Positions 1 to 64,000 of a stretch of DNA of 64,000 bases are shown here, piece after piece. The notes under the pieces are model-generated. The model saw only the letters and a list, made by a program, of their open reading frames with translations. It was not told the origin of the DNA and did not search any database. A program made the translations under genes and the position numbers. Origin of the DNA: Eggerthella sp. YY7918 (GTDB lineage: Bacteria; Actinomycetota; Coriobacteriia; Coriobacteriales; Eggerthellaceae); assembly GCF_000270285.1 (NCBI RefSeq), contig NC_015738.1, positions 1,364,001-1,428,000 of the forward strand. Reading direction: 5' to 3'. Each line of letters opens with the position of its first letter. The first letter of the stretch is position 1.

Positions 1-3000
1 ACTCGGCGCGGCCGTTTCTGGTAGCGGCGCGATTTGCCCATCGCCCGCAGGCAACGCTGGTAGTGGTGGCTGGTGAAGATGCGGCGGTGGCCTTCGCGCG
101 CAGTCTGGCGGCGTATCTTGGCGAGGAGCGCGTTATGCGTTTTCCCGAGCGTGCCGATTATCCCTTTGCGCAGAAGGCAAGCGATCCGGCTCAGGTGGCA
201 CGCCGCATGGAGGCGGTGCATGCGCTTGCGACGGGGCGCGAAGTCGTAGTGGTGGCGAGCGCGCGGGCGCTTGTGCGCGCGTTGCCGCCTGTAGGTTCGG
301 ATGTCTTTATGCCTGTGTCGCTTGAAGCGGGGTGTGAACTGGCTGACACGCCGGGTGCCCAGCGGGCGAGCGTCACCGAATTTTCCGATCTTGCTCGGGC
401 GCTCGAGGAACGCGGTTATGTGAATACCGGCGAACTTGACGGTCCCGGTACCTTTGCGGTGCGCGGCGGTACGGTGGATGTGTTTCCCGGCAATCTGGTG
501 TATCCGGTGCGCCTTGACTTTTTCGGTGACGAGCTCGATGAGATTCGCCGCATCGTGCCCACGACGGGGCAGACCATCAGTTCGCTTGATCGCGTGGACA
601 TCTATCCGGTCGTTGAGTTTTCCTGTTCGAAAAGCGGGCTTGCCCGCGCACGCAAAAAACTTGAACGACCAGCCGAAACGAATCCGGTACTGCGTGAAGT
701 GTTGGAAAAACTGGACGGTGGTCTGCGTTTTGATGGCGCGGATGTGTTGCTGCCCTATTTGTATCAAGCCACGGCGACGCTCGGCGACTATGTGCGTCCG
801 AGCGCTCTCACGACACTCATCGAACCGCGTTCGCTGTTCGATGATATGACGCATGCCTACGAGGATATTTGCGGCCGCGCGAAGGGGTCAGGCGTGCCGG
901 TTGCAGGGCTGTATGTGCCACCAGCGAATGTAAGTTTTGGAGAAGGACAGCGGGCTACCTATGTGTCCATCATGCGTGTAGGCGGGCAGATCGACGACGA
1001 GCTGCCGGTAAAACGTGTGGAGGTGGCGGGGCATCCCGATAAGCTTTTCGGGCGGCTGCGTAGTCTTGTGGACGGCGACTATACGGTGGTGTTCAGCGCG
1101 CCGAACTTCCGCGCTCGGCAGGATATGAAGCTTGCGTTTGTGGATAACGGGTTACCGATCCAAGAGGTATTAGACGTGCTGGAGAGTCCGTCGGGCAGCG
1201 GCGTTTCCACTGCTGGTTTGCGCGAGGAAACTTCTGCTGACGCCGCACGGGATCCTTCGACTTCGACGCTACGCGTCTCCGCTCAGGATGACAAGGGACA
1301 TGCTAAGCGGCGTTTGCGGCGTGGGGTGGTCAACGTGGTGGACGTGGACGTGCCGCTGGGTATGATTATCCCGAAAGCGAAGTTGGCGCTGGTAAGCGTG
1401 TCGGACACGCAGGGAGCTTCGTCCTCTGCGCGACCTACGCGGCGCATCGATGTCACTGAGATCACGTTTCCTTATGAGCCGGGCGACTATGTGGTGCATG
1501 CGGCACACGGCGTGGCCTACTTTAAGGAACTTGTGCGTCGCGACGTGGACGGTACGGCGCGTGACTATCTTCTGCTGGAATATGCCGAGGGCGATAAGCT
1601 CTATGTGCCGGTGGAGCAGCTTGACCGCGTGACGCGGTATGTAGGGCCGGAAGGGGCAAGCCCACGTCTGACGCGGCTCAACACGGCAGACTGGTCGCGT
1701 GCGCTTGCAAGAGCGCGCAAGGCTACGAAGAAACTTGCTTTCGACCTGGTGGATGTGTATGCGCGTCGCGCTTCGACGCAAGGATATCGCTTCGGGCCCG
1801 ATACCGCTGCGCAGCGAGAGATGGAAGAGGCCTTCCCGTATCAGGAAACCCCTGATCAGTTGGCCGCGATTGCCGATGTCAAAGCCGACATGCAGTCGGC
1901 TAAGCCCATGGATCGTCTGGTATGCGGCGATGTGGGCTTCGGCAAGACCGAAGTGGCGTTGCGTGCGGCGTTCAAGGCCACCCAAGATGCCAAGCAGGTG
2001 ATGGTGCTTTGTCCGACCACGATTCTGGCGCAGCAGCATTTCACCAACTTCGAGGATCGTTTCGAACCCTTTGGCGTGCGTGTGGAAGTGCTCTCGCGTT
2101 TTCGCACTCCCGCGCAGCAGGCTGCTGCTTTGCGCGGGTTTCAAGAGGGAGAGGTCGATGTGCTGGTAGGCACCCATCGTCTTCTTTCGCGCGATGTGAA
2201 TCCGCACGATTTGGGACTGGTCATCATTGACGAGGAGCAGCGCTTCGGCGTGGGTCACAAGGAGCAGTTCAAAAACTTGCGCGAGTCGATTGATGTACTC
2301 ACGCTGTCAGCTACTCCCATTCCGCGTACCATGCAAATGTCGCTTTCGGGTGTGCGCGATATGAGTCTCATCCTTACGCCGCCCGACGAGCGGCGTCCGG
2401 TTGACGTGCATGTGGGCGAGTGGGACCCGGATCTTGTGAGCGCCGCCATTCGACGCGAGCTTGCGCGGGGCGGGCAGGTGTATTACGTATCCAATCGGGT
2501 GCGGTCTATCGACGATGCTGTAGCTCGTGTCGCTGCGGCCGCGGGTGAAGCGCGTGTGGGTGTCGCGCACGGTCAAATGTCCAAAGACGAGCTCGAACGG
2601 GTGATGGAAGATTTCAGCGCCGGCGAGTTGGACGTGCTGGTGGCCACCACTATCATCGAAAGCGGTATCGACAATCCCCATACCAATACTCTGATCATCG
2701 AAGATGCCCAGCGTTACGGTCTTGCTCAGATGTATCAGCTTAAGGGCCGCGTGGGCCGCTCGTCGACGCAGGCGTACGCCTACTTTATGTTTCCGGAACG
2801 CGTGAATTTGACCGAGGAAGCGCAGGCGCGTTTGACCGCGCTTGGCGAGCATACCGATTTGGGGAGTGGTATGCGTATTGCCATGCGCGACCTGGAGATT
2901 CGCGGGGCGGGAAGTTTGCTTGGCGCAGAGCAGTCGGGCAATATGTCGGCGGTGGGCTTCGATCTATTCGCACAGATGCTCGCTCAGGCGGTGAATGCAA

Positions 3001-3476
3001 CGCGTGAAGGCGACCTGAAGGCGATGGATGCGCTGCCGCCCGCGCTGTCTGACATCACGGTGAATGTACCGGGACACACCTATCTGCCTGACGAATACGT
3101 GCCCGATGCTGACGAGCGTGTGCTGTGGTATCGAAAGATTGCAGGTGCGGCCACCGAACAGGCGGTGGAGGACGTACGTCAAGACCTGTTGGCGAAGCGT
3201 CCCGACATGCCTCAGGCGGTGAAGAATCTGCTTGAAAAGGCGCGCATCAAAGCATTCGCGAACGAGCATCACATCAAAACCGTGTCGGTGACAGGTGGTA
3301 GGCTGGTGGTGGAACCCATCGACATCCCGCGCGACAAGATGACGGGCTTGCGACGTTCGGGCGGCCGCTATCTGGCTGATAAACGTAAGCTTCAACTGCC
3401 GCTGCGACACTTCAAGCTGGATGAAGGGGACAACCTGCTCGGCCCCGTCGCCGAATTCTTGGAGGAGTTGGCATGA
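1..3476 (+). CDS. mfd: Transcription-repair coupling factor Mfd (5' end outside window)
   Basis: Mfd is the ATP-driven translocase that removes RNA polymerase stalled at DNA damage and recruits UvrA. The frame is open from base 3 to the left edge, so the start lies upstream. About 1,157 codons are present, close to the usual 1,150-1,180, so little is missing. Counting from base 63, a CarD-like polymerase-interaction segment (EPGDYVVHAAHGVAYF) lies near residue 470, Walker A (GDVGFGKTEVALRA) near 620, the DEEQ box near 723, helicase motifs through about 900 and the C-terminal TRCF domain at the end. The linker near residues 393-412 is encoded by a repeat element (see findings). The stop overlaps the next start as ATGA. 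Identification is firm. Confidence 0.96.
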   Translation, partial: SARPFLVAARFAHRPQATLVVVAGEDAAVAFARSLAAYLGEERVMRFPERADYPFAQKASDPAQVARRMEAVHALATGREVVVVASARALVRALPPVGSDVFMPVSLEAGCELADTPGAQRASVTEFSDLARALEERGYVNTGELDGPGTFAVRGGTVDVFPGNLVYPVRLDFFGDELDEIRRIVPTTGQTISSLDRVDIYPVVEFSCSKSGLARARKKLERPAETNPVLREVLEKLDGGLRFDGADVLLPYLYQATATLGDYVRPSALTTLIEPRSLFDDMTHAYEDICGRAKGSGVPVAGLYVPPANVSFGEGQRATYVSIMRVGGQIDDELPVKRVEVAGHPDKLFGRLRSLVDGDYTVVFSAPNFRARQDMKLAFVDNGLPIQEVLDVLESPSGSGVSTAGLREETSADAARDPSTSTLRVSAQDDKGHAKRRLRRGVVNVVDVDVPLGMIIPKAKLALVSVSDTQGASSSARPTRRIDVTEITFPYEPGDYVVHAAHGVAYFKELVRRDVDGTARDYLLLEYAEGDKLYVPVEQLDRVTRYVGPEGASPRLTRLNTADWSRALARARKATKKLAFDLVDVYARRASTQGYRFGPDTAAQREMEEAFPYQETPDQLAAIADVKADMQSAKPMDRLVCGDVGFGKTEVALRAAFKATQDAKQVMVLCPTTILAQQHFTNFEDRFEPFGVRVEVLSRFRTPAQQAAALRGFQEGEVDVLVGTHRLLSRDVNPHDLGLVIIDEEQRFGVGHKEQFKNLRESIDVLTLSATPIPRTMQMSLSGVRDMSLILTPPDERRPVDVHVGEWDPDLVSAAIRRELARGGQVYYVSNRVRSIDDAVARVAAAAGEARVGVAHGQMSKDELERVMEDFSAGELDVLVATTIIESGIDNPHTNTLIIEDAQRYGLAQMYQLKGRVGRSSTQAYAYFMFPERVNLTEEAQARLTALGEHTDLGSGMRIAMRDLEIRGAGSLLGAEQSGNMSAVGFDLFAQMLAQAVNATREGDLKAMDALPPALSDITVNVPGHTYLPDEYVPDADERVLWYRKIAGAATEQAVEDVRQDLLAKRPDMPQAVKNLLEKARIKAFANEHHIKTVSVTGGRLVVEPIDIPRDKMTGLRRSGGRYLADKRKLQLPLRHFKLDEGDNLLGPVAEFLEELA
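1242..1296 (-). repeat. REP-like repeat copy lying in frame inside mfd
   Basis: Read on the minus strand, this segment begins CTTGTCATCCTGAGCGGAG and ends GGATCCCGTGCGGC. The same opening and closing blocks occur in the intergenic repeats at 54387-54440 and 55286-55340. In mfd it is translated in frame as a polar Ser/Thr/Asp-rich linker just before the polymerase-interaction domain. The match is seen by eye; copy number elsewhere in the genome is unknown. Confidence 0.75.
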
Positions 3477-4450
3477 GGCAGGGAATAGCCGAAGGTGCGG
3501 CCTTGCTGCGCCGTCGTCATGCGAAGGGCGTGGCGTGTGCGTTGGTGGGTGCGGGACTCTGGGGCTTTTCGGGGGCGTGTGCGCAGTTCTTGTTGGCGAA
3601 CTACGACATAACCCCTTCGTTCATCACTGCGGTACGTATGCTGGGTGCGGGTGTAATCTTCCTGTTGGTGCTGGCCGTGCGCAACCGCGAACAGTTGGCG
3701 GCCATGTTGAGCGAACGGCGTACAGTGGGGCAGCTGGCCGTGTTTGGCGGTGTGGGGCTGTTCCTCTGTCAGATCACCTACACCATCGTGATCGGCTATA
3801 CAAACGCGGGTACGGCGACCGTGTTGCAGACCACCGGTATCGCGTTCGTCATGCTGTTCACCTGCCTGATCGTGAGATGTCTGCCGCAGACGCGCGAGAT
3901 CGTGGGACTTGTTGCTGCGGTGGTCGCTACATGGCTCATCGCCACACAGGGCGACCTGGGCGCACTCGTTCTGCCGCCCCTGGGCTTGGCGTGGGGTATT
4001 GCGAATGGGTTGTCCGTGGCGTTCTACATCATGTACCCGAAGAAACTGTTCGCGCGGTGGGGGAGCTTCGCGGTGACGGGGATCGGCATGCTGATGGGCG
4101 GCGTGGTGGCCACGGCGGTGTATGTGGCGGGCGTCGCCTTTGGCGAGCCGCTTGTGCTTCCGGCGCTCGACGTGGCGGGGGTGCTCGTGTTCACGGCATT
4201 TGTGGTGGTGGGTACGTTCGCGGCGTTCGCATTGTACCTACATGGTGTGTCGGTGGTTGGCTCGGTGCAGGGCAGCCTACTCGGGGCCATTGAGCCGGTG
4301 AGCGCCACGCTGTTTTCGGCGTTGTGGCTGGCCACGGCGTTCACGGGCGCCGACCTGGCAGGTTGTGCGCTCATGATAGCTATGGTGTTCCTCGTGACCA
4401 CCGAGAATCGGGTTTGTACGCCAGCTGCATTTGATGAGGGAAAGGCCTGA
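3473..4450 (+). CDS. DMT/EamA family transporter
   Basis: This 325-residue, very hydrophobic protein has the length and pattern of a ten-helix drug/metabolite transporter with two EamA repeats. The first begins near residue 20 (ALVGAGLWGFSGACAQFLL) and the second near residue 165 (LGLAWGIANGLSVAFYIMY). EamA proteins usually export amino acids, metabolites or drugs; the substrate cannot be read from the sequence. Its ATG overlaps the mfd stop, and its stop shares a base with the start of the dipeptidase, so the three genes are probably translated in series. The dipeptidase neighbour weakly suggests an amino-acid or peptide-derived substrate; this is inference. Confidence 0.85.
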   Translation: MRQGIAEGAALLRRRHAKGVACALVGAGLWGFSGACAQFLLANYDITPSFITAVRMLGAGVIFLLVLAVRNREQLAAMLSERRTVGQLAVFGGVGLFLCQITYTIVIGYTNAGTATVLQTTGIAFVMLFTCLIVRCLPQTREIVGLVAAVVATWLIATQGDLGALVLPPLGLAWGIANGLSVAFYIMYPKKLFARWGSFAVTGIGMLMGGVVATAVYVAGVAFGEPLVLPALDVAGVLVFTAFVVVGTFAAFALYLHGVSVVGSVQGSLLGAIEPVSATLFSALWLATAFTGADLAGCALMIAMVFLVTTENRVCTPAAFDEGKA

Positions 4451-5448
4451 TGACATTGCGCGTGTTTGACCTGCATTGCGACACGCTTGATCGACTTGCG
4501 TTTTATGGTGACGCTTCGGTGCCGGGTGGGTTCGCTGAGCATGATGCGGCTATCCCGGCTGATCGCATGGCGACGCTTGCCGACAACGACGCGCATATCT
4601 CGCTTGCCCGCATGGCGGGATTCGCCTGGTGTCAGTGCTTTGCGGCATTCATTCCGGACGTGGTACACGGCGATGTCGCATGGGATCTGTTCGAGCGCGT
4701 GCAGCGTGTGTGGGAGCGTGAGCTTGAATGCTGCACCGACCGGCTGGTGCGGGCGCATACTATGGCCGACGTGGAGACCGCGCATGCAGCAGGGAAGACA
4801 GCGGGAATATTTACCGTGGAAGGTGCATCGTTTCTTGAGGACAATGCTGCTGCCGAGGTGCGGCTTGATGCGCTTGCCGAGGCGGGGGTGCGTATGGTCA
4901 CGCTCACGTGGAATGGTCCGAATGCGCTTGGAAGCGGTAACGATACGACCGATGGGCTCACGGCCTTTGGCCGTGTGACCGTGCGCGAGCTGGAGCGTCG
5001 CGGTATAGTGGTGGACGTGTCGCACCTCAATGATGAGGGTTTCAAGGATGTATGCGCTGTTGCCGAGCGTCCCTTTGTCGCTTCGCACTCTAACGCACGC
5101 GTTCTATGCGGTCACCCGCGCAATCTCGCCGACTGGCAGTTGTGCGAACTTGCCGATCGCGGTGGCATTGTGGGTCTCAATTTCTGTCGTGATTTCCTCT
5201 CCGAGGTTCATCCCGACCCAACGCCCGATGACGTGCTGCGCCATGTCGATCACGTGTTGGAAGTGGCCGGCGAGGACGTTCCTGCGCTCGGCAGCGACTA
5301 TGATGGCTGCGACGTACCTACGTGGCTCGACCCTTGCGACCATATTGGCACGCTCCATGATCTCCTCACGCACCAGTTCGGTCGCACAGTAGCTGACAAA
5401 CTTTTCTTCGAAAACGCCCGCACCTTCTTCACTCGCCTCGAGGGCTAA
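4450..5448 (+). CDS. Membrane dipeptidase, peptidase family M19
   Basis: This 332-residue zinc hydrolase of the renal dipeptidase family cleaves dipeptides, in some members including D-amino-acid dipeptides. The N-terminal FDLHCDTLDRL carries the HxD metal ligands at about residues 9 and 11. TVEGASF near residue 120 holds the bridging glutamate, and VDVSHLND and VASHSNARVL near 198 and 218 supply the later histidines. The C-terminal GSDYDG and ENARTFF blocks are also typical. No signal peptide or membrane anchor is visible, so it is probably cytoplasmic despite the family name. It follows the DMT transporter with a one-base overlap. Confidence 0.92.
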   Translation: MTLRVFDLHCDTLDRLAFYGDASVPGGFAEHDAAIPADRMATLADNDAHISLARMAGFAWCQCFAAFIPDVVHGDVAWDLFERVQRVWERELECCTDRLVRAHTMADVETAHAAGKTAGIFTVEGASFLEDNAAAEVRLDALAEAGVRMVTLTWNGPNALGSGNDTTDGLTAFGRVTVRELERRGIVVDVSHLNDEGFKDVCAVAERPFVASHSNARVLCGHPRNLADWQLCELADRGGIVGLNFCRDFLSEVHPDPTPDDVLRHVDHVLEVAGEDVPALGSDYDGCDVPTWLDPCDHIGTLHDLLTHQFGRTVADKLFFENARTFFTRLEG

Positions 5449-5509
5449 AAGTTTAGCCAACAACTGACTCTCTGTTCAAACGTGCGTGATGGACGTTTCG
5501 TGAGGGGGA

Positions 5510-5559
5510 TTGCTTAGTCCGAAATCAGACTTATACTGCCGTAGGTACGAAATCGGACT
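5510..5559 (+). promoter_or_regulatory. marR-MATE promoter with paired operator-like repeats
   Basis: TTGCTT (5510-5515), a 16-bp spacer and TATACT (5532-5537) make a plausible sigma-70 promoter. The motif CGAAATCAGACT at 5520-5531 lies just before the -10, and CGAAATCGGACT at 5548-5559 lies just after it, 28 bp apart. Two near-identical 12-mers bracketing a -10 in front of a MarR gene are a reasonable candidate for an autorepression operator. Confidence 0.6.
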
Positions 5560-5575
5560 GGGTAACGGAGGAAAC

Positions 5576-6034
5576 GTGGATAGGAAGAGCCAGGAAAAGG
5601 CGCTTCGGGAATATAACGGGCTGTATCGCTTCTCGAATGAGATATATCACGACGCGGCGCTGGCTGCGGGGCTGTCTGACAGCGCGTTTGATATTTTGTA
5701 CTGCCTGTACGATATGGGTGACGGCTGCTCGCAAAAGGATATTTGCGAAGCGTGGTACCTGACCAAGCAAACGGTAAACTCGTCGGTGCACAAGCTTGTG
5801 CGCGAGGGCGTGGTATATCTGGATACAGAAGGTGGTCGAGGTACGCGCCTGTATCTGACAAAATCGGGGCGTGCGCTGGTGGAAGCCCGCATTGCGCCCA
5901 TTATTGAGATAGAAAAATCCGCTTTTGCCGCCATGTCGGAGGAAGAGTGTGACGAGCTTTTGCGGCTCATGCGCTTGTACCTCGGACGATTGCGCGAGCA
6001 AGTGGATGTGTTCAAACAAGAAGGGGTGCGCTGA
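5576..6034 (+). CDS. MarR family transcriptional regulator
   Basis: The protein has 152 residues from the GTG at 5576, chosen because a GGAGG sits a few bases upstream. The frame is open farther upstream, but those codons overlap the promoter. The middle carries a winged-helix reader (CSQKDICEAWYLTKQTVNSS, about residues 52-71) followed by a wing (EGGRGTRLYLTKSGRALVEA), typical of MarR proteins that bind as dimers and release DNA on ligand binding. Its stop overlaps the start of a MATE transporter, so it very likely represses its own operon in response to a drug or metabolite. Confidence 0.9.
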   Translation: MDRKSQEKALREYNGLYRFSNEIYHDAALAAGLSDSAFDILYCLYDMGDGCSQKDICEAWYLTKQTVNSSVHKLVREGVVYLDTEGGRGTRLYLTKSGRALVEARIAPIIEIEKSAFAAMSEEECDELLRLMRLYLGRLREQVDVFKQEGVR

Positions 6035-7365
6035 TGGCTATCAAGCTTTCGGATCACTTTACCTATGGGCGGCTGGTGCGCTTTGCGCTGCCGTCGATTG
6101 CCATGATGATATTCACGTCCATCTACAGCGTGGTGGACGGTCTTTTTGTGTCCAACTTTGCGGGCAAAGAGGCGCTTGCCGCGGTGAACCTGGTATTCCC
6201 CTTGGCCATGGGTTTAGGTTCGGTCGGCTTTATGCTGGGTACGGGTGGCGCAGCCCTCGTGGCTAAAACGATGGGCGAGGGCGATGCCGTGCGCGCGAAT
6301 CGCCTGTTCAGTTTCATCTCGCTGGCGGCGGTGACCGCAGGCATAGTGCTGGCTTTTGTGGGCGTGGTTGCGCTTGAACCGGTGCTCGCACTCTTGGGTG
6401 CGCAGGGATCGCTCATGGAGCAAAGCCTCTTGTATGGTCGCATCCTGGTGGTGGCGCTGCCGCTGTTCATTGTGCAGAACGTATTTTTGAGTTTCTTTAT
6501 TGCGGCCGAGAAGCCGCAGATGGGGCTTATCGTCACCGTGGCGGCGGGCGTGACAAATATCGTGCTCGACTTTGTGTTCATCGTGGTGTTCGGTTGGGGC
6601 ATTGCCGGTGCGGCCCTTGCCACGGCGGCGGGTCAGGCGCTCGCAGCGGTGGCTGCGGCTCTGTTCTTTGCTCGCAGTAAGACCAGCCGTCTGCGTTTCA
6701 CGCGGCCCCTCGTGGACTTTCGGGCGCTCGGCGCTACCTGCGTGAACGGCTCCTCGGAGCTTATGACCGAGGTGGCGGCTTCTGTGGTGAGTATGCTCTA
6801 CAACTACCAGCTTATGATGATCGCGGGGGCGGACGGCGTGGCGGCCTATGGCGTCATCATGTACGTGAACTTTATCTTCACGGCGGTGTTCTTCGGTTTT
6901 GCCATGGGCACCGGCCCGGTGGTGAGCTTCCACTACGGCGCGCGCAACGAAAACGAGCTTAAGGGGCTTTTTCGTAAGAGCATGATCCTGGTAGGAGGCA
7001 CGGGTGCAGCCATGGTGGCGGCCTCGCAGCTGCTTGCTGGGCCGCTCGTGAACGTGTTTGTGGGATACGACCCCGCGCTTGCTGCCATGACGCTGCACGG
7101 GTTCCGCATCTACGCGGTGTCGTTTTTGGTGTGCGGGTTCAACATCTACGGCTCGGCGTTTTTCACGGCGCTTAACAACGGCAAGGTGTCGGCGCTTATC
7201 AGCTTCATGCGTACGCTCGTGTTTGAAACGTCGACGGTTATGCTGCTGCCGCTGGTGTGGGGCATCGACGGCGTGTGGAGCGCCATCATCGTGGCCGAGG
7301 CGTGCGCGCTCGTGCTGACGACGTTCTTCCTTGTCTACCTGCGCAAACCCTACGGCTACGCCTAG
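6034..7365 (+). CDS. MATE family efflux transporter
   Basis: This 443-residue polytopic protein has twelve predicted helices in two similar halves, as in MATE proteins that export cationic drugs or metabolites using Na+ or H+ gradients. Typical N-terminal features are LVRFALPSIAMMIFTSIYSV and the segment DGLFVSNFAGKEALAAVNL. The second half restarts near residue 235. It is translationally coupled to the marR gene (TGATG junction). The substrate is unknown. It resembles the NorM/DinF-like branch common in anaerobic gut bacteria. Confidence 0.92.
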   Translation: MAIKLSDHFTYGRLVRFALPSIAMMIFTSIYSVVDGLFVSNFAGKEALAAVNLVFPLAMGLGSVGFMLGTGGAALVAKTMGEGDAVRANRLFSFISLAAVTAGIVLAFVGVVALEPVLALLGAQGSLMEQSLLYGRILVVALPLFIVQNVFLSFFIAAEKPQMGLIVTVAAGVTNIVLDFVFIVVFGWGIAGAALATAAGQALAAVAAALFFARSKTSRLRFTRPLVDFRALGATCVNGSSELMTEVAASVVSMLYNYQLMMIAGADGVAAYGVIMYVNFIFTAVFFGFAMGTGPVVSFHYGARNENELKGLFRKSMILVGGTGAAMVAASQLLAGPLVNVFVGYDPALAAMTLHGFRIYAVSFLVCGFNIYGSAFFTALNNGKVSALISFMRTLVFETSTVMLLPLVWGIDGVWSAIIVAEACALVLTTFFLVYLRKPYGYA

Positions 7366-7405
7366 AGTTCCCGCGACAAACGGTGCTGGGATTTACAGCC
7401 GTCGG

Positions 7406-7807
7406 TTAGCGGTAACAGGTGGCATTTACCTTCGCGATGGGTTTGCCAAGGTCGTCTTCGACAAGAATGGTGTAGAAACTGACATGACGTCCCGGCTTGT
7501 CGCAGGTGGCCGTCGCGGTAAGCTTTGTTCCTTTTGTCGATCGGAGAAAGCTGATAGTCGAGTCCAAGCCAACCGTGGGCTCCTCGCCGATGTTGCAGCA
7601 TATGGCCAAAGCGAAGTCGGCCAGTGTAAAGATAGCACCGCCCATGACGCTTCCCAAAGCATTGCGATGGATGTCGCTCAGCTCCATTTCCGCTACGGCG
7701 TGTCCGCGCTTGCCGGATACCACGCGGCATCCGGCTGCCTCGGTGGCGAAGCGATCTTTTGCAAACACGGCTTCTATCTGGTCGATCGTGGGATTGTCGG
7801 GAAGCAT
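7406..7807 (-). CDS. PaaI-like hotdog-fold thioesterase
   Basis: This 133-residue protein starts at the ATG complementary to 7805-7807, chosen because GAGAGAGGACC lies about ten bases upstream. The frame continues upstream, but that part overlaps a hairpin. The segment NALGSVMGGAIFTLADFALA is the conserved hotdog core of the PaaI/YbgC/4HBT superfamily, with the glycine-rich turn before the central helix and the catalytic acidic residue in LAD. Such enzymes hydrolyse acyl-CoA or aryl-CoA thioesters; the substrate is not evident. It lies downstream of the Pro/Gln-rich protein, separated by a hairpin, and converges with the MATE gene. Confidence 0.85.
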   Translation of the reverse strand: MLPDNPTIDQIEAVFAKDRFATEAAGCRVVSGKRGHAVAEMELSDIHRNALGSVMGGAIFTLADFALAICCNIGEEPTVGLDSTISFLRSTKGTKLTATATCDKPGRHVSFYTILVEDDLGKPIAKVNATCYR

Positions 7808-7834
7808 ATAAGGTCCTCTCTCGTCAAAGGTGAA

Positions 7835-7859
7835 GATGCCCCGCACAGGACGGGGCATC
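7835..7859 (-). terminator. Hairpin between the Pro/Gln-rich protein gene and the thioesterase gene
   Basis: GATGCCCCG and CGGGGCATC form a perfect 9-bp stem with a 7-base loop. On the minus strand only a short, impure T stretch follows, so it may reduce rather than fully stop read-through from the upstream gene. Confidence 0.5.
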
Positions 7860-7879
7860 GAGGTTCGTAAGGGGCAGTG

Positions 7880-8917
7880 TTATGAAACCGGGGTTGCGAT
7901 GGTGGCGTACAGCTCAAGCCATTGGCCATCTTTGACGGTCACGGTTTGTGTTCCCCCAGCAATAACATATTTTTCTTCGATGATGGAGTCCTCGTCGAAG
8001 CGGATGTCTTTCATTACGTAGGCTGCACAGGTTTGGTCGGTGTTCACCGCGGCCTCTTTATCTACGGTGATGTTGTAGGTGCCAGCGGGCAGGTCGGTTC
8101 CTACGCGGTACAAGCCCGATCGGTAGGGATCAGCAGAGGGATGAAAGTCGGCACGATTGGCCAAATACATACGTGCGGTGTCGCCGCCCAAGAAGACGAT
8201 TGCATCGCCCTCTTCCAATTCGGTGAAGTAATTACCGAAGTAGGAAATGGTTTTTTCGATTTCGTAGACACCGTTTTCGTAGTCGTCAAACACGTGGAAT
8301 TTTCCTTCTTCGGTTTGACTGCCTTCGATGAAGTAAAGTCCTGGCTCAAGGTCTTTGCCAACACCCACCTCGTAAACGCCAGACGACGCACGTCCGTCCT
8401 CAATCGTATTGGGCAGATCAGTGCCTATGGCAGCTTTGATGTCATCGATTGTGAAGCCGCCCGAGATGCTGCTATCCGACGAACCTGAATCGTAGTCGTA
8501 GTTGTAATCATATCCGTAGCGATCGCTGTGGCGCGGATCGAAAGATCCGTTGTAGTCGGAGTCAAAATACAGGGCGCACGATACGCACCCCACGCAGCCG
8601 CCAATTCCTAGAAGAAAGACAAGCAAACATGCAATGAGCACCCATGGCCATACCTTTTTCTTTGGTGCGGGCTGTGCAGGCATGGGATACGGGGGCTGCA
8701 CTGGATAGGGCGGATACGGAGGCTGTTGACCCGCGTACCCGTAGGGTTGCTGGGGTTGCTGAGGCTGGCCGTAGGGCTGTTGTGGTTGTCCATAAGATTG
8801 AGGTTGGCCATAGGGCTGCGCACCGTACCCGTTCGGCTGCTGTGGCGAAGCCGAAGGTGGCGGAGGCGGGGGAGTCGAGCCATCGGGCATGATAGGAGGG
8901 CGTTCAGGTTCACTCAT
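7880..8917 (-). CDS. Pro/Gln/Tyr-rich single-pass membrane protein with duplicated C-terminal motif
   Basis: Residues 1-88 are almost entirely Pro, Gln, Tyr and Gly, with YGQPQ-type repeats, and end in a basic PAPKKK. One hydrophobic segment (VWPWVLIACLLVFLLGIGG, about 89-107) with several cysteines follows, then an acidic Tyr/Asp/Ser linker and a soluble domain. That domain contains a repeated motif: VGVGKDLEPGLYFIEG and VGTDLPAGTYNITVD, each probably one small beta unit. The layout matches Gram-positive proteins with a low-complexity cytoplasmic tail, one membrane span and an outer domain. The start has AAGGAG seven bases upstream. I do not recognise a characterised family; function is unknown. 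Confidence 0.8.
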   Translation of the reverse strand: MSEPERPPIMPDGSTPPPPPPSASPQQPNGYGAQPYGQPQSYGQPQQPYGQPQQPQQPYGYAGQQPPYPPYPVQPPYPMPAQPAPKKKVWPWVLIACLLVFLLGIGGCVGCVSCALYFDSDYNGSFDPRHSDRYGYDYNYDYDSGSSDSSISGGFTIDDIKAAIGTDLPNTIEDGRASSGVYEVGVGKDLEPGLYFIEGSQTEEGKFHVFDDYENGVYEIEKTISYFGNYFTELEEGDAIVFLGGDTARMYLANRADFHPSADPYRSGLYRVGTDLPAGTYNITVDKEAAVNTDQTCAAYVMKDIRFDEDSIIEEKYVIAGGTQTVTVKDGQWLELYATIATPVS

Positions 8918-8944
8918 GCGTATACTCCTTGCTGACGCAGTGCG

Positions 8945-10120
8945 TTATTCTTTCGGCGCACGAAGCGCTTCGGCCGTTGTCTCAATGAGCGAGACGGCGC
9001 CTTCGGGACATGCATCAACGCATAAGCCACAACCGATGCAGTAGCGGATGTCGTAGCCAAGCAGCTCATTTGCGGGGTTGACGAAACGTGCGCCTGTAGG
9101 GCAAACCTGCGTGCAGGCATGGATGTTTGTGCATAGATCACAAGCGGTCTCGGAGACGACAAGAGGTATGCGCGAGGCGATGGCGGGATCGACCTCAAGC
9201 GCCTCGAGCAACATTTTACGCTTCGGCCACATTGTTTTGCGAGCCTGCCCTTCAGGGGCAAAGTCCGCAAACGTAATACCGTCGCTCAATTGAAGGCGTG
9301 CTTGTGCACGAGCGCGTTCGCGACGATCCAGAAACTCGTGAAGGACCTCTGAGTTTCGAAGCCGTCGTTTGCCGGAAGCGATGTCGCCAACATCTCCCAC
9401 AAGGTTGCTGAAAGCGCTTCGCCGGTCAACACCTACGGGATTGGCGAGATCTTTTACAAGATTCTCTTTTTCGGGGATGAGATCGATATATCCGACGTTA
9501 TTTCCGCTGTAATGCTCCGCCGTTTCGATGGCGTGGGTGTACAGCGTCTCTCCCATGGCGCCCGCCCGGTCGCAGTCGGCGCAGTAGGCCAGATCGGCTG
9601 CAATTTTGATCGGAATATTTTCCGTCAGCACAAGCGTCCAAAACTCAGGCGAAAGCGTGGCCAAGCACGGCAGAACTACCACGTTTGCTGCCGGCTCAAG
9701 ACCGGGAAAGATATTCTCTTTGCACGTGAGCACCACATCTTCGCCACGCTGGGCGATGCGGCGAAATCGTTCATGCAAATCTTCCATCGTTACGCGCGAA
9801 GAGGAGAACGCGTCGCATATTCCCAGGCAGATGCCGCAATAGGTGCATGCGTCGGCATCGATGACGGGCAGACCGTCTTCGTTAAAAGAAATCGCATCGT
9901 GTGGACAGGCAAGAGCGCACCGTTCGCATTCCGCACCAGCGGTGCGTACGCAAAAGTCTCGCAATACGACTATTCGATTCTGCCGGGCAACCGTATCTTT
10001 GTCGTCGTTCTGAGCGGAGAGGGGTTGAGTCGAAGGATCTTCCGGCGATGTCGCATGAGGTCCTTCAATCTCGGCCGCTTCGCTGCCTCCGCTTTGGATA
10101 ACAGGGGAGTTGTCAGCCAC
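8945..10120 (-). CDS. Polyferredoxin-like 4Fe-4S cluster protein
   Basis: This 391-residue protein has two cysteine-rich modules. Near the N-terminus are CERCALACP and CTYCGICLGIC (about residues 64-102); near the C-terminus are CDLCTNIHACTQVCP and CIGCGLCVDACP (about 323-370). Together these could bind about four 4Fe-4S clusters. The middle, about 220 residues, has a CADCDRAG pair and no recognised catalytic motif. It probably carries electrons in the cytoplasm; the partner is unknown. The GTG start lies inside the last codons of gltX, with AGAGG upstream, so the two are co-translated. The first 45 residues are polar and poorly conserved in appearance. Confidence 0.85.
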   Translation of the reverse strand: MADNSPVIQSGGSEAAEIEGPHATSPEDPSTQPLSAQNDDKDTVARQNRIVVLRDFCVRTAGAECERCALACPHDAISFNEDGLPVIDADACTYCGICLGICDAFSSSRVTMEDLHERFRRIAQRGEDVVLTCKENIFPGLEPAANVVVLPCLATLSPEFWTLVLTENIPIKIAADLAYCADCDRAGAMGETLYTHAIETAEHYSGNNVGYIDLIPEKENLVKDLANPVGVDRRSAFSNLVGDVGDIASGKRRLRNSEVLHEFLDRRERARAQARLQLSDGITFADFAPEGQARKTMWPKRKMLLEALEVDPAIASRIPLVVSETACDLCTNIHACTQVCPTGARFVNPANELLGYDIRYCIGCGLCVDACPEGAVSLIETTAEALRAPKE

Positions 10121-11621
10121 CGAATACCTCTTTCGTTACGTAATCAATGCGTGCGAGCACGTCTTCACGCGGGAGCAGCTCGATGCTTTCAAACAGCGGC
10201 GGCGATACCATGTTGCCGCATACGGCCACGCGCAAGGGCTGGAACAAGAGTTTCGGTTTAAGCTCCAGCTCTTCACCGAGCGCCCGGCACGCCTCTTCCA
10301 GGCTTTTGGCTTCCCAGGCACGACTTTCGTCAGCGAGTATGCTGCGACACGCAACCAACGCCTCGTCAGCACGAGCGCCTTCTTTTTTGAGCACCTTGTT
10401 CACGCTCTTTTCGTCCAGCTCGCGCACTTCGGGTCCCCAGAACATGAAAGCGAGCTTGCCGGGAATTTCATCAAGGCGCTGCAAGCGTTCAGCTACAAGC
10501 GGATAGAGCCCCAAATAGAACTCGGGCCGTGCGGCCACATCGTCGGCGGTGGCACCCAGCTCAAAGAGCCAGGGTAGCGATGCCTGCACCCAAGCGGCAG
10601 CGCCCATGTCCTTGATGTACTGACCGTTCATCCAGTCGAGCTTCGTTTCGTCGAATACGGCGTCCTTCTTGGTTACGCGCTCAAGGGAAAATTCATGACA
10701 CAGGGTTTCTCGGTCGATGAGGGTCGTCTCTCCGTCGAGCGACCAACCCAGCAGGGCCAGAAAGTTCACCATAGCATCGGGCAGGTAGCCGCGCTCAGCG
10801 AATTCTTCCACGGAAGCCGCGCCGTGGCGCTTCGACAGCTTCTTGCCGTCGGGGCCGAGGATCATTGACAAGTGCGCGAACGTGGGCACGTCGAATCCAA
10901 GTGCCTCGTAGATAAGAATTTGGCGCGGAGTGTTTGACAGATGATCGTCACCACGGATGACGTGCGTGATGCCCATGTTGGCATCGTCGCACACCACCGC
11001 GAAGTTGTAGGTGGGGGAGCCGTCCGTGCGCACGACGATCATGTCGTCCATGACCTCGGCGGGGAAGCTCACATGACCATACACCGCGTCATCGAATTCG
11101 ATGGGGCCATGGTTCTCGGGCACGCGCAAACGCCACACATGCGGCTCGCCGGCTTCAATGCGTGCGGCGGCTTCGGCGGGATCAAGATTGCGGCACGTGC
11201 GATCATAGCCCGAATAACCGCCCTCGGTTGCCTCAGCCTGAGCGCGCTTGACGTCAAGCTCCTCCTTCGTGCAGAAGCAGGGATACACACTACCGCGCTC
11301 CTTCATCAGCTCAAGCGCCGCGGTATAGGTATCCATGCGCTGCGTCTGGAAGTAAGGACCAGATGCGCCCCCCACCTCGGGACCCTCGTCCCAGTCCAGC
11401 CCTAGCCACTTCATAGCGTTCAAAATAACCTGTACGTTTTCTTCGGTAGAGCGCTCCGGATCGGTGTCCTCGATGCGCAGAATGAAGTCGCCGCCCGTCG
11501 CACGGGCAAACGCCCAGTTATAAATAGCCGTTCGAGCTCCGCCAACATGCAGTCGCCCCGTAGGAGAAGGCGCAAACCGCACCCTCACATTCATCTTATT
11601 CGTATCAGTCAAAGTACTCAT
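10113..11621 (-). CDS. gltX: Glutamyl-tRNA synthetase
   Basis: This class I synthetase charges tRNA-Glu and has about 502 residues. RFAPSPTGRLHVGGARTA contains the HIGH-type signature (HVGG) near residue 22, and GKKLSKRHG near residue 250 is the KMSKS-type loop. I place the start at the ATG at 11619-11621, just after AAGGTGATAGAGGAT; an ATG nine codons downstream is also possible, and the open frame continues to a TTG at 11645. The C-terminal anticodon-binding region ends with an 8-bp overlap with the polyferredoxin gene. It is not obvious whether the enzyme also charges tRNA-Gln. Confidence 0.95.
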   Translation of the reverse strand: MSTLTDTNKMNVRVRFAPSPTGRLHVGGARTAIYNWAFARATGGDFILRIEDTDPERSTEENVQVILNAMKWLGLDWDEGPEVGGASGPYFQTQRMDTYTAALELMKERGSVYPCFCTKEELDVKRAQAEATEGGYSGYDRTCRNLDPAEAAARIEAGEPHVWRLRVPENHGPIEFDDAVYGHVSFPAEVMDDMIVVRTDGSPTYNFAVVCDDANMGITHVIRGDDHLSNTPRQILIYEALGFDVPTFAHLSMILGPDGKKLSKRHGAASVEEFAERGYLPDAMVNFLALLGWSLDGETTLIDRETLCHEFSLERVTKKDAVFDETKLDWMNGQYIKDMGAAAWVQASLPWLFELGATADDVAARPEFYLGLYPLVAERLQRLDEIPGKLAFMFWGPEVRELDEKSVNKVLKKEGARADEALVACRSILADESRAWEAKSLEEACRALGEELELKPKLLFQPLRVAVCGNMVSPPLFESIELLPREDVLARIDYVTKEVFGG

Positions 11622-11658
11622 ATCCTCTATCACCTTATACTTCAATGGCTAACAAGCG

Positions 11659-11768
11659 TGATTGTGGGTAGATGCGTGCCACGCGCAGTTCCGCACGAGC
11701 CGAAATGTCCAGTGGACATTTCGTGCGAGCAGGACTGTTTGAGCATGGCATGTATCTACCCACAATCA
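11659..11768. repeat. 110-bp element with 15-bp terminal inverted repeats and central palindrome
   Basis: TGATTGTGGGTAGAT (11659-11673) is the exact reverse complement of ATCTACCCACAATCA (11754-11768). Midway, at 11701-11723, CGAAATGTCCA and TGGACATTTCG form a perfect palindrome around one base; its centre is within 2 bp of the element's centre. It lies between the starts-side of gltX and the end of the DUF1461-like gene. It has no coding content I would defend. It could fold as a long hairpin or cruciform, or be a MITE-like element. Confidence 0.75.
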
Positions 11769-11802
11769 TCCGACGTTTCTCAGGACTGTTTGAGCATGGC
11801 AT
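11730..11802. repeat. Two 22-bp direct repeats, 51 bp apart
   Basis: A 22-bp unit whose first 20 bases are CAGGACTGTTTGAGCATGGC occurs at 11730-11751 and 11781-11802. The first copy is inside the inverted-repeat element and the second is outside it. The two copies are identical, suggesting a recent duplication or a constrained binding site. Confidence 0.8.
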
Positions 11803-11807
11803 ATCCC

Positions 11808-12545
11808 TTAGCCAAGCCGTCGCCGGAGGATTGCCCCAATCACGATCCCAAGTATAGACAACAAAGCGGTTGTCGCAAGCCAGACGCCCCCCATGCCCAT
11901 CCAAAATGCAGGAGGATACAGAGTAATAAGCAACGATTCATACGAAAACGTCCAGGTGCCGTCCGCGAAAAAGAGCGAATGAAACGCCGCAAAAAAGCTG
12001 TAGAAATCAACAAGCACCCATATGGCCAAGAGTGCGAATACCGTCAACACCCCTATGCCTGCCACCATACATACGCCGCCGAGTGCGCGCCGTCCAACCC
12101 GTACACCCACATGGGCGCAGGCGGCAACCGCCAAAAGCGCAATGATGATGAGTGCAATCCGCGCCACAACTACGACGCCATACACGTCGTCGAGGTGCGA
12201 AAGCGCATCGGCATCGAGCGTGTACGCTTCAGGGGCGGAGGCGAGCTCGTCAGGACTTGCTTCGGCATAGGGTGTTTCGGCACTCTTGTTGATAGCGTGC
12301 AGTTCGGAAAAGATCACATCGCGATCGTTTGATCCCACCGTATAGTCGCGCGTTGCGACGGCTGCCTGCACGAGTTCGTCGTGGGAGAAGGGCGTATCGG
12401 GATTATCCATTCCCGAAAAGGCATCTGCTAGCATTTCGGTTGTTTGCGGAAATGCCGCGCAGGCGGCAAATCCGGCCGCCACAAAGGTAATGGCAAGTGA
12501 GATGGCGGCCACGATTGCGGCCGCCTTGTCGATATATCTTTTCAT
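11808..12545 (-). CDS. Integral membrane protein, DUF1461/TIGR01906-like
   Basis: About 245 residues with one N-terminal helix (AAAIVAAISLAITFVAAGFA), a roughly 100-residue outer loop, then three more helices with connecting loops. The loop carries FSHDELVQAAVATRDYTVG and SHLDDVYGVV, which match the pattern I associate with the DUF1461 family of uncharacterised Gram-positive membrane proteins. The start is uncertain: ATG at 12545 puts the membrane helix near the N-terminus, but its GGGG is very close; an ATG at 12563 and a TTG at 12569 are alternatives. It may be transcribed with the ATP-grasp-like gene upstream. Function is unknown. Confidence 0.75.
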   Translation of the reverse strand: MKRYIDKAAAIVAAISLAITFVAAGFAACAAFPQTTEMLADAFSGMDNPDTPFSHDELVQAAVATRDYTVGSNDRDVIFSELHAINKSAETPYAEASPDELASAPEAYTLDADALSHLDDVYGVVVVARIALIIIALLAVAACAHVGVRVGRRALGGVCMVAGIGVLTVFALLAIWVLVDFYSFFAAFHSLFFADGTWTFSYESLLITLYPPAFWMGMGGVWLATTALLSILGIVIGAILRRRLG

Positions 12546-12636
12546 GTCCCCGTCTCTCGTCATGCTCAAACTATGCTGGCTCTCTGTAAGGTAGGTCCTC
12601 TGCCCTTATCCTACAGAAAACCTTATTTCATCCACC

Positions 12637-14007
12637 TTACTCTCTGTCAACCCAAATGGTTGCGGCGGTCATGCCCTGCATGTCCTTCGAGATGGTGGGC
12701 AAGGGTCCCAAGCGACTAAACACTCCAGCGAACTCGCCATCATACAGGTAGAGGCCATTGAGGTTATTGTACAGTTCAGGTTCGCATGACACCTCTGCGT
12801 CGGTTACCTGGTCGATGCCGGCGTCTGGTGGCAGCGTTTCGGTCTTAAAAGGCCGTATGTAGCGCTGAACGATGAACGGATACCCCGCGCGTGAATTTGC
12901 AAACCTGTCAACGAGCTCTTCCCAGCGTTCTTGCGGTTGAGCGCATCCGGCGTACACCTCATCGGCGCCATAGTGGTCGGACGGTTTGATAATCCATTCG
13001 TCTTTATTTGCGCGAATTTGTTCCACGTTGATGTAGTTGTCGTCAAGAAACGCCGTCATGGGAACGGTTTCTTCGATGAATGAAATTTCATCGCCATCAA
13101 GAAACGCCGTTGTCCGCTCGTCGAACAGCACCTTGAAAATCTGCTTGTCGTGGACGATATGGCCGGCGAAACTGCCGATAAGCGCCACCTTTTCGGCACG
13201 TACGGCTTCTATGAGTTGTTGCGAGTCATCCCAGTAGTCAATGACGTCATTGGTAACGCAGCGCCTCCAAATGGCGTTGATGGGATTGCCCTCCACATCA
13301 CGCAATACCTCACCGTCAAATTGCAGGTCGCGTACGTCGGCGACAATGCAGGCTACGCCGCGGTCTCGGAACAGTTCAGCGTAGATGTGAAACTCGTCGA
13401 CCACGCCGTTTTCCAGATAGTCGCAGATAGCAATGCGTGGATTCTCAACGCGATGCTCATAGGTGGCATATATCTCCAAAAACGTATCCACCCATCGCTC
13501 AAACAGTTCGCACCCTTCCACCTGATGGCGGTTTGCGAATTCTTGGAAGGTGGCTGTGGTAAGAATTGAATTCGTGATTTCACGGTTTTCATTCATGCCT
13601 GACGATCCGTCGCCGTTGAATTCGCAGAATTTCATGCGATAGTCGTCCTCGTTCATGAAGGTGTCCACGCGTGCAAACGGCAAAACCGATTCGTAGCCGC
13701 GGGGCAGCAAAATGAGTTCTTCCAGTCGTGGGTTGAAGTCGAACGCGCGGCGATACTCGGGGTCGGCCAGGTAGTGTTCAATTACCTTGCAAAGAATTCG
13801 ATGTGCCGTTTCGGCCGTATATTTCATAGCGCGGTAGGTTTCCGCGTTGAAAAGGCGGGGGACATACGAACACGCCACCACCTCATGATGAACGATGGCG
13901 GTGGAATGCTGCATGTAGTCGTAGGCAGCGCGACGTCCGACAATGTCGCCATCAAGCGAATCCATGATTTCGAAGTACTCGCGCGTGTAGTCTGCGTTGG
14001 TGGGCAT
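12637..14007 (-). CDS. ATP-grasp-like / glutathionylspermidine-synthase-like protein
   Basis: The protein has 456 residues and is soluble. The C-terminal half has the feel of a circularly permuted ATP-grasp ligase: MKFCEFNGDGSSGMNENREI near residue 125 is an acidic metal/nucleotide-type segment, EWIIKPSDHYGADEVYAG near 335 is a K-P-x2-HYGA ATP-binding lysine loop, and PFIVQRYIRPFKTE near 375 is the strand with the second lysine. ATP-grasp ligases join a carboxylate to an amine or thiol through an acyl phosphate. The substrate is not evident. The Shine-Dalgarno before the ATG is weak. The assignment rests on motif resemblance only. Confidence 0.65.
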   Translation of the reverse strand: MPTNADYTREYFEIMDSLDGDIVGRRAAYDYMQHSTAIVHHEVVACSYVPRLFNAETYRAMKYTAETAHRILCKVIEHYLADPEYRRAFDFNPRLEELILLPRGYESVLPFARVDTFMNEDDYRMKFCEFNGDGSSGMNENREITNSILTTATFQEFANRHQVEGCELFERWVDTFLEIYATYEHRVENPRIAICDYLENGVVDEFHIYAELFRDRGVACIVADVRDLQFDGEVLRDVEGNPINAIWRRCVTNDVIDYWDDSQQLIEAVRAEKVALIGSFAGHIVHDKQIFKVLFDERTTAFLDGDEISFIEETVPMTAFLDDNYINVEQIRANKDEWIIKPSDHYGADEVYAGCAQPQERWEELVDRFANSRAGYPFIVQRYIRPFKTETLPPDAGIDQVTDAEVSCEPELYNNLNGLYLYDGEFAGVFSRLGPLPTISKDMQGMTAATIWVDRE

Positions 14008-14165
14008 GGGTGCTCTTTTCCGTCGGGGGCACGTTGGCTTTCAAGTGTACCATGAGCTTATGTGCGCCTTGTCTTTTTGTGGTGAGTAGATGTGAGCGTG
14101 CATCGCCCGTTGCTTTTGCGTTACTATAGCCAGGTTTGCGACTGAGGTCGCATGAGGCTATCCGT

Positions 14166-14253
14166 TTTATCGAGAGCCGGGGAAGAGAGTTGGCTCGAAG
14201 ATCCCGGCACCAACCTGGCCGATGAGCCAAGGTGGTCCTGCCGACATCGATGA
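14166..14253 (+). promoter_or_regulatory. SAM riboswitch (SAM-I clan) upstream of metK
   Basis: The block contains TATCGAGAGCCGGGGAAGAG, then GGCTCGAAGATCCCGGCACC, then CCAAGGTGGTCCTGCCGAC. These follow the S-box order AGAG, GGC-GAtGA, CCcGGCAaCC and AAGGTGc..TCCTGCC, with differences suggesting a SAM-I/IV-type variant. P1 can form between TTATCGA at the 5' side and TCGATGA at 14247-14253. The next bases are the metK Shine-Dalgarno GGAGGA, and no terminator hairpin follows. Binding of S-adenosylmethionine would therefore be expected to act on translation. A small upstream hairpin (GCGAC-TGAG-GTCGC) lies at 14138-14151. Confidence 0.8.
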
Positions 14254-14266
14254 AGGAGGAACAGCA

Positions 14267-15535
14267 GTGTCCAACGCTACATCATCTTATTTGTTTACAT
14301 CGGAATCCGTCACCGAGGGGCATCCCGACAAGGTGTGCGACCAAATTTCGGACGCGATTTTAGATGCCATCCTTGCCAAGGAAATTGAGCTGGCCGCGCA
14401 GGGCTACATTGCGCCCGACGGTCATCCGGCCGATCCGGCCCAGGTGCGCGTGGCGTGCGAAACCATGGCCATGACGGGCATGGTCATTGTCACGGGCGAA
14501 ATTCGCACGCAGGCCTACGTGGACGTGCCTGCTATCGTGCGCGAAGTGTTGCGCGAAATTGGTTATGATCGCGCGAAGTACGGTTTCGACTGCGACACGT
14601 GCGGCGTGCTCAACGCCATTCACGATCAGAGCCCCGACATTGCACAAGGTGTCGATGAGTCGTGGGAGGCTCAGCATGGTCTCGCCGCCGAAGACGACCC
14701 GTACGAGCGTGTAGGCGCGGGCGATCAGGGCATGATGTTCGGGTATGCGTGCGACGAAACGCCTACGCTCATGCCGCTTCCCATTTATCTGGCGCACCGT
14801 CTGGCTGAACGGCTGACCGAGGTGCGCAAAGACGAAACGATGCCGGCGCTGCGTCCCGACGGCAAAACGCAGGTGTCGGTGCGCTATGAAAACGATCGCC
14901 CTGTGCATGTGGAAAAGGTGGTGGTGTCCACGCAGCATGCGGAAGATATCGAACATGAGGCGCTGCGTGCCCAGATCATCGCGAATGTGGTGGAACCTGT
15001 GCTTGCGCGCGAAGGAGTCTCGCTTGCGCCCGACGCTGAAATTCACGTGAATCCCACCGGTCGCTTCGTTATTGGCGGACCTATGGGCGACGCCGGTTTG
15101 ACCGGACGCAAGATTATCGTGGACACCTATGGTGGTATGGGCCGTCATGGCGGAGGGGCGTTCAGCGGCAAGGACTGCACGAAGGTGGACCGCTCGGCCG
15201 CCTATGCCGCGCGTTGGGTGGCGAAAAACGTGGTGGCTGCGGGGCTTGCGCATCGCTGCGAGGTGCAGGTGGCCTATGCCATCGGTATGGCCAAACCGGT
15301 TTCGGTGATGATTGACACGTTTGGGACAAACGCGGTTCCCGAAACCGATATTCAAGCGGCCATCGACGCGGTGTTCGATTTGCGCCCCGGCGCGATCATC
15401 GACGAGCTGGATCTGCGTCGTCCAATCTATCAAAAGACTGCCGCCTACGGACACTTCGGTCGCGAACTTCCTGAATTTACCTGGGAGCAAACCAACAAAG
15501 CCGATGCCCTACGCAAGGCCTGTGGCTTGGTGTAA
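14267..15535 (+). CDS. metK: S-adenosylmethionine synthetase
   Basis: MetK makes S-adenosylmethionine from methionine and ATP. From the GTG at 14267, preceded by AAGGAGGAACAGCA, it has 422 residues; the frame is open to 14222, but that part is riboswitch. Motifs are [17 protein letters not shown] (residues 8-24), [12 protein letters not shown] (about 148) and the phosphate loop [16 protein letters not shown] (about 290), all hallmarks of the family. It is slightly longer than the usual 380-400 residues, with an insertion near residue 45 ([13 protein letters not shown]). The product SAM is the expected ligand of the upstream riboswitch, giving feedback control. Confidence 0.97.
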
Positions 15536-15562
15536 GTAAACGGCGTGTCGTCTTTACTTTGA

Positions 15563-15592
15563 GCTTTACATGGTTGGTATATACTGGATGGT
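15563..15592 (+). promoter_or_regulatory. priA promoter placed for a leaderless transcript
   Basis: TATACT at 15580-15585 ends only seven bases before the priA ATG (15593), so transcription should start at or next to the start codon. No Shine-Dalgarno is present between them. The -35 region is weak. Confidence 0.5.
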
Positions 15593-17923
15593 ATGAAACT
15601 TGCATCAGTCATCCTCGACATACCGACGCAAGCGCTTGACGCGCCCTATACCTATGCTGTGCCTGTAGACGACGGCGAAGGCGATCTGTCTATTGAGGTG
15701 GGATGCGCCGTGCTTGTTCCGTTCGGCGGGCGACGGGCGATAGGTTTTGTTATCGGTATCGGGGAGCATGCCGAGGGCGACTGGCCAGAAGGTCTTGATC
15801 CTGCGAAACTCAAAGGCATTGTGCGCGCGGTGAGTCGTCCGTATTTTGACGAGGAAGGCGCTGCGTGCGCGCGGTGGCTTTCGGAGCGCTATATTGCGCC
15901 GCTCTCGTCGTGTGTGCGTCTGTTTACGCCGCCCGGCGGCGTACCGCGTATGGTGCGTGCGCGTGAAGGGTACTGGCGACTTGAAGAGCCAGCGGTGGGC
16001 GAAGTGGACGACCGTTGGGTAGTGCCTGGGCCGGCGCTTGCGCAGTTCGAGCCGCGCAAAAACGCCGTAAAGCAAGCGTCCATTGTCGCTGCTGTGCGTC
16101 GCGGTGAATTGCGCGTAGCTGAATTGGCCGCTGAATTTGGCGCGGTGTCGGGACCTCTTAAAACCTTGGAGAAACAGGGCGTCGTGCGCATCGAGCATCG
16201 GCGCCGTATGCGTGGCATGCAACCGGGCGAGCCGCTTTCTGAACAGGCTGGCGGGTTTACTCCCAGCCCCAAGCCCCCGCTCACGTCCGGTCAGGCAAAG
16301 GCCCTTGCGGCCATCGACGCGGCACGGCAGCGCGCAGCGGGCGAGGTCGTGCTCGTAGATGGCGTCACCGGCTCGGGCAAAACCGAAGTGTACTTGCAGG
16401 CCATCGAAGCGGCGCTTGATGCGGGTCGTACGGCATGCGTGCTTGTGCCCGAAATTTCACTCACGCCGCAGACGGTAGGACGTTTCCGTGGACGCTTCGG
16501 CGATACGGTGGCAGTCATGCACTCGCGTATGAGCCAGGGCGAACGTTTCGACCAGTGGGATTTCATCCGCAGCGGTCAGGCACGCGTGGTCGTTGGAGCG
16601 AGAAGCGCCTTGTTTACTCCGCTTACAAACCTCGGCCTTATCGTCATCGATGAGGAACATGAAGGCTCCTATAAACAGGATAGTGCTCCACGCTACCACG
16701 CGCGCGACGTTGCGGTATGGATGGCGCGGCGCGCGGGAGCGGCGGTGGTGCTGGGGTCGGCCACGCCGTCCATCGAAACGTTGTATGCCTGTGCTAAGGA
16801 TCCTACCTGGCATCAGGTGGCGCTCCCTGAACGCGCAAACGGCAAGCCTCTGCCCGAGGTACGTGTGGTCGACATGGCTAAAGAATTTTCTGCCGGATCG
16901 CGCTCGATGTTTTCGGGTGCGCTCTCCCGTGCGCTCGCTGAAGAACTGAGCGCGGGGCGTAAGGCGGTGCTTCTGCTCAATCAACGCGGTTTCGCGAAGT
17001 TTCTCTTGTGTCGCGAGTGCGGATTTGTGCCCGAATGCCCATCGTGCTCCACTTCGCTTACGTACCATGAGCGCGGAAACTTCCTCATCTGCCATCACTG
17101 CGGATATCGCGTTCCGGCGCCGTCTGTGTGTCCCGAATGCGGCAGTCCCTACCTGAAAAAGTTCGGTGCGGGCACTCAGCGCGTCGAGGCCGACTTGCGC
17201 GTGCTCTTGGACGAAACGCCCGGTGTGGGGCCGGATGTGCCCATTGTGCGTATGGACGCCGATACGACATCGGGTAAGGGTGCTCACCAGCGCCTACTTG
17301 AGGAGTTTGCCGCCGCCGACGCCGCAGTGCTATTGGGTACGCAGATGATCGCGAAGGGGCTCGATTTCGAAGACGTCACACTCGTCGGCGTCATCAACGC
17401 CGACACCATGTTGAAGTTGCCCGACTATCGCGCGGCGGAGCGCACCTTCGATCTCATCGAACAGGTGGCGGGCCGCGCCGGGCGTGCGGAGCTGCCGGGA
17501 CGGGTGCTTGTGCAGACCTACGAGGCCGATGCTGCGCCCATCCGCGCCGCCGCGGCCTATGACCGCGCCCTCTTTTTGCGCGACGAGCTGCCGAAGCGAC
17601 GACTTTTGGGCTATCCTCCCTACGTTTCCCTGGCAAATGTGCTTGTGTGGGGTAAGGATGAGCCAGAAGTGCGCCGTGTTGCCAGCGGGCTGCAAGACGA
17701 ACTTGAAAAGGCGGTACGTGATTTTGGGGGAGAGGGATGGTCGGTGCTGCCCGCTACGCCGTGCGTGCTCGCGAAATTGCGGGGCACCTATCGCTGGCAT
17801 ATTGTGGTAAAAGCGCCGATTCATGCTGATATATCGTCAGTTCTCCTGCCTTTGTTTCGCCACCGCAAACCCGAAAAAGACGTAAATGTGGCTGTCGACG
17901 TGGACCCGGATGACTTATTGTAA
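15593..17923 (+). CDS. priA: Primosomal protein N' (PriA helicase)
   Basis: PriA recognises stalled forks and reloads the replicative helicase. The 776-residue product has the N-terminal DNA-binding domain (about 1-210), Walker A VDGVTGSGKTEVYLQAIEAA near 255, the DEEH box (IVIDEEHEGSYK) near 348, and a zinc-binding region (CRECGFVPECPSCSTSLTYH, then CHHCGYR and CPECGS) near 475-525. GTQMIAKGLDFEDVTLVGV and the downstream QVAGRAGRAELPG complete the helicase core. Motifs are intact, so it should be an active helicase. ATG is favoured; there is no visible ribosome-binding site. Confidence 0.95.
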   Translation: MKLASVILDIPTQALDAPYTYAVPVDDGEGDLSIEVGCAVLVPFGGRRAIGFVIGIGEHAEGDWPEGLDPAKLKGIVRAVSRPYFDEEGAACARWLSERYIAPLSSCVRLFTPPGGVPRMVRAREGYWRLEEPAVGEVDDRWVVPGPALAQFEPRKNAVKQASIVAAVRRGELRVAELAAEFGAVSGPLKTLEKQGVVRIEHRRRMRGMQPGEPLSEQAGGFTPSPKPPLTSGQAKALAAIDAARQRAAGEVVLVDGVTGSGKTEVYLQAIEAALDAGRTACVLVPEISLTPQTVGRFRGRFGDTVAVMHSRMSQGERFDQWDFIRSGQARVVVGARSALFTPLTNLGLIVIDEEHEGSYKQDSAPRYHARDVAVWMARRAGAAVVLGSATPSIETLYACAKDPTWHQVALPERANGKPLPEVRVVDMAKEFSAGSRSMFSGALSRALAEELSAGRKAVLLLNQRGFAKFLLCRECGFVPECPSCSTSLTYHERGNFLICHHCGYRVPAPSVCPECGSPYLKKFGAGTQRVEADLRVLLDETPGVGPDVPIVRMDADTTSGKGAHQRLLEEFAAADAAVLLGTQMIAKGLDFEDVTLVGVINADTMLKLPDYRAAERTFDLIEQVAGRAGRAELPGRVLVQTYEADAAPIRAAAAYDRALFLRDELPKRRLLGYPPYVSLANVLVWGKDEPEVRRVASGLQDELEKAVRDFGGEGWSVLPATPCVLAKLRGTYRWHIVVKAPIHADISSVLLPLFRHRKPEKDVNVAVDVDPDDLL

Positions 17924-18051
17924 CTTTCAGATCGAAGAAAATAGGGAACCTGCTAACACGGAGCCGTTAGATGTGGTATCCTGATTTGCTGTATCTTTGC
18001 GCCCCGCGCGCTGTTTCGCGTGCCCGCGTTTGAGCATGAAAGGAAGATCAC

Positions 18052-19311
18052 GTGGCCCAATCTTCGAAGAACAAAGCAGCAGAACCTGAGAAGAACAACG
18101 AGAAAGCCCCGATCGAAAACGAAGAAGTTTTAGACGATATGTCTGATGACATTGATGGCGATGAAATTGATTCTCCCGTCGACGTAACGGGGGTCATCGA
18201 TGATACCGACACCATCGAAGATAAACTCACTGACGGTCTTGCCGAAGATGCCGAGGATGAGGACTTGCTTGAGGGAATTCCCGAGGAAGAGCTCAAGGCA
18301 ACCGTTGATGTGCAATTGCCGAAGGTGAGCAGCAAAAGCAAGGTGCGCAGCGCGCGCAAGCGAAGCGCCGATGCGGGCATTACGGTACTTACTGGCGACC
18401 CGGTGCGTATGTACCTCAAGGAAATCGGCAAGGTGCCGCTGCTTACCGCTGCCGAGGAAATCGACCTGGCCATGAAGATCGAAGCCGGCGTCGCTGCCAC
18501 TGAGGAATTGGAAAAGGCAGAGGACGAGGGCATCGAACTTGAGCGTCGCGAAAAGCGCCGTCTTGGTCGTATCGAGCAGGTGGGCATCGACGCGAAACAG
18601 CAACTCATCGAGGCGAACCTGCGTCTTGTGGTATCCATTGCCAAGCGTTATGTGGGTCGCGGCATGCTGTTTTTGGATCTCATCCAAGAGGGCAATCTCG
18701 GCCTTATCCGTGCAGTTGAGAAGTTCGACTACACGAAGGGCTTCAAGTTCTCCACGTATGCCACCTGGTGGATTCGCCAGGCTATCACGCGCGCCATCGC
18801 GGACCAGGCGCGCACCATCCGTATTCCCGTTCACATGGTGGAAACCATCAATAAACTTGTGCGCATTCAGCGCCAACTGCTTCAAGAGCTGGGCCGCGAG
18901 CCTTCTCCTGAAGAGATTGGTAAAGAGATGGGCCTGCCCGCCGAGCGCGTGCGTGAAATCCAGAAGATTTCTCAGGAGCCGGTAAGCCTGGAAACGCCCA
19001 TCGGCGAGGAAGAGGATTCTCAGCTGGGCGATTTCATCGAGGACGACGCTGCTGTGGTGCCGCCCGACGCTGCCAGCTTCAGCATGCTGCAAGAGCAGCT
19101 GAGCAAGGTGCTGGACGGTTTGGCCGAGCGCGAGCGCAAGGTTATCGCGTTGCGCTTTGGGCTGGAGGACGGTCACCCGCGCACGCTTGAGGAAGTGGGC
19201 CGCGAGTTCGGTGTTACGCGTGAACGTATTCGTCAGATCGAAAGCAAAACGCTCGCGAAGCTGCGTCATCCGTCGCGCTCCTCGAAGCTTAAAGACTATC
19301 TGGAAGATTAG
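18052..19311 (+). CDS. rpoD: Primary sigma factor RpoD (SigA)
   Basis: This 419-residue housekeeping sigma factor begins at GTG 18052 after AGGAAGATCAC. An acidic N-terminal stretch of about 95 residues is followed by region 1.2 ([20 protein letters not shown]), region 2 ([16 protein letters not shown], then [20 protein letters not shown]) near 190-250, region 3 and region 4 ([20 protein letters not shown] followed by [20 protein letters not shown]) at the end. The -10 reading and -35 reading helices are intact. It directs core RNA polymerase to sigma-70-type promoters such as those noted here with TATACT. A TATCCT about 70 bases upstream may be its own -10. Confidence 0.96.
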
Positions 19312-19312
19312 G

Positions 19313-19459
19313 GTTCCGTCGGTTTGACGACCGACGGGACGCGCCGACGCTGCGAAGCCCTCTCGCACCGATCCTCGGCCCTTTTTCGCTTACCCTTACG
19401 TGCGAAAGCACGCGCGGCCGCGAAACGGGCCGATTATCGGCACGAGAGGGCTTCTCGCT
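19313..19459 (+). repeat. Nested palindromic element, copy 1 (after rpoD)
   Basis: First comes an 11-bp hairpin (19313-19340, arms GTTCCGTCGGT and ACCGACGGGAC). Then outer arms GCGAAGCCCTCTCG (19352-19365) and CGAGAGGGCTTCTCGC (19444-19459) pair with a single bulged T. Inside, CCGAT/ATCGG, CGGCCC/GGGCCG and a GTGC/GCAC hairpin nest. CCCTTTTTCGCTT and GCCGCGAAACGGG are shared with the copy after gapA. There is no T tract at the 3' end, so it is not a classical terminator. Confidence 0.75.
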
Positions 19460-19481
19460 GACTTGATTGGACCTGTGCGTC

Positions 19482-21785
19482 ATGGAAAACAAAAACCTTG
19501 AACTGTTTGCGAGTTGCCTTGCGGGCTTAGAGGCTCCGCTCGCTGAGGAATTGAAGCGTCTTGGCATCAAGCGTGTACGCCCCCTTGGCGGGGGCGTCGC
19601 TTTTTACGGCGATGTGCGTCAGGCGCTGTCCGCGTGCCTCTGGTCCCGTCTTGCTTCGCGCATACTTGTTGTTGTGGGTCGTGTGGACGCTCGCGACGCA
19701 CAGAGTCTTTATCAGGGGGTACGGGCGCTTCGGTGGGAAGATGTGATCGTGGCGGGCGCGAGTATAGCACTGCGGGCGCACGGCATGAACAACGAGCTGC
19801 GCAATACGAAGTTCACTGCGCTTAAGGTGAAGGACGCGGTGTGCGATCAGTTGCTTGAGACACGCGGCGTACGGCCGGATGTGGACACGGCAACGCCCGA
19901 TGCGCTTATCGACGTGCGTGTGCATGAAGGAAAGGCCACGGTGTCGCTTGATTTGGCGGGGGAGTCGCTCTACCGACGGAGCTATCTGAGTGACGACGAC
20001 ACTCAGGATGCATCGCTTTCGTGTGCACTTGCGGCAGGGGTTCTTGCTTTGGCGGATTGGCGCGATCGGTTTGCGGGCGGCGCAGCGCTTGTCGATCCTG
20101 CCTGCGGTGACGGTATGCTCGTGGTAGAGGCTGCTTCGATGGCGTGCGATCAGGCGCCGGGCCTCGTGCGTGATCACTGGGGCTTCTTCGGATGGGCTCT
20201 TTCAGAACCCGAGGTGTTCAACGAGCTCATCAGCGAAGCCGACGAGCGGTTTGAGCGCGGCCTTTTGCGGGTAGTAGGGGAGGAAGCGCTTGAGCCTGCT
20301 GCGTCGACTCCGCCGGATATCGCTCGGGTGCGTATTGCCGGCGCCTCAACGTCGTCTCCGGCTATTGCGCGCGCCCGCATGCATGCAAAGCGCGCAGGAC
20401 TGCGGCAGGTGGTTTCGGTAGAACAGGCCGATGCGCAGTCGGTGGGCGAACTGGTTGAACGGGTGAGCTCAGTTGCTGAACAAGCGGCGCCTGATGGCAC
20501 GCCGCGCTGCGTTGTTGCCTGTGAACTGCCGGGAGCAGAACGTATGCAGTCCGAAGCGCGCGCTCAGGCCGAGGCGGCGGCGTTTATTGCTGCGGCGTCA
20601 AGTGCTCCTGCAGCATCGCTTTTTGCCGTTGCGGGAGAGAAGGGGATCGAGGCGCGTTTCGGTGTCGAGCCTGTTGTACGTACGGAAATCGGCCGTGAAC
20701 GCCTCGCTACAGAGGTGCTTGTGTTCGACGAAGCCCCTCGCGGTACAGTGACCGTCGTGGTGCCCGATTCGGCGGGCGGGGCCGAGCATCGCGTCGATGT
20801 GCTCGAATCCTCTTCTGAGCAGTTTGCGGCGCGTCTGCGCAAAGTGGCTAAGGAGCGGCGCAAATGGGCGCGACGCGAGGGCGTATCATGCTATCGCGTC
20901 TACGATGCCGACCTTCCCGATTATGCGGTGGCGATCGACGTGTATCCGGGCGCAGGCGAAGCGTCAGGCAACCTCTATCTTCACATTGCCGAATATGCAG
21001 CGCCTTCCTCCATCGATCCCGGCAAAGCGCAGCGTCGTTACGATGACGTGCTCGCTTTGGCTCCCGTTGTGCTGGGTGTTCGCCCCGACCACGTGTTTTC
21101 CAAGGTGCGTCGCCGCGACAAAGGCGGCGGTCAGTACCGCGAAGCGCGGCGACGTTCCTATGTTACCCAGGTGCAGGAGGATGGCTATATCTTCGAGGTC
21201 GACCTTGCGGGATACCTGGATACAGGACTGTTCCTGGACCATCGGCTTACCCGTGAATTGGTCGGCGCGAAGGCGAAGGGCAAACGTTTTCTCAATCTGT
21301 TCGCTTATACTGGCACGGCAAGCGTGCATGCCGCGGGCGGGGGTGCACAAAGTACGACAACGGTGGATTTGTCGCAAACGTACCTCGATTGGGCTGCCCG
21401 CAATATGGCTGCAAACGGGTTTGCAGGCGATACACACACGTTTGAACGCGGTGACACTATGGCGTGGATCACCGAGGCGCGCCGTGCCGGTCGCCGCTTT
21501 GACCTCGTGTTTGTCGATCCGCCTACGTTCTCCAATTCAAAGGCTATGGGTAAACGTACCTGGGATGTGCAACGCGATCACGTGGAGTTGCTCATCGGCG
21601 TATCGCGCTTGTTGTCGGAGGAGGGCGAAGTTATCTTCTCGTGCAACCTGCGAACCTTTAAGCCTGACGAGGAGGCGCTTGCAAAGTACGGAGTGGTTCT
21701 TGAAGACATCACTGCGCAGACCATTCCCCATGACTTCGAGCGCAACCCTCGTATCCACAAATGCTATTTGGCAAGGCGCTCCTGA
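19482..21785 (+). CDS. rlmKL: Bifunctional 23S rRNA methyltransferase, RlmKL-like
   Basis: This 767-residue product joins two methyltransferase halves, as in RlmL/RlmK, which make m2G2445 and m7G2069 in E. coli 23S rRNA. The N-terminal part has a THUMP-like region (about 50-160) and the motif ALVDPACGDGMLVVEAASMA near 205, but the usual NPPY-type motif is not obvious: the expected place reads VACELPGAER. The C-terminal half is clear: RFLNLFAYTGTASVHAA near 610 and DLVFVDPPTFSNSKAM near 680. The first half may therefore have lost or altered its activity. ATG 19482 is chosen over TTG 19467; neither has a good ribosome-binding site. It overlaps the opposite gene by 22 bp at the end. Confidence 0.88.
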   Translation: MENKNLELFASCLAGLEAPLAEELKRLGIKRVRPLGGGVAFYGDVRQALSACLWSRLASRILVVVGRVDARDAQSLYQGVRALRWEDVIVAGASIALRAHGMNNELRNTKFTALKVKDAVCDQLLETRGVRPDVDTATPDALIDVRVHEGKATVSLDLAGESLYRRSYLSDDDTQDASLSCALAAGVLALADWRDRFAGGAALVDPACGDGMLVVEAASMACDQAPGLVRDHWGFFGWALSEPEVFNELISEADERFERGLLRVVGEEALEPAASTPPDIARVRIAGASTSSPAIARARMHAKRAGLRQVVSVEQADAQSVGELVERVSSVAEQAAPDGTPRCVVACELPGAERMQSEARAQAEAAAFIAAASSAPAASLFAVAGEKGIEARFGVEPVVRTEIGRERLATEVLVFDEAPRGTVTVVVPDSAGGAEHRVDVLESSSEQFAARLRKVAKERRKWARREGVSCYRVYDADLPDYAVAIDVYPGAGEASGNLYLHIAEYAAPSSIDPGKAQRRYDDVLALAPVVLGVRPDHVFSKVRRRDKGGGQYREARRRSYVTQVQEDGYIFEVDLAGYLDTGLFLDHRLTRELVGAKAKGKRFLNLFAYTGTASVHAAGGGAQSTTTVDLSQTYLDWAARNMAANGFAGDTHTFERGDTMAWITEARRAGRRFDLVFVDPPTFSNSKAMGKRTWDVQRDHVELLIGVSRLLSEEGEVIFSCNLRTFKPDEEALAKYGVVLEDITAQTIPHDFERNPRIHKCYLARRS

Positions 21786-22477
21786 GAGAGCTCTTGATTG
21801 GTGTCGTGTTTCTGATCTGATGATGAGCGTTTGGGCAAAGGCTCGCGTGCGCCGCCCATAAGCCTGATGAAGACATTGGCGAACAGTCCCGTGAAGATTG
21901 CGGCCGCCAACGTGCCTTCGCGAATACCTTGGATACTTCCGAGCAGAAACCATGATGCCACGGCGGCAAGCGCCACGCTGAAAAGGTCAAATCCAATTTT
22001 GGTGTGCCCGAAATTCCATCCCGTTGTGCTGGTGATGGCCCACACAAATGCCTCGCCGCTGCTCATAACAATGTTTGCGACCACGGTGCACGATACGCCG
22101 AAGGCAAGCATCGCTATACCGCAAAACAGCATGACAAGCAGCCCCGGGTATGTTTCAGGGCGAACAAAGGAAAACAGATAGCTAAACCCGTCAAGTCCGA
22201 TGCTGAAAAGGACCGAGATGGGCAGCTGTAGCAGCGCCGAAGCCCTGAAGTTGCGCCGTAAAATAACTACCTGACCAAGCAAAAGCACGATATTCCAAGC
22301 AGTCATAAAAACGCCGTACGATATCTGGGGAAAGGCGATGCTTAACACATAGCCGAACGACGATATGGGTGAGGTCCCCAGATAGGTTTTGGTGATAAGC
22401 GCAATGCCGGCAGACATGATGAGGATGCCCACTGACAACAGACAGGCTCGCATCACTATTGTTTTGGTAGTTGCCAT
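21764..22477 (-). CDS. YczE/YitT-like integral membrane protein
   Basis: The protein has 237 residues, with about five or six hydrophobic segments and a polar tail. MSAGIALITKTYLGTSPISS near residue 21 is the signature-like segment of YczE/YyaS proteins, in which a Gly-rich first helix is followed by TSP. These proteins have no proven biochemical role; some lie next to regulators or transporters. The ATG at 22477 has no strong Shine-Dalgarno. A tRNA with a CAU anticodon is upstream on the same strand, with a terminator between them. Its 3' end overlaps rlmKL tail to tail. Confidence 0.75.
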   Translation of the reverse strand: MATTKTIVMRACLLSVGILIMSAGIALITKTYLGTSPISSFGYVLSIAFPQISYGVFMTAWNIVLLLGQVVILRRNFRASALLQLPISVLFSIGLDGFSYLFSFVRPETYPGLLVMLFCGIAMLAFGVSCTVVANIVMSSGEAFVWAITSTTGWNFGHTKIGFDLFSVALAAVASWFLLGSIQGIREGTLAAAIFTGLFANVFIRLMGGAREPLPKRSSSDQKHDTNQELSQERLAK

Positions 22478-22512
22478 AAATATGCCGTGATCCCCGAGAA
22501 ACGAATAAAGCC

Positions 22513-22538
22513 TGATGGTTTACCCCTGCAAACCATCA
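22513..22538. promoter_or_regulatory. Palindrome upstream of the YczE-like gene
   Basis: TGATGGTTT and AAACCATCA form a perfect 9-bp inverted repeat with an 8-base loop, 36-61 bases upstream of the YczE-like start. It could be a repressor operator or a leader hairpin. No T tract follows on either strand. Confidence 0.45.
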
Positions 22539-22654
22539 ATGATGATTGTATGCTTGCGATATGGGAAAACAAACGGCCATCCGCAGCCAAATGTGGGTTG
22601 CGAGTCGGGCATGATCTCATCTCGTCCAGCCCGCTCTTCGAACCAGAAAAGAGA

Positions 22655-22675
22655 AAAGCCGCCTGTGTGCGGCGA
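22655..22675 (-). terminator. Terminator after the CAU tRNA
   Basis: On the minus strand GCCGC, a six-base loop and GCGGC are followed by a T-rich stretch (TTTTCTCTTTTC). It lies 14 bases downstream of the tRNA 3' end. Confidence 0.7.
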
Positions 22676-22688
22676 CTTTTGAAAGCGG

Positions 22689-22763
22689 TGGTGGGCCCAG
22701 CAGGATTCGAACCTGCAACCAAAGGATTATGAGTCCTCTGCTCCACCGTTGAGCTATAGGCCC
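22689..22763 (-). tRNA. tRNA with CAU anticodon (Met or Ile2)
   Basis: This is a 75-nt cloverleaf with encoded CCA. The acceptor stem is GGGCCTA paired with TGGGCCC, the anticodon loop CTCATAA sits on a GAGGA/TCCTT stem, and the T arm is GCAGG-TTCGAAT-CCTGC. It is not the initiator, because the three G-C pairs and the acceptor mismatch are absent. CAU can read Met codons, or AUA if lysidine-modified by TilS. The anticodon arm and the following TTGGT resemble tRNA-Ile2 of other bacteria, but I cannot decide. Confidence 0.9.
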
Positions 22764-22904
22764 GTAAAGCGTCCCGCTATTCTATCCCAAAAAGGCCGAA
22801 CATGCCAAGAGTAGTTTGCGTCGAAAAAATGGAGCAAAAAAGTATCTTGCGCACTTGCACGACTATCGGTAGAATGTTCAGACGCATTAAGCACTGTAAT
22901 ACAT

Positions 22905-22979
22905 GGTCGCTTGGCTCAGCGGGAGAGCATCGCCTTCACACGGCGGGGGTCACAGGTTCAAATCCTGTAGCGACCACCA
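22905..22979 (+). tRNA. tRNA-Val (CAC)
   Basis: This is a 75-nt cloverleaf including CCA. The acceptor GGTCGCT pairs with AGCGACC, the anticodon loop TTCACAC sits on a CGCC/GGCG stem, and the T arm is ACAGG-TTCAAAT-CCTGT. The anticodon CAC reads GUG. A strong terminator follows 11 bases downstream. Confidence 0.96.
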
Positions 22980-22989
22980 TGAAACTACC

Positions 22990-23012
22990 AGGCCACCGTT
23001 CGGTGGCCTTTT
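22990..23012 (+). terminator. Terminator after tRNA-Val(CAC)
   Basis: AGGCCACCG and CGGTGGCCT form a 9-bp stem with a TT loop, followed by TTTTGCTT. It ends the single-gene tRNA transcript. Confidence 0.9.
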
Positions 23013-23044
23013 GCTTCCCCCGCATCCCTTGCCCCAACGTCGAT

Positions 23045-23560
23045 CTATTCGGCTTTGAGGGTGAACTTCCAGGCGCAGTTGCAGGTGGTGTCGGTGATCT
23101 CGGGATAACAGCTCAGGCACTCGGTTTCGATGCGGTCGTCGATGTTGGCAGCAAAGACGCTGTATTCAATGATGCCCACGCTTTTGCAGGGATGAAAACC
23201 CATACCTTTGCGCTCACGGGCGTTTTGCACGCGGCAGTCAACAACGCGACAGATGACCGCGTCGTTCTCAAGGATGATTTCGTCGACGTTTGAGGCCGAC
23301 TGACACCGTAGGGCTAAAGCGTGCGCAAGCCCTTCAAGACCCGGATGTTCTTCAAGATCAAGAAACTTCTTAATGCGCCGCGCTTCCGATACGCTGAAGC
23401 GCCGCCATGCTTCGCGGTCGTGATGAAGGGCCTCATCCATTCCTTCGTCGTGTTCGATCGACTGAAACCATGTGCCATCAAGGGCGACAAGATTTTTGGC
23501 ATATATCTCTACCAGATCGATGAGCTGGTCTTTTGAAAGATTTCGTATGGTATCGTTCAT
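23045..23560 (-). CDS. Small cysteine-rich protein, DUF6125-like
   Basis: The protein has 171 residues from the ATG at 23560, which has GGAG at a good distance upstream (GCAGGAGATAACG). It opens with an amphipathic helix (LSKDQLIDLVEIYAKNLVAL), continues with WFQSIEHDEGMDEALHHDREAW, and ends in a cysteine-rich domain (CRVVDCRVQ, then HPCKSVG, then CLSCYPEITDTTCNCAW). This pattern fits DUF6125 proteins and related domains where a possible metal- or heme-binding C-terminus follows a helical domain. The function is unknown. It is transcribed away from trpS. Confidence 0.65.
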   Translation of the reverse strand: MNDTIRNLSKDQLIDLVEIYAKNLVALDGTWFQSIEHDEGMDEALHHDREAWRRFSVSEARRIKKFLDLEEHPGLEGLAHALALRCQSASNVDEIILENDAVICRVVDCRVQNARERKGMGFHPCKSVGIIEYSVFAANIDDRIETECLSCYPEITDTTCNCAWKFTLKAE

Positions 23561-23711
23561 CGTTATCTCCTGCTTGATTTCATGCGCAGTATACCGCAGC
23601 AGCCCTTTTAACTGTTTGGTCGACCTCTCGCAGATGACCGGTTCGTGTATACTACTGCACTGCGGCGTAGGCCGTATAGGAACATCCGCATAATACCGCG
23701 TAAGGAACGCC

Positions 23712-24758
23712 ATGAGTATCGATAGTTTTGAAGCGAGCAAAAAACGCAGCGATGAGATTCGTGCCGATCTACCTGTTCATCCCGAGAAGTACACCATGCT
23801 GACCGGCGATCGTCCAACCGGTCGTTTGCATTTGGGCCACTACTTCGGCACTATCCGCGAGCGTGTTGCGCTGCAAGACCTTGGCATCACCACACGTATC
23901 ATCATTGCAGACTATCAGGTTATCACCGACCGCGACACCACCGAGCACATCCAGGACAACGTGTTCAACATGGTGGTGGACTATCTGGCCTGCGGCATCG
24001 ATCCGGCCAAAACCATCATCTTCACGCACTCGGCGGTGCCGGCGTTAAACCAGCTCATGCTGCCGTTCCTCTCGCTCGTGACCGAGTCCGAGCTCATGCG
24101 TAATCCCACGGTGAAGTCCGAGATGGAGGCGTCGGGCCACGCGCTCACGGGTCTTCTGCTGACGTATCCCGTGCACCAGGCGTGCGACATTCTGTTCTGC
24201 AAGGGCAACATCGTGCCGGTGGGGAAGGACCAACTGCCGCACATCGAGCAGACGCGCCTCATCGCGCGCCGCTTCAACGAGCGCTACGGCCACGTGTTCC
24301 CCGAACCTGAGGGCGTGCTGAACGACGCGGTGGAAATTCCCGGCCTCGACGGTCGCAAGATGTCGAAGAGCTACGGCAACGCCATCGCGCTCTCGCTTAC
24401 GGCAGAGGAGACGGCCAAGCTCATCAAGAAGTCCAAGACCGACCCTGAGCGCATGATTACCTACGACAAGGAAAACCGCCCCGGTGTGTCGGCGCTTTTG
24501 ACCACAGCCGCGCTCTGTACGGGTCGCACCGAGGTGGAGATTGCCGAAGAGATCGGCGAGGCGGGCGCGGGCGCGCTCAAGAAGTATGTCACCGAGAGCG
24601 TGAACGGCTATCTGGCACCCATCCGCGAGCGCCGCGTGGAGCTGGCGCAGGATGCCGATTACATTTGGGACGTGCTGCACGAGGGCAATCGCCGCGCCAA
24701 CGAGATCGCGAACGCCACCCTCGACGAGGTGCGCGAGTGCATGCACATGGTGTACTAG
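23712..24758 (+). CDS. trpS: Tryptophanyl-tRNA synthetase
   Basis: This class I synthetase charges tRNA-Trp. The 348-residue protein has the HIGH-type motif in GDRPTGRLHLGHYFGT near residue 33 and the KMSKS loop in GLDGRKMSKSYGNAI near residue 213. The segment PVHQACDILFCKGNIVPVGK near 155 contributes the tryptophan and ATP pocket. GGAACGCC precedes the ATG. The 150-bp region upstream holds a TATACT but no T-box, so the gene does not look regulated by tRNA binding. Confidence 0.96.
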   Translation: MSIDSFEASKKRSDEIRADLPVHPEKYTMLTGDRPTGRLHLGHYFGTIRERVALQDLGITTRIIIADYQVITDRDTTEHIQDNVFNMVVDYLACGIDPAKTIIFTHSAVPALNQLMLPFLSLVTESELMRNPTVKSEMEASGHALTGLLLTYPVHQACDILFCKGNIVPVGKDQLPHIEQTRLIARRFNERYGHVFPEPEGVLNDAVEIPGLDGRKMSKSYGNAIALSLTAEETAKLIKKSKTDPERMITYDKENRPGVSALLTTAALCTGRTEVEIAEEIGEAGAGALKKYVTESVNGYLAPIRERRVELAQDADYIWDVLHEGNRRANEIANATLDEVRECMHMVY

Positions 24759-24852
24759 CCGTTTGCGAGCGTATCGCTTGCGTTAAGAGAAAGGGCAGTT
24801 CCTCGCCCCTTTCCAATATGTGGGGAGATTGCGATTGGCCTGATCGCGACAC

Positions 24853-24881
24853 TAGGCAATACCTTCAGAATATGGTATAAA
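24853..24881 (+). promoter_or_regulatory. Promoter of the rimP-nusA-infB operon
   Basis: TAGGCA (24853-24858), a 17-bp spacer and TATAAA (24876-24881) with an extended -10 TGG just before it. The predicted transcript starts near 24888, leaving a leader of about 145 nt before rimP. Confidence 0.6.
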
Positions 24882-24940
24882 CTACAAAGCAATGCGCATG
24901 CAGCTTTTCGGAACGATGCGCACCATACTTTCGAAACGTG

Positions 24941-24974
24941 AGAAAGTGGGCTTGTTCCCGCTTTCTTTGTTTGT
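24941..24974 (+). terminator. Terminator-like hairpin inside the rimP-nusA leader
   Basis: AGAAAGTGGG and CCCGCTTTCT form a ten-pair stem with one G-U pair and a 6-base loop, followed by TTGTTTGT. It lies about 55 bases after the predicted transcription start and before rimP, so it may attenuate the operon. An upstream inverted repeat (ATGCGCA near 24893 and GATGCGCA near 24915) could compete with it. Confidence 0.65.
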
Positions 24975-25031
24975 GAGGGCTGCATTGCACAGAGAAATGG
25001 CAGCGCACGACGGATACGGAAAGGAGAAGGC

Positions 25032-25502
25032 GTGCTCAGTAAAAAGGAACAACAGCTGCTTGACGCGCTGACCCCCCGTGCCGAGGCGGAGGGCGTGGAG
25101 GTTGTGACCGTGCAGGTGGTGGGAGCGCGCAAGGCTCCGACTATTCGCGTGTTCATAGACACACCCGACGGCGTGAGCTTCGATGAGCTGTCAAGCGCTC
25201 AGGCGTGGATTAACGACATCATGGATGAGCTTGATCCATTCCCGGGTGCCTACATGCTTGAGGTGTCGTCTCCCGGCATCGATCGTCCGCTGCGCACTAT
25301 CGAGCACTTTGCGCGCTTTGTGGGCGAAACGGCCGTGGTCAAAACGTCTGAACCCTGCGAAGGGCGCAGTTCGTGGACGGGAACCATAGCAAGCGCGCAG
25401 AACGGTATCGTTGAGCTGGAGGTAGATGGTTCTTCCGTTCAGATACCACTCACTACCATCAAACGTGCCAACTTGAAGGGCACGATCGATTTCGGCTCGT
25501 AG
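25032..25502 (+). CDS. rimP: Ribosome maturation factor RimP
   Basis: RimP assists 30S subunit assembly. The 156-residue protein starts at GTG 25032 behind AAGGAGAAGGC. It has the N-terminal RimP domain with TPRAEAEGVEVVTVQVVGAR and RVFIDTPDGVSFDELSSAQA, then YMLEVSSPGIDRPLRTIEHF, the most conserved family block, and a small SH3-like C-terminal domain. It heads the rimP-nusA-rnpM-infB operon, as in most bacteria. Confidence 0.95.
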   Translation: MLSKKEQQLLDALTPRAEAEGVEVVTVQVVGARKAPTIRVFIDTPDGVSFDELSSAQAWINDIMDELDPFPGAYMLEVSSPGIDRPLRTIEHFARFVGETAVVKTSEPCEGRSSWTGTIASAQNGIVELEVDGSSVQIPLTTIKRANLKGTIDFGS

Positions 25503-25532
25503 AGAGCATCCGGAGGAAAGGAAACGAGCAAC

Positions 25533-26756
25533 GTGGCAAGTTCAGAACTGATTGAAGCCCTGCAGGCGTTGGCCCATGAACGCAAGATTGACGAGTTTTA
25601 TCTCATCGAGCGTTTGGAGGCGTCGCTTGCTAAGAGCTACCAGCACATTCTCGATCTCGAGTGGGATGCTCGCGTGACCATCGATCGTCAGACGGGTCGC
25701 ATCTACGTCTACGAGCTGGTTCCGGTGGGCGAACCCGACGAAGAGACCGGCGAGTATGCTGAATTCGAAGAGCGCGACGTCACGCCTGACGATGTGAGCC
25801 GTATTGCGGCCCAGAACGCCAAAGGCGTTATCGCTTCCATCGTGCGCGAGGCCGGACGCCAGTCCATCTACGAGGAGTTTTCCGATCGCGTGGGAGACTT
25901 GGTGACGGGCACGGTGTTGCAGGGAACCCCGGACTTCACCATCATCAAAATTCGCGACGGCGTCGAGGCCGAGTTGCCCCATTACGACGTGAAGCGCTAT
26001 CCCAACGAGCGTAACGAACGCCCGGCCGGCGAGCATTATCGTCACAACCAGCGTCTCAAGGTGCTGATCATCGACGTGCGCGACCCGAATTCGGATGCGC
26101 CGAAGATGCGCGGCGACCAGACGCGCCCGCCCATCATCGTTTCTCGGACGCACCCCGATCTTATTCGCCGTTTGTTTGAGATCGAAGTGCCCGAGATTTA
26201 CGATGGCATGGTCGAGATCAAATCGATCGCTCGCGAACCGGGTGCGCGTTCTAAGATAGCGGTGGCCTCGCGCGAAGCGAATCTCGATCCGGTGGGCGCC
26301 TGTGTTGGTCCTAAGGGTAGCCGCGTGCGCATGGTGGTCGAGGAGCTGCGCAACGAGCGCGTCGACGTCATTCAGTGGGCCGACGATCCGGCGGCCTATG
26401 TTGCCAATGCGCTTTCTCCCGCCAAGGTGACGCGTGTGATGATCGACGAGGACAACCACTACGCAACCGTTGTGGTTCCCGATGATCAGCTGTCGCTTGC
26501 CATCGGCAAGGAGGGTCAAAACGCCCGCTTGGCCGCACGGCTTACCGGATGGCACATCGATATCAAGAGCGCAAGCTTCGCCGGAGGCCCGCTCACGGCT
26601 CCCGAGGGCGGCAATATGCTCATCGACGAGGTGGAAGATGAGGACGATGAAGCCGGAGTATGCGCCTTCGTAGGCGAGGATGGCGTTCGTTGCCGCAATC
26701 ACGCACGACCCGGCAGCAAGTACTGTGGCGTTCATGCCGAGCTTGACGAGGCATAA
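25533..26756 (+). CDS. nusA: Transcription factor NusA with zinc-like C-terminal tail
   Basis: NusA binds RNA polymerase and nascent RNA and modulates pausing, termination and antitermination. The 407-residue protein begins at GTG 25533 (GGAGGAAAGG upstream). It has the polymerase-binding N-domain (1-130), an S1 domain (VGDLVTGTVLQGTPDFTIIK near 122-141), and KH domains (ANLDPVGACVGPKGSRVRMV near 248, SLAIGKEGQNARLAARLTGW near 325). The tail after residue 370 has CAFVGEDGVRC, CRNHARPGSKYC and CGVH, which look like Zn ligands (two to three cysteines and two histidines). E. coli-type acidic repeats are absent. Confidence 0.95.
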   Translation: MASSELIEALQALAHERKIDEFYLIERLEASLAKSYQHILDLEWDARVTIDRQTGRIYVYELVPVGEPDEETGEYAEFEERDVTPDDVSRIAAQNAKGVIASIVREAGRQSIYEEFSDRVGDLVTGTVLQGTPDFTIIKIRDGVEAELPHYDVKRYPNERNERPAGEHYRHNQRLKVLIIDVRDPNSDAPKMRGDQTRPPIIVSRTHPDLIRRLFEIEVPEIYDGMVEIKSIAREPGARSKIAVASREANLDPVGACVGPKGSRVRMVVEELRNERVDVIQWADDPAAYVANALSPAKVTRVMIDEDNHYATVVVPDDQLSLAIGKEGQNARLAARLTGWHIDIKSASFAGGPLTAPEGGNMLIDEVEDEDDEAGVCAFVGEDGVRCRNHARPGSKYCGVHAELDEA

Positions 26757-26779
26757 GCTCTACGAGAGGTGATCTTGAG

Positions 26780-27058
26780 GTGGTAACGACGAACAAACGG
26801 CAGCGCAGCTGCATCGCGTGCGGGAAGCTGGCAAACAAGGCCGAGCTTTTGCGTATCGTGCGCGATCCTTCGGGCGTCGTTGCCTTTGATGGAACCGGTC
26901 GTGCGCCGGGGCGGGGAGCGTATGTGTGCTCTCCGGAGTGTTTCGCCGCAGCTTGTAAGAAGAAAAAGCTCGACCGAGCGCTGAAGGCATCGCTTGGCAG
27001 CGACGAGTATGAACAGATCGCCGTCGAGGTCGCTTTGGCTGCGCGCGAAGCGAGATAA
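26780..27058 (+). CDS. rnpM: RNase P modulator RnpM (YlxR, DUF448)
   Basis: The 92-residue protein has the DUF448 signature: RSCIACGKLANKAELLRIVR near the start, and GRAPGRGAYVCSPECFAAA in the middle. YlxR was recently shown in B. subtilis to bind RNase P RNA and inhibit it. The start is GTG 26780 after GAGGTGATCTTGAG. It sits between nusA and infB, the conserved position; the usual YlxQ (L7Ae-like) gene that often follows is absent here. Confidence 0.93.
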   Translation: MVTTNKRQRSCIACGKLANKAELLRIVRDPSGVVAFDGTGRAPGRGAYVCSPECFAAACKKKKLDRALKASLGSDEYEQIAVEVALAAREAR

Positions 27059-27076
27059 GAAGTAGAGGAGTGGTAT

Positions 27077-29812
27077 ATGGCCAGCATGCGAGTACATGAG
27101 TTGGCGAAGGAATTCGATATGTCGAGCAAGGAACTGCTCGACAAGCTACATGAGATGAAGATCCCCGCGAAGAGCCACGCGAGTATGCTCGCCGATGCCT
27201 ACGTTACCAAGATTCGCAAGAATCTTGAGCCTGAGATCAAGCAGCGCGCAGGGAAGCTTGAGGACGAGGAAGCGCGCAAGCTGGCCGAGGAGAAGGCCGA
27301 AGCCGAGGCTCGTAAAGCCGAGGAGGAGCGTGCTCGTCGCGAGGCGGTTGAGCAGGAGCGTGCTGCACGTGAGGCCGAGCGCGCGCGTCGTGCGGGTGAA
27401 GAGAACGCCGAAGAGGATCACGAAGAGGCGACGAAGCCCGCGAAGGCGCCCGTGTCCTCGCCTTTCGAAGGCTTGGCGAGCCAGATCGAAAGCGAAAAGG
27501 AGCGCGTGGCTCGCGAAGCTGCCGAGGCTCGTGCGCGTGCGCGTCAGGCGAAAATGGCCGCCGAGGTTGCAAAGAAGCAGGCTGTCGAAGAAGCGCTGCG
27601 CCAGCGCAACGCCAAGGGCGGAAAATCAGCGAGCAGCTCAAAGAAGCCGGCTCCGGTTCTCGGCGCAAAAAAAGCAAGCTTCGATTCGCTGCTGTCGCAA
27701 ATTGAAGCGGAGAAGCAGCGCATTGAATCGCAGAAGCAAGCGCCTGCGGCGCGTCCTGCCCGCGAAACGGCGAATAAAGCACCTAAGAAGGGCAAGAAGA
27801 ATACGCATACGCATATCGAGCAGGTAGTACCCGAGCTTGAGGTTCAGCTCGAGGGTGAAGATCGCTATGCTCAGATGGCGGTTCAGGCCGAGAAGTTGCA
27901 GCGCGACAAGGTGTTGGCCGAAGCGCGCGCGGCTGTGGCTGCCGCGACATCGCACGAGGGCGAGGGCCGTCGTAAGAAGCGCAAGCAAAAGCGCGAGGCC
28001 GAGCAGCGTGAGCGTCTGGAACTTGAGGCTATCGAGAAGGGGCTCGATCCCACGCTCGTGCTTGATGATTCCGTCGTGGAGATCCCGCAGGGCGCAACGG
28101 TAAGCAAGTTTTCCGAGCTTATCGGCGTGCAGCCCAACGACGTTATCAAGCGCTTGTTCCTGCTGGGCCAGGTGTTGACGCTCACCCAGTCCATGAGCGA
28201 TGAATTGATCGAGCTCATCGCTGATGACATGGGTCGCAAGGTGCGTGTCGTATCGCCCGAAGAAGAGTACGCGGTGGTTTACCACGATCGTGACGAGGAT
28301 CTGAAACCGCGTCCGCCCGTGGTCACCGTCATGGGTCACGTTGACCATGGCAAGACCTCGCTGCTCGATGCCATTCGCCATACCGGCGTGGTGGCGGGCG
28401 AGGCTGGCGGCATTACGCAGCATATCGGCGCGTCGGTGGTGGATATCGACGGTCGTCAGATCACGTTCATCGATACGCCGGGTCACGAGGCGTTTACCGC
28501 CATGCGTGCGCGCGGCGCTCAGGTTACCGACGTCATCGTGCTGGTGGTGGCCGCAGACGACGGTGTTATGCCGCAGACTGTTGAAGCTATCAACCACGCA
28601 AAAGCGGCCGACGTGCCCATTGTTGTGGCGGTGAACAAGATCGACAAGCCCGGTGCGAATCCCGATCGCGTGCGCCAAGAGCTTGCCGAGTATGAAGTAA
28701 TGCCTGAAGAGTGGGGCGGCAAGAATATGTTCGTCGAGGTTTCCGCGAAGCAGAACCTCCATATCGACGACTTGCTCGAGACCATTCTTTTGCAGGCTGA
28801 CGTTCTTGAACTCAAAGCGAATCCCGATGCCGAAGCCTCAGGATTCGTTATCGAAGCGAACTTGGACAAGGGTCGCGGTCCGGTGGCTACGGTGCTGGTG
28901 CATCGCGGTTCGCTGCATCCGGGCGATGTGGTGGTGGCGGGCACGTCCTATGGACGCGTTCGTGCTCTCGTCAATCCGCACGGCCAGCACGTTGAATCGG
29001 CGCGTCCCGCCGACCCGGTCGAGATCCTCGGTTTGAACAGCGTGCCGGTGGCTGGCGACGAGTTCCGCGTCTTTGCCGACGAGCGCGATGCCCGCAAGCT
29101 TGCCGAAGAGCGTGCGCTGCGAGCGCGCCTGGCCGAGCAGGATGCCACCAGCCATATGAGCTTGGATGACCTGTTCAACCGCATCGAAGAGGGCAAGCAG
29201 ACCGACCTTAACCTCATCGTGAAGGCCGACGTGCAGGGTTCCATCGAAGCGCTGCGCGATGCGTTCGAGAAGATGGATCAGTCCGAGGTGCGCATCAACA
29301 TCGTGCACTCGGCCGTGGGCGGCATCACCGAGACCGACGTCACGCTGGCGAGCGCTTCCGACGCCATCATCATCGGCTTCAACGTGCGCCCGACCGGCAA
29401 GTCGAAGCAGCAAGCCGAGAAGGAAAAGGTCGATATTCGTCTGTACAGGGTTATCTATCAGGCCATTGAAGAGATTAACGCGGCACGCGTGGGTCTGCTT
29501 TCGCCCGATATCGTGGAAGAAGATACCGGTATCGCCGAGGTGCGCGACACCTTCAAGGTGCCCAAGGCGGGTACGGTTGCCGGTTGCTACATCATCGAGG
29601 GCGAGATCAGCCGCGACGACAAGGTTCGCATTGTGCGCGACGGCACCGTTATCTTCGAGGGTACCATCGCTTCGCTGAGGCGCTTCAAGGATGATGTGAA
29701 GACGGTGAAGCAGGGCTACGAATGCGGCATCGGCATTAACGGCTACCAGGACATCAAGGTGGGAGATACCATCGAAGGCTACGTGGTCAAGGAAGTGGAG
29801 CGCACCGAATAG
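27077..29812 (+). CDS. infB: Translation initiation factor IF-2
   Basis: IF-2 is the GTPase that places initiator tRNA on the ribosome. The 911-residue protein has an IF2_N domain ([20 protein letters not shown], residues 4-23), a long Ala/Glu/Arg/Lys-rich region (about 55-330), a second IF2_N-like domain near 340-395, and the GTPase domain with [20 protein letters not shown] near 415, DTPGHEAF near 462 and NKIDKPGAN near 517. The C-terminal EF-Tu-like and IF2-C domains follow. The charged N-terminus is often long in actinobacteria. GAGGAGTGGTAT precedes the ATG. Confidence 0.97.
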
Positions 29813-29846
29813 CTTTACCGGCTTGACCGCGAAGAAGGGCGGGCAA

Positions 29847-29883
29847 TGTCCAGTCGCTCAGACAGTCCTGAGTCGCACGGACA
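29847..29883 (+). repeat. Hairpin between infB and rbfA
   Basis: Outer arms TGTCC (29847-29851) and GGACA (29879-29883) enclose CTCAG and CTGAG. The sequence ACAGTCCTGAG is the reverse complement of CTCAGGACTGT in the direct repeat near gltX (11780). It has no T tract. Confidence 0.5.
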
Positions 29884-29916
29884 GCCCACAGCCGGAGATC
29901 GACAAGCGCTCTTTGG

Positions 29917-29970
29917 CGCGCCCGCTCGGGCGCATAGATGGTGGGTTAACAGTCCTCTGAACTGTTAACC
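29917..29970 (+). repeat. Two-stem repeat module, copy 1 (infB-rbfA)
   Basis: GCGCCCGCTCGGGCGCATAG (29917-29936) is a 7-bp hairpin with a CT loop plus CATAG. Five bases later GGGTTAACAGT and ACTGTTAACCC form an 11-bp hairpin with a 7-base loop. The same 20-mer recurs exactly at 53011-53030, again followed within 7 bases by an 11-bp hairpin of different sequence. Confidence 0.75.
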
Positions 29971-30173
29971 CTGCGGAACTGCGCGCGGCACGCTTCCCGA
30001 GCGGTCTCCGCTGATATACTTTGTTGTTACGTTTTGTGCGTTGTATCAGTTGGCCTCTGTCCCTTCGCTATGATGGCTTCTCTTGGGGCTGCGAGTGTTG
30101 GCCGATGTCATTCGGATAGCCACAAGCGGTGTTTGACCGGTGCGTTTGTTCCTCTTTGGAAGGAGGCGGCACT

Positions 30174-30599
30174 ATGAAACAGAGTTCTTCTAACCGTAAG
30201 GTTAATGAGCAGGCTCGGGAGGTTATTGCTTCCATCCTGTTATTTGAAATATCCGATCCGCGCCTTGAACTAGTGACGATAACCGGGTGCGAGGTCAGCT
30301 ACGATCGAAGCGTCTGCAATGTGTTCTATACTACCGAACCTGAGCGCTACGACGACGTGGCGGCTGCGTTCCAGAAGGCGTCGGGCCACATTCGCTCGCT
30401 CATGGCGCGTCAGCTGTCGTGGCGTGTTGCGCCCGAGCTGCGTTTCCTGTTAGATACGAGCGTCGATCAGGCTGAACGCATCGCTTCTGCTCTGCAGCGT
30501 GATGCCGAGCGCAACAAGGTAGTTGCTCCCACGCAAAGCGACGTGCCCGCAGATGCGGATTCGTTTGCTGCGCAAGAGACGTCGGCTGACGACAAATAG
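30174..30599 (+). CDS. rbfA: Ribosome-binding factor A
   Basis: RbfA is a cold-shock-linked factor that helps mature the 30S subunit and its 16S rRNA 5' end. The 141-residue product has the KH-like fold with NRKVNEQAREVIASILLFEI near the N-terminus, SDPRLELVTITGCEVSYDR, then a typical FQKASGHIRSLMARQLSWRV and PELRFLLDTSVDQAERIASA. The ATG at 30174 follows AAGGAGGCGGCACT; the frame is open upstream, but the Shine-Dalgarno decides the start. The C-terminal tail of about 30 residues is acidic and low-complexity. Confidence 0.95.
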   Translation: MKQSSSNRKVNEQAREVIASILLFEISDPRLELVTITGCEVSYDRSVCNVFYTTEPERYDDVAAAFQKASGHIRSLMARQLSWRVAPELRFLLDTSVDQAERIASALQRDAERNKVVAPTQSDVPADADSFAAQETSADDK

Positions 30600-30610
30600 G
30601 GGAGAATCGC

Positions 30611-31621
30611 ATGGCACCTACGCCCCAAACGAATACCGATCTTGCGACTATTGCGGACGTGTTGCGCGGGTCCGACGATATCGTGATATGTGGTCACGTG
30701 AGCCCCGACGGCGACTGCATCGGCTCGCAGCTTGCGCTTGCTGCGGCGCTTCGTGCGCTCGGCAAGCAAGCGACCTGTTTGCTGGCGAAGGATGAGCCAG
30801 TCGATGCACGTCTTTCCTTTCTACCTGGAATTGCCAACATGGTTCCGGCAGCTGCCTTTGCAGGTGCGGCGCGGACGTTTGTGGCGGTGGATGTTCCTAC
30901 GCGCGAGCGTATTGGCGAGGCCGCTGCCGCATTGCATGATGGGTGTGAGATGACCATCACGATCGACCATCACGCCATGGATACAACGATGGCCCAGTAT
31001 ACCTACGTCGATCCGGGTGTTGCTTCCACCACAATGCTCGTCTGGGAGTTGGCGGGCCTGCTGGGGGTCGATCGTGCAGGTGAAGTGGCGCTGTGCTGTT
31101 ATACCGGGCTTGTCACCGACACGGGGCGTTTCCAGTACCAGAATACCGATGCTGCTGCGATGCATGCAGCCGCGGCTATGGTTGAAGCGGGAGCCGACCC
31201 GGCGGCGGTCTCGCGTGCGATTTTTCAAAATCGTGCACTCGCTTCGGTGCGGCTGGAAGGTATTGCCGTGGAACGCATGCAGTTTGGTGCGGAAGGCGCT
31301 TACGCGATAAGCTGGCTGTCGCTTGACGATTTTGCAGCGACTCATGCTGTCAAAGCCGATGCCGAGCCCATCATCGACGCCTTGCGCTCGATAGCGGGCG
31401 TGCGCGTTGCCTGCATGCTGCGCGAACAGGGCGATTCCGTACGCGGGAGCTTGCGGGCCAAGGATGCGACGGATGTGGCGGCCATTGCGCGGGCGTTCGG
31501 CGGCGGAGGACATGTGGCCGCTGCGGGTTTCACGCTTCGCTGTTCGCTTTCTGAAGCGTGCCAACAGGTGAAAAAGGCGCTCGATGCGGCTCTTGGTGCC
31601 AAGGAGGCGTGCCGGGCGTGA
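30611..31621 (+). CDS. nrnA: DHH-family bifunctional oligoribonuclease / pAp phosphatase
   Basis: This 336-residue DHH-DHHA1 phosphoesterase degrades short RNA (nanoRNA) and may dephosphorylate pAp. GHVSPDGDCIGSQLALAAAL near residue 28 contains the first metal-binding aspartates, AVDVPTRER near 95 the next, and TIDHHAMDT near 116 is the DHH motif. The GGGGHVAAAGFTLRC tail near 300 is the DHHA1 glycine-rich motif. The small-RNA pathway role is by family homology. It overlaps truB by four bases (GTGA). Confidence 0.94.
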   Translation: MAPTPQTNTDLATIADVLRGSDDIVICGHVSPDGDCIGSQLALAAALRALGKQATCLLAKDEPVDARLSFLPGIANMVPAAAFAGAARTFVAVDVPTRERIGEAAAALHDGCEMTITIDHHAMDTTMAQYTYVDPGVASTTMLVWELAGLLGVDRAGEVALCCYTGLVTDTGRFQYQNTDAAAMHAAAAMVEAGADPAAVSRAIFQNRALASVRLEGIAVERMQFGAEGAYAISWLSLDDFAATHAVKADAEPIIDALRSIAGVRVACMLREQGDSVRGSLRAKDATDVAAIARAFGGGGHVAAAGFTLRCSLSEACQQVKKALDAALGAKEACRA

Positions 31622-32628
31622 AGCGAGGATCGTCGGGGCTTTCTCTTGTTGTTGGGGTGAATAAGCCTACGGGCATGAGTTCGCACGATGTGGTGAACCG
31701 CTGTCGGTCGATTTTTGGCGAGCGACGTGTGGGGCACACCGGCACGCTCGATCCCTTGGCTACCGGCGTGCTGCCGGTGTGCATTGGCCCGGCTACGCGG
31801 CTGGCTACCTATCTCACCGGTCACGATAAACGCTATCGGGTCGATATCGCCTTTGGCGCTGGCACCGATACCGACGATGTCGATGGTCGCGTGGTGCGCA
31901 CAGCGCCGATTCCCCGCCGTCTTCGCGACGAGGCGTTCGCCGTTTCGTTTGTCGCGGGACTCGTGGGCGCCCGTAAGCAGATGCCTCCAGCGTATTCTGC
32001 CATCAAGGTGAAGGGACAAAAGTCCTACGAAGCCGCTCGAGCGGGAACTATCATCGATCTGTCTCCGCGCGACATTGAAGTCTATGACGCCCAGTTGATT
32101 GGCGTGCGCGATGGCGAAAACGATACCCTTATTTGGACGGTCGACTTTCATGTATCCAAAGGCACGTATATTCGTGCTCTTGCACGCGACGCCGGCCTGG
32201 CACTTGACTGCCCGGCGCACGTTGCAGCTCTTGAGCGCACGGCTTTGGGATCGCTGACGAAAGAGGAATGTCTGTCGCTTGAAACGCTTACTGACCTCAA
32301 AGAGCGCGCGGCGCTCGATCCCATTCGTCTGCTTGGGGTGCGGCTTGCCTATGCCGAGGAAGGGCTTGCAGCAAAGGTGGAAAATGGCGTCTCGATTGCG
32401 CCTTCGCTTCTGCAGCTTTTCGAGCGCCGGACTAGATCGCTCGCTGCGGAGATGTGCGCCTGCACCTCGGGCGTGCAAGAAAGCGTTCGTGCACCTTATG
32501 ACGAAGAACTCGTAGCGATTGTCTCGGACAACCGATTGAAAGCGTTATATGTGTATGATGAGGCGCGTGCTTGTTTCCAGGCGCGTTGTGTGTTTAAGAC
32601 GGGGGTGTCTCGTGGCGCAGATATTTAG
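31618..32628 (+). CDS. truB: tRNA pseudouridine-55 synthase
   Basis: TruB makes pseudouridine 55 in the T loop of tRNAs. I take GTG 31618, in the GTGA overlap with nrnA. The product (336 residues) has NKPTGMSSHDVVNRCRSIF, then GHTGTLDPLATGVLPVCIGP carrying the catalytic aspartate near residue 45, and GQKSYEAARAGTIIDL near 135. The C-terminal 60 residues beyond the core are unlike the PUA domain of E. coli TruB and are not recognised. Identification of the core is firm. Confidence 0.95.
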   Translation: MKRGSSGLSLVVGVNKPTGMSSHDVVNRCRSIFGERRVGHTGTLDPLATGVLPVCIGPATRLATYLTGHDKRYRVDIAFGAGTDTDDVDGRVVRTAPIPRRLRDEAFAVSFVAGLVGARKQMPPAYSAIKVKGQKSYEAARAGTIIDLSPRDIEVYDAQLIGVRDGENDTLIWTVDFHVSKGTYIRALARDAGLALDCPAHVAALERTALGSLTKEECLSLETLTDLKERAALDPIRLLGVRLAYAEEGLAAKVENGVSIAPSLLQLFERRTRSLAAEMCACTSGVQESVRAPYDEELVAIVSDNRLKALYVYDEARACFQARCVFKTGVSRGADI

Positions 32629-33535
32629 AGCCGACGAATCGTTTGATCACGGATTCTTTGAGGGTACGTCATGTGCCTTCGGGGTGTTTGACGGTGTTCA
32701 TTTGGGGCATCGCTTCTTATTGAACTGTGCGTGCACCACAGCGCAGGAAAGCGGTGGAAAGAGCATCGCCCTTACCTTCGACATCGATCCGGATGAGAAG
32801 TTTCACCCTGAGCGCCTTCGTAAGCTCATGACAAACGAGGAGCGTCTCGCCATGCTGGCGACGACCGGTGTCGACGCGGTGGTCGTGCTGCCATTTACGA
32901 GCGAATTTGCCGCCTCTGCTCCCGATGAATTCCTTGTCCAGACCTTTGACGGTACAACGCCGGCGTTTTTGCATGTGGGCTTCGACTTCAAGTTCGGTGC
33001 CCGTGCGGCGGGGACGGTGCGCGATCTTGACGCATGGGGAGTCGAGATGGGCACCAAAGTGTGCGCCCATGGACTCAAGAGCGAAGAGGGCGCACCTATT
33101 ACCGCTACGCGCATCCGTCTGCTTTTGGCCGATGGCAATCTTGACGAGGCGAATCGTTTGCTCGGGCGGCGCTATTTCATGACGGGCGTTGTGGAACCGG
33201 GTCGTGGGGAAGGGGCCGACCTCGGTTTTCGCACGGCAAATCTTGTCGTCGCCGATCAGCTGCGTCCTCTTGGCGACGGGGTATATGCTGCCTATGCGTA
33301 TGTGGACGGCACTTGCTACAAGGCCGCGGTGAATGTGGGCGTTGCTGCCACGTTTGCCGAAACCGCCACCGCCACCTGCGAGGTGCACCTGCTCGATTTT
33401 GAGGGCGACCTTTACGGTAAACCCATCAAGGTTGAGTTTGTGAAGTGGCTGCGCTCCATGAAGAAGTTCGACGACATCGACGAACTTATCGCCACCGTAA
33501 AGGGCAATATCGACTGGGTCCGCGAGAACCTGTAA
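32612..33535 (+). CDS. ribF: Bifunctional riboflavin kinase / FAD synthetase
   Basis: RibF makes FMN from riboflavin and then FAD. The start GTG 32612 lies inside the end of truB (17-bp overlap). The 307-residue product has the nucleotidyltransferase motif CAFGVFDGVHLGHRFLL near residue 22, TFDIDPDEKF near 60, ITATRIRLLLADGNLDEANR near 160, and the riboflavin kinase part GRGEGADLGFRTANL near 200. Both halves appear complete. The neighbourhood rbfA-nrnA-truB-ribF is a standard bacterial arrangement. Confidence 0.94.
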   Translation: MAQIFRADESFDHGFFEGTSCAFGVFDGVHLGHRFLLNCACTTAQESGGKSIALTFDIDPDEKFHPERLRKLMTNEERLAMLATTGVDAVVVLPFTSEFAASAPDEFLVQTFDGTTPAFLHVGFDFKFGARAAGTVRDLDAWGVEMGTKVCAHGLKSEEGAPITATRIRLLLADGNLDEANRLLGRRYFMTGVVEPGRGEGADLGFRTANLVVADQLRPLGDGVYAAYAYVDGTCYKAAVNVGVAATFAETATATCEVHLLDFEGDLYGKPIKVEFVKWLRSMKKFDDIDELIATVKGNIDWVRENL

Positions 33536-33536
33536 G

Positions 33537-35402
33537 CTAGTTCTCTGTCCATTCTGATTGTTTATTGAAGAGGTTGTCGTACTGCACGATGGCGTAGGAG
33601 CTGAGCGCATCGTCGGCATCAGTCTGTTCACCGAACCAATGCCAGGTTCCGTCAGCCGTCAAAAACCCATTGAGGTTGATTGCGGGAATGCGTTCGCTTG
33701 TTGCCAACAAGAAGCGCTGGTAGGCGGTCAGGGGTAGGCCACTTGTCTCGATCACTTTCGCGCCAAGATAGTTGAGACTCGTGTTTTCCGTTGCGGGTTC
33801 GTCAAGAGCGCAGCGTTCGTGCGCGGTGTCGTTTGCCCAAATAAGATAGGGGACCGTGTAACGCTCCTGCACCGCTGCGAGCCCCAGTTCGTCGGCGGTT
33901 GAGCCGTCGTGGGTCGTTTCAAACAGCCAGTCGCTCAGTCCGGGTTGATGGTCTCCAAAGAAGCAAAGTACGACTGGTCGATCAAGCGCGTTGAGCTGTT
34001 CGGTCAAATAAGCAAGGTCTCGGTCGGCCTGTCGTATGCAGCTGAGGTATTCGTCAAGTTCTGCCGAGGCGCTGCCGTCGGGAAGCGGAACGGAAACACG
34101 CATATCGTCAGCGAGCGCCCCTGTGTCATAGCCCCCGTGATTCTGTATGGTGACATCGAAAATGAACTGGGGTTTTTCGCTGTTCTCAACGAGGTCGAGC
34201 ACATAGTCATATGTGGCCCGATCGGTTACGAGGTCCCGCAATGTATCGGCATCATCAAAGGAAGAAATGTCGGTAAAAGTGTCGAATCCCAGCTGAGCAT
34301 AGATGCGATCGCGTCGCCAATTCGTGCTTTCAGCAGGGTGGATGGCATGGGTGGCATAGCCCAGCGAGGAAAAGTACGAAACCAAGCTTTCGGTTCCATC
34401 AAGATCGTAGAGTACATACGGGTATACGCCGCCGCCCAGATGCCCCATGCTTGATCCGGTTAAAAACTCGAACTCGCTGTTGCAGGTGCCTCCGCCGAGC
34501 GCCGAAACATAGGCATCGCCGGAATCGAGAGCCGAGGCAGCAACCTCGTAGTATGTTGCAGGACGTGCGTCGGTATTTGCAAGTCCCGGGTAGCGCGAAA
34601 GGTCCGCGAACGTTTCATTCATGATGACAATAACGGTAGGGGCGGCTTCGTCATCTGCTGAATAGGGAACATCGGCAGTGGAGCGATAGGGTGCAAGCAG
34701 GTTGTCCACCGCTTGTGCATCGTAGCCTTCGGGACGATTGGGACTCAGATCCTGTACGCGCTTCAGAAAGCAAAGCGTTGTGCCTTGGCTCGCATAGGAT
34801 TCTTTGACACCCCACACATCCACTGTGCAGTTGTATGTTTTTCCCAGATCGCATGCCGACATCCACCATCCGAAACACCCAACAAGAAGTATGCCGACCA
34901 GAGTGTGCGCCACAACGCGGCGAACCTTTAGCGTGATACGAGGAACGAAGGCCAAAGCGACACAATACAGTGCGAATGCCACGATGCAGACAAGCAGGCG
35001 CCCATCAAGCGCGAAAGAGTATCCGCTGCTCACTGATGCGGCCGTGGAAAGGGCGAACAGATCGGCAGGAACGACCGGCTGGCCTTTGAAGAGGATAACA
35101 AAGTGATTCGCTGTTCCTATGAGCAGGCATACGGCCAGAAAGGCGACAACCGCTATACGAGAACGTTGTCCCAGGGTGTAAACGATTGCGAAGAGAGCGG
35201 CGATAACGACAAGATTTACCACAACATAGTAGATATCCATGGTGGCAAGAAGATCGTTCGACGGGTATTCGATCAAAAAGAACCCCAGAGGTATGGCGAG
35301 CGCAATCACAAGAGGACGGAGAAACGCCCTGGGTTTCTGCGCAGTTTTTTCTTGGCAAGTGATTCCTTGCGGCGTGGTGTCGCAAGGTTCGGTTGTCGAC
35401 AT
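33537..35402 (-). CDS. LTA-synthase-family sulfatase-like membrane protein
   Basis: This 621-residue protein has about five N-terminal membrane helices (30-190) followed by an extracellular sulfatase-like domain. Its features are PTVIVIMNETFADLSRYPG near 254 (the metal/nucleophile segment NETF), ALGGGTCNSEFEFLTGSSM near 305, FDVTIQNHGGYDTG near 415 and LCFFGDHQPGLSD near 480. These match LtaS/MdoB-type glycerophosphate transferases. It may add phosphoglycerol-type groups to a wall or membrane glycolipid. The ATG has AGGAG upstream. The exact substrate is unknown. Confidence 0.88.
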   Translation of the reverse strand: MSTTEPCDTTPQGITCQEKTAQKPRAFLRPLVIALAIPLGFFLIEYPSNDLLATMDIYYVVVNLVVIAALFAIVYTLGQRSRIAVVAFLAVCLLIGTANHFVILFKGQPVVPADLFALSTAASVSSGYSFALDGRLLVCIVAFALYCVALAFVPRITLKVRRVVAHTLVGILLVGCFGWWMSACDLGKTYNCTVDVWGVKESYASQGTTLCFLKRVQDLSPNRPEGYDAQAVDNLLAPYRSTADVPYSADDEAAPTVIVIMNETFADLSRYPGLANTDARPATYYEVAASALDSGDAYVSALGGGTCNSEFEFLTGSSMGHLGGGVYPYVLYDLDGTESLVSYFSSLGYATHAIHPAESTNWRRDRIYAQLGFDTFTDISSFDDADTLRDLVTDRATYDYVLDLVENSEKPQFIFDVTIQNHGGYDTGALADDMRVSVPLPDGSASAELDEYLSCIRQADRDLAYLTEQLNALDRPVVLCFFGDHQPGLSDWLFETTHDGSTADELGLAAVQERYTVPYLIWANDTAHERCALDEPATENTSLNYLGAKVIETSGLPLTAYQRFLLATSERIPAINLNGFLTADGTWHWFGEQTDADDALSSYAIVQYDNLFNKQSEWTEN

Positions 35403-35484
35403 GAATGCTCCTGAAATGCTCTTCTACAAAGGTATTGTTTCGCAATCAGGATATCATACATCTTGTTTTAGAACCTGTGTTCAG

Positions 35485-35537
35485 GGCATACGGGGTATTC
35501 TCTTTCGAGTATTGGTCGAACATTCGGGCCGTATGCC
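35485..35537. promoter_or_regulatory. Long dyad between the LTA-synthase-like gene and hppA
   Basis: GGCATACGG (35485-35493) and CCGTATGCC (35529-35537) form a perfect 9-bp inverted repeat with 35 bases between them. It lies in the divergent intergenic region, immediately upstream of the hppA promoter. It is a candidate operator for one or both genes. Confidence 0.5.
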
Positions 35538-35558
35538 AACAAAACTCATGATTCAGTC

Positions 35559-35586
35559 TTCACATCAAGTGCAAATCCCCTAAAAT
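35559..35586 (+). promoter_or_regulatory. hppA promoter
   Basis: TTCACA (35559-35564), a 16-bp spacer and TAAAAT (35581-35586) form a close match to the sigma-70 consensus. The start codon is about 80 bases downstream. Confidence 0.65.
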
Positions 35587-35666
35587 AAGGCAATTGCGAT
35601 TTTCCCACCACCATGCCCGGTGAAAAGATCGCATCATCCGTATCAGCCGAATCAAGGAGGAATCAC

Positions 35667-37805
35667 GTGACTACTGCAGTCGCATGGATGGCTCCCGTCT
35701 GCGCCTTAATTGGCATTTGTATGGCGGGCTACCTCGGTTCTTGGGTGCTCAGGCAAGACCCAGGTCCCGACAAGATGAACAACATCTCAATCAAGATCCA
35801 ACAAGGTGCCAAGGCGTTTTTGATGAGCGAGTACAAGCTGCTCGTCATCTTTATGGTTATCGTGGCCATTATTATGGCTGTGTTCCTGTCGCCCATTACG
35901 GCGCTCGCGTTCGTGACCGGCGGCGTTATGTCGGCCGCTGCTGGCTACGTCGGTATGCATGTGGCCACGCGCGCGAATACCCGTACGGCACACGCTGCCG
36001 AGGAATCGGTGGCCCGTGCGCTGAACATCAGCTTCAAGTCCGGTCTGACGATGGGTCTGTGCGTGGCGTCGTTTGCGCTCTTGGGCCTGTCGCTATGGCT
36101 TATCGCTATGGTGTTTGCTCTGGCGTTTGGTATCGATATCAACCAGGAGCTGGCCAACCTTATGCACACGAACATCGGCATGGTTGAAGGCTTTGCCACC
36201 GGCGCTTCTGCGGTAGCGCTGTTTGCCCGTGTGGGTGGCGGTATCTATACGAAGGCTGCTGACGTAGGCGCCGACCTTGTGGGCAAGGTGGAAGCAGGTA
36301 TTCCCGAGGACGACCCGCGTAATCCGGCCACCATCGCCGATAACGTGGGCGACAATGTAGGCGACGTCGCGGGCATGGGCGCCGACCTGTTCGAGTCCTA
36401 TACGGGCGCCATTTTGGCTCCCACCATTCTGGCCGCTACCTTTGGCGCGCTGGGTGGATACTTCGCCACGGGCGACCTCGTGTGGGCCCTCGTAACGCCG
36501 GTTATTATCGCTGGCTGCGGTATTATCACGTCTATCATCGGCCTCTTTGCGGTGCGCGCCAAGGAAGGCGCCGAGCTGCATAAGGCCCTCAACCGCGGCA
36601 CGTACGTGGCTGCCGGCATTGAGATCATTGTGATCTTCTGCCTGTTCTATATCTGGAGCACGCAGTCTACCGAGGCTCAGCCGCTGTGGCTGTTCGGTTC
36701 GGTGCTGTGTGGCCTTATCGCCGGTCTTGCTATCGGCAAAATTACCGAATACTTCTGCTCTGACAAGTACAAGCCTGTGCACAAGATCGCCGACGCGGCT
36801 GACACCGGTGCGGCGACGGTTATCATTGAGGGTATTGGCACCGGCATGCTGTCCACCATCGCTCCGATTGTGCTCGTGGCGCTGGCCATCATCGGTGCGT
36901 TCACGTTCGGCAACATGGCTTTCCCGGCGGCTACCGTCGAGGGCGGCATTGCTGTAGGCCTCTTCGGCGTGGGCTTGGCCGCAACGGGCATGCTTTCCAA
37001 CACCGCTATTACCATTGGCGTGGATGCGTATGGTCCCGTTGCTGACAACGCAGGCGGCATTGCCGAGATGGCGGGTCTGCCCGAAGAAGTGCGCGACCGT
37101 ACCGACGCGCTTGACGCTGTGGGCAACACGACGGCTGCTATCGCGAAGGGCTTTGCTATCGCGTCTGCGGGCTTGTCGGCTATCTCGCTATTCGTGTCCT
37201 ACCAGGCTACGATGCATCATGCCATTCCGAACTTCGAGTTGACGCTTACCGATCCGCTTATTGTGGCCGGTATCTTCATCGGCGCCATGATGCCGTTCAT
37301 GTTTGCCGCGCTCACCATGGGTGCGGTGTCGCGTGCGGCTCACGCCATGGTGGAAGAAGTGCGTCGCCAGTTCCGTGAGATCAAGGGCATTATGACCTAT
37401 GAGGCTGAGCCGGAATACGACAAGTGCGTGGCTATTTCCACCTCTTCCGCTCTCCGTGAGATGATGTTGCCGGGATGTCTGGCCATCATCGTTCCGGTTG
37501 CTATTGGTTGCTTCAATCCGGCCATGCTGGGCGGTTTCCTCGCCGGTGCGGTTGCTACCGGTATGCTCATGGCTATCTTCATGTCAAACGCTGGTGGCGC
37601 GTGGGATAACGCGAAGAAGTACATCGAGCAGGGACATCATGGCGGCAAGGGCTCCGAGGCGCACAAGGCCGCCGTCGTGGGCGATACGGTGGGCGACCCG
37701 TTCAAGGATACCTCTGGTCCGTCCATGAACATCCTCATCAACCTCATGACCATCGTGTCGCTGACCTTCACCCCGCTGTTCATCATGATGCAGGGAATGT
37801 TCTAG
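35667..37805 (+). CDS. hppA: Membrane pyrophosphatase (ion-pumping)
   Basis: This 712-residue protein from GTG 35667 (GGAGGAATCAC upstream) couples pyrophosphate hydrolysis to pumping of H+ or Na+. It has about sixteen helices. The substrate-binding loops are visible: KAADVGADLVGKVEAGIPED near 195, DDPRNPATIADNVGDNVGDV near 215, and the C-terminal GDTVGDPFKDTSGPSMNIL near 675. The segment GNTTAAIAKGFAIASAGLSA near 490 carries Ala where K+-independent enzymes have Lys, so it is likely K+-dependent. The Na+ versus H+ specificity cannot be read safely. The pump would recover energy from biosynthetic pyrophosphate. Confidence 0.95.
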   Translation: MTTAVAWMAPVCALIGICMAGYLGSWVLRQDPGPDKMNNISIKIQQGAKAFLMSEYKLLVIFMVIVAIIMAVFLSPITALAFVTGGVMSAAAGYVGMHVATRANTRTAHAAEESVARALNISFKSGLTMGLCVASFALLGLSLWLIAMVFALAFGIDINQELANLMHTNIGMVEGFATGASAVALFARVGGGIYTKAADVGADLVGKVEAGIPEDDPRNPATIADNVGDNVGDVAGMGADLFESYTGAILAPTILAATFGALGGYFATGDLVWALVTPVIIAGCGIITSIIGLFAVRAKEGAELHKALNRGTYVAAGIEIIVIFCLFYIWSTQSTEAQPLWLFGSVLCGLIAGLAIGKITEYFCSDKYKPVHKIADAADTGAATVIIEGIGTGMLSTIAPIVLVALAIIGAFTFGNMAFPAATVEGGIAVGLFGVGLAATGMLSNTAITIGVDAYGPVADNAGGIAEMAGLPEEVRDRTDALDAVGNTTAAIAKGFAIASAGLSAISLFVSYQATMHHAIPNFELTLTDPLIVAGIFIGAMMPFMFAALTMGAVSRAAHAMVEEVRRQFREIKGIMTYEAEPEYDKCVAISTSSALREMMLPGCLAIIVPVAIGCFNPAMLGGFLAGAVATGMLMAIFMSNAGGAWDNAKKYIEQGHHGGKGSEAHKAAVVGDTVGDPFKDTSGPSMNILINLMTIVSLTFTPLFIMMQGMF

Positions 37806-37829
37806 AAGTAAGCGTTTACGTGTGATCCA

Positions 37830-37860
37830 ATGGACCTCGGATATCCGGGGTCCATTTTTT
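37830..37860 (+). terminator. hppA terminator
   Basis: ATGGACC, an inner stem (CGGAT/ATCCG) and GGTCCAT form a long hairpin, followed by TTTTT. It is a strong intrinsic terminator 25 bases after the hppA stop. Confidence 0.92.
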
Positions 37861-37890
37861 GATGCCGCAAAATAGTTGTCTCAGCATGCA

Positions 37891-37919
37891 AAAACGCCGC
37901 CCGGGGTAGGGCGGCGTTT
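37891..37919 (-). terminator. gdhA terminator
   Basis: On the minus strand AAACGCCGCCC and GGGCGGCGTTT form an 11-bp stem with a seven-base loop, and the 3' arm runs into TTTTTGC. It lies 28 bases after the gdhA stop codon and faces the hppA terminator. Confidence 0.92.
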
Positions 37920-37946
37920 CATGAAACAGCTAGACGTTACAGCTGG

Positions 37947-39293
<1,347 letters not shown>

Positions 39294-39315
39294 TTAGGAA
39301 TATGTGAATAGATTC

Positions 39316-39321
39316 ATTATA
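39316..39321 (-). promoter_or_regulatory. gdhA -10 element
   Basis: The minus strand reads CTTTATAATG here, a perfect TATAAT 38 bases before the gdhA ATG. A TTGATT or TTGTGC upstream could be the -35, but spacing is not ideal (19 or 15 bp). Confidence 0.55.
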
Positions 39322-39429
39322 AAGAGAGTGAAAGCTGCACAATCAAAGTTTTACAAACGTGAACAAAATGAACTGAGAATGGTCGCCATCTGCGCTATTC
39401 ACTCTTGTTGTTGCGGTGCATACATAAAG

Positions 39430-39467
39430 AAACGAACCCCGTCTGCTTATGAGAGTGGGGTTCGTTT
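39430..39467 (-). terminator. Terminator after the 202-residue membrane protein gene
   Basis: On the minus strand AAACGAACCCC and GGGGTTCGTTT form an 11-bp stem with a 16-base loop, followed by CTTTATG. It lies about 25 bases after the stop. Confidence 0.85.
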
Positions 39468-39492
39468 CGGTGGTAAAACATAGGTATCGATG

Positions 39493-40101
39493 CTATTTCT
39501 TGACGACTTTTGTGACGCGCTTCGCCTTCTTCAGGGTGGGGCGCTCCTTCTTCACAGCAGACATTGAGTTGAGAATAAAGAGCACCAGTACTATGTTGAT
39601 GGCGGATACGGGATCAAAGAGATGAGCGACCCACAGCGCAACCACTTCATAGATGAATGAGCCAATACCAATGATGCCTAAGGCAATGACGATGGGGCGG
39701 GGGCTGCGCTTGTCGTACATCCAATGAAAGCCGATGAAATTGCTCGCAATGTTCACCAGCGCCGTCAGGAGACAAAACAGGCCCTCTATGCGCAGCAACG
39801 TGGCGAATTCAAATCCATTGATCTGCGTACCGCCATATACTATAAGTTCAAAATCTTGCATAGTGTAGTTCTGGTTTTGCGCATAGGCGAACGCGGTGCA
39901 GAAGACGGCAAGCACAAAGGCAATGACGCCCCAAATGAACATGAGATTGAAAAGCTTGTGCATCCTTCTGCGGATGGGCGTCATAGGGTAGCCGTCGTCA
40001 CCGATTTCCACGCCATCGGCGTCATACCAGACAATATGAGGCTTTCGCTCTGCGCGGTGCTCTTCGTCAACCGGCTTGTCTTCCTTTTTCTTACGTGACA
40101 T
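39493..40101 (-). CDS. Small four-helix membrane protein, unrecognised
   Basis: The 202-residue protein has a charged N-terminus (residues 1-45, with DADGVEIGDDGYPMTPIRRR), four hydrophobic segments (about 50-75, 105-125, 133-150 and 157-178) and a basic tail (KKERPTLKKAKRVTKVVKK). The N-terminal and tail charges suggest both ends are cytoplasmic. The ATG at 40101 has GGAAGG upstream. I do not recognise a family. Strong terminators on both sides indicate a single-gene unit. Confidence 0.75.
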   Translation of the reverse strand: MSRKKKEDKPVDEEHRAERKPHIVWYDADGVEIGDDGYPMTPIRRRMHKLFNLMFIWGVIAFVLAVFCTAFAYAQNQNYTMQDFELIVYGGTQINGFEFATLLRIEGLFCLLTALVNIASNFIGFHWMYDKRSPRPIVIALGIIGIGSFIYEVVALWVAHLFDPVSAINIVLVLFILNSMSAVKKERPTLKKAKRVTKVVKK

Positions 40102-40193
40102 GAAGATTGCCTTCCTGTTGTCTCTGCGTGCCAGAATTGTGCAAACGACATAATACCATTGTGCGTAAACCTGTAGGACATAATCTCTTATGC

Positions 40194-40229
40194 AAGAAGA
40201 GGACCTCGGTTTACGAAGTCCTCTTCTTT
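40194..40229 (-). terminator. Terminator of the MFS gene
   Basis: AAGAAGAGGAC and GTCCTCTTCTT form an 11-bp perfect stem with a 13-base loop. On the minus strand the 3' arm is followed by GCATAAG, so the T tract is only the arm itself; on the plus strand it continues CTTTG. It lies about 30 bases after the MFS stop. Confidence 0.75.
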
Positions 40230-40259
40230 GAAAGACGTTATGAGAGGATGAAAGAGGGG

Positions 40260-41654
40260 TTAGTCAAGTAGGCCCTTAGTGATATCTTCAAGTGTACGAC
40301 CACGCGTCTCAACGGCGAAGATTGCAAGCCAAATAGCCATGAAGATTGCCAGGGCAGAGTTGATGATGTAGGCACCCAGCGTACCGAAAGAGCTGGCAAC
40401 GAAGAATGCAATCCACATCGGGCTCAAGATACCACCCAGACGACCGAACGCGTTCGCAATACCGGCGCCGCGGATACGGCAAGCGGTCGGGAACGGCTCA
40501 GACAGGTAAATGGCTGCCGTGGTAACGGAGTTCGTGAACGTGCACACGCATACGAGGAAGCCAAAGCCCATGACCAGCGCAGGCTGATCGGTCGGCAGCA
40601 TAGCCCAGATAGGACCAAGGATAGCGATCAAAACATAGGTCACGATGAGGATGGTCTTACGGTTGACCTTCTCAACGTAGAACGTCAGAGCGCCAACGCC
40701 AACCGGAATACCCAGCTGCATAACAACGGTCATCAGCGTGGAGAGGCTGGTGTCGAAGCCGTTTGCCTTCAAGATCGTCGGCGTCCAAGAAATAACGGTG
40801 TACACCAAAACGTTCATGACGAAGCACAGGAACATTGCCGTCAACGTACGGGTGATCATCTTCTTGGTGAACAGGAACTTCCACGGCAGCTGCTCAACAT
40901 TCTCAGCAGCGGCACAGCGCTCGATTTCCTCAGCAGGAACAGGAGCAAGCTCGCCCTTGGCCGAAGCGTTCTTCTCGAGACGAGTAACGATGGCATCTGC
41001 CTTCTCGTTCTTGCCCATGAGGGCCAGCCAACGAGGAGACTCTTCCAAGAAGACGAAGCAGAGGATCATAACAACAGCACCAAGAATGCCGCAGAACACG
41101 AACACTTCGCGCCAACCAGCGATCGGCAGAATGATGAGGTTCATCACGGAAGCGAACAGCGTACCGCAGTTAGCGATCAGGCCAACGTAGGACTGATACT
41201 TACCACGCTTTTGCGGAGGCGTGAACTCGGTCAGTGCGGAATAACCTGCCGGGAATGCGGCACCAAGGCCAACGCCCATGAAGAAGCGGCATCCCGTAAG
41301 GAAGTTGGCATCGGGAGATGCGGCGGCAACAAAGCAGAACACCGTAAAGAGGCTGCCGCAAATAAGAACTGCCTTCCTGCGGCCAATGCCGTCAGAAATG
41401 GCACCTGCCAACAGACCACCGATCAAATAACCGATCATGGTGATGGAGTTGAAGAACGCGAATTGCTCAAGCGTCATGAAGCCTTGATCCTGCAAGACCA
41501 TGCCGATCGGGCCACCAACAGCCATATCGACGGAGTCGCAGAACGTGATGCCGGCCAACAGCCACATAATCTTCTTCTGGAAGCCGGAAATCGGGAGACG
41601 GTCAAGACGTGCTGCGATACCGTGGAACGAAGTGTTCAAGTCAGTTGAAGCCAT
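40260..41654 (-). CDS. MFS transporter, sugar-porter / AAHS-like
   Basis: This 464-residue, twelve-helix major facilitator protein begins at ATG 41654, behind AGGTAGGTGA; a GTG three codons earlier is possible. The loop 2-3 motif is GAISDGIGRRKAVLICGSL near 80. PRWLALMGKNEKA near 205 and PESP-like motifs place it in the sugar-porter or aromatic-acid:H+ symporter branch. ETRGRTLEDI at the C-terminus is the usual family end. The substrate is unknown: a sugar, sugar acid or aromatic acid is plausible. Upstream is a long AT-rich region. The downstream terminator suggests a monocistronic mRNA. Confidence 0.88.
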   Translation of the reverse strand: MASTDLNTSFHGIAARLDRLPISGFQKKIMWLLAGITFCDSVDMAVGGPIGMVLQDQGFMTLEQFAFFNSITMIGYLIGGLLAGAISDGIGRRKAVLICGSLFTVFCFVAAASPDANFLTGCRFFMGVGLGAAFPAGYSALTEFTPPQKRGKYQSYVGLIANCGTLFASVMNLIILPIAGWREVFVFCGILGAVVMILCFVFLEESPRWLALMGKNEKADAIVTRLEKNASAKGELAPVPAEEIERCAAAENVEQLPWKFLFTKKMITRTLTAMFLCFVMNVLVYTVISWTPTILKANGFDTSLSTLMTVVMQLGIPVGVGALTFYVEKVNRKTILIVTYVLIAILGPIWAMLPTDQPALVMGFGFLVCVCTFTNSVTTAAIYLSEPFPTACRIRGAGIANAFGRLGGILSPMWIAFFVASSFGTLGAYIINSALAIFMAIWLAIFAVETRGRTLEDITKGLLD

Positions 41655-41663
41655 AGCATTCAC

Positions 41664-42205
41664 CTACCTTTCTACTTTTGTTCTGTCAGAGGCAGAACGG
41701 ATGGATAGTGCCCCCACATTCTTGCCGCTTTGTGGCAGAAGCGGGGCAGGAGTTTCATCCTCTTTGAAACGTCCTTTGGGTGGTCGAGATCGTGTGAAGA
41801 GTCATAACTGTCTCTCGTGCAAAAAACGTGAAATAAATCCCCATTTCCCCCTCAAACGAGTCCCTGAACCGACATGAATTATAAGAGGTGCGATACCTAA
41901 CAAATACGGTCAATAGTGAATTACTGGGTATTAATTTTTGCCATATGTATCAACTTGCTTACAAATTTCAAATCAAGATACCCGAAATATGGCGCTATTT
42001 TTCACCATCAGCACACAGTATTTGATATATATGGCTTGCTCTAAAAATGGATTATGTGGGTTTTACCAATAGATTAAATAGAACTATTTAAAAAGATGAT
42101 GATACGGACGTTTATTGGCTTCTCTGTCCCGAAGGTAGCCCACTGAAATCGTTCTTATAGAGTAGAATCAGAATAAGACATGAGGTTGACATGATAGAGG
42201 TGTAC
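41664..42205. other. 542-bp AT-rich region between MFS and the DUF2130 gene
   Basis: This is the most AT-rich stretch of the window, with no frame I would call a gene. For the MFS gene it holds an inverted repeat GTTCTG/CAGAAC near 41689-41700 and a TATAAT on the minus strand at 41878-41883. Near the middle are GGGTAT (41926) and ATACCC (41978). At 42075-42090, TAAATAG-AA-CTATTTA is a perfect 7-bp palindrome. TAGAAT at 42164 may be the -10 for the gene that follows. Confidence 0.6.
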
Positions 42206-43552
42206 ATGAACGAGATCAAGTGCCCGCGCTGCGGGGAAGTGTTTACCATCGACGAGGCTGGATTTGCTGCCATTGTAAAACAGGTGCGTGATGCGGAGTT
42301 CGATCGTGAGGTGCGTCGCCACGAAGAGCTGCTTGAGAACGAAAAGCGCCAAGCCGTCGAATTGGCTGTGGCTCAGGCGCTCGGTCAAGCGCAAGAGAAT
42401 GTAGCCGAACGAGAGCGTTGCATTGCGGAGTTGGAAGCGCGCCTTGAGGCGACGAAAAACGAACGCGAAAACGATGCGCGTCTGGCTCGGTCTGAGCTTG
42501 AGCGCACGTTGGCTGAGGCGGCAGCTGCCAAAGATGCGCGTATTGCCGAGCTTGAGCAGCGGGTGAGCGCGCAGGAGCGTGCGTTTCAGACCGAGAAGCA
42601 ACTGGCGGTTGAGCAGGCGCGTTCGGCGCTTGAGCGCGAACGCGACGCCCTTGCTGCGCAGGTGGCGCTCAAAGAGGCTGAGAAAAGCCAGAGCGAGAGC
42701 GCGCTAAAGGAAAAGCTGGCCATTGAGCTTAAGGCGAAAGATGACATCATCGCCTATAAGGATGGCGAAATTGAGCGGTACAAGGACATGAAGGCGCGCC
42801 TGTCCACCAAGATGGTAGGCGAATCGCTTGAGCAACACTGTGAGACCGAGTTTAACAAGTTGCGCTCCACCGCGTTTCCCCGCGCCTATTTCGAGAAGGA
42901 CAACGACGCGTCAGAAGGGAGCAAGGGCGACTTTATTTTTCGCGAGTGCGACGAGGACGGCAACGAAATTGTCTCCATCATGTTTGAGATGAAAAACGAG
43001 TCCGACGATTCGTCGCATCGCCACCGCAACGAGGATTTCTTCAAGAAGCTCGACAGCGATCGCACGAAGAAGGGGTGCGAGTACGCCGTGCTGGTCACCT
43101 TGTTGGAACCGGAAAGCGAACTCTACAATCAGGGTATTGTCGATGTGTCGTGGCGCTATGACAAGATGTATGTCATTCGCCCGCAGTTCTTCATTCCGCT
43201 CATTTCCATTCTGCGCAACGCTGCACTCAATTCGCTTGCGTATAAAGCGGAACTTGCGGTTGTGCGCAACCAGAATATCGACATCACGCACTTCGAAGAG
43301 CAGATGGAGGCGTTTAAGAACGGGTTTGCGCGTAACTACGATTTGGCAAGCCGCAAGTTTCAAACCGCCATCGACGAGATCGACAAAACCATCACACATC
43401 TGCAGAAAACAAAGGAGGCGCTGCTGTCGTCCGAAAACAATCTACGCCTGGCCAATAACAAGGCTCAAGACCTTACGATCAAACGACTCACTCGCAACAA
43501 CCCCACCATGAAGGCTGCGTTCGATCGTTTGAAAGAAGGGGAGGAAGGGTAG
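42206..43552 (+). CDS. DUF2130 domain protein with N-terminal zinc finger and coiled coil
   Basis: The 448-residue protein starts at ATG 42206 (GAGG six bases before), giving [13 protein letters not shown], the usual DUF2130 opening with a CxxC motif. A Glu/Arg/Ala-rich coiled coil fills about residues 30-195. The conserved C-terminal domain begins near [20 protein letters not shown] (about 240) and includes [40 protein letters not shown] and the long final helix. DUF2130 has weak similarity to restriction-type nuclease folds, but its role is unknown. The family is widespread in bacteria. The downstream gap holds a TC-rich tract. Confidence 0.88.
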
Positions 43553-43727
43553 GTTTCCTGAGCGCAGACAGTATTTCAGCTTGCGTCGTTCGGGACCCTT
43601 CTGCTCTGCGCCTTCCCTCTGCGTCTTCGGCGTCCCGCCTTCGACTCCGCGTCTTTTGCCCTACGCTTTCGGTGCTCCGCCCAAGATGAGAAAGCTGTTG
43701 GGTCGATGCCGCTTTCAACGCGTCAAA

Positions 43728-43743
43728 TGTTTCACGTGAAACA
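43728..43743. promoter_or_regulatory. parS-like palindrome upstream of murB
   Basis: TGTTTCACGTGAAACA is a perfect 16-bp palindrome. It equals the ParB-binding parS consensus (TGTTNCACGTGAAACA), and its core GTTTCACGTGAAAC is the actinobacterial form. Its centre lies 36 bases upstream of the centre of the murB -10, just beyond a normal -35. It may bind ParB, a transcription factor, or both. Confidence 0.8.
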
Positions 43744-43765
43744 TTTATTTATGTGCTGGTCGGTT

Positions 43766-43774
43766 TGCTATACT
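43766..43774 (+). promoter_or_regulatory. murB extended -10 promoter
   Basis: TGC-TATACT is an extended -10 with no recognisable -35, and the palindrome sits where upstream control would be expected. Transcription should start about 23 bases before the murB ATG. Confidence 0.65.
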
Positions 43775-43803
43775 GCCGCTGTCACCCTTTGGAAGGATTG
43801 CAT

Positions 43804-44730
43804 ATGACGGCAGATGACCGAGAAACATTGCGTGAAGCGTTTGCGGACATGATCGATGAAGGCGCGGTTCGGTTTGGCGTGCCGTTGGCTCCGCTTACGA
43901 CGTTTCGCATTGGCGGTCCGGTCGATTGCCTCATTGAACCGCGTACGGTTGATGAAGTGAGGCGCGCGCTTGCAGCGTGTCGGGACTGCGGTGTACCGGT
44001 GCGTGTGATGGGGCTTGGAAGCGACATTCTGGTTGCAGATGCCGGCTTGCGGTGCACGATCGTGCGTATCGCTGAAAATTTGTCCCATATTGAGATTCAT
44101 GGCAATGTGATGCAGGTGGAAGCTGGTGCATCAAATGCCGAGGTGGCACGACGAGCCTGCGAAGCCGGTTTGGCGGGGTATGAGTTTGCCTGCGGCATTC
44201 CGGGAACCGTGGGTGGTGCGGCCATCATGAATGCAGGCGCCTACGGTGGCGAATTCAAAGACGTGGCGGTTTCTGTGTGCTGTATTACGCCTGCTGGGGA
44301 AGTGGTTGAAGTGAGCGCCGAGGAGGCCGCTTGGTCGTATCGCCACAGCATGATGGACGCGGCTGGCTATGTGGTAGTAGGTGCAACCCTGCATCTGACC
44401 CCTGATGATTCCCAGGTCATTCAGGCTCGCATGGATGACCTGACGCGGCGGCGCACCGAAAAGCAGCCGCTCGATATGCCCAGCGCTGGCAGTACGTTCA
44501 AGCGTCCTGAAGGCTACTTCGTGGGAAAGCTTGTCGAGGAGGCTGGTCTGCGCGGCTATCGCGTGGGTGGTGCGCAGGTGTCGGAAAAGCACACGGGGTT
44601 TGTGGTGAACGCAGGGGAGGCGACAGCTCGCGAGGTGCGTCAGCTTATTGCGGACGTTCAAGAGCGCGTTTTTGCACATGCCGGCGTACGCCTCGAGCCT
44701 GAAGTCCGCATGTGGGGCTTCGACGACTAG
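43804..44730 (+). CDS. murB: UDP-N-acetylenolpyruvoylglucosamine reductase
   Basis: MurB reduces the enolpyruvyl group to make UDP-MurNAc in peptidoglycan synthesis, using FAD and NADPH. The 308-residue product starts at ATG 43804 behind GGAAGGA. LTTFRIGGPVDCLIEPRTVD near 29 and VMGLGSDILVADAGLRC near 70 bind FAD. GCACGIPGTVGGA-like FACGIPGTVGGAAIMNAGAY near 120, SYRHSMM near 180 and SAGSTFKRPEGYFVGKLVEE near 230 carry the active site. It looks complete and is of the shorter type IIa-like form. Its promoter region is duplicated ahead of the Fic gene. Confidence 0.95.
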   Translation: MTADDRETLREAFADMIDEGAVRFGVPLAPLTTFRIGGPVDCLIEPRTVDEVRRALAACRDCGVPVRVMGLGSDILVADAGLRCTIVRIAENLSHIEIHGNVMQVEAGASNAEVARRACEAGLAGYEFACGIPGTVGGAAIMNAGAYGGEFKDVAVSVCCITPAGEVVEVSAEEAAWSYRHSMMDAAGYVVVGATLHLTPDDSQVIQARMDDLTRRRTEKQPLDMPSAGSTFKRPEGYFVGKLVEEAGLRGYRVGGAQVSEKHTGFVVNAGEATAREVRQLIADVQERVFAHAGVRLEPEVRMWGFDD

Positions 44731-44763
44731 GCTTGAGGTCACTGTCTGCTTGCTCTACGGACG

Positions 44764-45267
44764 TTAGGAGCGATTCTCGGCATCTCGAAGAGACTCTTCT
44801 ACAAGACGGCGCAGGTTTGCGGTGAAGCGTTCGCGGTCGTCTTCTTCAAAGGGGGCGGGGCCGCGCGTTCGGCCACCTTGGCGACGCACCTTCTTTTCTT
44901 CATGACGAATGTGCATATCGAGGTCGATGGTGGCTAGCGTGTAGATGCGTCCGCGTACCCCGATGGCTCGCGCACCGCGCCCGAGCGCCATGGCGGCCAA
45001 GCCGATATCTTGCGTCACCACGATGTCGTCCTGCGAAAGTTCCTGCACGATAGCGAAGTCGGCTGCGTCCGCTCCCACGCCTACGGCCAGTGTATCCACC
45101 CAGAATCCGTCAGTGGGCAGGCGCGGGTCGCCGCGTCGGACGTGCCGCGTAAGATTTTGCGTCGAATTGCCAGCAATGACCACGGGGACCTTATAAGCCC
45201 GCGCCACGGCAAGCGCCTCGGAAGTCACCGGACAAGCATCGGCATCTATAAACACCGTAGGTTTCAT
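44764..45267 (-). CDS. YaiI/YqxD family protein (UPF0178)
   Basis: The 167-residue protein begins MKPTVFIDADACPV, the family opening, from ATG 45267; a GTG eight codons upstream (45291) is also open, and neither has a strong Shine-Dalgarno. Typical blocks are VVIAGNSTQN near 27, VGADAADFAIVQELSQDDIV near 60 and VTQDIGLAAMALGRGARAIG near 80, plus a basic linker (KKVRRQGGRTRGPAPF). This fold is related to PIN/NYN-like nucleases, but no activity has been established. It lies between murB and the Fic gene, on the other strand. Confidence 0.9.
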   Translation of the reverse strand: MKPTVFIDADACPVTSEALAVARAYKVPVVIAGNSTQNLTRHVRRGDPRLPTDGFWVDTLAVGVGADAADFAIVQELSQDDIVVTQDIGLAAMALGRGARAIGVRGRIYTLATIDLDMHIRHEEKKVRRQGGRTRGPAPFEEDDRERFTANLRRLVEESLRDAENRS

Positions 45268-45393
45268 GGAGGGATTTCGCTTTCTCTTCACGGTTGTTTC
45301 TAGTATAAGGCTCGTTCGCTCTGAGATGCTTCAGTACTTGGCCGACGCGCCCCTGCGGACAGCGCGCGGGGCACGCGTGCAGGAGGTGCCCAA

Positions 45394-45409
45394 TGTTTCA
45401 CGTGAAACA
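45394..45409. promoter_or_regulatory. parS-like palindrome upstream of the Fic gene
   Basis: The same 16-bp palindrome TGTTTCACGTGAAACA as at 43728-43743, identical at every position. It lies 1,666 bp from the first and at nearly the same distance from a -10 (TATACT). Confidence 0.8.
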
Positions 45410-45431
45410 TTTGTTTGTGTGACGGCAGGTT

Positions 45432-45440
45432 TGTTATACT
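45432..45440 (+). promoter_or_regulatory. Fic gene extended -10 promoter
   Basis: TGT-TATACT, preceded by GGTT, matches the murB promoter block nearly base for base and has the same spacing to the palindrome. Confidence 0.65.
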
Positions 45441-45470
45441 AATGCCGATAGTGTTTCGGAAGGATCGTTC

Positions 45471-46373
45471 ATGACGGCAGATTGCCCGCAAGACTTCCCC
45501 TATGAACCTGTGCGCGAAACAGGTGACGTTTTCGTGCGCCGCGGATACTGGAATGTTGCGATAGGCTTGCAGAAGGTGGATGGGCTCGAGCCGTCAAATT
45601 ATCTGAGAAAACTTGCGGATGAGCATGTCGAAGGGGAGCGCGACATCGCGGAAACGGGCGAGCTTCTGCGCATGTACTACGAGCAACGTACATCTTTTGA
45701 TCGTAATAATGCTTGCGAGGTTGACTCGCGTGAAGCGGACCTCGTAAGCCATCGTATTGTTGAAATACTTTCACGAGGGGCGTTCGCTCTTGTACCATCG
45801 ATGCTTCCCGACGTACACCGATTATTGTTCCAAGACCTTGATTCTGAAACATATCGTCCTGGTGTGTTTAAGGCTGATGCTCTTCAAAAGCGCGAGCTTA
45901 TACTCAACGGAGACAGTGTGGTATACACTGATCCGTCCCTTGTTGAGCGTTCGCTTGAATTTGCCTTTAATGACGAGACATCCTACGTCTACGACATCGC
46001 GTTTAGTACCGAGCAGCTTGCACATTTCGTACGTTTCGTCTCTCGGCTGTGGCAGATTCATCCCTTTGTAGAGGGAAATACCCGCACTGTGGCCGTGTTC
46101 GCGGTACTCTACTTGCGTTTTCTCGGGTTTGATATCGACAACGAACCCTTCGAACAGCATTCGCGGTACTTTCGCGACGCTCTCGTGCGCGCAAACTACC
46201 GTAATGCGAAGGCTGGCGTAATGCCTGAGCCGTGCTTTCTTATGCGTTTCTTCGAAAACTTGCTTTCTGGAGCACATCACGAATTGCACTCTCGCGATCT
46301 TATGGTGCAGGCTCTTTATGACGATCCGGGACTTCTCCGCAATGTTGACCCCTCGCATGCTATAAAGCAGTAG
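45471..46373 (+). CDS. Fic/DOC domain protein
   Basis: Fic proteins transfer AMP or other nucleotide-derived groups to target hydroxyls. The 300-residue protein has the catalytic loop HPFVEGNTRT near residue 200 (consensus HxFxxGNxR), with the base His and the Arg present. Upstream are the helices QLAHFVRFVSRLWQIHPF and the flap region near 150-180. I see no clear (S/T)xxxE(G/N) inhibitory motif in the protein and no antitoxin gene beside it. The first codons, MTAD, and the upstream 75 bases copy murB. Target and role are unknown. GGAAGGA precedes the ATG. Confidence 0.85.
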   Translation: MTADCPQDFPYEPVRETGDVFVRRGYWNVAIGLQKVDGLEPSNYLRKLADEHVEGERDIAETGELLRMYYEQRTSFDRNNACEVDSREADLVSHRIVEILSRGAFALVPSMLPDVHRLLFQDLDSETYRPGVFKADALQKRELILNGDSVVYTDPSLVERSLEFAFNDETSYVYDIAFSTEQLAHFVRFVSRLWQIHPFVEGNTRTVAVFAVLYLRFLGFDIDNEPFEQHSRYFRDALVRANYRNAKAGVMPEPCFLMRFFENLLSGAHHELHSRDLMVQALYDDPGLLRNVDPSHAIKQ

Positions 46374-46502
46374 AAATTCGCATAATCGCTCGTATGCTGT
46401 GGCCTGTGGATGGCTTGTCGGCCTGCGATGCGCGTATGGTTAGCACCCGGTTTTGCTGACCCCGTGAAGGGTGGCGTGCGCAGGGGGAACGCTTGTGCTG
46501 TT

Positions 46503-46511
46503 TGCTATACT
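46503..46511 (+). promoter_or_regulatory. uvrC extended -10 promoter (leaderless start)
   Basis: TGC-TATACT ends six bases before the ATG at 46518, which is the expected distance from a -10 to +1. Transcription would therefore begin at the A of the start codon. The block GTTTGCTATACTG is shared with the murB promoter. Confidence 0.6.
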
Positions 46512-46517
46512 GGGCCT

Positions 46518-48731
46518 ATGGACGATGTACATAACAACGCCTTTGAAGGCGACTCGATAGAGAACGAACCCCATCCCTCGAGCGACCGCTTGCGACGCGA
46601 GGTTCATCACTTCGCGCTTGAACGAGCGACCCGCGAGTTTAATGAAAATGCCGATGCGGGTGGAGTAGAGCGTCTTGAAACGCCCGAAGCGATGGGCGAT
46701 TCTGCTGTCGACGAGCCGCTTCAGGCAAAGCTCGACCGCATCAAGCAGGAACTCAACGCCGTACCCACATTGCCGGGCGTCTACCTGTGGAAGGACAAGT
46801 CCGGTCAGGTCATCTACGTGGGCAAGGCGAAGCAACTGCGTGCCCGTATGCGTCAGTACGTGAACTTTCAGGACGAGCGTGCGAAGATCCCGCTGCTGGT
46901 GGACCAGATTGACAGCTTCGATTACATTGTGGTGGAAAACGAGCACGAGTCGCTCGTGCTGGAGAAAAACCTCATCAACCAGCATGCCCCGTTCTTCAAC
47001 GCCGACTTCAAGGACGACAAGTCCTACCCCTTCATCGCGCTCACGAAAGGCGACGTCTTCCCCGCCATCAAATACACGCGCGAGAAGCACCGCGCTGACA
47101 CGAAGTACTTCGGCCCCTACACCGACAGCCGCGCTGCGCGTGACATGGTGGACATCGCGCGGCGCGTGGTGCCGCTGTGCGCCACGTCGTGCGCCGACTG
47201 GCGTCAGCTCAAACGCCGCCTCGATAAAGACCCGCTCGCGCTGCTCAACCGCGATGCGCGTCCGTGCTTCGACGCACATGTGGGCCTGGGTCCTGGCGCG
47301 TGCTGTGGCGGCATCACGCCGGAGGAATACCAGGTGAACGTTAAGCGCATCGAGCGTTTCCTGTCCGGTCAGCACCGCGAGTTCGTTGAAGAGCTTACCG
47401 CCGAAATGCAGGCCGCGGCCGAAGAACTCGACTTCGAGCGCGCCGCACGCATCAAAGCGCGCATCGATACCATCAACAGCCTCACCGACAGGCAGCACGC
47501 CGTATCCACACGCAACCTCGATGCCGACGTGGTGGGACTCTTCCGCGAGGAAACGGTGGCGGGCGTGCATGTGTTCATGGTGCGCGAAGGTCGCATCATC
47601 AACTCGAACGAGTTTGTGCTCGACCGCGGCAAGGACGTGCCCGACGACGACCTGCTGCACATGTTCCTGTTGCGCTACTACGACGCCACCACCTCTATCC
47701 CGCACGAGGTCATCCTGCGCGACGAGCCGGAGGACAAGGAGGCCATGGAAGCCTGGCTCACCGAGATGCTGGCCAGCCCCCACGGCGCGAAAGTCCGCTT
47801 CACCGCGCCGCAGAAAGGCGAGAAGGCCGAGCTCGTGGGCATGGCCGAAACCAACGCGAAGCACACGCTCATGCGTTACAAAGTGCGCACGAACTACGAC
47901 GACAAGCGCATCAACAACGCGTTGCTCCAGCTGGAAAGCGCGCTCGCCCTCGACGCGCCACCTATGCGCATCGAGTGCTTCGACATCTCCACCATCCACG
48001 GCTCCTACACGGTGGCCTCGATGGTGGTGTTCACGAACGGCAAGCCCGACAAGAATCAGTACCGTCGCTTCAAGATTAAAACGCCGCTCGACGAGGCAAA
48101 CGACTTCCTGTCCATGCAAGAAGTCATGAGCCGCCGCTACGCACCCGAGCGCATGGCCGACGAGCGCTTCGGCAGCAAGCCCGACCTCATCATTCTCGAC
48201 GGCGGCAAGCCGCAGCTCTCCGCTGCGCTCAAAATGTTTGACGAGATGGGCATCGACGACATTGCGCTCGCTGGTCTGGCTAAGCGCGACGAGGAACTGT
48301 TCGTGCCCTGGCAGGACACGGGCCCCGTGGTGCTGCCCAGTGGTTCGGCCTCACTCTACCTGGTGAAGCAGGTGCGCGACGAGGCCCACCGCTTCGCTAT
48401 CACCTTCCACCGCGAGCTGCGCGGCAAGGGTATGACGGCCTCTATCTTGGACGACGTGGTAGGCATGGGCCCTGTGCGCAAGAAGGCCCTGCTCGCGCAC
48501 TTCAAGTCGTTCAAGAACCTCAAGGCCGCCACGCTCGAGGAGATCAAAGCGGCCCGTGTCGTGCCCGAAGAGGTGGCCGAGGAGCTGTTCCGCGTGCTGG
48601 AGCAGTATAATAAAGAACGAAAGAACGAACGCGTCGTCGGCGGTGAAGACGACACGGAAGATGTGTCCGCTGCGGCGAAGGATACCAAGATCGACCGAGC
48701 CGACGAAAGGGAAGGGATATCCCATGAGTGA
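46518..48731 (+). CDS. uvrC: UvrABC system protein C
   Basis: UvrC makes both incisions in nucleotide excision repair. From ATG 46518 it has 737 residues, longer than the usual 590-660; roughly the first 75 are an N-terminal extension (rich in Asp, Glu, Arg). Domains in order: GIY-YIG nuclease (TLPGVYLWKDKSGQVIYVGK near 82), a UVR domain (EEYQVNVKRIERFLSGQ, then EELDFERAARIKARI near 305), an RNase H-like nuclease (MRIECFDISTIHGSYTVASM near 480) and the helix-hairpin-helix region (GMGPVRKKALLAHFKSFKNL near 650). An acidic tail ends the protein. It overlaps rapZ by 8 bp. Confidence 0.95.
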   Translation: MDDVHNNAFEGDSIENEPHPSSDRLRREVHHFALERATREFNENADAGGVERLETPEAMGDSAVDEPLQAKLDRIKQELNAVPTLPGVYLWKDKSGQVIYVGKAKQLRARMRQYVNFQDERAKIPLLVDQIDSFDYIVVENEHESLVLEKNLINQHAPFFNADFKDDKSYPFIALTKGDVFPAIKYTREKHRADTKYFGPYTDSRAARDMVDIARRVVPLCATSCADWRQLKRRLDKDPLALLNRDARPCFDAHVGLGPGACCGGITPEEYQVNVKRIERFLSGQHREFVEELTAEMQAAAEELDFERAARIKARIDTINSLTDRQHAVSTRNLDADVVGLFREETVAGVHVFMVREGRIINSNEFVLDRGKDVPDDDLLHMFLLRYYDATTSIPHEVILRDEPEDKEAMEAWLTEMLASPHGAKVRFTAPQKGEKAELVGMAETNAKHTLMRYKVRTNYDDKRINNALLQLESALALDAPPMRIECFDISTIHGSYTVASMVVFTNGKPDKNQYRRFKIKTPLDEANDFLSMQEVMSRRYAPERMADERFGSKPDLIILDGGKPQLSAALKMFDEMGIDDIALAGLAKRDEELFVPWQDTGPVVLPSGSASLYLVKQVRDEAHRFAITFHRELRGKGMTASILDDVVGMGPVRKKALLAHFKSFKNLKAATLEEIKAARVVPEEVAEELFRVLEQYNKERKNERVVGGEDDTEDVSAAAKDTKIDRADEREGISHE

Positions 48732-49689
48732 GACCGAGACTGATCTGGTGCACATGCCGGAGCTTGTTATCGTGAGCGGCATGAGCGGGGCGGGGCGCAC
48801 TGAGGCCATGCATGTGTTTGAGGATCTGGGGTACTTCTGCGTCGACAACCTGCCTTCAAGCCTGATCGGCAACTTGCTCGAGCTTACGGGCATGCCGGGT
48901 CAACCCGACGAGAAGCGGCGCCTTGCCGTTGTCTGCGATGCGCGAAATCGCGATTTCTTCATCAATCTGACCGCCGAGTTGAACAAGCTCAAGGCGCTCG
49001 GTATCGATTACCGCGTTCTATTTTTGGATGCCGCCGACGAAAAACTCATCGCGCGCTACAAGTCAAGCCGTCGTCGCCATCCGCTCTGTGCCGACGGTGC
49101 TTCTATCGCTCAGGGGATCGAACGCGAACGCGACCTGTTGTTTGAACTGCGGGAAAACGCGCATCATGTCATCGATACGACCGACATGCTGCCGCCTCAG
49201 CTACGTGGTTCCATCCGTGCGCTCTTCGCGCCGGGTGAGGATCGTACCGGCCTTTCGGTGACGGTATATTCGTTTGGATTTAAGCACGGAGCGCCCCTTG
49301 ACGCGGACTTGGTGATGGACGTGCGCTTTTTGCCGAATCCTTTCTATGATCCGGATTTGCGTTCTCTCACCGGTCTCGATGCGCCGGTGCGTGATTTTGT
49401 GCTCTATCGATCTGAGACCGAAGAATTTCAGAAGCGTTGGCACGCCCTTTTGGACTGCGTGATGCCGGGGTATGTGGCCGAAGGAAAGCAGCAGCTGGCC
49501 ATTGCTATCGGGTGCACGGGCGGGCAGCATCGCAGCGTTGCTCTGGCAGAAGCGACGGGCGATTATTTGAAAGCAAAGGGTTATCGCGTAAGCATTGCGC
49601 ATCGCGATTTGAAGCTTGCCGAAAATGCCGACGGCCACTTGGTAGCGGATGCCGAGGCTGCCGCACCTGCGCCGGTTAGTGGTCGGTAG
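48724..49689 (+). CDS. rapZ: RapZ/YvcJ nucleotide-binding protein
   Basis: RapZ-type proteins bind nucleotides, and in E. coli RapZ controls decay of the glmZ small RNA that sets amino-sugar supply. The 321-residue product starts at ATG 48724 (AAGGGAT upstream). The nucleotide-binding loop is VSGMSGAGRTEAMHVFEDLG near residue 16, with Arg in place of the usual Walker Lys. DNLPSSLIGNLLELTG near 41 and the C-terminal GCTGGQHRSVALAEATGDYL near 265 are family blocks. It belongs to uvrC-rapZ-yvcK-whiA, a cluster linked elsewhere to carbon flow and cell division. Confidence 0.94.
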   Translation: MSETETDLVHMPELVIVSGMSGAGRTEAMHVFEDLGYFCVDNLPSSLIGNLLELTGMPGQPDEKRRLAVVCDARNRDFFINLTAELNKLKALGIDYRVLFLDAADEKLIARYKSSRRRHPLCADGASIAQGIERERDLLFELRENAHHVIDTTDMLPPQLRGSIRALFAPGEDRTGLSVTVYSFGFKHGAPLDADLVMDVRFLPNPFYDPDLRSLTGLDAPVRDFVLYRSETEEFQKRWHALLDCVMPGYVAEGKQQLAIAIGCTGGQHRSVALAEATGDYLKAKGYRVSIAHRDLKLAENADGHLVADAEAAAPAPVSGR

Positions 49690-49696
49690 GTATATT

Positions 49697-50821
49697 ATGC
49701 CCAATTCGCCCTTCAGCCACGATCCTTCGCTCACCGCCGCGTTCGCTCCTTTGCGTGCGGCCGAGCCGGTCGTCGCCTCCGATGAGCATCTGCGCGCAGT
49801 CGTCATTGGTGGCGGCACAGGCGCGCCGGTGTCTATTCGCACCCTTTTGTCGATGGGGCTTGATACCAGCGTGGTGGTTGCGATGGCCGACGATGGGGGA
49901 TCAACCGGCATTCTTCGCGAAGAAGCCGATGTTACCCCACCCGGCGACGTGCGCAAATGTATTGCCGCTATGGCCGCTAATCCCGACGATCCGCTCACGC
50001 GTGCCTTCAAATATCGCTTCTCGTTTGCACGCAACCACACGCTCGGCAATCTCATGATTTCAGCGCTCGAGGATGCCGCGGGGTCGTTTCCTGAGGCCAT
50101 TGCTATCTGCGAGCGTCTTTTGAATGCGCGCGGCCATGTGTATCCCTCCACGCTTGATCGGGTGACGCTTGTTGCCCGCACGCGGGACGGCCGCTTTATC
50201 GAAGGCCAGGCGGTAGCATGCCATTCGCGCACCGCCCTTGAATATGTACAGCTTCGCTCGCAGCACGGTATTGTTCCCTATGGTCCTGCGCTTGACGCTA
50301 TTCGCAAGGCGGATCTTATCGTGTTGGGGCCAGGATCGCTGTTTACGTCAATTATCCCCAATCTGCTGGTGCCGGGGGTGATTGAGGCTATTCAGGAATC
50401 TGCCGGCAGCGTACTGTTCGTCTGTTCGCTGGCTGACATGCAGGGGGAGACCTGGGGTTTGACGGCGCGCGAGCATGTCGAGGCGCTGCTCGATCACGGT
50501 ATGGAGGGCTTGGTCGATTACGTGCTGGTCCATACCGCGGTGCCCCTCAGACCCGATAGTCCAGCGACGGGAGTGTTCAGCGCCGTGACGGGGGCCGAGC
50601 CTGAGCATTCTTCGACATCGGACATGGACGATGCTGTCTTGTCGGGACGTATCCGTCCCGTGCGCGTAAGCTATCAGGACGTGCAGGCCATCCAGGCGCA
50701 GGGTCCTGTGGTTATCACGCGAAATCTTGTCGACCCCATGCGTCCCACCTGGCATGATCCTAAGGCGTTGCGGGAAGCCTTTTTGGGGGTGCTGAAACTG
50801 TGTCGTTCACGTCGGAAGTAA
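49697..50821 (+). CDS. yvcK: YvcK/CofD-like gluconeogenesis factor
   Basis: YvcK-type proteins bind UDP-GlcNAc and related sugars and are needed for growth on gluconeogenic substrates in B. subtilis. The 374-residue product starts at ATG 49697. LRAVVIGGGTGAPVSIRTLL near residue 34 is the phosphate-binding loop and ADDGGSTGILREEADVTPPG near 68 the next family block. HTLGNLMISALEDAAGSFPE near 115 and GLTAREHVEALLDHGMEGLV near 250 are also typical. It overlaps whiA by 22 bp, as in many Gram-positives. Confidence 0.94.
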   Translation: MPNSPFSHDPSLTAAFAPLRAAEPVVASDEHLRAVVIGGGTGAPVSIRTLLSMGLDTSVVVAMADDGGSTGILREEADVTPPGDVRKCIAAMAANPDDPLTRAFKYRFSFARNHTLGNLMISALEDAAGSFPEAIAICERLLNARGHVYPSTLDRVTLVARTRDGRFIEGQAVACHSRTALEYVQLRSQHGIVPYGPALDAIRKADLIVLGPGSLFTSIIPNLLVPGVIEAIQESAGSVLFVCSLADMQGETWGLTAREHVEALLDHGMEGLVDYVLVHTAVPLRPDSPATGVFSAVTGAEPEHSSTSDMDDAVLSGRIRPVRVSYQDVQAIQAQGPVVITRNLVDPMRPTWHDPKALREAFLGVLKLCRSRRK

Positions 50822-51735
50822 AAGACGAGCTGGCGCGCGTTGAGCCGACGTGTTCGCACTGCGAGAAGGCGACGTTGGCAGCGCTCGTACGCATCGAAGG
50901 CACGTTGTTTTTCAGCGGCCAGGGCAAGTACCGTTTGGAAGTTGCCACCGATGTGCCGAGCGTGGCACGCCTTATCATTCGCCTTCTGCATGAGCTCTAC
51001 CATTTAAAAACGGATCTTACGGTGCGCCGCAGTGTGCTTCATAAGACTCCGAACTATCTGATCGAGGTGCCTGCGCAGCCCCATTTTGCCGAAGCGCTTG
51101 TAGACATGGGCGTGCTGGCGGCCGACGGCGGCCTTGAGATGGGACTCAAGCCGCAACTGGTGGAAAAACGCTGTTGCGCCGCCGCCTATGTGCGCGGTGC
51201 GTTTTTGGGAAGCGGCTTTGTGTCGGATCCTCGGGGCGACTTTCACTTTGAAATCACAGTGGAAAGCGAAGTGCTCGCCGAAGGCATCGTTGAAGTGCTC
51301 GAGGCGAAGGGCATCAAGGCGCGCATTATGCAACGGCGTAGCTCCTTCATGGTGTACCTGAAAAGCGGAAGCGCTATTCTGGAGTTTCTCGCGTTTACCG
51401 GAGCGCATCAAAGCGCGCTTGCTATGGAAAACGCGCGCGTCATCAAAAGCGTGCGCAACGATGTGAACCGCATGACAAATGCTGAGGTGGCGAATCAGGC
51501 GAAGGCGGCGAGTGCTTCGGTGGACCAGCTGTTCGCCATTCGTACTGTGCTTGAGGCGCATGGTATGGAGAATCTGCCGCCCGCGCTTCAGGATTTCATC
51601 AAGCTGCGCGTGGCGTATCCCGATGCCACGCTCAAAGAGCTTGGTGAGCGTGCAAATCCGCCGCTGTCAAAAAGTGCCGTTTATCACCGTGTTCGTCGTA
51701 TCGAACAGATGGCCAAGGAAGCGCGCGGAGGATGA
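50800..51735 (+). CDS. whiA: DNA-binding protein WhiA
   Basis: WhiA is a conserved Gram-positive regulator; in Streptomyces it controls sporulation, and in B. subtilis it affects division and carbon metabolism. The 311-residue product begins at GTG 50800 inside the end of yvcK. It has a LAGLIDADG-like N-terminal part (TCSHCEKATLAALVRIEGTL, then AYVRGAFLGSGFVSDPRGDF near 128) and a C-terminal helix-turn-helix (ATLKELGERANPPLSKSAVY near 275, then HRVRRIEQMA). Endonuclease activity is not expected. It is the last gene of the uvrC cluster and precedes gapA. Confidence 0.94.
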   Translation: MSFTSEVKDELARVEPTCSHCEKATLAALVRIEGTLFFSGQGKYRLEVATDVPSVARLIIRLLHELYHLKTDLTVRRSVLHKTPNYLIEVPAQPHFAEALVDMGVLAADGGLEMGLKPQLVEKRCCAAAYVRGAFLGSGFVSDPRGDFHFEITVESEVLAEGIVEVLEAKGIKARIMQRRSSFMVYLKSGSAILEFLAFTGAHQSALAMENARVIKSVRNDVNRMTNAEVANQAKAASASVDQLFAIRTVLEAHGMENLPPALQDFIKLRVAYPDATLKELGERANPPLSKSAVYHRVRRIEQMAKEARGG

Positions 51736-51786
51736 AAAACGCTTCGGTACGTGCGTTATGAAAAGGAAACCATTCGCCAATCTCGG

Positions 51787-51815
51787 TGGTCATCCCTTCG
51801 GTCAAACGCTACAAT
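51787..51815 (+). promoter_or_regulatory. gapA promoter
   Basis: TGGTCA (51787-51792... read as TGGTCA), a spacer of about 17 bases and TACAAT (51810-51815). The -10 is good and the -35 partial. The start codon lies about 68 bases downstream. Confidence 0.5.
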
Positions 51816-51859
51816 AGAGGACGTTGGGTAGCACGCCCTTCACCTGCTGAATCGACTGA

Positions 51860-52885
<1,026 letters not shown>

Positions 52886-52892
52886 CCTTTTG

Positions 52893-53112
52893 GTTCCGCC
52901 GATCTGACGATCGGCGGAACTGTTCGATGCTGCGAGGCCCCGAGGCACCCAATCTCGCCCCTTTTTCGCTTGCCCTCACGTGTAGCTCTGCCCGGTAAAC
53001 CGTGCAGAACGCGCCCGCTCGGGCGCATAGCTAGGGATCGAACAAGCCACTGGCTTGTTCGACAGCCGCGAAACGGGACGATCTCGGGCACCTCGGGGCC
53101 TCTCGCTTTTTT
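52893..53112 (+). repeat. Nested palindromic element, copy 2 (after gapA), with terminal T tract
   Basis: A 12-bp perfect hairpin (52893-52920, arms GTTCCGCCGATC and GATCGGCGGAAC) is followed by outer arms GCGAGGCCCCGAGG (52932-52945) and CCTCGGGGCCTCTCGC (53091-53106), pairing with one bulged T exactly as in the rpoD copy. Between them lie CCCTTTTTCGCTT and GCCGCGAAACGGG, shared with copy 1, plus an insert of about 80 bases with three hairpins, one being the two-stem module. TTTTTT (53107-53112) follows the last arm, so this copy may terminate or attenuate gapA transcription before pgk. Confidence 0.75.
53011..53062 (+). repeat. Two-stem repeat module, copy 2 (inside the gapA-pgk element)
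   Basis: GCGCCCGCTCGGGCGCATAG (53011-53030) is identical to 29917-29936. Seven bases later TCGAACAAGCC and GGCTTGTTCGA form an 11-bp stem with a three-base loop. In copy 1 the second stem has a different sequence, so the first stem is conserved and the second is variable. Confidence 0.75.
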
Positions 53113-53161
53113 ACTAGCGCCAACCTGTTCTACAAAAAGTAAAACCTTTAGGAGGGTGTTT

Positions 53162-54346
53162 ATGGCCGACATTAAAACCATCGACGAGCTTGACGCGGCG
53201 GGGAAGCGGGTGCTCGTGCGCGTTGACTTCAACGTGCCGGTGAAAGACGGCGTTGTGACTGATGACACGCGTATTCGTGCGGCGCTGCCAACCATCGAGA
53301 AGTTGGTGGCGCAGGGTGCGCGCGTCATCTTGATGAGTCACCTGGGTCGTCCGGCGGGCGAGGGCTTCGAGGAAGCCTTCACGCTGCGTCCGGCCGCATT
53401 GCGCCTCGCCGAGCTGCTTGGCAAGGCGGTTGTGTTTGCCACCGATACCGTGGGTCCTGATGCCCAAGCGAAGGCCGCGGCGCTGGGTGACGGCGACGTG
53501 CTGGTGGTGGAGAACCTGCGCTTCGACAAGCGCGAGAAGAAGAACGACTCCGCCTTCTGCAAAGAGTTGGCCCAGCTGGGCGAGGCGTACGTAAACGACG
53601 CGTTCGGTACTGCGCACCGCGCCCATGCTTCCACGGCGGGTGTTGCGGCACTCTTGCCGGCGTTCGCGGGCTACCTCATGCAGCGCGAGGTGGGCACGCT
53701 CACCGGTATGCTTGAAGACCCGAAGCGTCCCTTCGTCGCAATCTTGGGCGGCTCGAAGGTGTCTGACAAGATCAAGGTCATCGACGCGCTCATGGACAAG
53801 TGCGACACCCTTATCATCGGCGGCGGCATGTGCTTCACGTTTTTGTTAGCGCAGGGTAAGGCTGTGGGCTCCTCGCTCAAGGAAGAGGATTGGGTGGAGC
53901 GCGCCGCTGCAATGATGGCGAAGGCTGAAGAACGCGGTGTGAAGCTGCTGCTGCCCGTGGACGTGGTGTGTGCCGACCGCTTCGCGGAAGATGCCGAAAC
54001 TGTCACGGTTTCGGTTGACGACATCCCTGATGGTATGATGGGTCTCGACATTGGACCCAAGACGGCGAAGCTCTATGCGGACGCTGTGGCCGAGGCGGGC
54101 ACCGTATTCTGGAACGGCCCTATGGGCGTGTTTGAAATGCAGCCGTTCGAAGCCGGCACGAAAGCCGTGGCTGAGGCCGTGGCTGCCAACGCCGACGCAG
54201 ACACCATCATTGGCGGCGGCGACAGCGTAGCAGCCGTCAACAAGTTCGACCTGGCCGACCAGATGACGTTCATCTCCACTGGCGGTGGCGCCAGCATGGA
54301 GCTCGTCCAAGGCGAAGCCCTCCCAGGCGTGGAGGCGCTCAAGTAA
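53162..54346 (+). CDS. pgk: Phosphoglycerate kinase
   Basis: Pgk transfers phosphate from 1,3-bisphosphoglycerate to ADP. The 394-residue product starts at ATG 53162 (GGAGGGTGTTT upstream); the frame is open for 64 more codons into the repeat element, which are not coding. Signature [20 protein letters not shown] near 19, [15 protein letters not shown] near 58, [14 protein letters not shown] near 115, [20 protein letters not shown] near 195 and the C-terminal [23 protein letters not shown] blocks are all present. It is complete. Confidence 0.97.
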
Positions 54347-54386
54347 CTGGTGGACGTAGTAAACCAACCTTCGCAAGCGTGTCCCG

Positions 54387-54440
54387 CTTGTCATCCCGAC
54401 TGGAGCGAGCGCGCAGACAAAGTGGAGGGATCCCGTGCAG
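54387..54440 (+). repeat. REP-like repeat copy between pgk and tpiA
   Basis: It starts CTTGTCATCCCGACTGGAGC and ends GGATCCCGTGCAG. It shares both ends with the copies in mfd and before gpmI. It lies in the pgk-tpiA gap, upstream of the tpiA Shine-Dalgarno. Confidence 0.7.
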
Positions 54441-54476
54441 AATAAACGCGGGGATCAGCGACGAAAGGAAAAATCT

Positions 54477-55244
54477 ATGCGTAAACCCATGATGGCGGGT
54501 AACTGGAAGATGAACAACACGGTTGCAGAAGCGGTGGTGTTAACCCAGGAGCTTTCTAATCGCTACACCGACGCGTGGGCCGATCGCGCCGACGTAGTCA
54601 TCTGCCCTCCTTTTGTTGACCTCAAGCCGGCCAAGACGGTACTTGAATTCGACAAGACAAGAATCGCCATCGGCGCACAGGATGTGTACTGGGAGCCGAA
54701 GGGTGCGTTTACGGGCGAGATTTCGGTTCCTATGATCAAAGAGATCGGCTGCACGTATTGCATCGTGGGGCATTCGGAGCGTCGCGAGCTGTTTGGTGAA
54801 ACGAATGAGGACGTGAATCGCAAGGCGAAGGCCTTGATCGCGGGTGGTTTGGCTCCGATCGTTTGTGTGGGCGAATCGCTTGCGGTGCGTGATGAGGGGA
54901 CTACGAACGAGTATGTGTGCGCTCAGGTACGTGCCGCTTTTGCAGGCATCGACGCGACCGATGCAAAGGTATGTGTCGTTGCCTACGAACCCATTTGGGC
55001 GATCGGCACCGGACGCACGGCTACGCCTGAGCAGGCTGAAGCGGTGTGCGCCGCCATCCGCGCAACGCTTGCGGAACTCTATGGCGCTGATGTATCCGAA
55101 GCTATGCGTGTGCTGTACGGCGGATCGATGAATCCGGGCAACGTGGAAGGCCTCATGGCGCAACCAAATATCGACGGCGGTCTGGTCGGCGGTGCGAGTC
55201 TCGATGCCACCTCATTCGCTGAGCTGGTAAAGGCATGCCTGTAA
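54477..55244 (+). CDS. tpiA: Triosephosphate isomerase
   Basis: TpiA interconverts dihydroxyacetone phosphate and glyceraldehyde-3-phosphate. From ATG 54477 (AAAGGAAAAATCT upstream) the product has 255 residues. The N-terminus PMMAGNWKMNNT holds the catalytic Asn and Lys, GCTYCIVGHSERRELFGETN near 92 the His95-type electrophile, VAYEPIWAIGTGRTATPEQA near 170 the catalytic glutamate and flexible loop, and RVLYGGSMNPGNVEGLM near 213 the phosphate site. The active site is complete. Confidence 0.97.
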   Translation: MRKPMMAGNWKMNNTVAEAVVLTQELSNRYTDAWADRADVVICPPFVDLKPAKTVLEFDKTRIAIGAQDVYWEPKGAFTGEISVPMIKEIGCTYCIVGHSERRELFGETNEDVNRKAKALIAGGLAPIVCVGESLAVRDEGTTNEYVCAQVRAAFAGIDATDAKVCVVAYEPIWAIGTGRTATPEQAEAVCAAIRATLAELYGADVSEAMRVLYGGSMNPGNVEGLMAQPNIDGGLVGGASLDATSFAELVKACL

Positions 55245-55247
55245 ATT

Positions 55248-55340
55248 CTGTCATTCTGAACGAGGGGCGGCGTACGTTGCCCCTCCTGTCATTCTGAGCG
55301 GAGCGAACGAAGTGAGTGCAGTCGAAGAATCCCGCGCGGC
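55248..55340 (+). repeat. REP-like repeat pair between tpiA and gpmI
   Basis: A short copy starts at 55248 (CTGTCATTCTGAACGAGGGG) and a fuller copy at 55286 (CTGTCATTCTGAGCGGAGCG), ending at ATCCCGCGCGGC (55340). Between them GAGGGGC and GCCCCTC (55262-55285) form a 7-bp hairpin. The second copy runs into the gpmI reading frame and contains its start codon. Confidence 0.75.
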
Positions 55341-56883
55341 GTCAGCCGCAAGCTATACGCTTCCCGCGTGCCTTATTATCATGGATGGCTTTGGTTTGGC
55401 CGAAGCCGGTCCCGGCAATGCTATATCTTTGGCACATACGCCCAACTTGGATGAACTTTTCGCTACCTGTTCGTGGACCAAGCTTGAGGCGTCGGGCGAG
55501 GCGGTGGGCTTACCCGCGGGTCAGATGGGCAACTCCGAGGTTGGACACCTCAACATTGGAGCAGGACGCGTGGTGTATCAAGAGCTTACGCGCATCAACC
55601 GCGCCTGCGCTGACGGTTCGCTCGCGGCGAATTCTGTACTTACCGATGCGTTTGCGGCGGCGGCGCGTCCGGACGCGGCTCTGCATCTCATGGGTCTTGT
55701 GTCCGATGGCGGTGTGCATTCCTCTAATGAGCACCTCTATGCGCTCATGCGCGCAGCGAAGGCGGCGGGCGTGGCGCACATTGTGGTGCATTGCTTTATG
55801 GATGGTCGCGATGTGCCGCCGAAAAGTGGGGCGGGCTATATCGACGAGCTGTCCGCCGTGGCTGCCGAGCTTTCCGATGATACGTGTACCGCCGAGATTG
55901 GCAGCATATCGGGGCGCTACTATGCCATGGATCGTGATAATCGCTGGGATCGTGTCGAACGAGCGTGGAAGACTATCGTGCATGCTGAACCCTGCGTTAA
56001 TCAAACGCCAGCCGAAGTTATGGCGGCTTCATACGCTGCTGATGTCACCGACGAGTTTGTGGAACCCGTAGCGCTCAAGGCACGCGGTGTGCGCGAAGGC
56101 GATGCCGTGGTGTTCTTCAATTTCCGACCCGATCGCGCTCGTGAACTCACGCGCGCTATGGTCGATCCCGCATTCGACGGCTTTGATCGTGGCGCGTATC
56201 CGCAGGTACATTTTGTATGTCTGACGGAGTATGATCCCGAAATTCCCGCGCCGGTGGCCTTTGCGAAAGAGTTTCCCGACGAAGTGTTGGCCGATGTGTT
56301 GGCGGAGGCAAAGTTGCGTCAGTATCACATTGCCGAAACCGAGAAGTACGCCCATGTGACATTTTTCTTGAACGGTGGGCGCGAAGAGCCGAAAGAGGGG
56401 GAGCAGCGCTCTCTCATCCCCAGCCCCAAGGTGGCTACCTATGATTTGCAGCCCGAGATGAGCGAGCCTGATGTGGCCGCCACGCTCGCTGCCGCCATCG
56501 ACGCTAACGAAGCCGATGTCTACATTGTGAACTTCGCCAATTGCGACATGGTGGGCCACACGGGTATCATTCCGGCCGCCGTGGCCGCCGTCGAGGCGGT
56601 AGATGCGGGTGTGGGTCAGGTACTTGCCGCGCTCAAGCGTAAAGGCGGCTTCGCGCTTGTTACCGCCGATCATGGCAACGCCGACAAGATGCTCGCCGAG
56701 GACGGTTCGCCCTTTACGGCCCACACGACGGCATTGGTGCCCTTTGTGTTCGCTGATTATGCAAACACGGGTCGCACCCTGGCCAATGATCAGGGAGCAC
56801 TCTGCGACATCGCACCTACGCTGCTTGAGCTCATAGGTATCGGAGCCCCCCAAGCCATGACGGGAAAGAGTTTGCTCGCGTAG
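55312..56883 (+). CDS. gpmI: 2,3-bisphosphoglycerate-independent phosphoglycerate mutase
   Basis: GpmI converts 3- to 2-phosphoglycerate using two metal ions and a phosphoserine. The 523-residue product has PACLIIMDGFGLAEAGPGNA near 20, with the metal-binding Asp in MDGFG, and the catalytic serine in QMGNSEVGHLNIGAGRVVYQ near 73. It also has HCFMDGRDVPPKSGAGYIDE near 162, YAMDRDNRWDRVERAWK near 205, NFANCDMVGHTG near 410 and TADHGNADKM near 450. The start is GTG 55312, inside a repeat whose GCGGAG supplies a Shine-Dalgarno-like sequence; no start nearer the core is possible because LIIMDGFG needs residues before it. Confidence 0.95.
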   Translation: MSAVEESRAASAASYTLPACLIIMDGFGLAEAGPGNAISLAHTPNLDELFATCSWTKLEASGEAVGLPAGQMGNSEVGHLNIGAGRVVYQELTRINRACADGSLAANSVLTDAFAAAARPDAALHLMGLVSDGGVHSSNEHLYALMRAAKAAGVAHIVVHCFMDGRDVPPKSGAGYIDELSAVAAELSDDTCTAEIGSISGRYYAMDRDNRWDRVERAWKTIVHAEPCVNQTPAEVMAASYAADVTDEFVEPVALKARGVREGDAVVFFNFRPDRARELTRAMVDPAFDGFDRGAYPQVHFVCLTEYDPEIPAPVAFAKEFPDEVLADVLAEAKLRQYHIAETEKYAHVTFFLNGGREEPKEGEQRSLIPSPKVATYDLQPEMSEPDVAATLAAAIDANEADVYIVNFANCDMVGHTGIIPAAVAAVEAVDAGVGQVLAALKRKGGFALVTADHGNADKMLAEDGSPFTAHTTALVPFVFADYANTGRTLANDQGALCDIAPTLLELIGIGAPQAMTGKSLLA

Positions 56884-56957
56884 GTTTAGAAAATCATCGC
56901 AGCGACACCCTGAAATTGCTGTTCATGTGAAACGTCGATAAGAAACGTAAGGATCGC

Positions 56958-56986
56958 TTGTCCTTGACGCGGCCTTTCGTTATACT
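56958..56986 (+). promoter_or_regulatory. secG promoter
   Basis: TTGTCC (56958-56963), a 17-bp spacer and TATACT (56981-56986). The start codon is about 50 bases downstream. Confidence 0.6.
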
Positions 56987-57036
56987 AGACAACTTGCGTA
57001 CCGGTACTTTGTTTACATGAAAGAAGAGGGAAACCC

Positions 57037-57294
57037 TTGAATCCGCTCCTTGTTATCATGCTTATTCTGCTCGTTATCTCGGGCGTTGGTCTCATCATCT
57101 TCATTTTGCTGCATTCTGGTAAGGGAACGGGTATTTCGGACATGATCGCGAGTTCGGTTTACTCAACGCAAACCGGTACGAGTATCGTCGAAAAGAATCT
57201 TGATCGTATCACGATCATTTTTGCGGTAGTCTTTTTGCTTTCGCTCATCATACTGATGATCATCTACCCCCATGGCTCAATTGCAATGAGCTAG
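57037..57294 (+). CDS. secG: Preprotein translocase subunit SecG
   Basis: SecG is the small membrane subunit of the SecYEG channel. The 85-residue product begins at TTG 57037, with AAGAGGGAAACCC upstream. It has two hydrophobic helices (LLVIMLILLVISGVGLIIFI near the start and ITIIFAVVFLLSLIILMIIY near the end) linked by HSGKGTGISDMIASSVYSTQ, the typical glycine-rich loop. It closes the gapA-pgk-tpiA-gpmI cluster and is followed by tRNA-Leu, as in E. coli. Confidence 0.93.
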   Translation: MNPLLVIMLILLVISGVGLIIFILLHSGKGTGISDMIASSVYSTQTGTSIVEKNLDRITIIFAVVFLLSLIILMIIYPHGSIAMS

Positions 57295-57317
57295 GGCAAA
57301 TTAGCTCGAAAAGACTC

Positions 57318-57346
57318 TTCACAAGGGGAGTGGGTTCGGGTAGAAT
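57318..57346 (+). promoter_or_regulatory. tRNA-Leu promoter
   Basis: TTCACA (57318-57323), a 17-bp spacer and TAGAAT (57341-57346), a good sigma-70 promoter about 30 bases before the tRNA. Confidence 0.7.
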
Positions 57347-57374
57347 AGCCTGCGTTGCGCAACGCGCAGCTTAT

Positions 57375-57463
57375 GTCGGAGTGGTGGAACGGCAGACACG
57401 CTAGCTTGAGGTGCTAGTGCCCACGCAACGGGTGTGCGGGTTCAAATCCCGCCTCCGACACCA
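57375..57463 (+). tRNA. tRNA-Leu (GAG)
   Basis: This is an 89-nt class II tRNA with encoded CCA. The acceptor GTCGGAG pairs with CTCCGAC, the anticodon loop TTGAGGT (GAG, reading CUC/CUU) sits on CTAGC/GCTAG, and there is a long variable arm (GCCCACGCAACGGGTGTGC region). The T arm is GCGGG-TTCAAAT-CCCGC. Confidence 0.96.
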
Positions 57464-57470
57464 GCTAACT

Positions 57471-57498
57471 AAACGCCGTCCTCTGGACGGCGTTTTTT
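57471..57498 (+). terminator. Terminator after tRNA-Leu
   Basis: AACGCCGTCC and GGACGGCGTT form a 10-bp stem with a TCT loop, then a run of six T. It separates the tRNA from the CDF gene. Confidence 0.93.
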
Positions 57499-57514
57499 GT
57501 CAGAAGGGTTCGCT

Positions 57515-58423
57515 ATGGCTGCTAAGACGTTTGCTACCAAGGGACCTCTTTCCGAGCGCATGCGCTCAATTCAGCGTGATCTATGGGTAGTTTTGGCGCT
57601 TAACCTGTTCGTCGCCGCAGCTAAGTACCTCTATGGCGTTTTTAGCGGCTCGGAATCTATGCAGGCTGACGGCATTCATTCGGTATTTGATTCGGCGGGG
57701 AATGTGGTAGGACTGGTGGGTATTGCGCTTGCGGCGCGTCCTGCCGACGCAGGACACCCCTATGGTCATACGAAGTTTGAAACCTACGCAAGCCTTTTCA
57801 TTGGCGTGTTGCTGCTGCTTGCGGCATTTGAGGTGGGAACAAGTGCGGTTGATAAACTTATTTCCGGTACCTATACCGCCGAGGTGGGGTTTTTCTCATT
57901 TGTGGTCATGGGCACTACTCTCCTCATAAATTTGGGTGTGACGACGTACGAACATCGTGCGGCGAAGCGTCTTAAAAGCGAGGTGCTTGCAGCCGACGCG
58001 AAGCATACCCTTTCCGATGCGCTTGTATCGGTAGGCGTTATTGTGGGACTTGCGGCGGTGGCGCTCGGCTTTCCCATGGCCGACCCGATAATGGCCCTTA
58101 TCGTGACGATTGCTATTCTCGCGACAGCTGCTGATGTTTTTAAGCGCGCGCACGCTACGCTTTCTGATCGTACGCGTATTCCTGAAGACGAATTACAGGC
58201 AGCGGTAGTAGCCGTATCGGGCGTGCAAGGTGTTCATTGTATTCGTACCCGCGGGACGGAAGGGGAGGTATACGCCGATTTGCACGTACTCGTGTCCCCC
58301 GACATGACCGTACGTGCCGCACACACCTTGTCTGAGCGCGTGGAAGGCTCCATTAAGGAGCGATTCCCCAATGTGACTGATGTTCTTGTCCATATCGAGC
58401 CCAACGACGGTCATGAGGACTAG
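57515..58423 (+). CDS. Cation diffusion facilitator (CDF) transporter
   Basis: CDF proteins export Zn2+, Co2+, Fe2+ or Mn2+ in exchange for protons. The 302-residue product from ATG 57515 (AGAAGGG upstream) has six membrane helices and a cytoplasmic domain. The metal-site motifs are DGIHSVFDSAGNVVGLVGIA near 53 (Asp, His, Asp) and AADAKHTLSDALVSVGVIVG near 160 (Asp, His, Asp). HPYGHTKFETYASLFIG near 85 is a family block. The substrate metal cannot be read directly. It is followed by a HAD gene 18 bases downstream. Confidence 0.9.
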   Translation: MAAKTFATKGPLSERMRSIQRDLWVVLALNLFVAAAKYLYGVFSGSESMQADGIHSVFDSAGNVVGLVGIALAARPADAGHPYGHTKFETYASLFIGVLLLLAAFEVGTSAVDKLISGTYTAEVGFFSFVVMGTTLLINLGVTTYEHRAAKRLKSEVLAADAKHTLSDALVSVGVIVGLAAVALGFPMADPIMALIVTIAILATAADVFKRAHATLSDRTRIPEDELQAAVVAVSGVQGVHCIRTRGTEGEVYADLHVLVSPDMTVRAAHTLSERVEGSIKERFPNVTDVLVHIEPNDGHED

Positions 58424-58441
58424 GGAAGGGCGATACGCATC

Positions 58442-59140
58442 ATGATAAAGGTCGTCCTCTTCGATGTTGGCTCGACGTTGATTCGACCCTGTCCTTCTGT
58501 TGCCGAAACCATGGGACGCGTGGCAGCCGAGCGGGGTCACGCCCTGACTGTCCGCGATTTCGAATTGTTCATGCCGGCTATGGATGCCTTTTATGAAGCC
58601 GAGTACCAGCGCGATGGCGACTTCTGGTGTTCGCATGAGGGATCGGTTGCCATCTGGCTCGACCAGTATCGCTATGTGTGTCACCTTGCAGGCATTGGCC
58701 ACGATGCACAGGGTATGGCGCTTTCGGTGTATGAGGCATACCAGAGCGCCGATAGCTGGGAAGTCTATAAGGATGTAACAGGATGCCTCCGCGCGCTTAA
58801 GGAACGCGGCTACACGTTGGGCGTGGTGTCGAATTGGGACGCGGGACTCGAGGGGCTTTTACGCGATCTCAGGCTTTTACCCTATTTCGATACCGTTGTC
58901 TCATCTGCCGTTGTGGGATATCGCAAACCCAATCCGGTCATTTTTCAGCTCGCGTGCGAGCAGCTTGATGTGCGAGCGAGTGAGGTTCTTCACGTGGGGG
59001 ATCATGTCTCAGCGGATGGCGAAGGCGCTTCCGCAGCGGGCATCAGACCCGTCATCATTGATCGAAACAACAGGGAAGCGGGGTGCCCCTTCGAGCGTGT
59101 AACCTCGCTCGCCGATGTACCGGACCTTATTTGCGGGTGA
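58442..59140 (+). CDS. HAD-family hydrolase (HAD-IA-like)
   Basis: The 232-residue protein has the HAD core with a cap inserted after motif I. Motif I is FDVGSTLIRP, which lacks the second catalytic Asp of the DxDxT motif, a variation seen in the REG-2/HDHD3-like branch. LGVVSNWDAGLEGLLRDLRL near 122 is motif II, GYRKPNPVIFQLACEQLDV near 158 the lysine motif III, and VLHVGDHVSADGEGASAAGI near 182 motif IV. It may be a phosphatase of low activity or a non-catalytic relative. The substrate is unknown. It follows the CDF gene by 18 bases. Confidence 0.85.
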   Translation: MIKVVLFDVGSTLIRPCPSVAETMGRVAAERGHALTVRDFELFMPAMDAFYEAEYQRDGDFWCSHEGSVAIWLDQYRYVCHLAGIGHDAQGMALSVYEAYQSADSWEVYKDVTGCLRALKERGYTLGVVSNWDAGLEGLLRDLRLLPYFDTVVSSAVVGYRKPNPVIFQLACEQLDVRASEVLHVGDHVSADGEGASAAGIRPVIIDRNNREAGCPFERVTSLADVPDLICG

Positions 59141-59235
59141 TGTGCGGGTTGTGTCTTGGTTGTGTCCTGGGCACGCATGGCAACTTGAAAAAGAAAAAGG
59201 TCACCGGCAAACAGAGCCGATGACCCGCAATTTCA

Positions 59236-59310
<75 letters not shown>

Positions 59311-59560
59311 ATGTCCGGCCCCATAACCCGACCAGCGAGAGCTAAGTTTACCAGAACGAGCTTCGCTGTCAAAGACTTTTTGAGAAATCCGAGGTTTATC
59401 AAGATTCTAACTCTTGGAATGTCGACAAAACCCCATACTGGTAAGTGGTTTTACGCGAAGTCTCTGTATAGGGTACCGTCTTCGGGCGCATCAAAATGAT
59501 TTCTCGTTGGGCCAATGCTCGCGCAGCTCGCGCGAAACACCGAGTTTTTTTGGAGAACGT

Positions 59561-60817
59561 TTGGATACTACATTTGAAGACCTCGGACTTTCCGAGGCTA
59601 CGCTTTCTACGGTTGCGCGGTTGGGCTTTACCGAACCGACACCGGTACAGCAGCAGGCCATCCCTCTTGTATTGGCAGGACGCGACGTGGTTGCCGCCGC
59701 AAAGACGGGCACCGGTAAGACGGCGGCGTTTGCCCTGCCGCTTATCGAACGCCTTGCTGGCGACGAAGCTAAGAGGCGCCCGGGCTCCCCGCGTGTGCTG
59801 GTTGTAACTCCCACGCGCGAATTGGCACAGCAGATCGACGCTGCCTGCAGCGACATGACGAGGGGATCGCGCGTGCGCGTCCTCTCTGTTGTGGGCGGTA
59901 TGCCTTACAAAGGACAGATCGCTCGTCTGAACAAGGGAATCGACATTCTCATTGCCACTCCCGGTAGGCTTTTTGATCTTATGCAGCGGGGCGACGTCAA
60001 ACTCGATAGGGTGGAAACGCTCGTGCTCGATGAGGCGGATCGTATGCTTGACATGGGATTTTGGCCTACGATGAAAAAGATTGTGGCCGCAACGCCCGCC
60101 TCGCGCCAGACGCTGCTTTTCTCGGCTACCATCGAACGCAAAGTGATGGACAGCGTTTCGACTATTCTCAACGATCCTGCCTTTGTTGAAATCGCCCATC
60201 GCGGCGAGACGGCAGACACGGTCGATCAGTACGTTATCCCCGTGACCCAGATGAAGAAGCCTGCGCTTTTGCGCGCGGTGCTCGAGGACAAGGGTGCCGA
60301 CCGGGTCATCGTGTTTGTGCGAACCAGGCAGCGGGCGGACATGTGCACGCATCAGCTGCGTGCGGCGGGCTATCGTGTCGACTCCATCCATTCCGACAAG
60401 ACCCAGGCACAGCGCAAGCGGGCTCTCGATGGCTTTTCAGAGGGTAAGACCGATGTTCTTGTGGCCACCGATGTGCTTGCACGCGGTATTGATGTGTCGT
60501 TGGTTCATCATGTGATCAACTACGATTTGCCCGACAATCCCGAAGACTACATCCATCGTATCGGACGTACGGGTCGTGCGGGGGAGGCGGGTTACGCCAT
60601 TTCGTTTGTGAGTCCCGATTCTAAAGCGGCGCTTGTAGATATCGAGCGGCTTATCGGTTCCAAGCTGCCGACGCTTGAGATCGAGGGATATGACACCGCT
60701 GAAGCGGTGGCGGCACTGAACGCACAGCTTGTTGCCAAGCCCAAGAATCGAACTGCTTCGGAATTTTCGCGCAGCCTGCGTCCCAGTCGCGGTCGGGGAG
60801 GCTTCGGGCGTCGTTAG
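59561..60817 (+). CDS. DEAD-box RNA helicase
   Basis: The 418-residue protein begins at TTG 59561 behind GGAGAACGT; earlier open codons are not coding. It has the DEAD-box set: Q motif GFTEPTPVQQQAIPL near 25, AAKTGTGKTAAFALPL near 47, PTRELAQQ near 85, TPGR, VLDEADRMLDMGF near 158, SAT near 185 and the ARGIDVSLVHHVINYDLPDN / HRIGRTGRAGEAGYA C-terminal motifs. The basic end (SRSLRPSRGRGGFGRR) resembles RhlE/RhlB-type helicases involved in RNA remodelling and decay. The precise role is unknown. Confidence 0.92.
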   Translation: MDTTFEDLGLSEATLSTVARLGFTEPTPVQQQAIPLVLAGRDVVAAAKTGTGKTAAFALPLIERLAGDEAKRRPGSPRVLVVTPTRELAQQIDAACSDMTRGSRVRVLSVVGGMPYKGQIARLNKGIDILIATPGRLFDLMQRGDVKLDRVETLVLDEADRMLDMGFWPTMKKIVAATPASRQTLLFSATIERKVMDSVSTILNDPAFVEIAHRGETADTVDQYVIPVTQMKKPALLRAVLEDKGADRVIVFVRTRQRADMCTHQLRAAGYRVDSIHSDKTQAQRKRALDGFSEGKTDVLVATDVLARGIDVSLVHHVINYDLPDNPEDYIHRIGRTGRAGEAGYAISFVSPDSKAALVDIERLIGSKLPTLEIEGYDTAEAVAALNAQLVAKPKNRTASEFSRSLRPSRGRGGFGRR

Positions 60818-60965
60818 CATCTCCATTCCGGATTGCGTCGCCCGTCTCGGATTCGCAACAGTCTGTCAGCGAACAGCGAACCTCTGATAGCTCTCAAAGT
60901 CTCACAGCGGCTTCTGCGCTAGCCTTCACATCAGGTAATCTGATGGATGCGAAAGGAGACCAGCT

Positions 60966-61121
60966 ATGGACTACAAGAGAGGCGACAAGCCCGGAGAGGG
61001 ACGTTACCGCTGCAAGAACTGTGGCTACATCGTGCGAATTACCAGCGATGCCGAAGCGCTTCCCGCTTGTCCCAATTGCGGATATCACGAGTTTGAAAAG
61101 CTTGAAGAAGAAACCGAGTAG
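60966..61121 (+). CDS. Small zinc-ribbon protein
   Basis: A 51-residue protein: MDYKRGDKPGEGRYRCKNCG, then a linker, then PACPNCGYHEFEKL and an acidic tail. Two CxxC pairs, CKNC (about 16-19) and CPNC (about 35-38), form a rubredoxin-like zinc ribbon. The ATG has AAAGGAG at seven bases. It sits alone between the helicase and a tRNA cluster, with a CATCAG/CTGATG hairpin just before the Shine-Dalgarno. Similar zinc-ribbon proteins are common in anaerobes; the function is unknown. Confidence 0.8.
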   Translation: MDYKRGDKPGEGRYRCKNCGYIVRITSDAEALPACPNCGYHEFEKLEEETE

Positions 61122-61148
61122 TGTTTGCCTATACGTCGTAGTTTGAAA

Positions 61149-61178
61149 AAGGCCGACCGGAGAAGTCCGATCGGCCTT
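61149..61178 (-). terminator. Terminator of tRNA-Gly copy 1
   Basis: AAGGCCGACCGG and CCGATCGGCCTT form a 12-position stem with one mismatch and a six-base loop. On the minus strand it is followed by TTTCAAAC after the T-rich 3' arm, and it lies seven bases beyond the tRNA CCA end. Confidence 0.85.
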
Positions 61179-61185
61179 GTGCGTA

Positions 61186-61261
<76 letters not shown>

Positions 61262-61294
61262 ATATGCAACCCGGAGAACCGGGGGAGAAAACTC

Positions 61295-61368
61295 TGGAGG
61301 CGACGCCCGGATTCGAACCGGGGATGAAGGCTTTGCAGGCCTCTGCCTTACCACTTGGCCACGTCGCC
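61295..61368 (-). tRNA. tRNA-Cys (GCA)
   Basis: This is a 74-nt cloverleaf with CCA. The acceptor GGCGACG pairs with CGTCGCC, the anticodon loop CTGCAAA (GCA) sits on GAGGC/GCCTT, and the T arm is CCCGG-TTCGAAT-CCGGG. It lies between the two identical tRNA-Gly genes. Confidence 0.96.
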
Positions 61369-61392
61369 ACGACGACAACACTGTCATAGAAA

Positions 61393-61423
61393 AGGCCGGC
61401 CAAAACTGAGAGATGACCGGCCT
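61393..61423 (-). terminator. Terminator of tRNA-Gly copy 2
   Basis: AGGCCGG and CCGGCCT form a 7-bp stem with a 17-base loop, followed on the minus strand by TTTCTATG. It separates tRNA-Gly copy 2 from tRNA-Cys. Confidence 0.75.
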
Positions 61424-61434
61424 CTTACTGACAA

Positions 61435-61510
<76 letters not shown>

Positions 61511-61754
61511 GTCGCGAGGAAATATAATATATGAACGTATCTCATCGCGCAAGACCTCATTTTCATTTTTCCGCCCAGCGCGCAGCGAGTCCTGCAAAAA
61601 CGCGTCAAAGAAATTTCGGCGTTGCGCAAAGGGGCATTGTCGTCTGAACTAATAAAAACGGTCATCTATTCGTGCAAACGGGTATAAGATGGGGGATAAT
61701 ACCCAGCGGACAAAGAGATCGTGCATAGTTGTAAGGCGAGCGGGAGGGGCATCG

Positions 61755-62951
61755 GTGAGCGCGTCGAACTTTAACGAGCACGTTTTAGCAGGAGAAGACG
61801 AGCGCTATCTTCAGGCGGTCTGCTCGGTGCAAGCGCGCTACGGCTTCGACTTTGTGTCGCTTGGGTTGACGGCATTTATCGGCGCTCCACTGAAATGGGT
61901 CTATAGCGCGGGAGCGACGGGGGAGCGGCATCGTCGTATCGTACTTGCGCCGGGGCATGGTATCGGGGGGATTACCATCAAGTCCGGCAAACCCATGATG
62001 TTTAAAGATATCGACCAAGAAATAGACCCGCGCGAGTATTCTTCGTATCCCATTGTCTTTGCTGAAGACCTGCGAAGCTTCTGTGCGCTGCCCCTTAAGA
62101 GCAAGGGTCGCGTTGTTGCTGTTCTTCTTGCCGCTTTTCGTTCGGTGAGCAGTCACCATGAAACGGTGTATGCACAGCTTATCGAAGATCTGGCCGGGGA
62201 ATTTGCCGGTCTTGAAGTCGTCGCAACCGATTTCATGAATTTCGAACGTATTGCGGCAGAAAAGCGAAATGACGCGCAACACGCACCGATTGTCGTGCGC
62301 TCTGAACTCTCACGTGTTATCGCCGCGCAGGAAGACGAGCGCAAGCGTATTTCTCGGGAGCTGCATGATGGCATTGCCCAAGAACTGCTTACGGTGTCCT
62401 TTGTCCTTAAGCGCCTTGCACCTCATGTCGACGAGGTAGGAACTGAGCTACTTGCCGAGGCGGGCGACAACATCAATCGGATCTTAGATGAGCTGCACAA
62501 CATCTCCGTCGAATTGCGCCCTTCGGCCCTCGATCATTTGGGATTGGTGGCTGCTCTGCGCTCTCAGGCGGCCGTGTTTGAGCGGACATATGGTACCCAG
62601 ATTATATTTGAAGGGGCTCTGTCTCGTGATCGCTTTGATCAAGCGTTGGAAACTCAGGTCTACCGTATCTGCCAAGAGGCAATTCTTAACGCCTGCAAGT
62701 ATTCCAATTCTGATAAGGTTGTTGTGACGCTTGAAGACTCTGACGGATGGTTGCACGCTCGTGTTGTCGACTATGGATGCGGGTTTGATACGGGTAAGCC
62801 GGAAATCAAAGGAAGCGGATGCGGGCTTTTGGGTATGCAGGAGCGCGCAAATGTCATCGGAGCGACCTTGCGCATGGAATCCGACGCCCAGGGTACAAAA
62901 ATTACACTCGTGGCCCCGATGAGTGGGGACGGCAAGGAGGAAAACGCATGA
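61755..62951 (+). CDS. GAF-domain sensor histidine kinase (NarL-type)
   Basis: The 398-residue kinase is cytoplasmic (no membrane helix). Residues 20-155 form a GAF-like sensor domain (GAPLKWVYSAGATGERHRRI, PREYSSYPIVFAEDLRSFC), followed by a HisKA_3 domain with the phosphorylated His in EDERKRISRELHDGIAQELL (about 200), and an HATPase near YGCGFDTGKPEIKGSGCGLL. GTG 61755 is chosen because GGGAGGGG lies five bases before it, while the earlier ATG 61689 abuts a TATAAG -10. It pairs with the overlapping response regulator. The signal is unknown. Confidence 0.88.
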   Translation: MSASNFNEHVLAGEDERYLQAVCSVQARYGFDFVSLGLTAFIGAPLKWVYSAGATGERHRRIVLAPGHGIGGITIKSGKPMMFKDIDQEIDPREYSSYPIVFAEDLRSFCALPLKSKGRVVAVLLAAFRSVSSHHETVYAQLIEDLAGEFAGLEVVATDFMNFERIAAEKRNDAQHAPIVVRSELSRVIAAQEDERKRISRELHDGIAQELLTVSFVLKRLAPHVDEVGTELLAEAGDNINRILDELHNISVELRPSALDHLGLVAALRSQAAVFERTYGTQIIFEGALSRDRFDQALETQVYRICQEAILNACKYSNSDKVVVTLEDSDGWLHARVVDYGCGFDTGKPEIKGSGCGLLGMQERANVIGATLRMESDAQGTKITLVAPMSGDGKEENA

Positions 62952-63586
62952 TCCGCATTGTACTGGCCGATGATCATGAAGTGGTGCGCGCGGGCTTTAA
63001 GATGATTCTCGAGCAGGATCCCGAGCTCAAAGTGGTGGCCGAAGCTGCCGACGGCACCCAAGCCTACGCGGTCGTTGCGCGCGAGAAACCCGATGTTGTG
63101 CTTCTCGATATATCGATGCCTCCTGGCCAGAGCGGCCTTATCGCCTGCGAAAAGATCACGAGTGATTTTCCCGATGTGCATGTGATCATTCTGACTATGT
63201 TTGAGGAAGCGGAATATCTTTTCTATACCCTGCGCGGCGGAGCCTCGGGCTATATGCTGAAAAATTCCAGTTCCGACGACCTCATTGCCGCGGTACGTGC
63301 AGTGGCCGCAGGGGGTAGCTACATCCATCCCAAGATGACCGCCTTGCTTGCGAAACAGCTTGTCGATGAGAAAGAGGACCGGTCGTATCGGTTGCTCACC
63401 AATCGGGAATTGGAAGTCCTGCAGCTTTTGGCCAAAGGGTATACCAACAAAGAAATATCAGAGCAGATATTTCTTTCTGTCAAAACCGTAGAGGCGCATC
63501 GCAGCAAGATTTACCAGAAGCTCGGTTTCAAGACGAGGGCCGATCTGGTGGGGTATGCGTTGCGCCACAAGCTCCTCAATATATAA
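62948..63586 (+). CDS. NarL/LuxR-type response regulator
   Basis: The 212-residue regulator has a receiver domain (IRIVLADDHEVVRAGFKMIL, then VVLLDISMPPGQSG with the phosphorylated Asp near residue 53) and a C-terminal LuxR helix-turn-helix (LTNRELEVLQLLAKGYTNKE, then ISEQIFLSVKTVEAHRSKIY). Its ATG overlaps the kinase stop (ATGA), so the two form a two-gene operon. The target genes cannot be read from here. Confidence 0.95.
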   Translation: MIRIVLADDHEVVRAGFKMILEQDPELKVVAEAADGTQAYAVVAREKPDVVLLDISMPPGQSGLIACEKITSDFPDVHVIILTMFEEAEYLFYTLRGGASGYMLKNSSSDDLIAAVRAVAAGGSYIHPKMTALLAKQLVDEKEDRSYRLLTNRELEVLQLLAKGYTNKEISEQIFLSVKTVEAHRSKIYQKLGFKTRADLVGYALRHKLLNI

Positions 63587-63631
63587 GTCGCCTTGCCGGA
63601 GTATGAAAGGGTCGTTTGCGCGCATGCTCTC

Positions 63632-64000
63632 CTAGGCGGGCATCATGCGAATACCCACATAGACGGCATCTTCGGGCAATCCGGAAATGTCGTACATTTC
63701 GGAAAGCGCAATGGCCGATACACGCCATGCATAGGAAGCGCCATTGACATCGATCGTACCCGAGCGGAAGGTGTTGCCCACCTCGTCCTGGGTGACTTCG
63801 GTGGCGGTGGCAGGATCGAAGCCCTCTGTCGCAATGGCGGCATCAATGGCGGCCTCGAGGCTGCCTGAGGAGAAATCGGCGTATTTGACGCTCATATCAA
63901 GGGCTTGGTCCCGGTCAACCGTTATCGTCCACGATCCGTTGAGCAAACGGGCGGCTTCGGCTGCGCTCAATTTGGACATGCCCTTAAGATAGAGCACGCC
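63632..64000 (-). CDS. Unrecognised protein, 5' end outside window
   Basis: The gene runs off the right edge. The visible 120 or so C-terminal residues include LSAAEAARLLNGSWTITVDR and YAWRVSAIALSEMYDISGLP, without a recognised domain, membrane helix or metal motif. A GTG at 63997 could be read as a start, but a 5' end outside the window is at least as likely. I assign no function. Confidence 0.6.
   Translation of the reverse strand, partial: GVLYLKGMSKLSAAEAARLLNGSWTITVDRDQALDMSVKYADFSSGSLEAAIDAAIATEGFDPATATEVTQDEVGNTFRSGTIDVNGASYAWRVSAIALSEMYDISGLPEDAVYVGIRMMPA

Follow-up and report, generated by a model that had tools for sequence, protein, structure and literature searches.

A parS-bearing promoter block shared by murB and a neighbouring Fic gene in Eggerthella sp. 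YY7918

In the genome of the gut bacterium Eggerthella sp. YY7918 (one contig of 3,123,671 bases), murB and a gene for a Fic-domain protein are adjacent and on the same strand, and a similar run of bases leads from a palindrome into the first codons of each. The locus raises the questions of whether this likeness arose by copying or by chance, which gene held the block first, and what protein would read the palindrome. These questions were addressed in a window of 64,000 nucleotides (positions 1,364,001-1,428,000 of the contig), which is the whole stretch of DNA analysed and to which the feature coordinates below refer, together with the complete contig and related genomes.

The block in front of murB and Fic

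The murB gene (43804-44730, plus strand), which begins MTAD, carries the FAD-binding and MurB C-terminal domains (Pfam FAD_binding_4, PF01565, and MurB_C, PF02873), and its N-terminus was compared with those of other murB loci as described below. The Fic gene (45471-46373, plus strand) encodes a protein with the motif HPFVEGNTRT that scores 33.7 bits against a cut-off of 24 for the Fic/DOC family (PF02661; Pfam Fic, 7e-8), and HPFxEGNTRT is present in all eight members of the family alignment. A YaiI/YqxD family gene (44764-45291, minus strand; Pfam DUF188) sits between the two. The elements common to murB and Fic are the palindrome TGTTTCACGTGAAACA, identified below as the ParB site parS, TTTRTTTRTGTG, an extended -10 (TTTGYTATACT), GGAAGGAT and ATGACGGCAGAT. 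The murB copy of this module (43726-43815, plus strand), recognised from the sequence, a genome search and a flank comparison, is made up of parS, TTTATTTATGTG, the extended -10, a leader and ATGACGGCAGAT; the Fic copy (45392-45482, plus strand) is its probable donor, judging from the sequence, the genome search and relatives. The palindrome is exact at both places (43728-43743 and 45394-45409), where chance would supply a mean of 0.16 occurrences in the window at up to three mismatches, with one of 100 shuffles reaching two. TATACT lies 25 nt after the right end of the palindrome in both window copies, and the predicted extended -10 elements lie on the plus strand at 43764-43774 for murB (TTTGCTATACT; TATACT 43769-43774) and at 45430-45440 for Fic (TTTGTTATACT; TATACT 45435-45440). 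Both have the make-up of an extended -10 sigma-70-type promoter, namely TGN and a TATAAT-like hexamer suitably spaced from the ATG (TGCTATACT and TGTTATACT). The probable ribosome-binding sites, GGAAGGAT in both cases, are found at 43791-43798 and 45458-45465 (plus strand). From the palindrome to 8 nt past TATACT the two copies are identical at 43 of 55 positions, and the nine coding bases after the ATG are the same in both genes.

The initial annotation had described a shared palindrome-to-start block whose similarity stops a few codons into each gene, and this description held: the similarity does not continue past codon 4 or to the left of the palindrome, and the adjoining 60 nt on either side score 6 and 11 locally, where unrelated flank pairs have a mean local score of about 7.5 to 8.6. 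The distances of 77 and 78 bases given there from palindrome to ATG agree when counted inclusively, and are otherwise 76 nt (murB) and 77 nt (Fic) from the first palindrome base to the A of the ATG. The stretch said to vary over 20-30 bases is shorter; counted by eye, 16 and 17 nt separate TATACT from GGAAGGAT, with 5 further nt between GGAAGGAT and the ATG.

When a 98-base Fic block was searched against the YY7918 genome, 114 matches were obtained (83 first-look candidates, 40 scored). The block found itself and murB (query bases 8-98, 77% identity, E 1.9e-12), and none of the 112 other matches extended past query base 49, so none spans TATACT. The flanks of the parS sites were then compared with parS and four flanking bases removed; 174 of 214 flanks were kept, those that were incomplete or held a second CACGTG being excluded, and pairs less than 260 bases apart were skipped. 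The murB-Fic pair scored highest of 14,926 flank pairs (31.0; mean 8.6, sd 1.9), and the runner-up, at 27.0, is a different repeat. When the parS-to-ATG part was compared without codons, among 143 upstreams lacking CACGTG, murB-Fic again came first of 10,153 pairs, at 20.5 with the next at 20.0; without the codons it is barely the best upstream pair, which counts against uniqueness. Among flanks that face promoters, TGNTANNNT occurs within 60 nt in 6 of 69, versus 0 of 90 that face gene ends, and TATAMT in 4 of 69 versus 2 of 90. An identical parS-to-TGNTANNNT offset is found in the murB/Fic pair only among the 69. parS as a general part of promoter architecture is unsupported with the -10 patterns tested, the single shared offset being that of murB and Fic.

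parS sites in YY7918 and its family

The sequence TGTTTCACGTGAAACA matches the published parS consensus exactly (as given in PMC10197239), and the genome holds 103 exact copies, or 112 at up to two mismatches; the site analysis covers 107 of these 112 (the 103 exact copies and four with one mismatch). The initial annotation had treated the palindrome as an element of murB and Fic, whereas the copy upstream of murB is one of these 103. Seventeen of the 107 sites lie above 3.1 Mb, around a ParB ORF and a ParA-like ORF at 3.116-3.118 Mb, and form a cluster at 3.113-3.120 Mb; an ORF that looks DnaA-like by eye begins at base 1, and the sites show the clustering beside parAB near oriC that is seen with parS. 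According to the relevant passages of PMC7022226, the vast majority of parS sites in bacteria fall within the 20% of the chromosome that makes up the ori domain, whereas 52 of the 107 sites here are within 300 kb of base 1 and 55 are farther away. Symmetric replication would put the window near the terminus. A home-made gene caller, which missed genes near the origin and so gives rough counts of gene context, placed 14 of the 107 sites inside called genes, all 14 in the VSRET frame, and 9 between convergent genes.

A further TTY flank is common to the origin-cluster and the distant parS sites, as expected if one protein reads both. Five proteins match ParB_N above the cut-off, the strongest of them encoded at 3.116 Mb beside the ParA-like ORF (by eye). 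Aligned to 6t1f, this ParB has R and G at Caulobacter positions 173 and 201, residues with parS-type specificity roles (as described in PMC7383237), and the helix regions of the other four differ (by eye). From the sequence, the palindrome is identified as the ParB site parS. At least two of the other four ParB_N proteins (L077 and L079) also adjoin ParA-like ORFs (by eye). The reading of the sites as copies of one long mobile repeat is rejected, as the pooled flanks lose most information after about four bases; a repeat of about 170 bp accompanies two of the parS sites.

YY7918 is one of several genomes with such numbers. At least 20 exact parS copies were present in 28 of 138 family genomes, its own included, which span 11 genera, and at least 100 copies in 10 of the 138; 109 of the 138 had fewer than 15 (median 3), with none in 13. 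The highest count outside the family was 13, in a draw of 296 phylum genomes that took in some of the family, and a bacterium is stated to have one to 20 parS sites, a range that PMC10197239 quotes from a 2007 survey. An altered ParB reader in the many-parS genomes is unsupported, the helix region of ParB being nearly the same in high- and low-parS genomes (21 of 22 loci found). No report of many parS sites in Eggerthellaceae was among the titles and abstracts listed in a search that most subscription papers fell outside. The existence of many-parS genomes is a more surprising fact than the copying of the module.

Direction of copying

To read the direction, the N-termini and upstream regions of both genes were compared across relatives. 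All eight aligned members of the Fic family have the N-terminus M[TS]A[DE]. For murB, the best 30 loci of 58 matching genomes (60 searched) were read at their aligned starts; the M[TS]A[DE] start was present in one of the 30, the window's own, and in none of the 29 others, and the murB of G031, which is 80% identical, begins directly at DRETLR. No parS (up to three mismatches) was found in the 400 nt before murB at these 29 other loci, two of which (L087 and L106) offered 356 and 375 nt; a parS lies inside the murB region itself in L106. The Fic gene has the module in Candidatus Gordonibacter avicola (L110; parS with one mismatch), Rubneribacter avistercoris (L111; no mismatch) and R. badeniensis (L112; three mismatches), all with the conserved order Fic-uvrC-yvcK-whiA-gapA, and no MurB or YaiI match was found in the 8 kb upstream of these three Fic genes (E 1e-8). 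The initial annotation had proposed a search of relatives for Fic genes with the same upstream module. Of the 20 Fic loci inspected (of 60 found), these three carry it; in the 17 others the 140 nt upstream hold no parS, and the locus holds none at up to two mismatches save one elsewhere in L122. The module at murB was seen in YY7918 only, and at Fic it also occurs, intact or degraded, in Gordonibacter and Rubneribacter.

Because two further genera have the module at their Fic orthologues, the Fic family natively begins M[TS]A[DE], and neither feature is found at the 29 other murB loci, the promoter, leader and four codons of Fic were most likely copied to murB. The murB copy is slightly nearer to the uvrC copy of G001, the other Eggerthella species in the comparison set (46 of 55 identical, with 22 gap columns), than to its own Fic copy (43 of 55), so the case for the Fic-to-murB step is carried mainly by the four codons and by the absence of the module at other murB loci.

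In YY7918, uvrC (ATG at 46518) has the same -10, TTTGCTATACT, at 46501-46511 (plus strand) without the parS part, and the full module stands at this place in some relatives. A pattern of a parS half, 15-45 nt and TTTGYTATACT was searched across the 138 family genomes and hit 23 places in 19 genomes, while a reversed control pattern hit 0 in the 138. Sixteen of the 23 places precede a gene start resembling D-Ala-D-Ala ligase (by eye) and two precede a ParA-like gene (by eye); the other five are the module studied here, at the murB and Fic of YY7918, at the Fic and uvrC of R. avistercoris, and at the uvrC of G001, which is without Fic. At uvrC the module is present in G001 and G024 and degraded in G004 (one mismatch) and R. 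badeniensis (three). Among the best 30 uvrC loci of 130 matching genomes, TTTGCTATACT is found in the 800 nt upstream of the uvrC match in 18 (the 17 nearest, own included, plus L246) and an exact parS in 7.

The Fic and uvrC modules of R. avistercoris are direct repeats that bracket Fic, identical at 66 of 75 positions and with both parS intact; those of R. badeniensis are identical at 74 of 76, with both parS broken alike, and both leaders run GGCGGCAT after TATACT, which in uvrC takes in the first start-codon bases. Between the two Rubneribacter species the orthologous copies are less alike (uvrC-uvrC 58 of 75, Fic-Fic 62 of 75) than are the two copies within either species, a pattern that gene conversion or repeated duplication would produce. 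The order of acquisition that these comparisons suggest is uvrC, then Fic, then murB, of which only the last step is well supported; with the parS part missing from uvrC of YY7918 and most of the 30 inspected uvrC loci, uvrC as first donor is a guess from parsimony.

Separate origins for the two blocks would require that spread parS sites landed near both genes, that the -10 and GGAAGGAT are ordinary consensus sequences, and that ATGACGGCAGAT is a chance match. In its favour, the genome has 103 parS copies, TTTGYTATACT also occurs at uvrC and at an origin-proximal gene, 37 nt from parS, without the remainder of the module, and the parS-to-ATG part alone is barely an outlier. We nevertheless regard convergence as unlikely, given that the full murB-Fic flank tops all 14,926 pairs, that TGNTANNNT is so scarce near promoter-facing parS sites and at a common offset in murB and Fic only, that the nine bases after the ATG are absent from the 29 other murB loci taken, and that the two genes are neighbours on one strand; the flank comparison and the relatives support the earlier proposal of one copied module.

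It had also been suggested that Fic acquired a murB-type promoter. Both copies are intact and their identities alone give no direction, but this reverse transfer is hardly credible when none of the 29 other murB loci taken has MTAD or an upstream parS, the Fic genes of three relatives in two other genera have the module, and the N-terminus in question is found throughout the Fic family. That the palindrome is not parS and serves as the operator of a dedicated transcription factor co-regulating murB and Fic is distinctly improbable: it does stand at the same place before both promoters, and KorB-type ParB relatives regulate transcription on plasmids (as noted in PMC7022226), but it is the exact literature parS consensus (PMC10197239), its sites cluster around the parB locus, some of them lie within genes or between convergent genes (by the rough counts above), and the four remaining ParB_N proteins differ in their helix regions (by eye).

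Regulation and known systems

Copying from Fic to murB may be set in a longer history. The shared block would be a promoter cassette composed of parS, a 25 nt spacer, an extended -10, a leader with ribosome-binding site and four Fic codons. It would have begun as the uvrC promoter, been duplicated when Fic arrived in front of uvrC, and been duplicated again when murB, with yaiI, arrived in front of Fic; murB would have lost its own start region and would now be driven by the Fic promoter, with Fic codons 1 to 4 fused on. The palindromes would be read by the chromosomal ParB, which, with the right ends of parS 25 nt upstream of the -10, would sit beside the -35 region, and ParB-CTP clamps at both parS sites could lower or modulate transcription of murB and Fic alike. 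Taken as a whole, from uvrC through Fic to murB and with ParB as reader of the sites, we consider this explanation probable.

Co-regulation of murB and Fic through ParB is possible, and the effect expected would be modest, equal for the two genes and ParB-dependent. As no general link between parS and promoters was found with the patterns tested, co-regulation is best viewed as a side effect of where parS sites lie in a genome that has about 100 of them. The precedents described in PMC7022226 differ among species: in P. aeruginosa, repression is known from parS sites in front of two genes and of a test-plasmid promoter; B. subtilis genes adjacent to parS were unchanged when ParB was lost; and in S. 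pneumoniae no changed gene adjoined parS, while mutation of one parS raised comCDE 5 kb away. More tentatively, in several genera of Eggerthellaceae ParB might act as a chromosome-wide architectural and regulatory protein that loads at about 100 parS stations, promoters among them. The front of uvrC would be a hot spot where incoming genes, Fic and later murB-yaiI, become bracketed by parS-promoter repeats, each placed under the same ParB-sensitive promoter and open to later loss through recombination between the repeats.

Among known systems, ParB-type regulators such as KorB, and P. aeruginosa ParB at parS3 and parS4, resemble this case in having a ParB-family site just upstream of a promoter. 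They differ in that repression has been shown for them (PMC7022226), whereas the YY7918 case is known from its sequence and shows no general parS-promoter link with the -10 patterns tested.

Promoter capture by local duplication, in which a gene gains the promoter, leader and first codons of its neighbour, is a familiar type of event, and murB appears to have gained exactly these from Fic; alone this would be a modest case study. It departs from simple capture in that the module is found at three neighbours (uvrC, Fic and murB) across species, and in that Fic is bracketed, in two species, by direct repeats that seem to have changed in concert. The bracketed Fic gene is also a concrete case for following the spread of a promoter cassette.

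The interest lies in the context, since the copied promoter carries parS in a genome with 103 parS copies, against at most 13 outside the family among the 296 phylum genomes. Sites that load ParB at a distance from the origin would be expected to interfere with segregation by SMC, and genomes with about 100 parS sites therefore make it testable whether ParB is a genome-wide chromatin protein and whether promoter-adjacent parS sites set expression. In its exact 16-bp consensus, its cluster beside parB and a ParB with parS-type specificity residues, the YY7918 system is like chromosomal ParABS. Elsewhere that system has one to 20 sites (PMC10197239), mostly in the ori domain (PMC7022226), whereas in YY7918 its 103 parS copies are spread over the whole chromosome and occur opposite the origin, at promoters and within coding sequence as well.

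Module repeats around Fic, and other copies of Fic and murB

In two Rubneribacter genomes, the parS-promoter module (at Fic of Eggerthella sp. YY7918: the parS palindrome, the extended -10 element TTTGYTATACT, the leader and the first four Fic codons) flanks Fic on both sides as a direct repeat; the repeats lie at 7904 and 9276 in the Fic-uvrC locus of R. avistercoris (L111), and at 7903 and 9028 in that of R. badeniensis (L112). A broken parS is common to both repeats in one of these two pairs.

A 60-residue match to the Fic N-terminus (63% identical; L034, G004:C1:318623) is located about 3.9 kb before uvrC (L227, at 322538) in G004, another genome of the family, and may be what is left of this Fic gene. 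Eggerthella sp. YY7918 (G000) carries a second Fic gene at 605833-606669, which is 43% identical, and no parS was found in the 3.8-kb locus of this gene. The same genome harbors two murB genes of unlike types (37% identical), at 1407804 and 1066558; the other Eggerthella species compared displayed a murB match only with the second type (that of 1066558).

parS-promoter pairs at a ddl-like gene and the start of uvrC

A search of 138 family genomes for a parS half followed after 15-45 nt by TTTGYTATACT returned 23 places, and in 16 of these (L200-L203, L208-L212, L214-L219 and L222) parS and TTTGYTATACT precede a gene that resembles ddl by eye; in G000 and G004, this arrangement adjoins parB. 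At uvrC, the start codon follows the TATACT box by 6 nt (window 46501-46520), and similarly short spacing was seen at uvrC of the relatives listed. Judged from the 6-nt spacing, the uvrC mRNA may be leaderless.

parS sites within genes and round the chromosome

Exact parS sites (n = 103) are distributed round the whole G000 chromosome, many parS sites are also present in other genera of Eggerthellaceae, and spacings of 33-54 nt make up 11 of the 106 gaps separating adjacent sites in the G000 site list. All 14 G000 sites called inside genes lie in the frame that encodes VSRET, these gene calls being rough; examples of coding regions with such a site, likewise roughly called, are L038 1036-3099 and L039 1313-4087. 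In Enterorhabdus sp. P55 (G005), an exact parS at about 1407 of L106 separates two MurB-matching parts of one locus, and looks as if inserted in the linker between them.

A repeat of about 170 bp with inverted ends stands next to two parS sites in G000 (1248847 and 2836152), and in the second copy the ends read GCTGTGGCAATTT ... ATTGCCACAGC; this repeat looks like a small non-coding mobile element.
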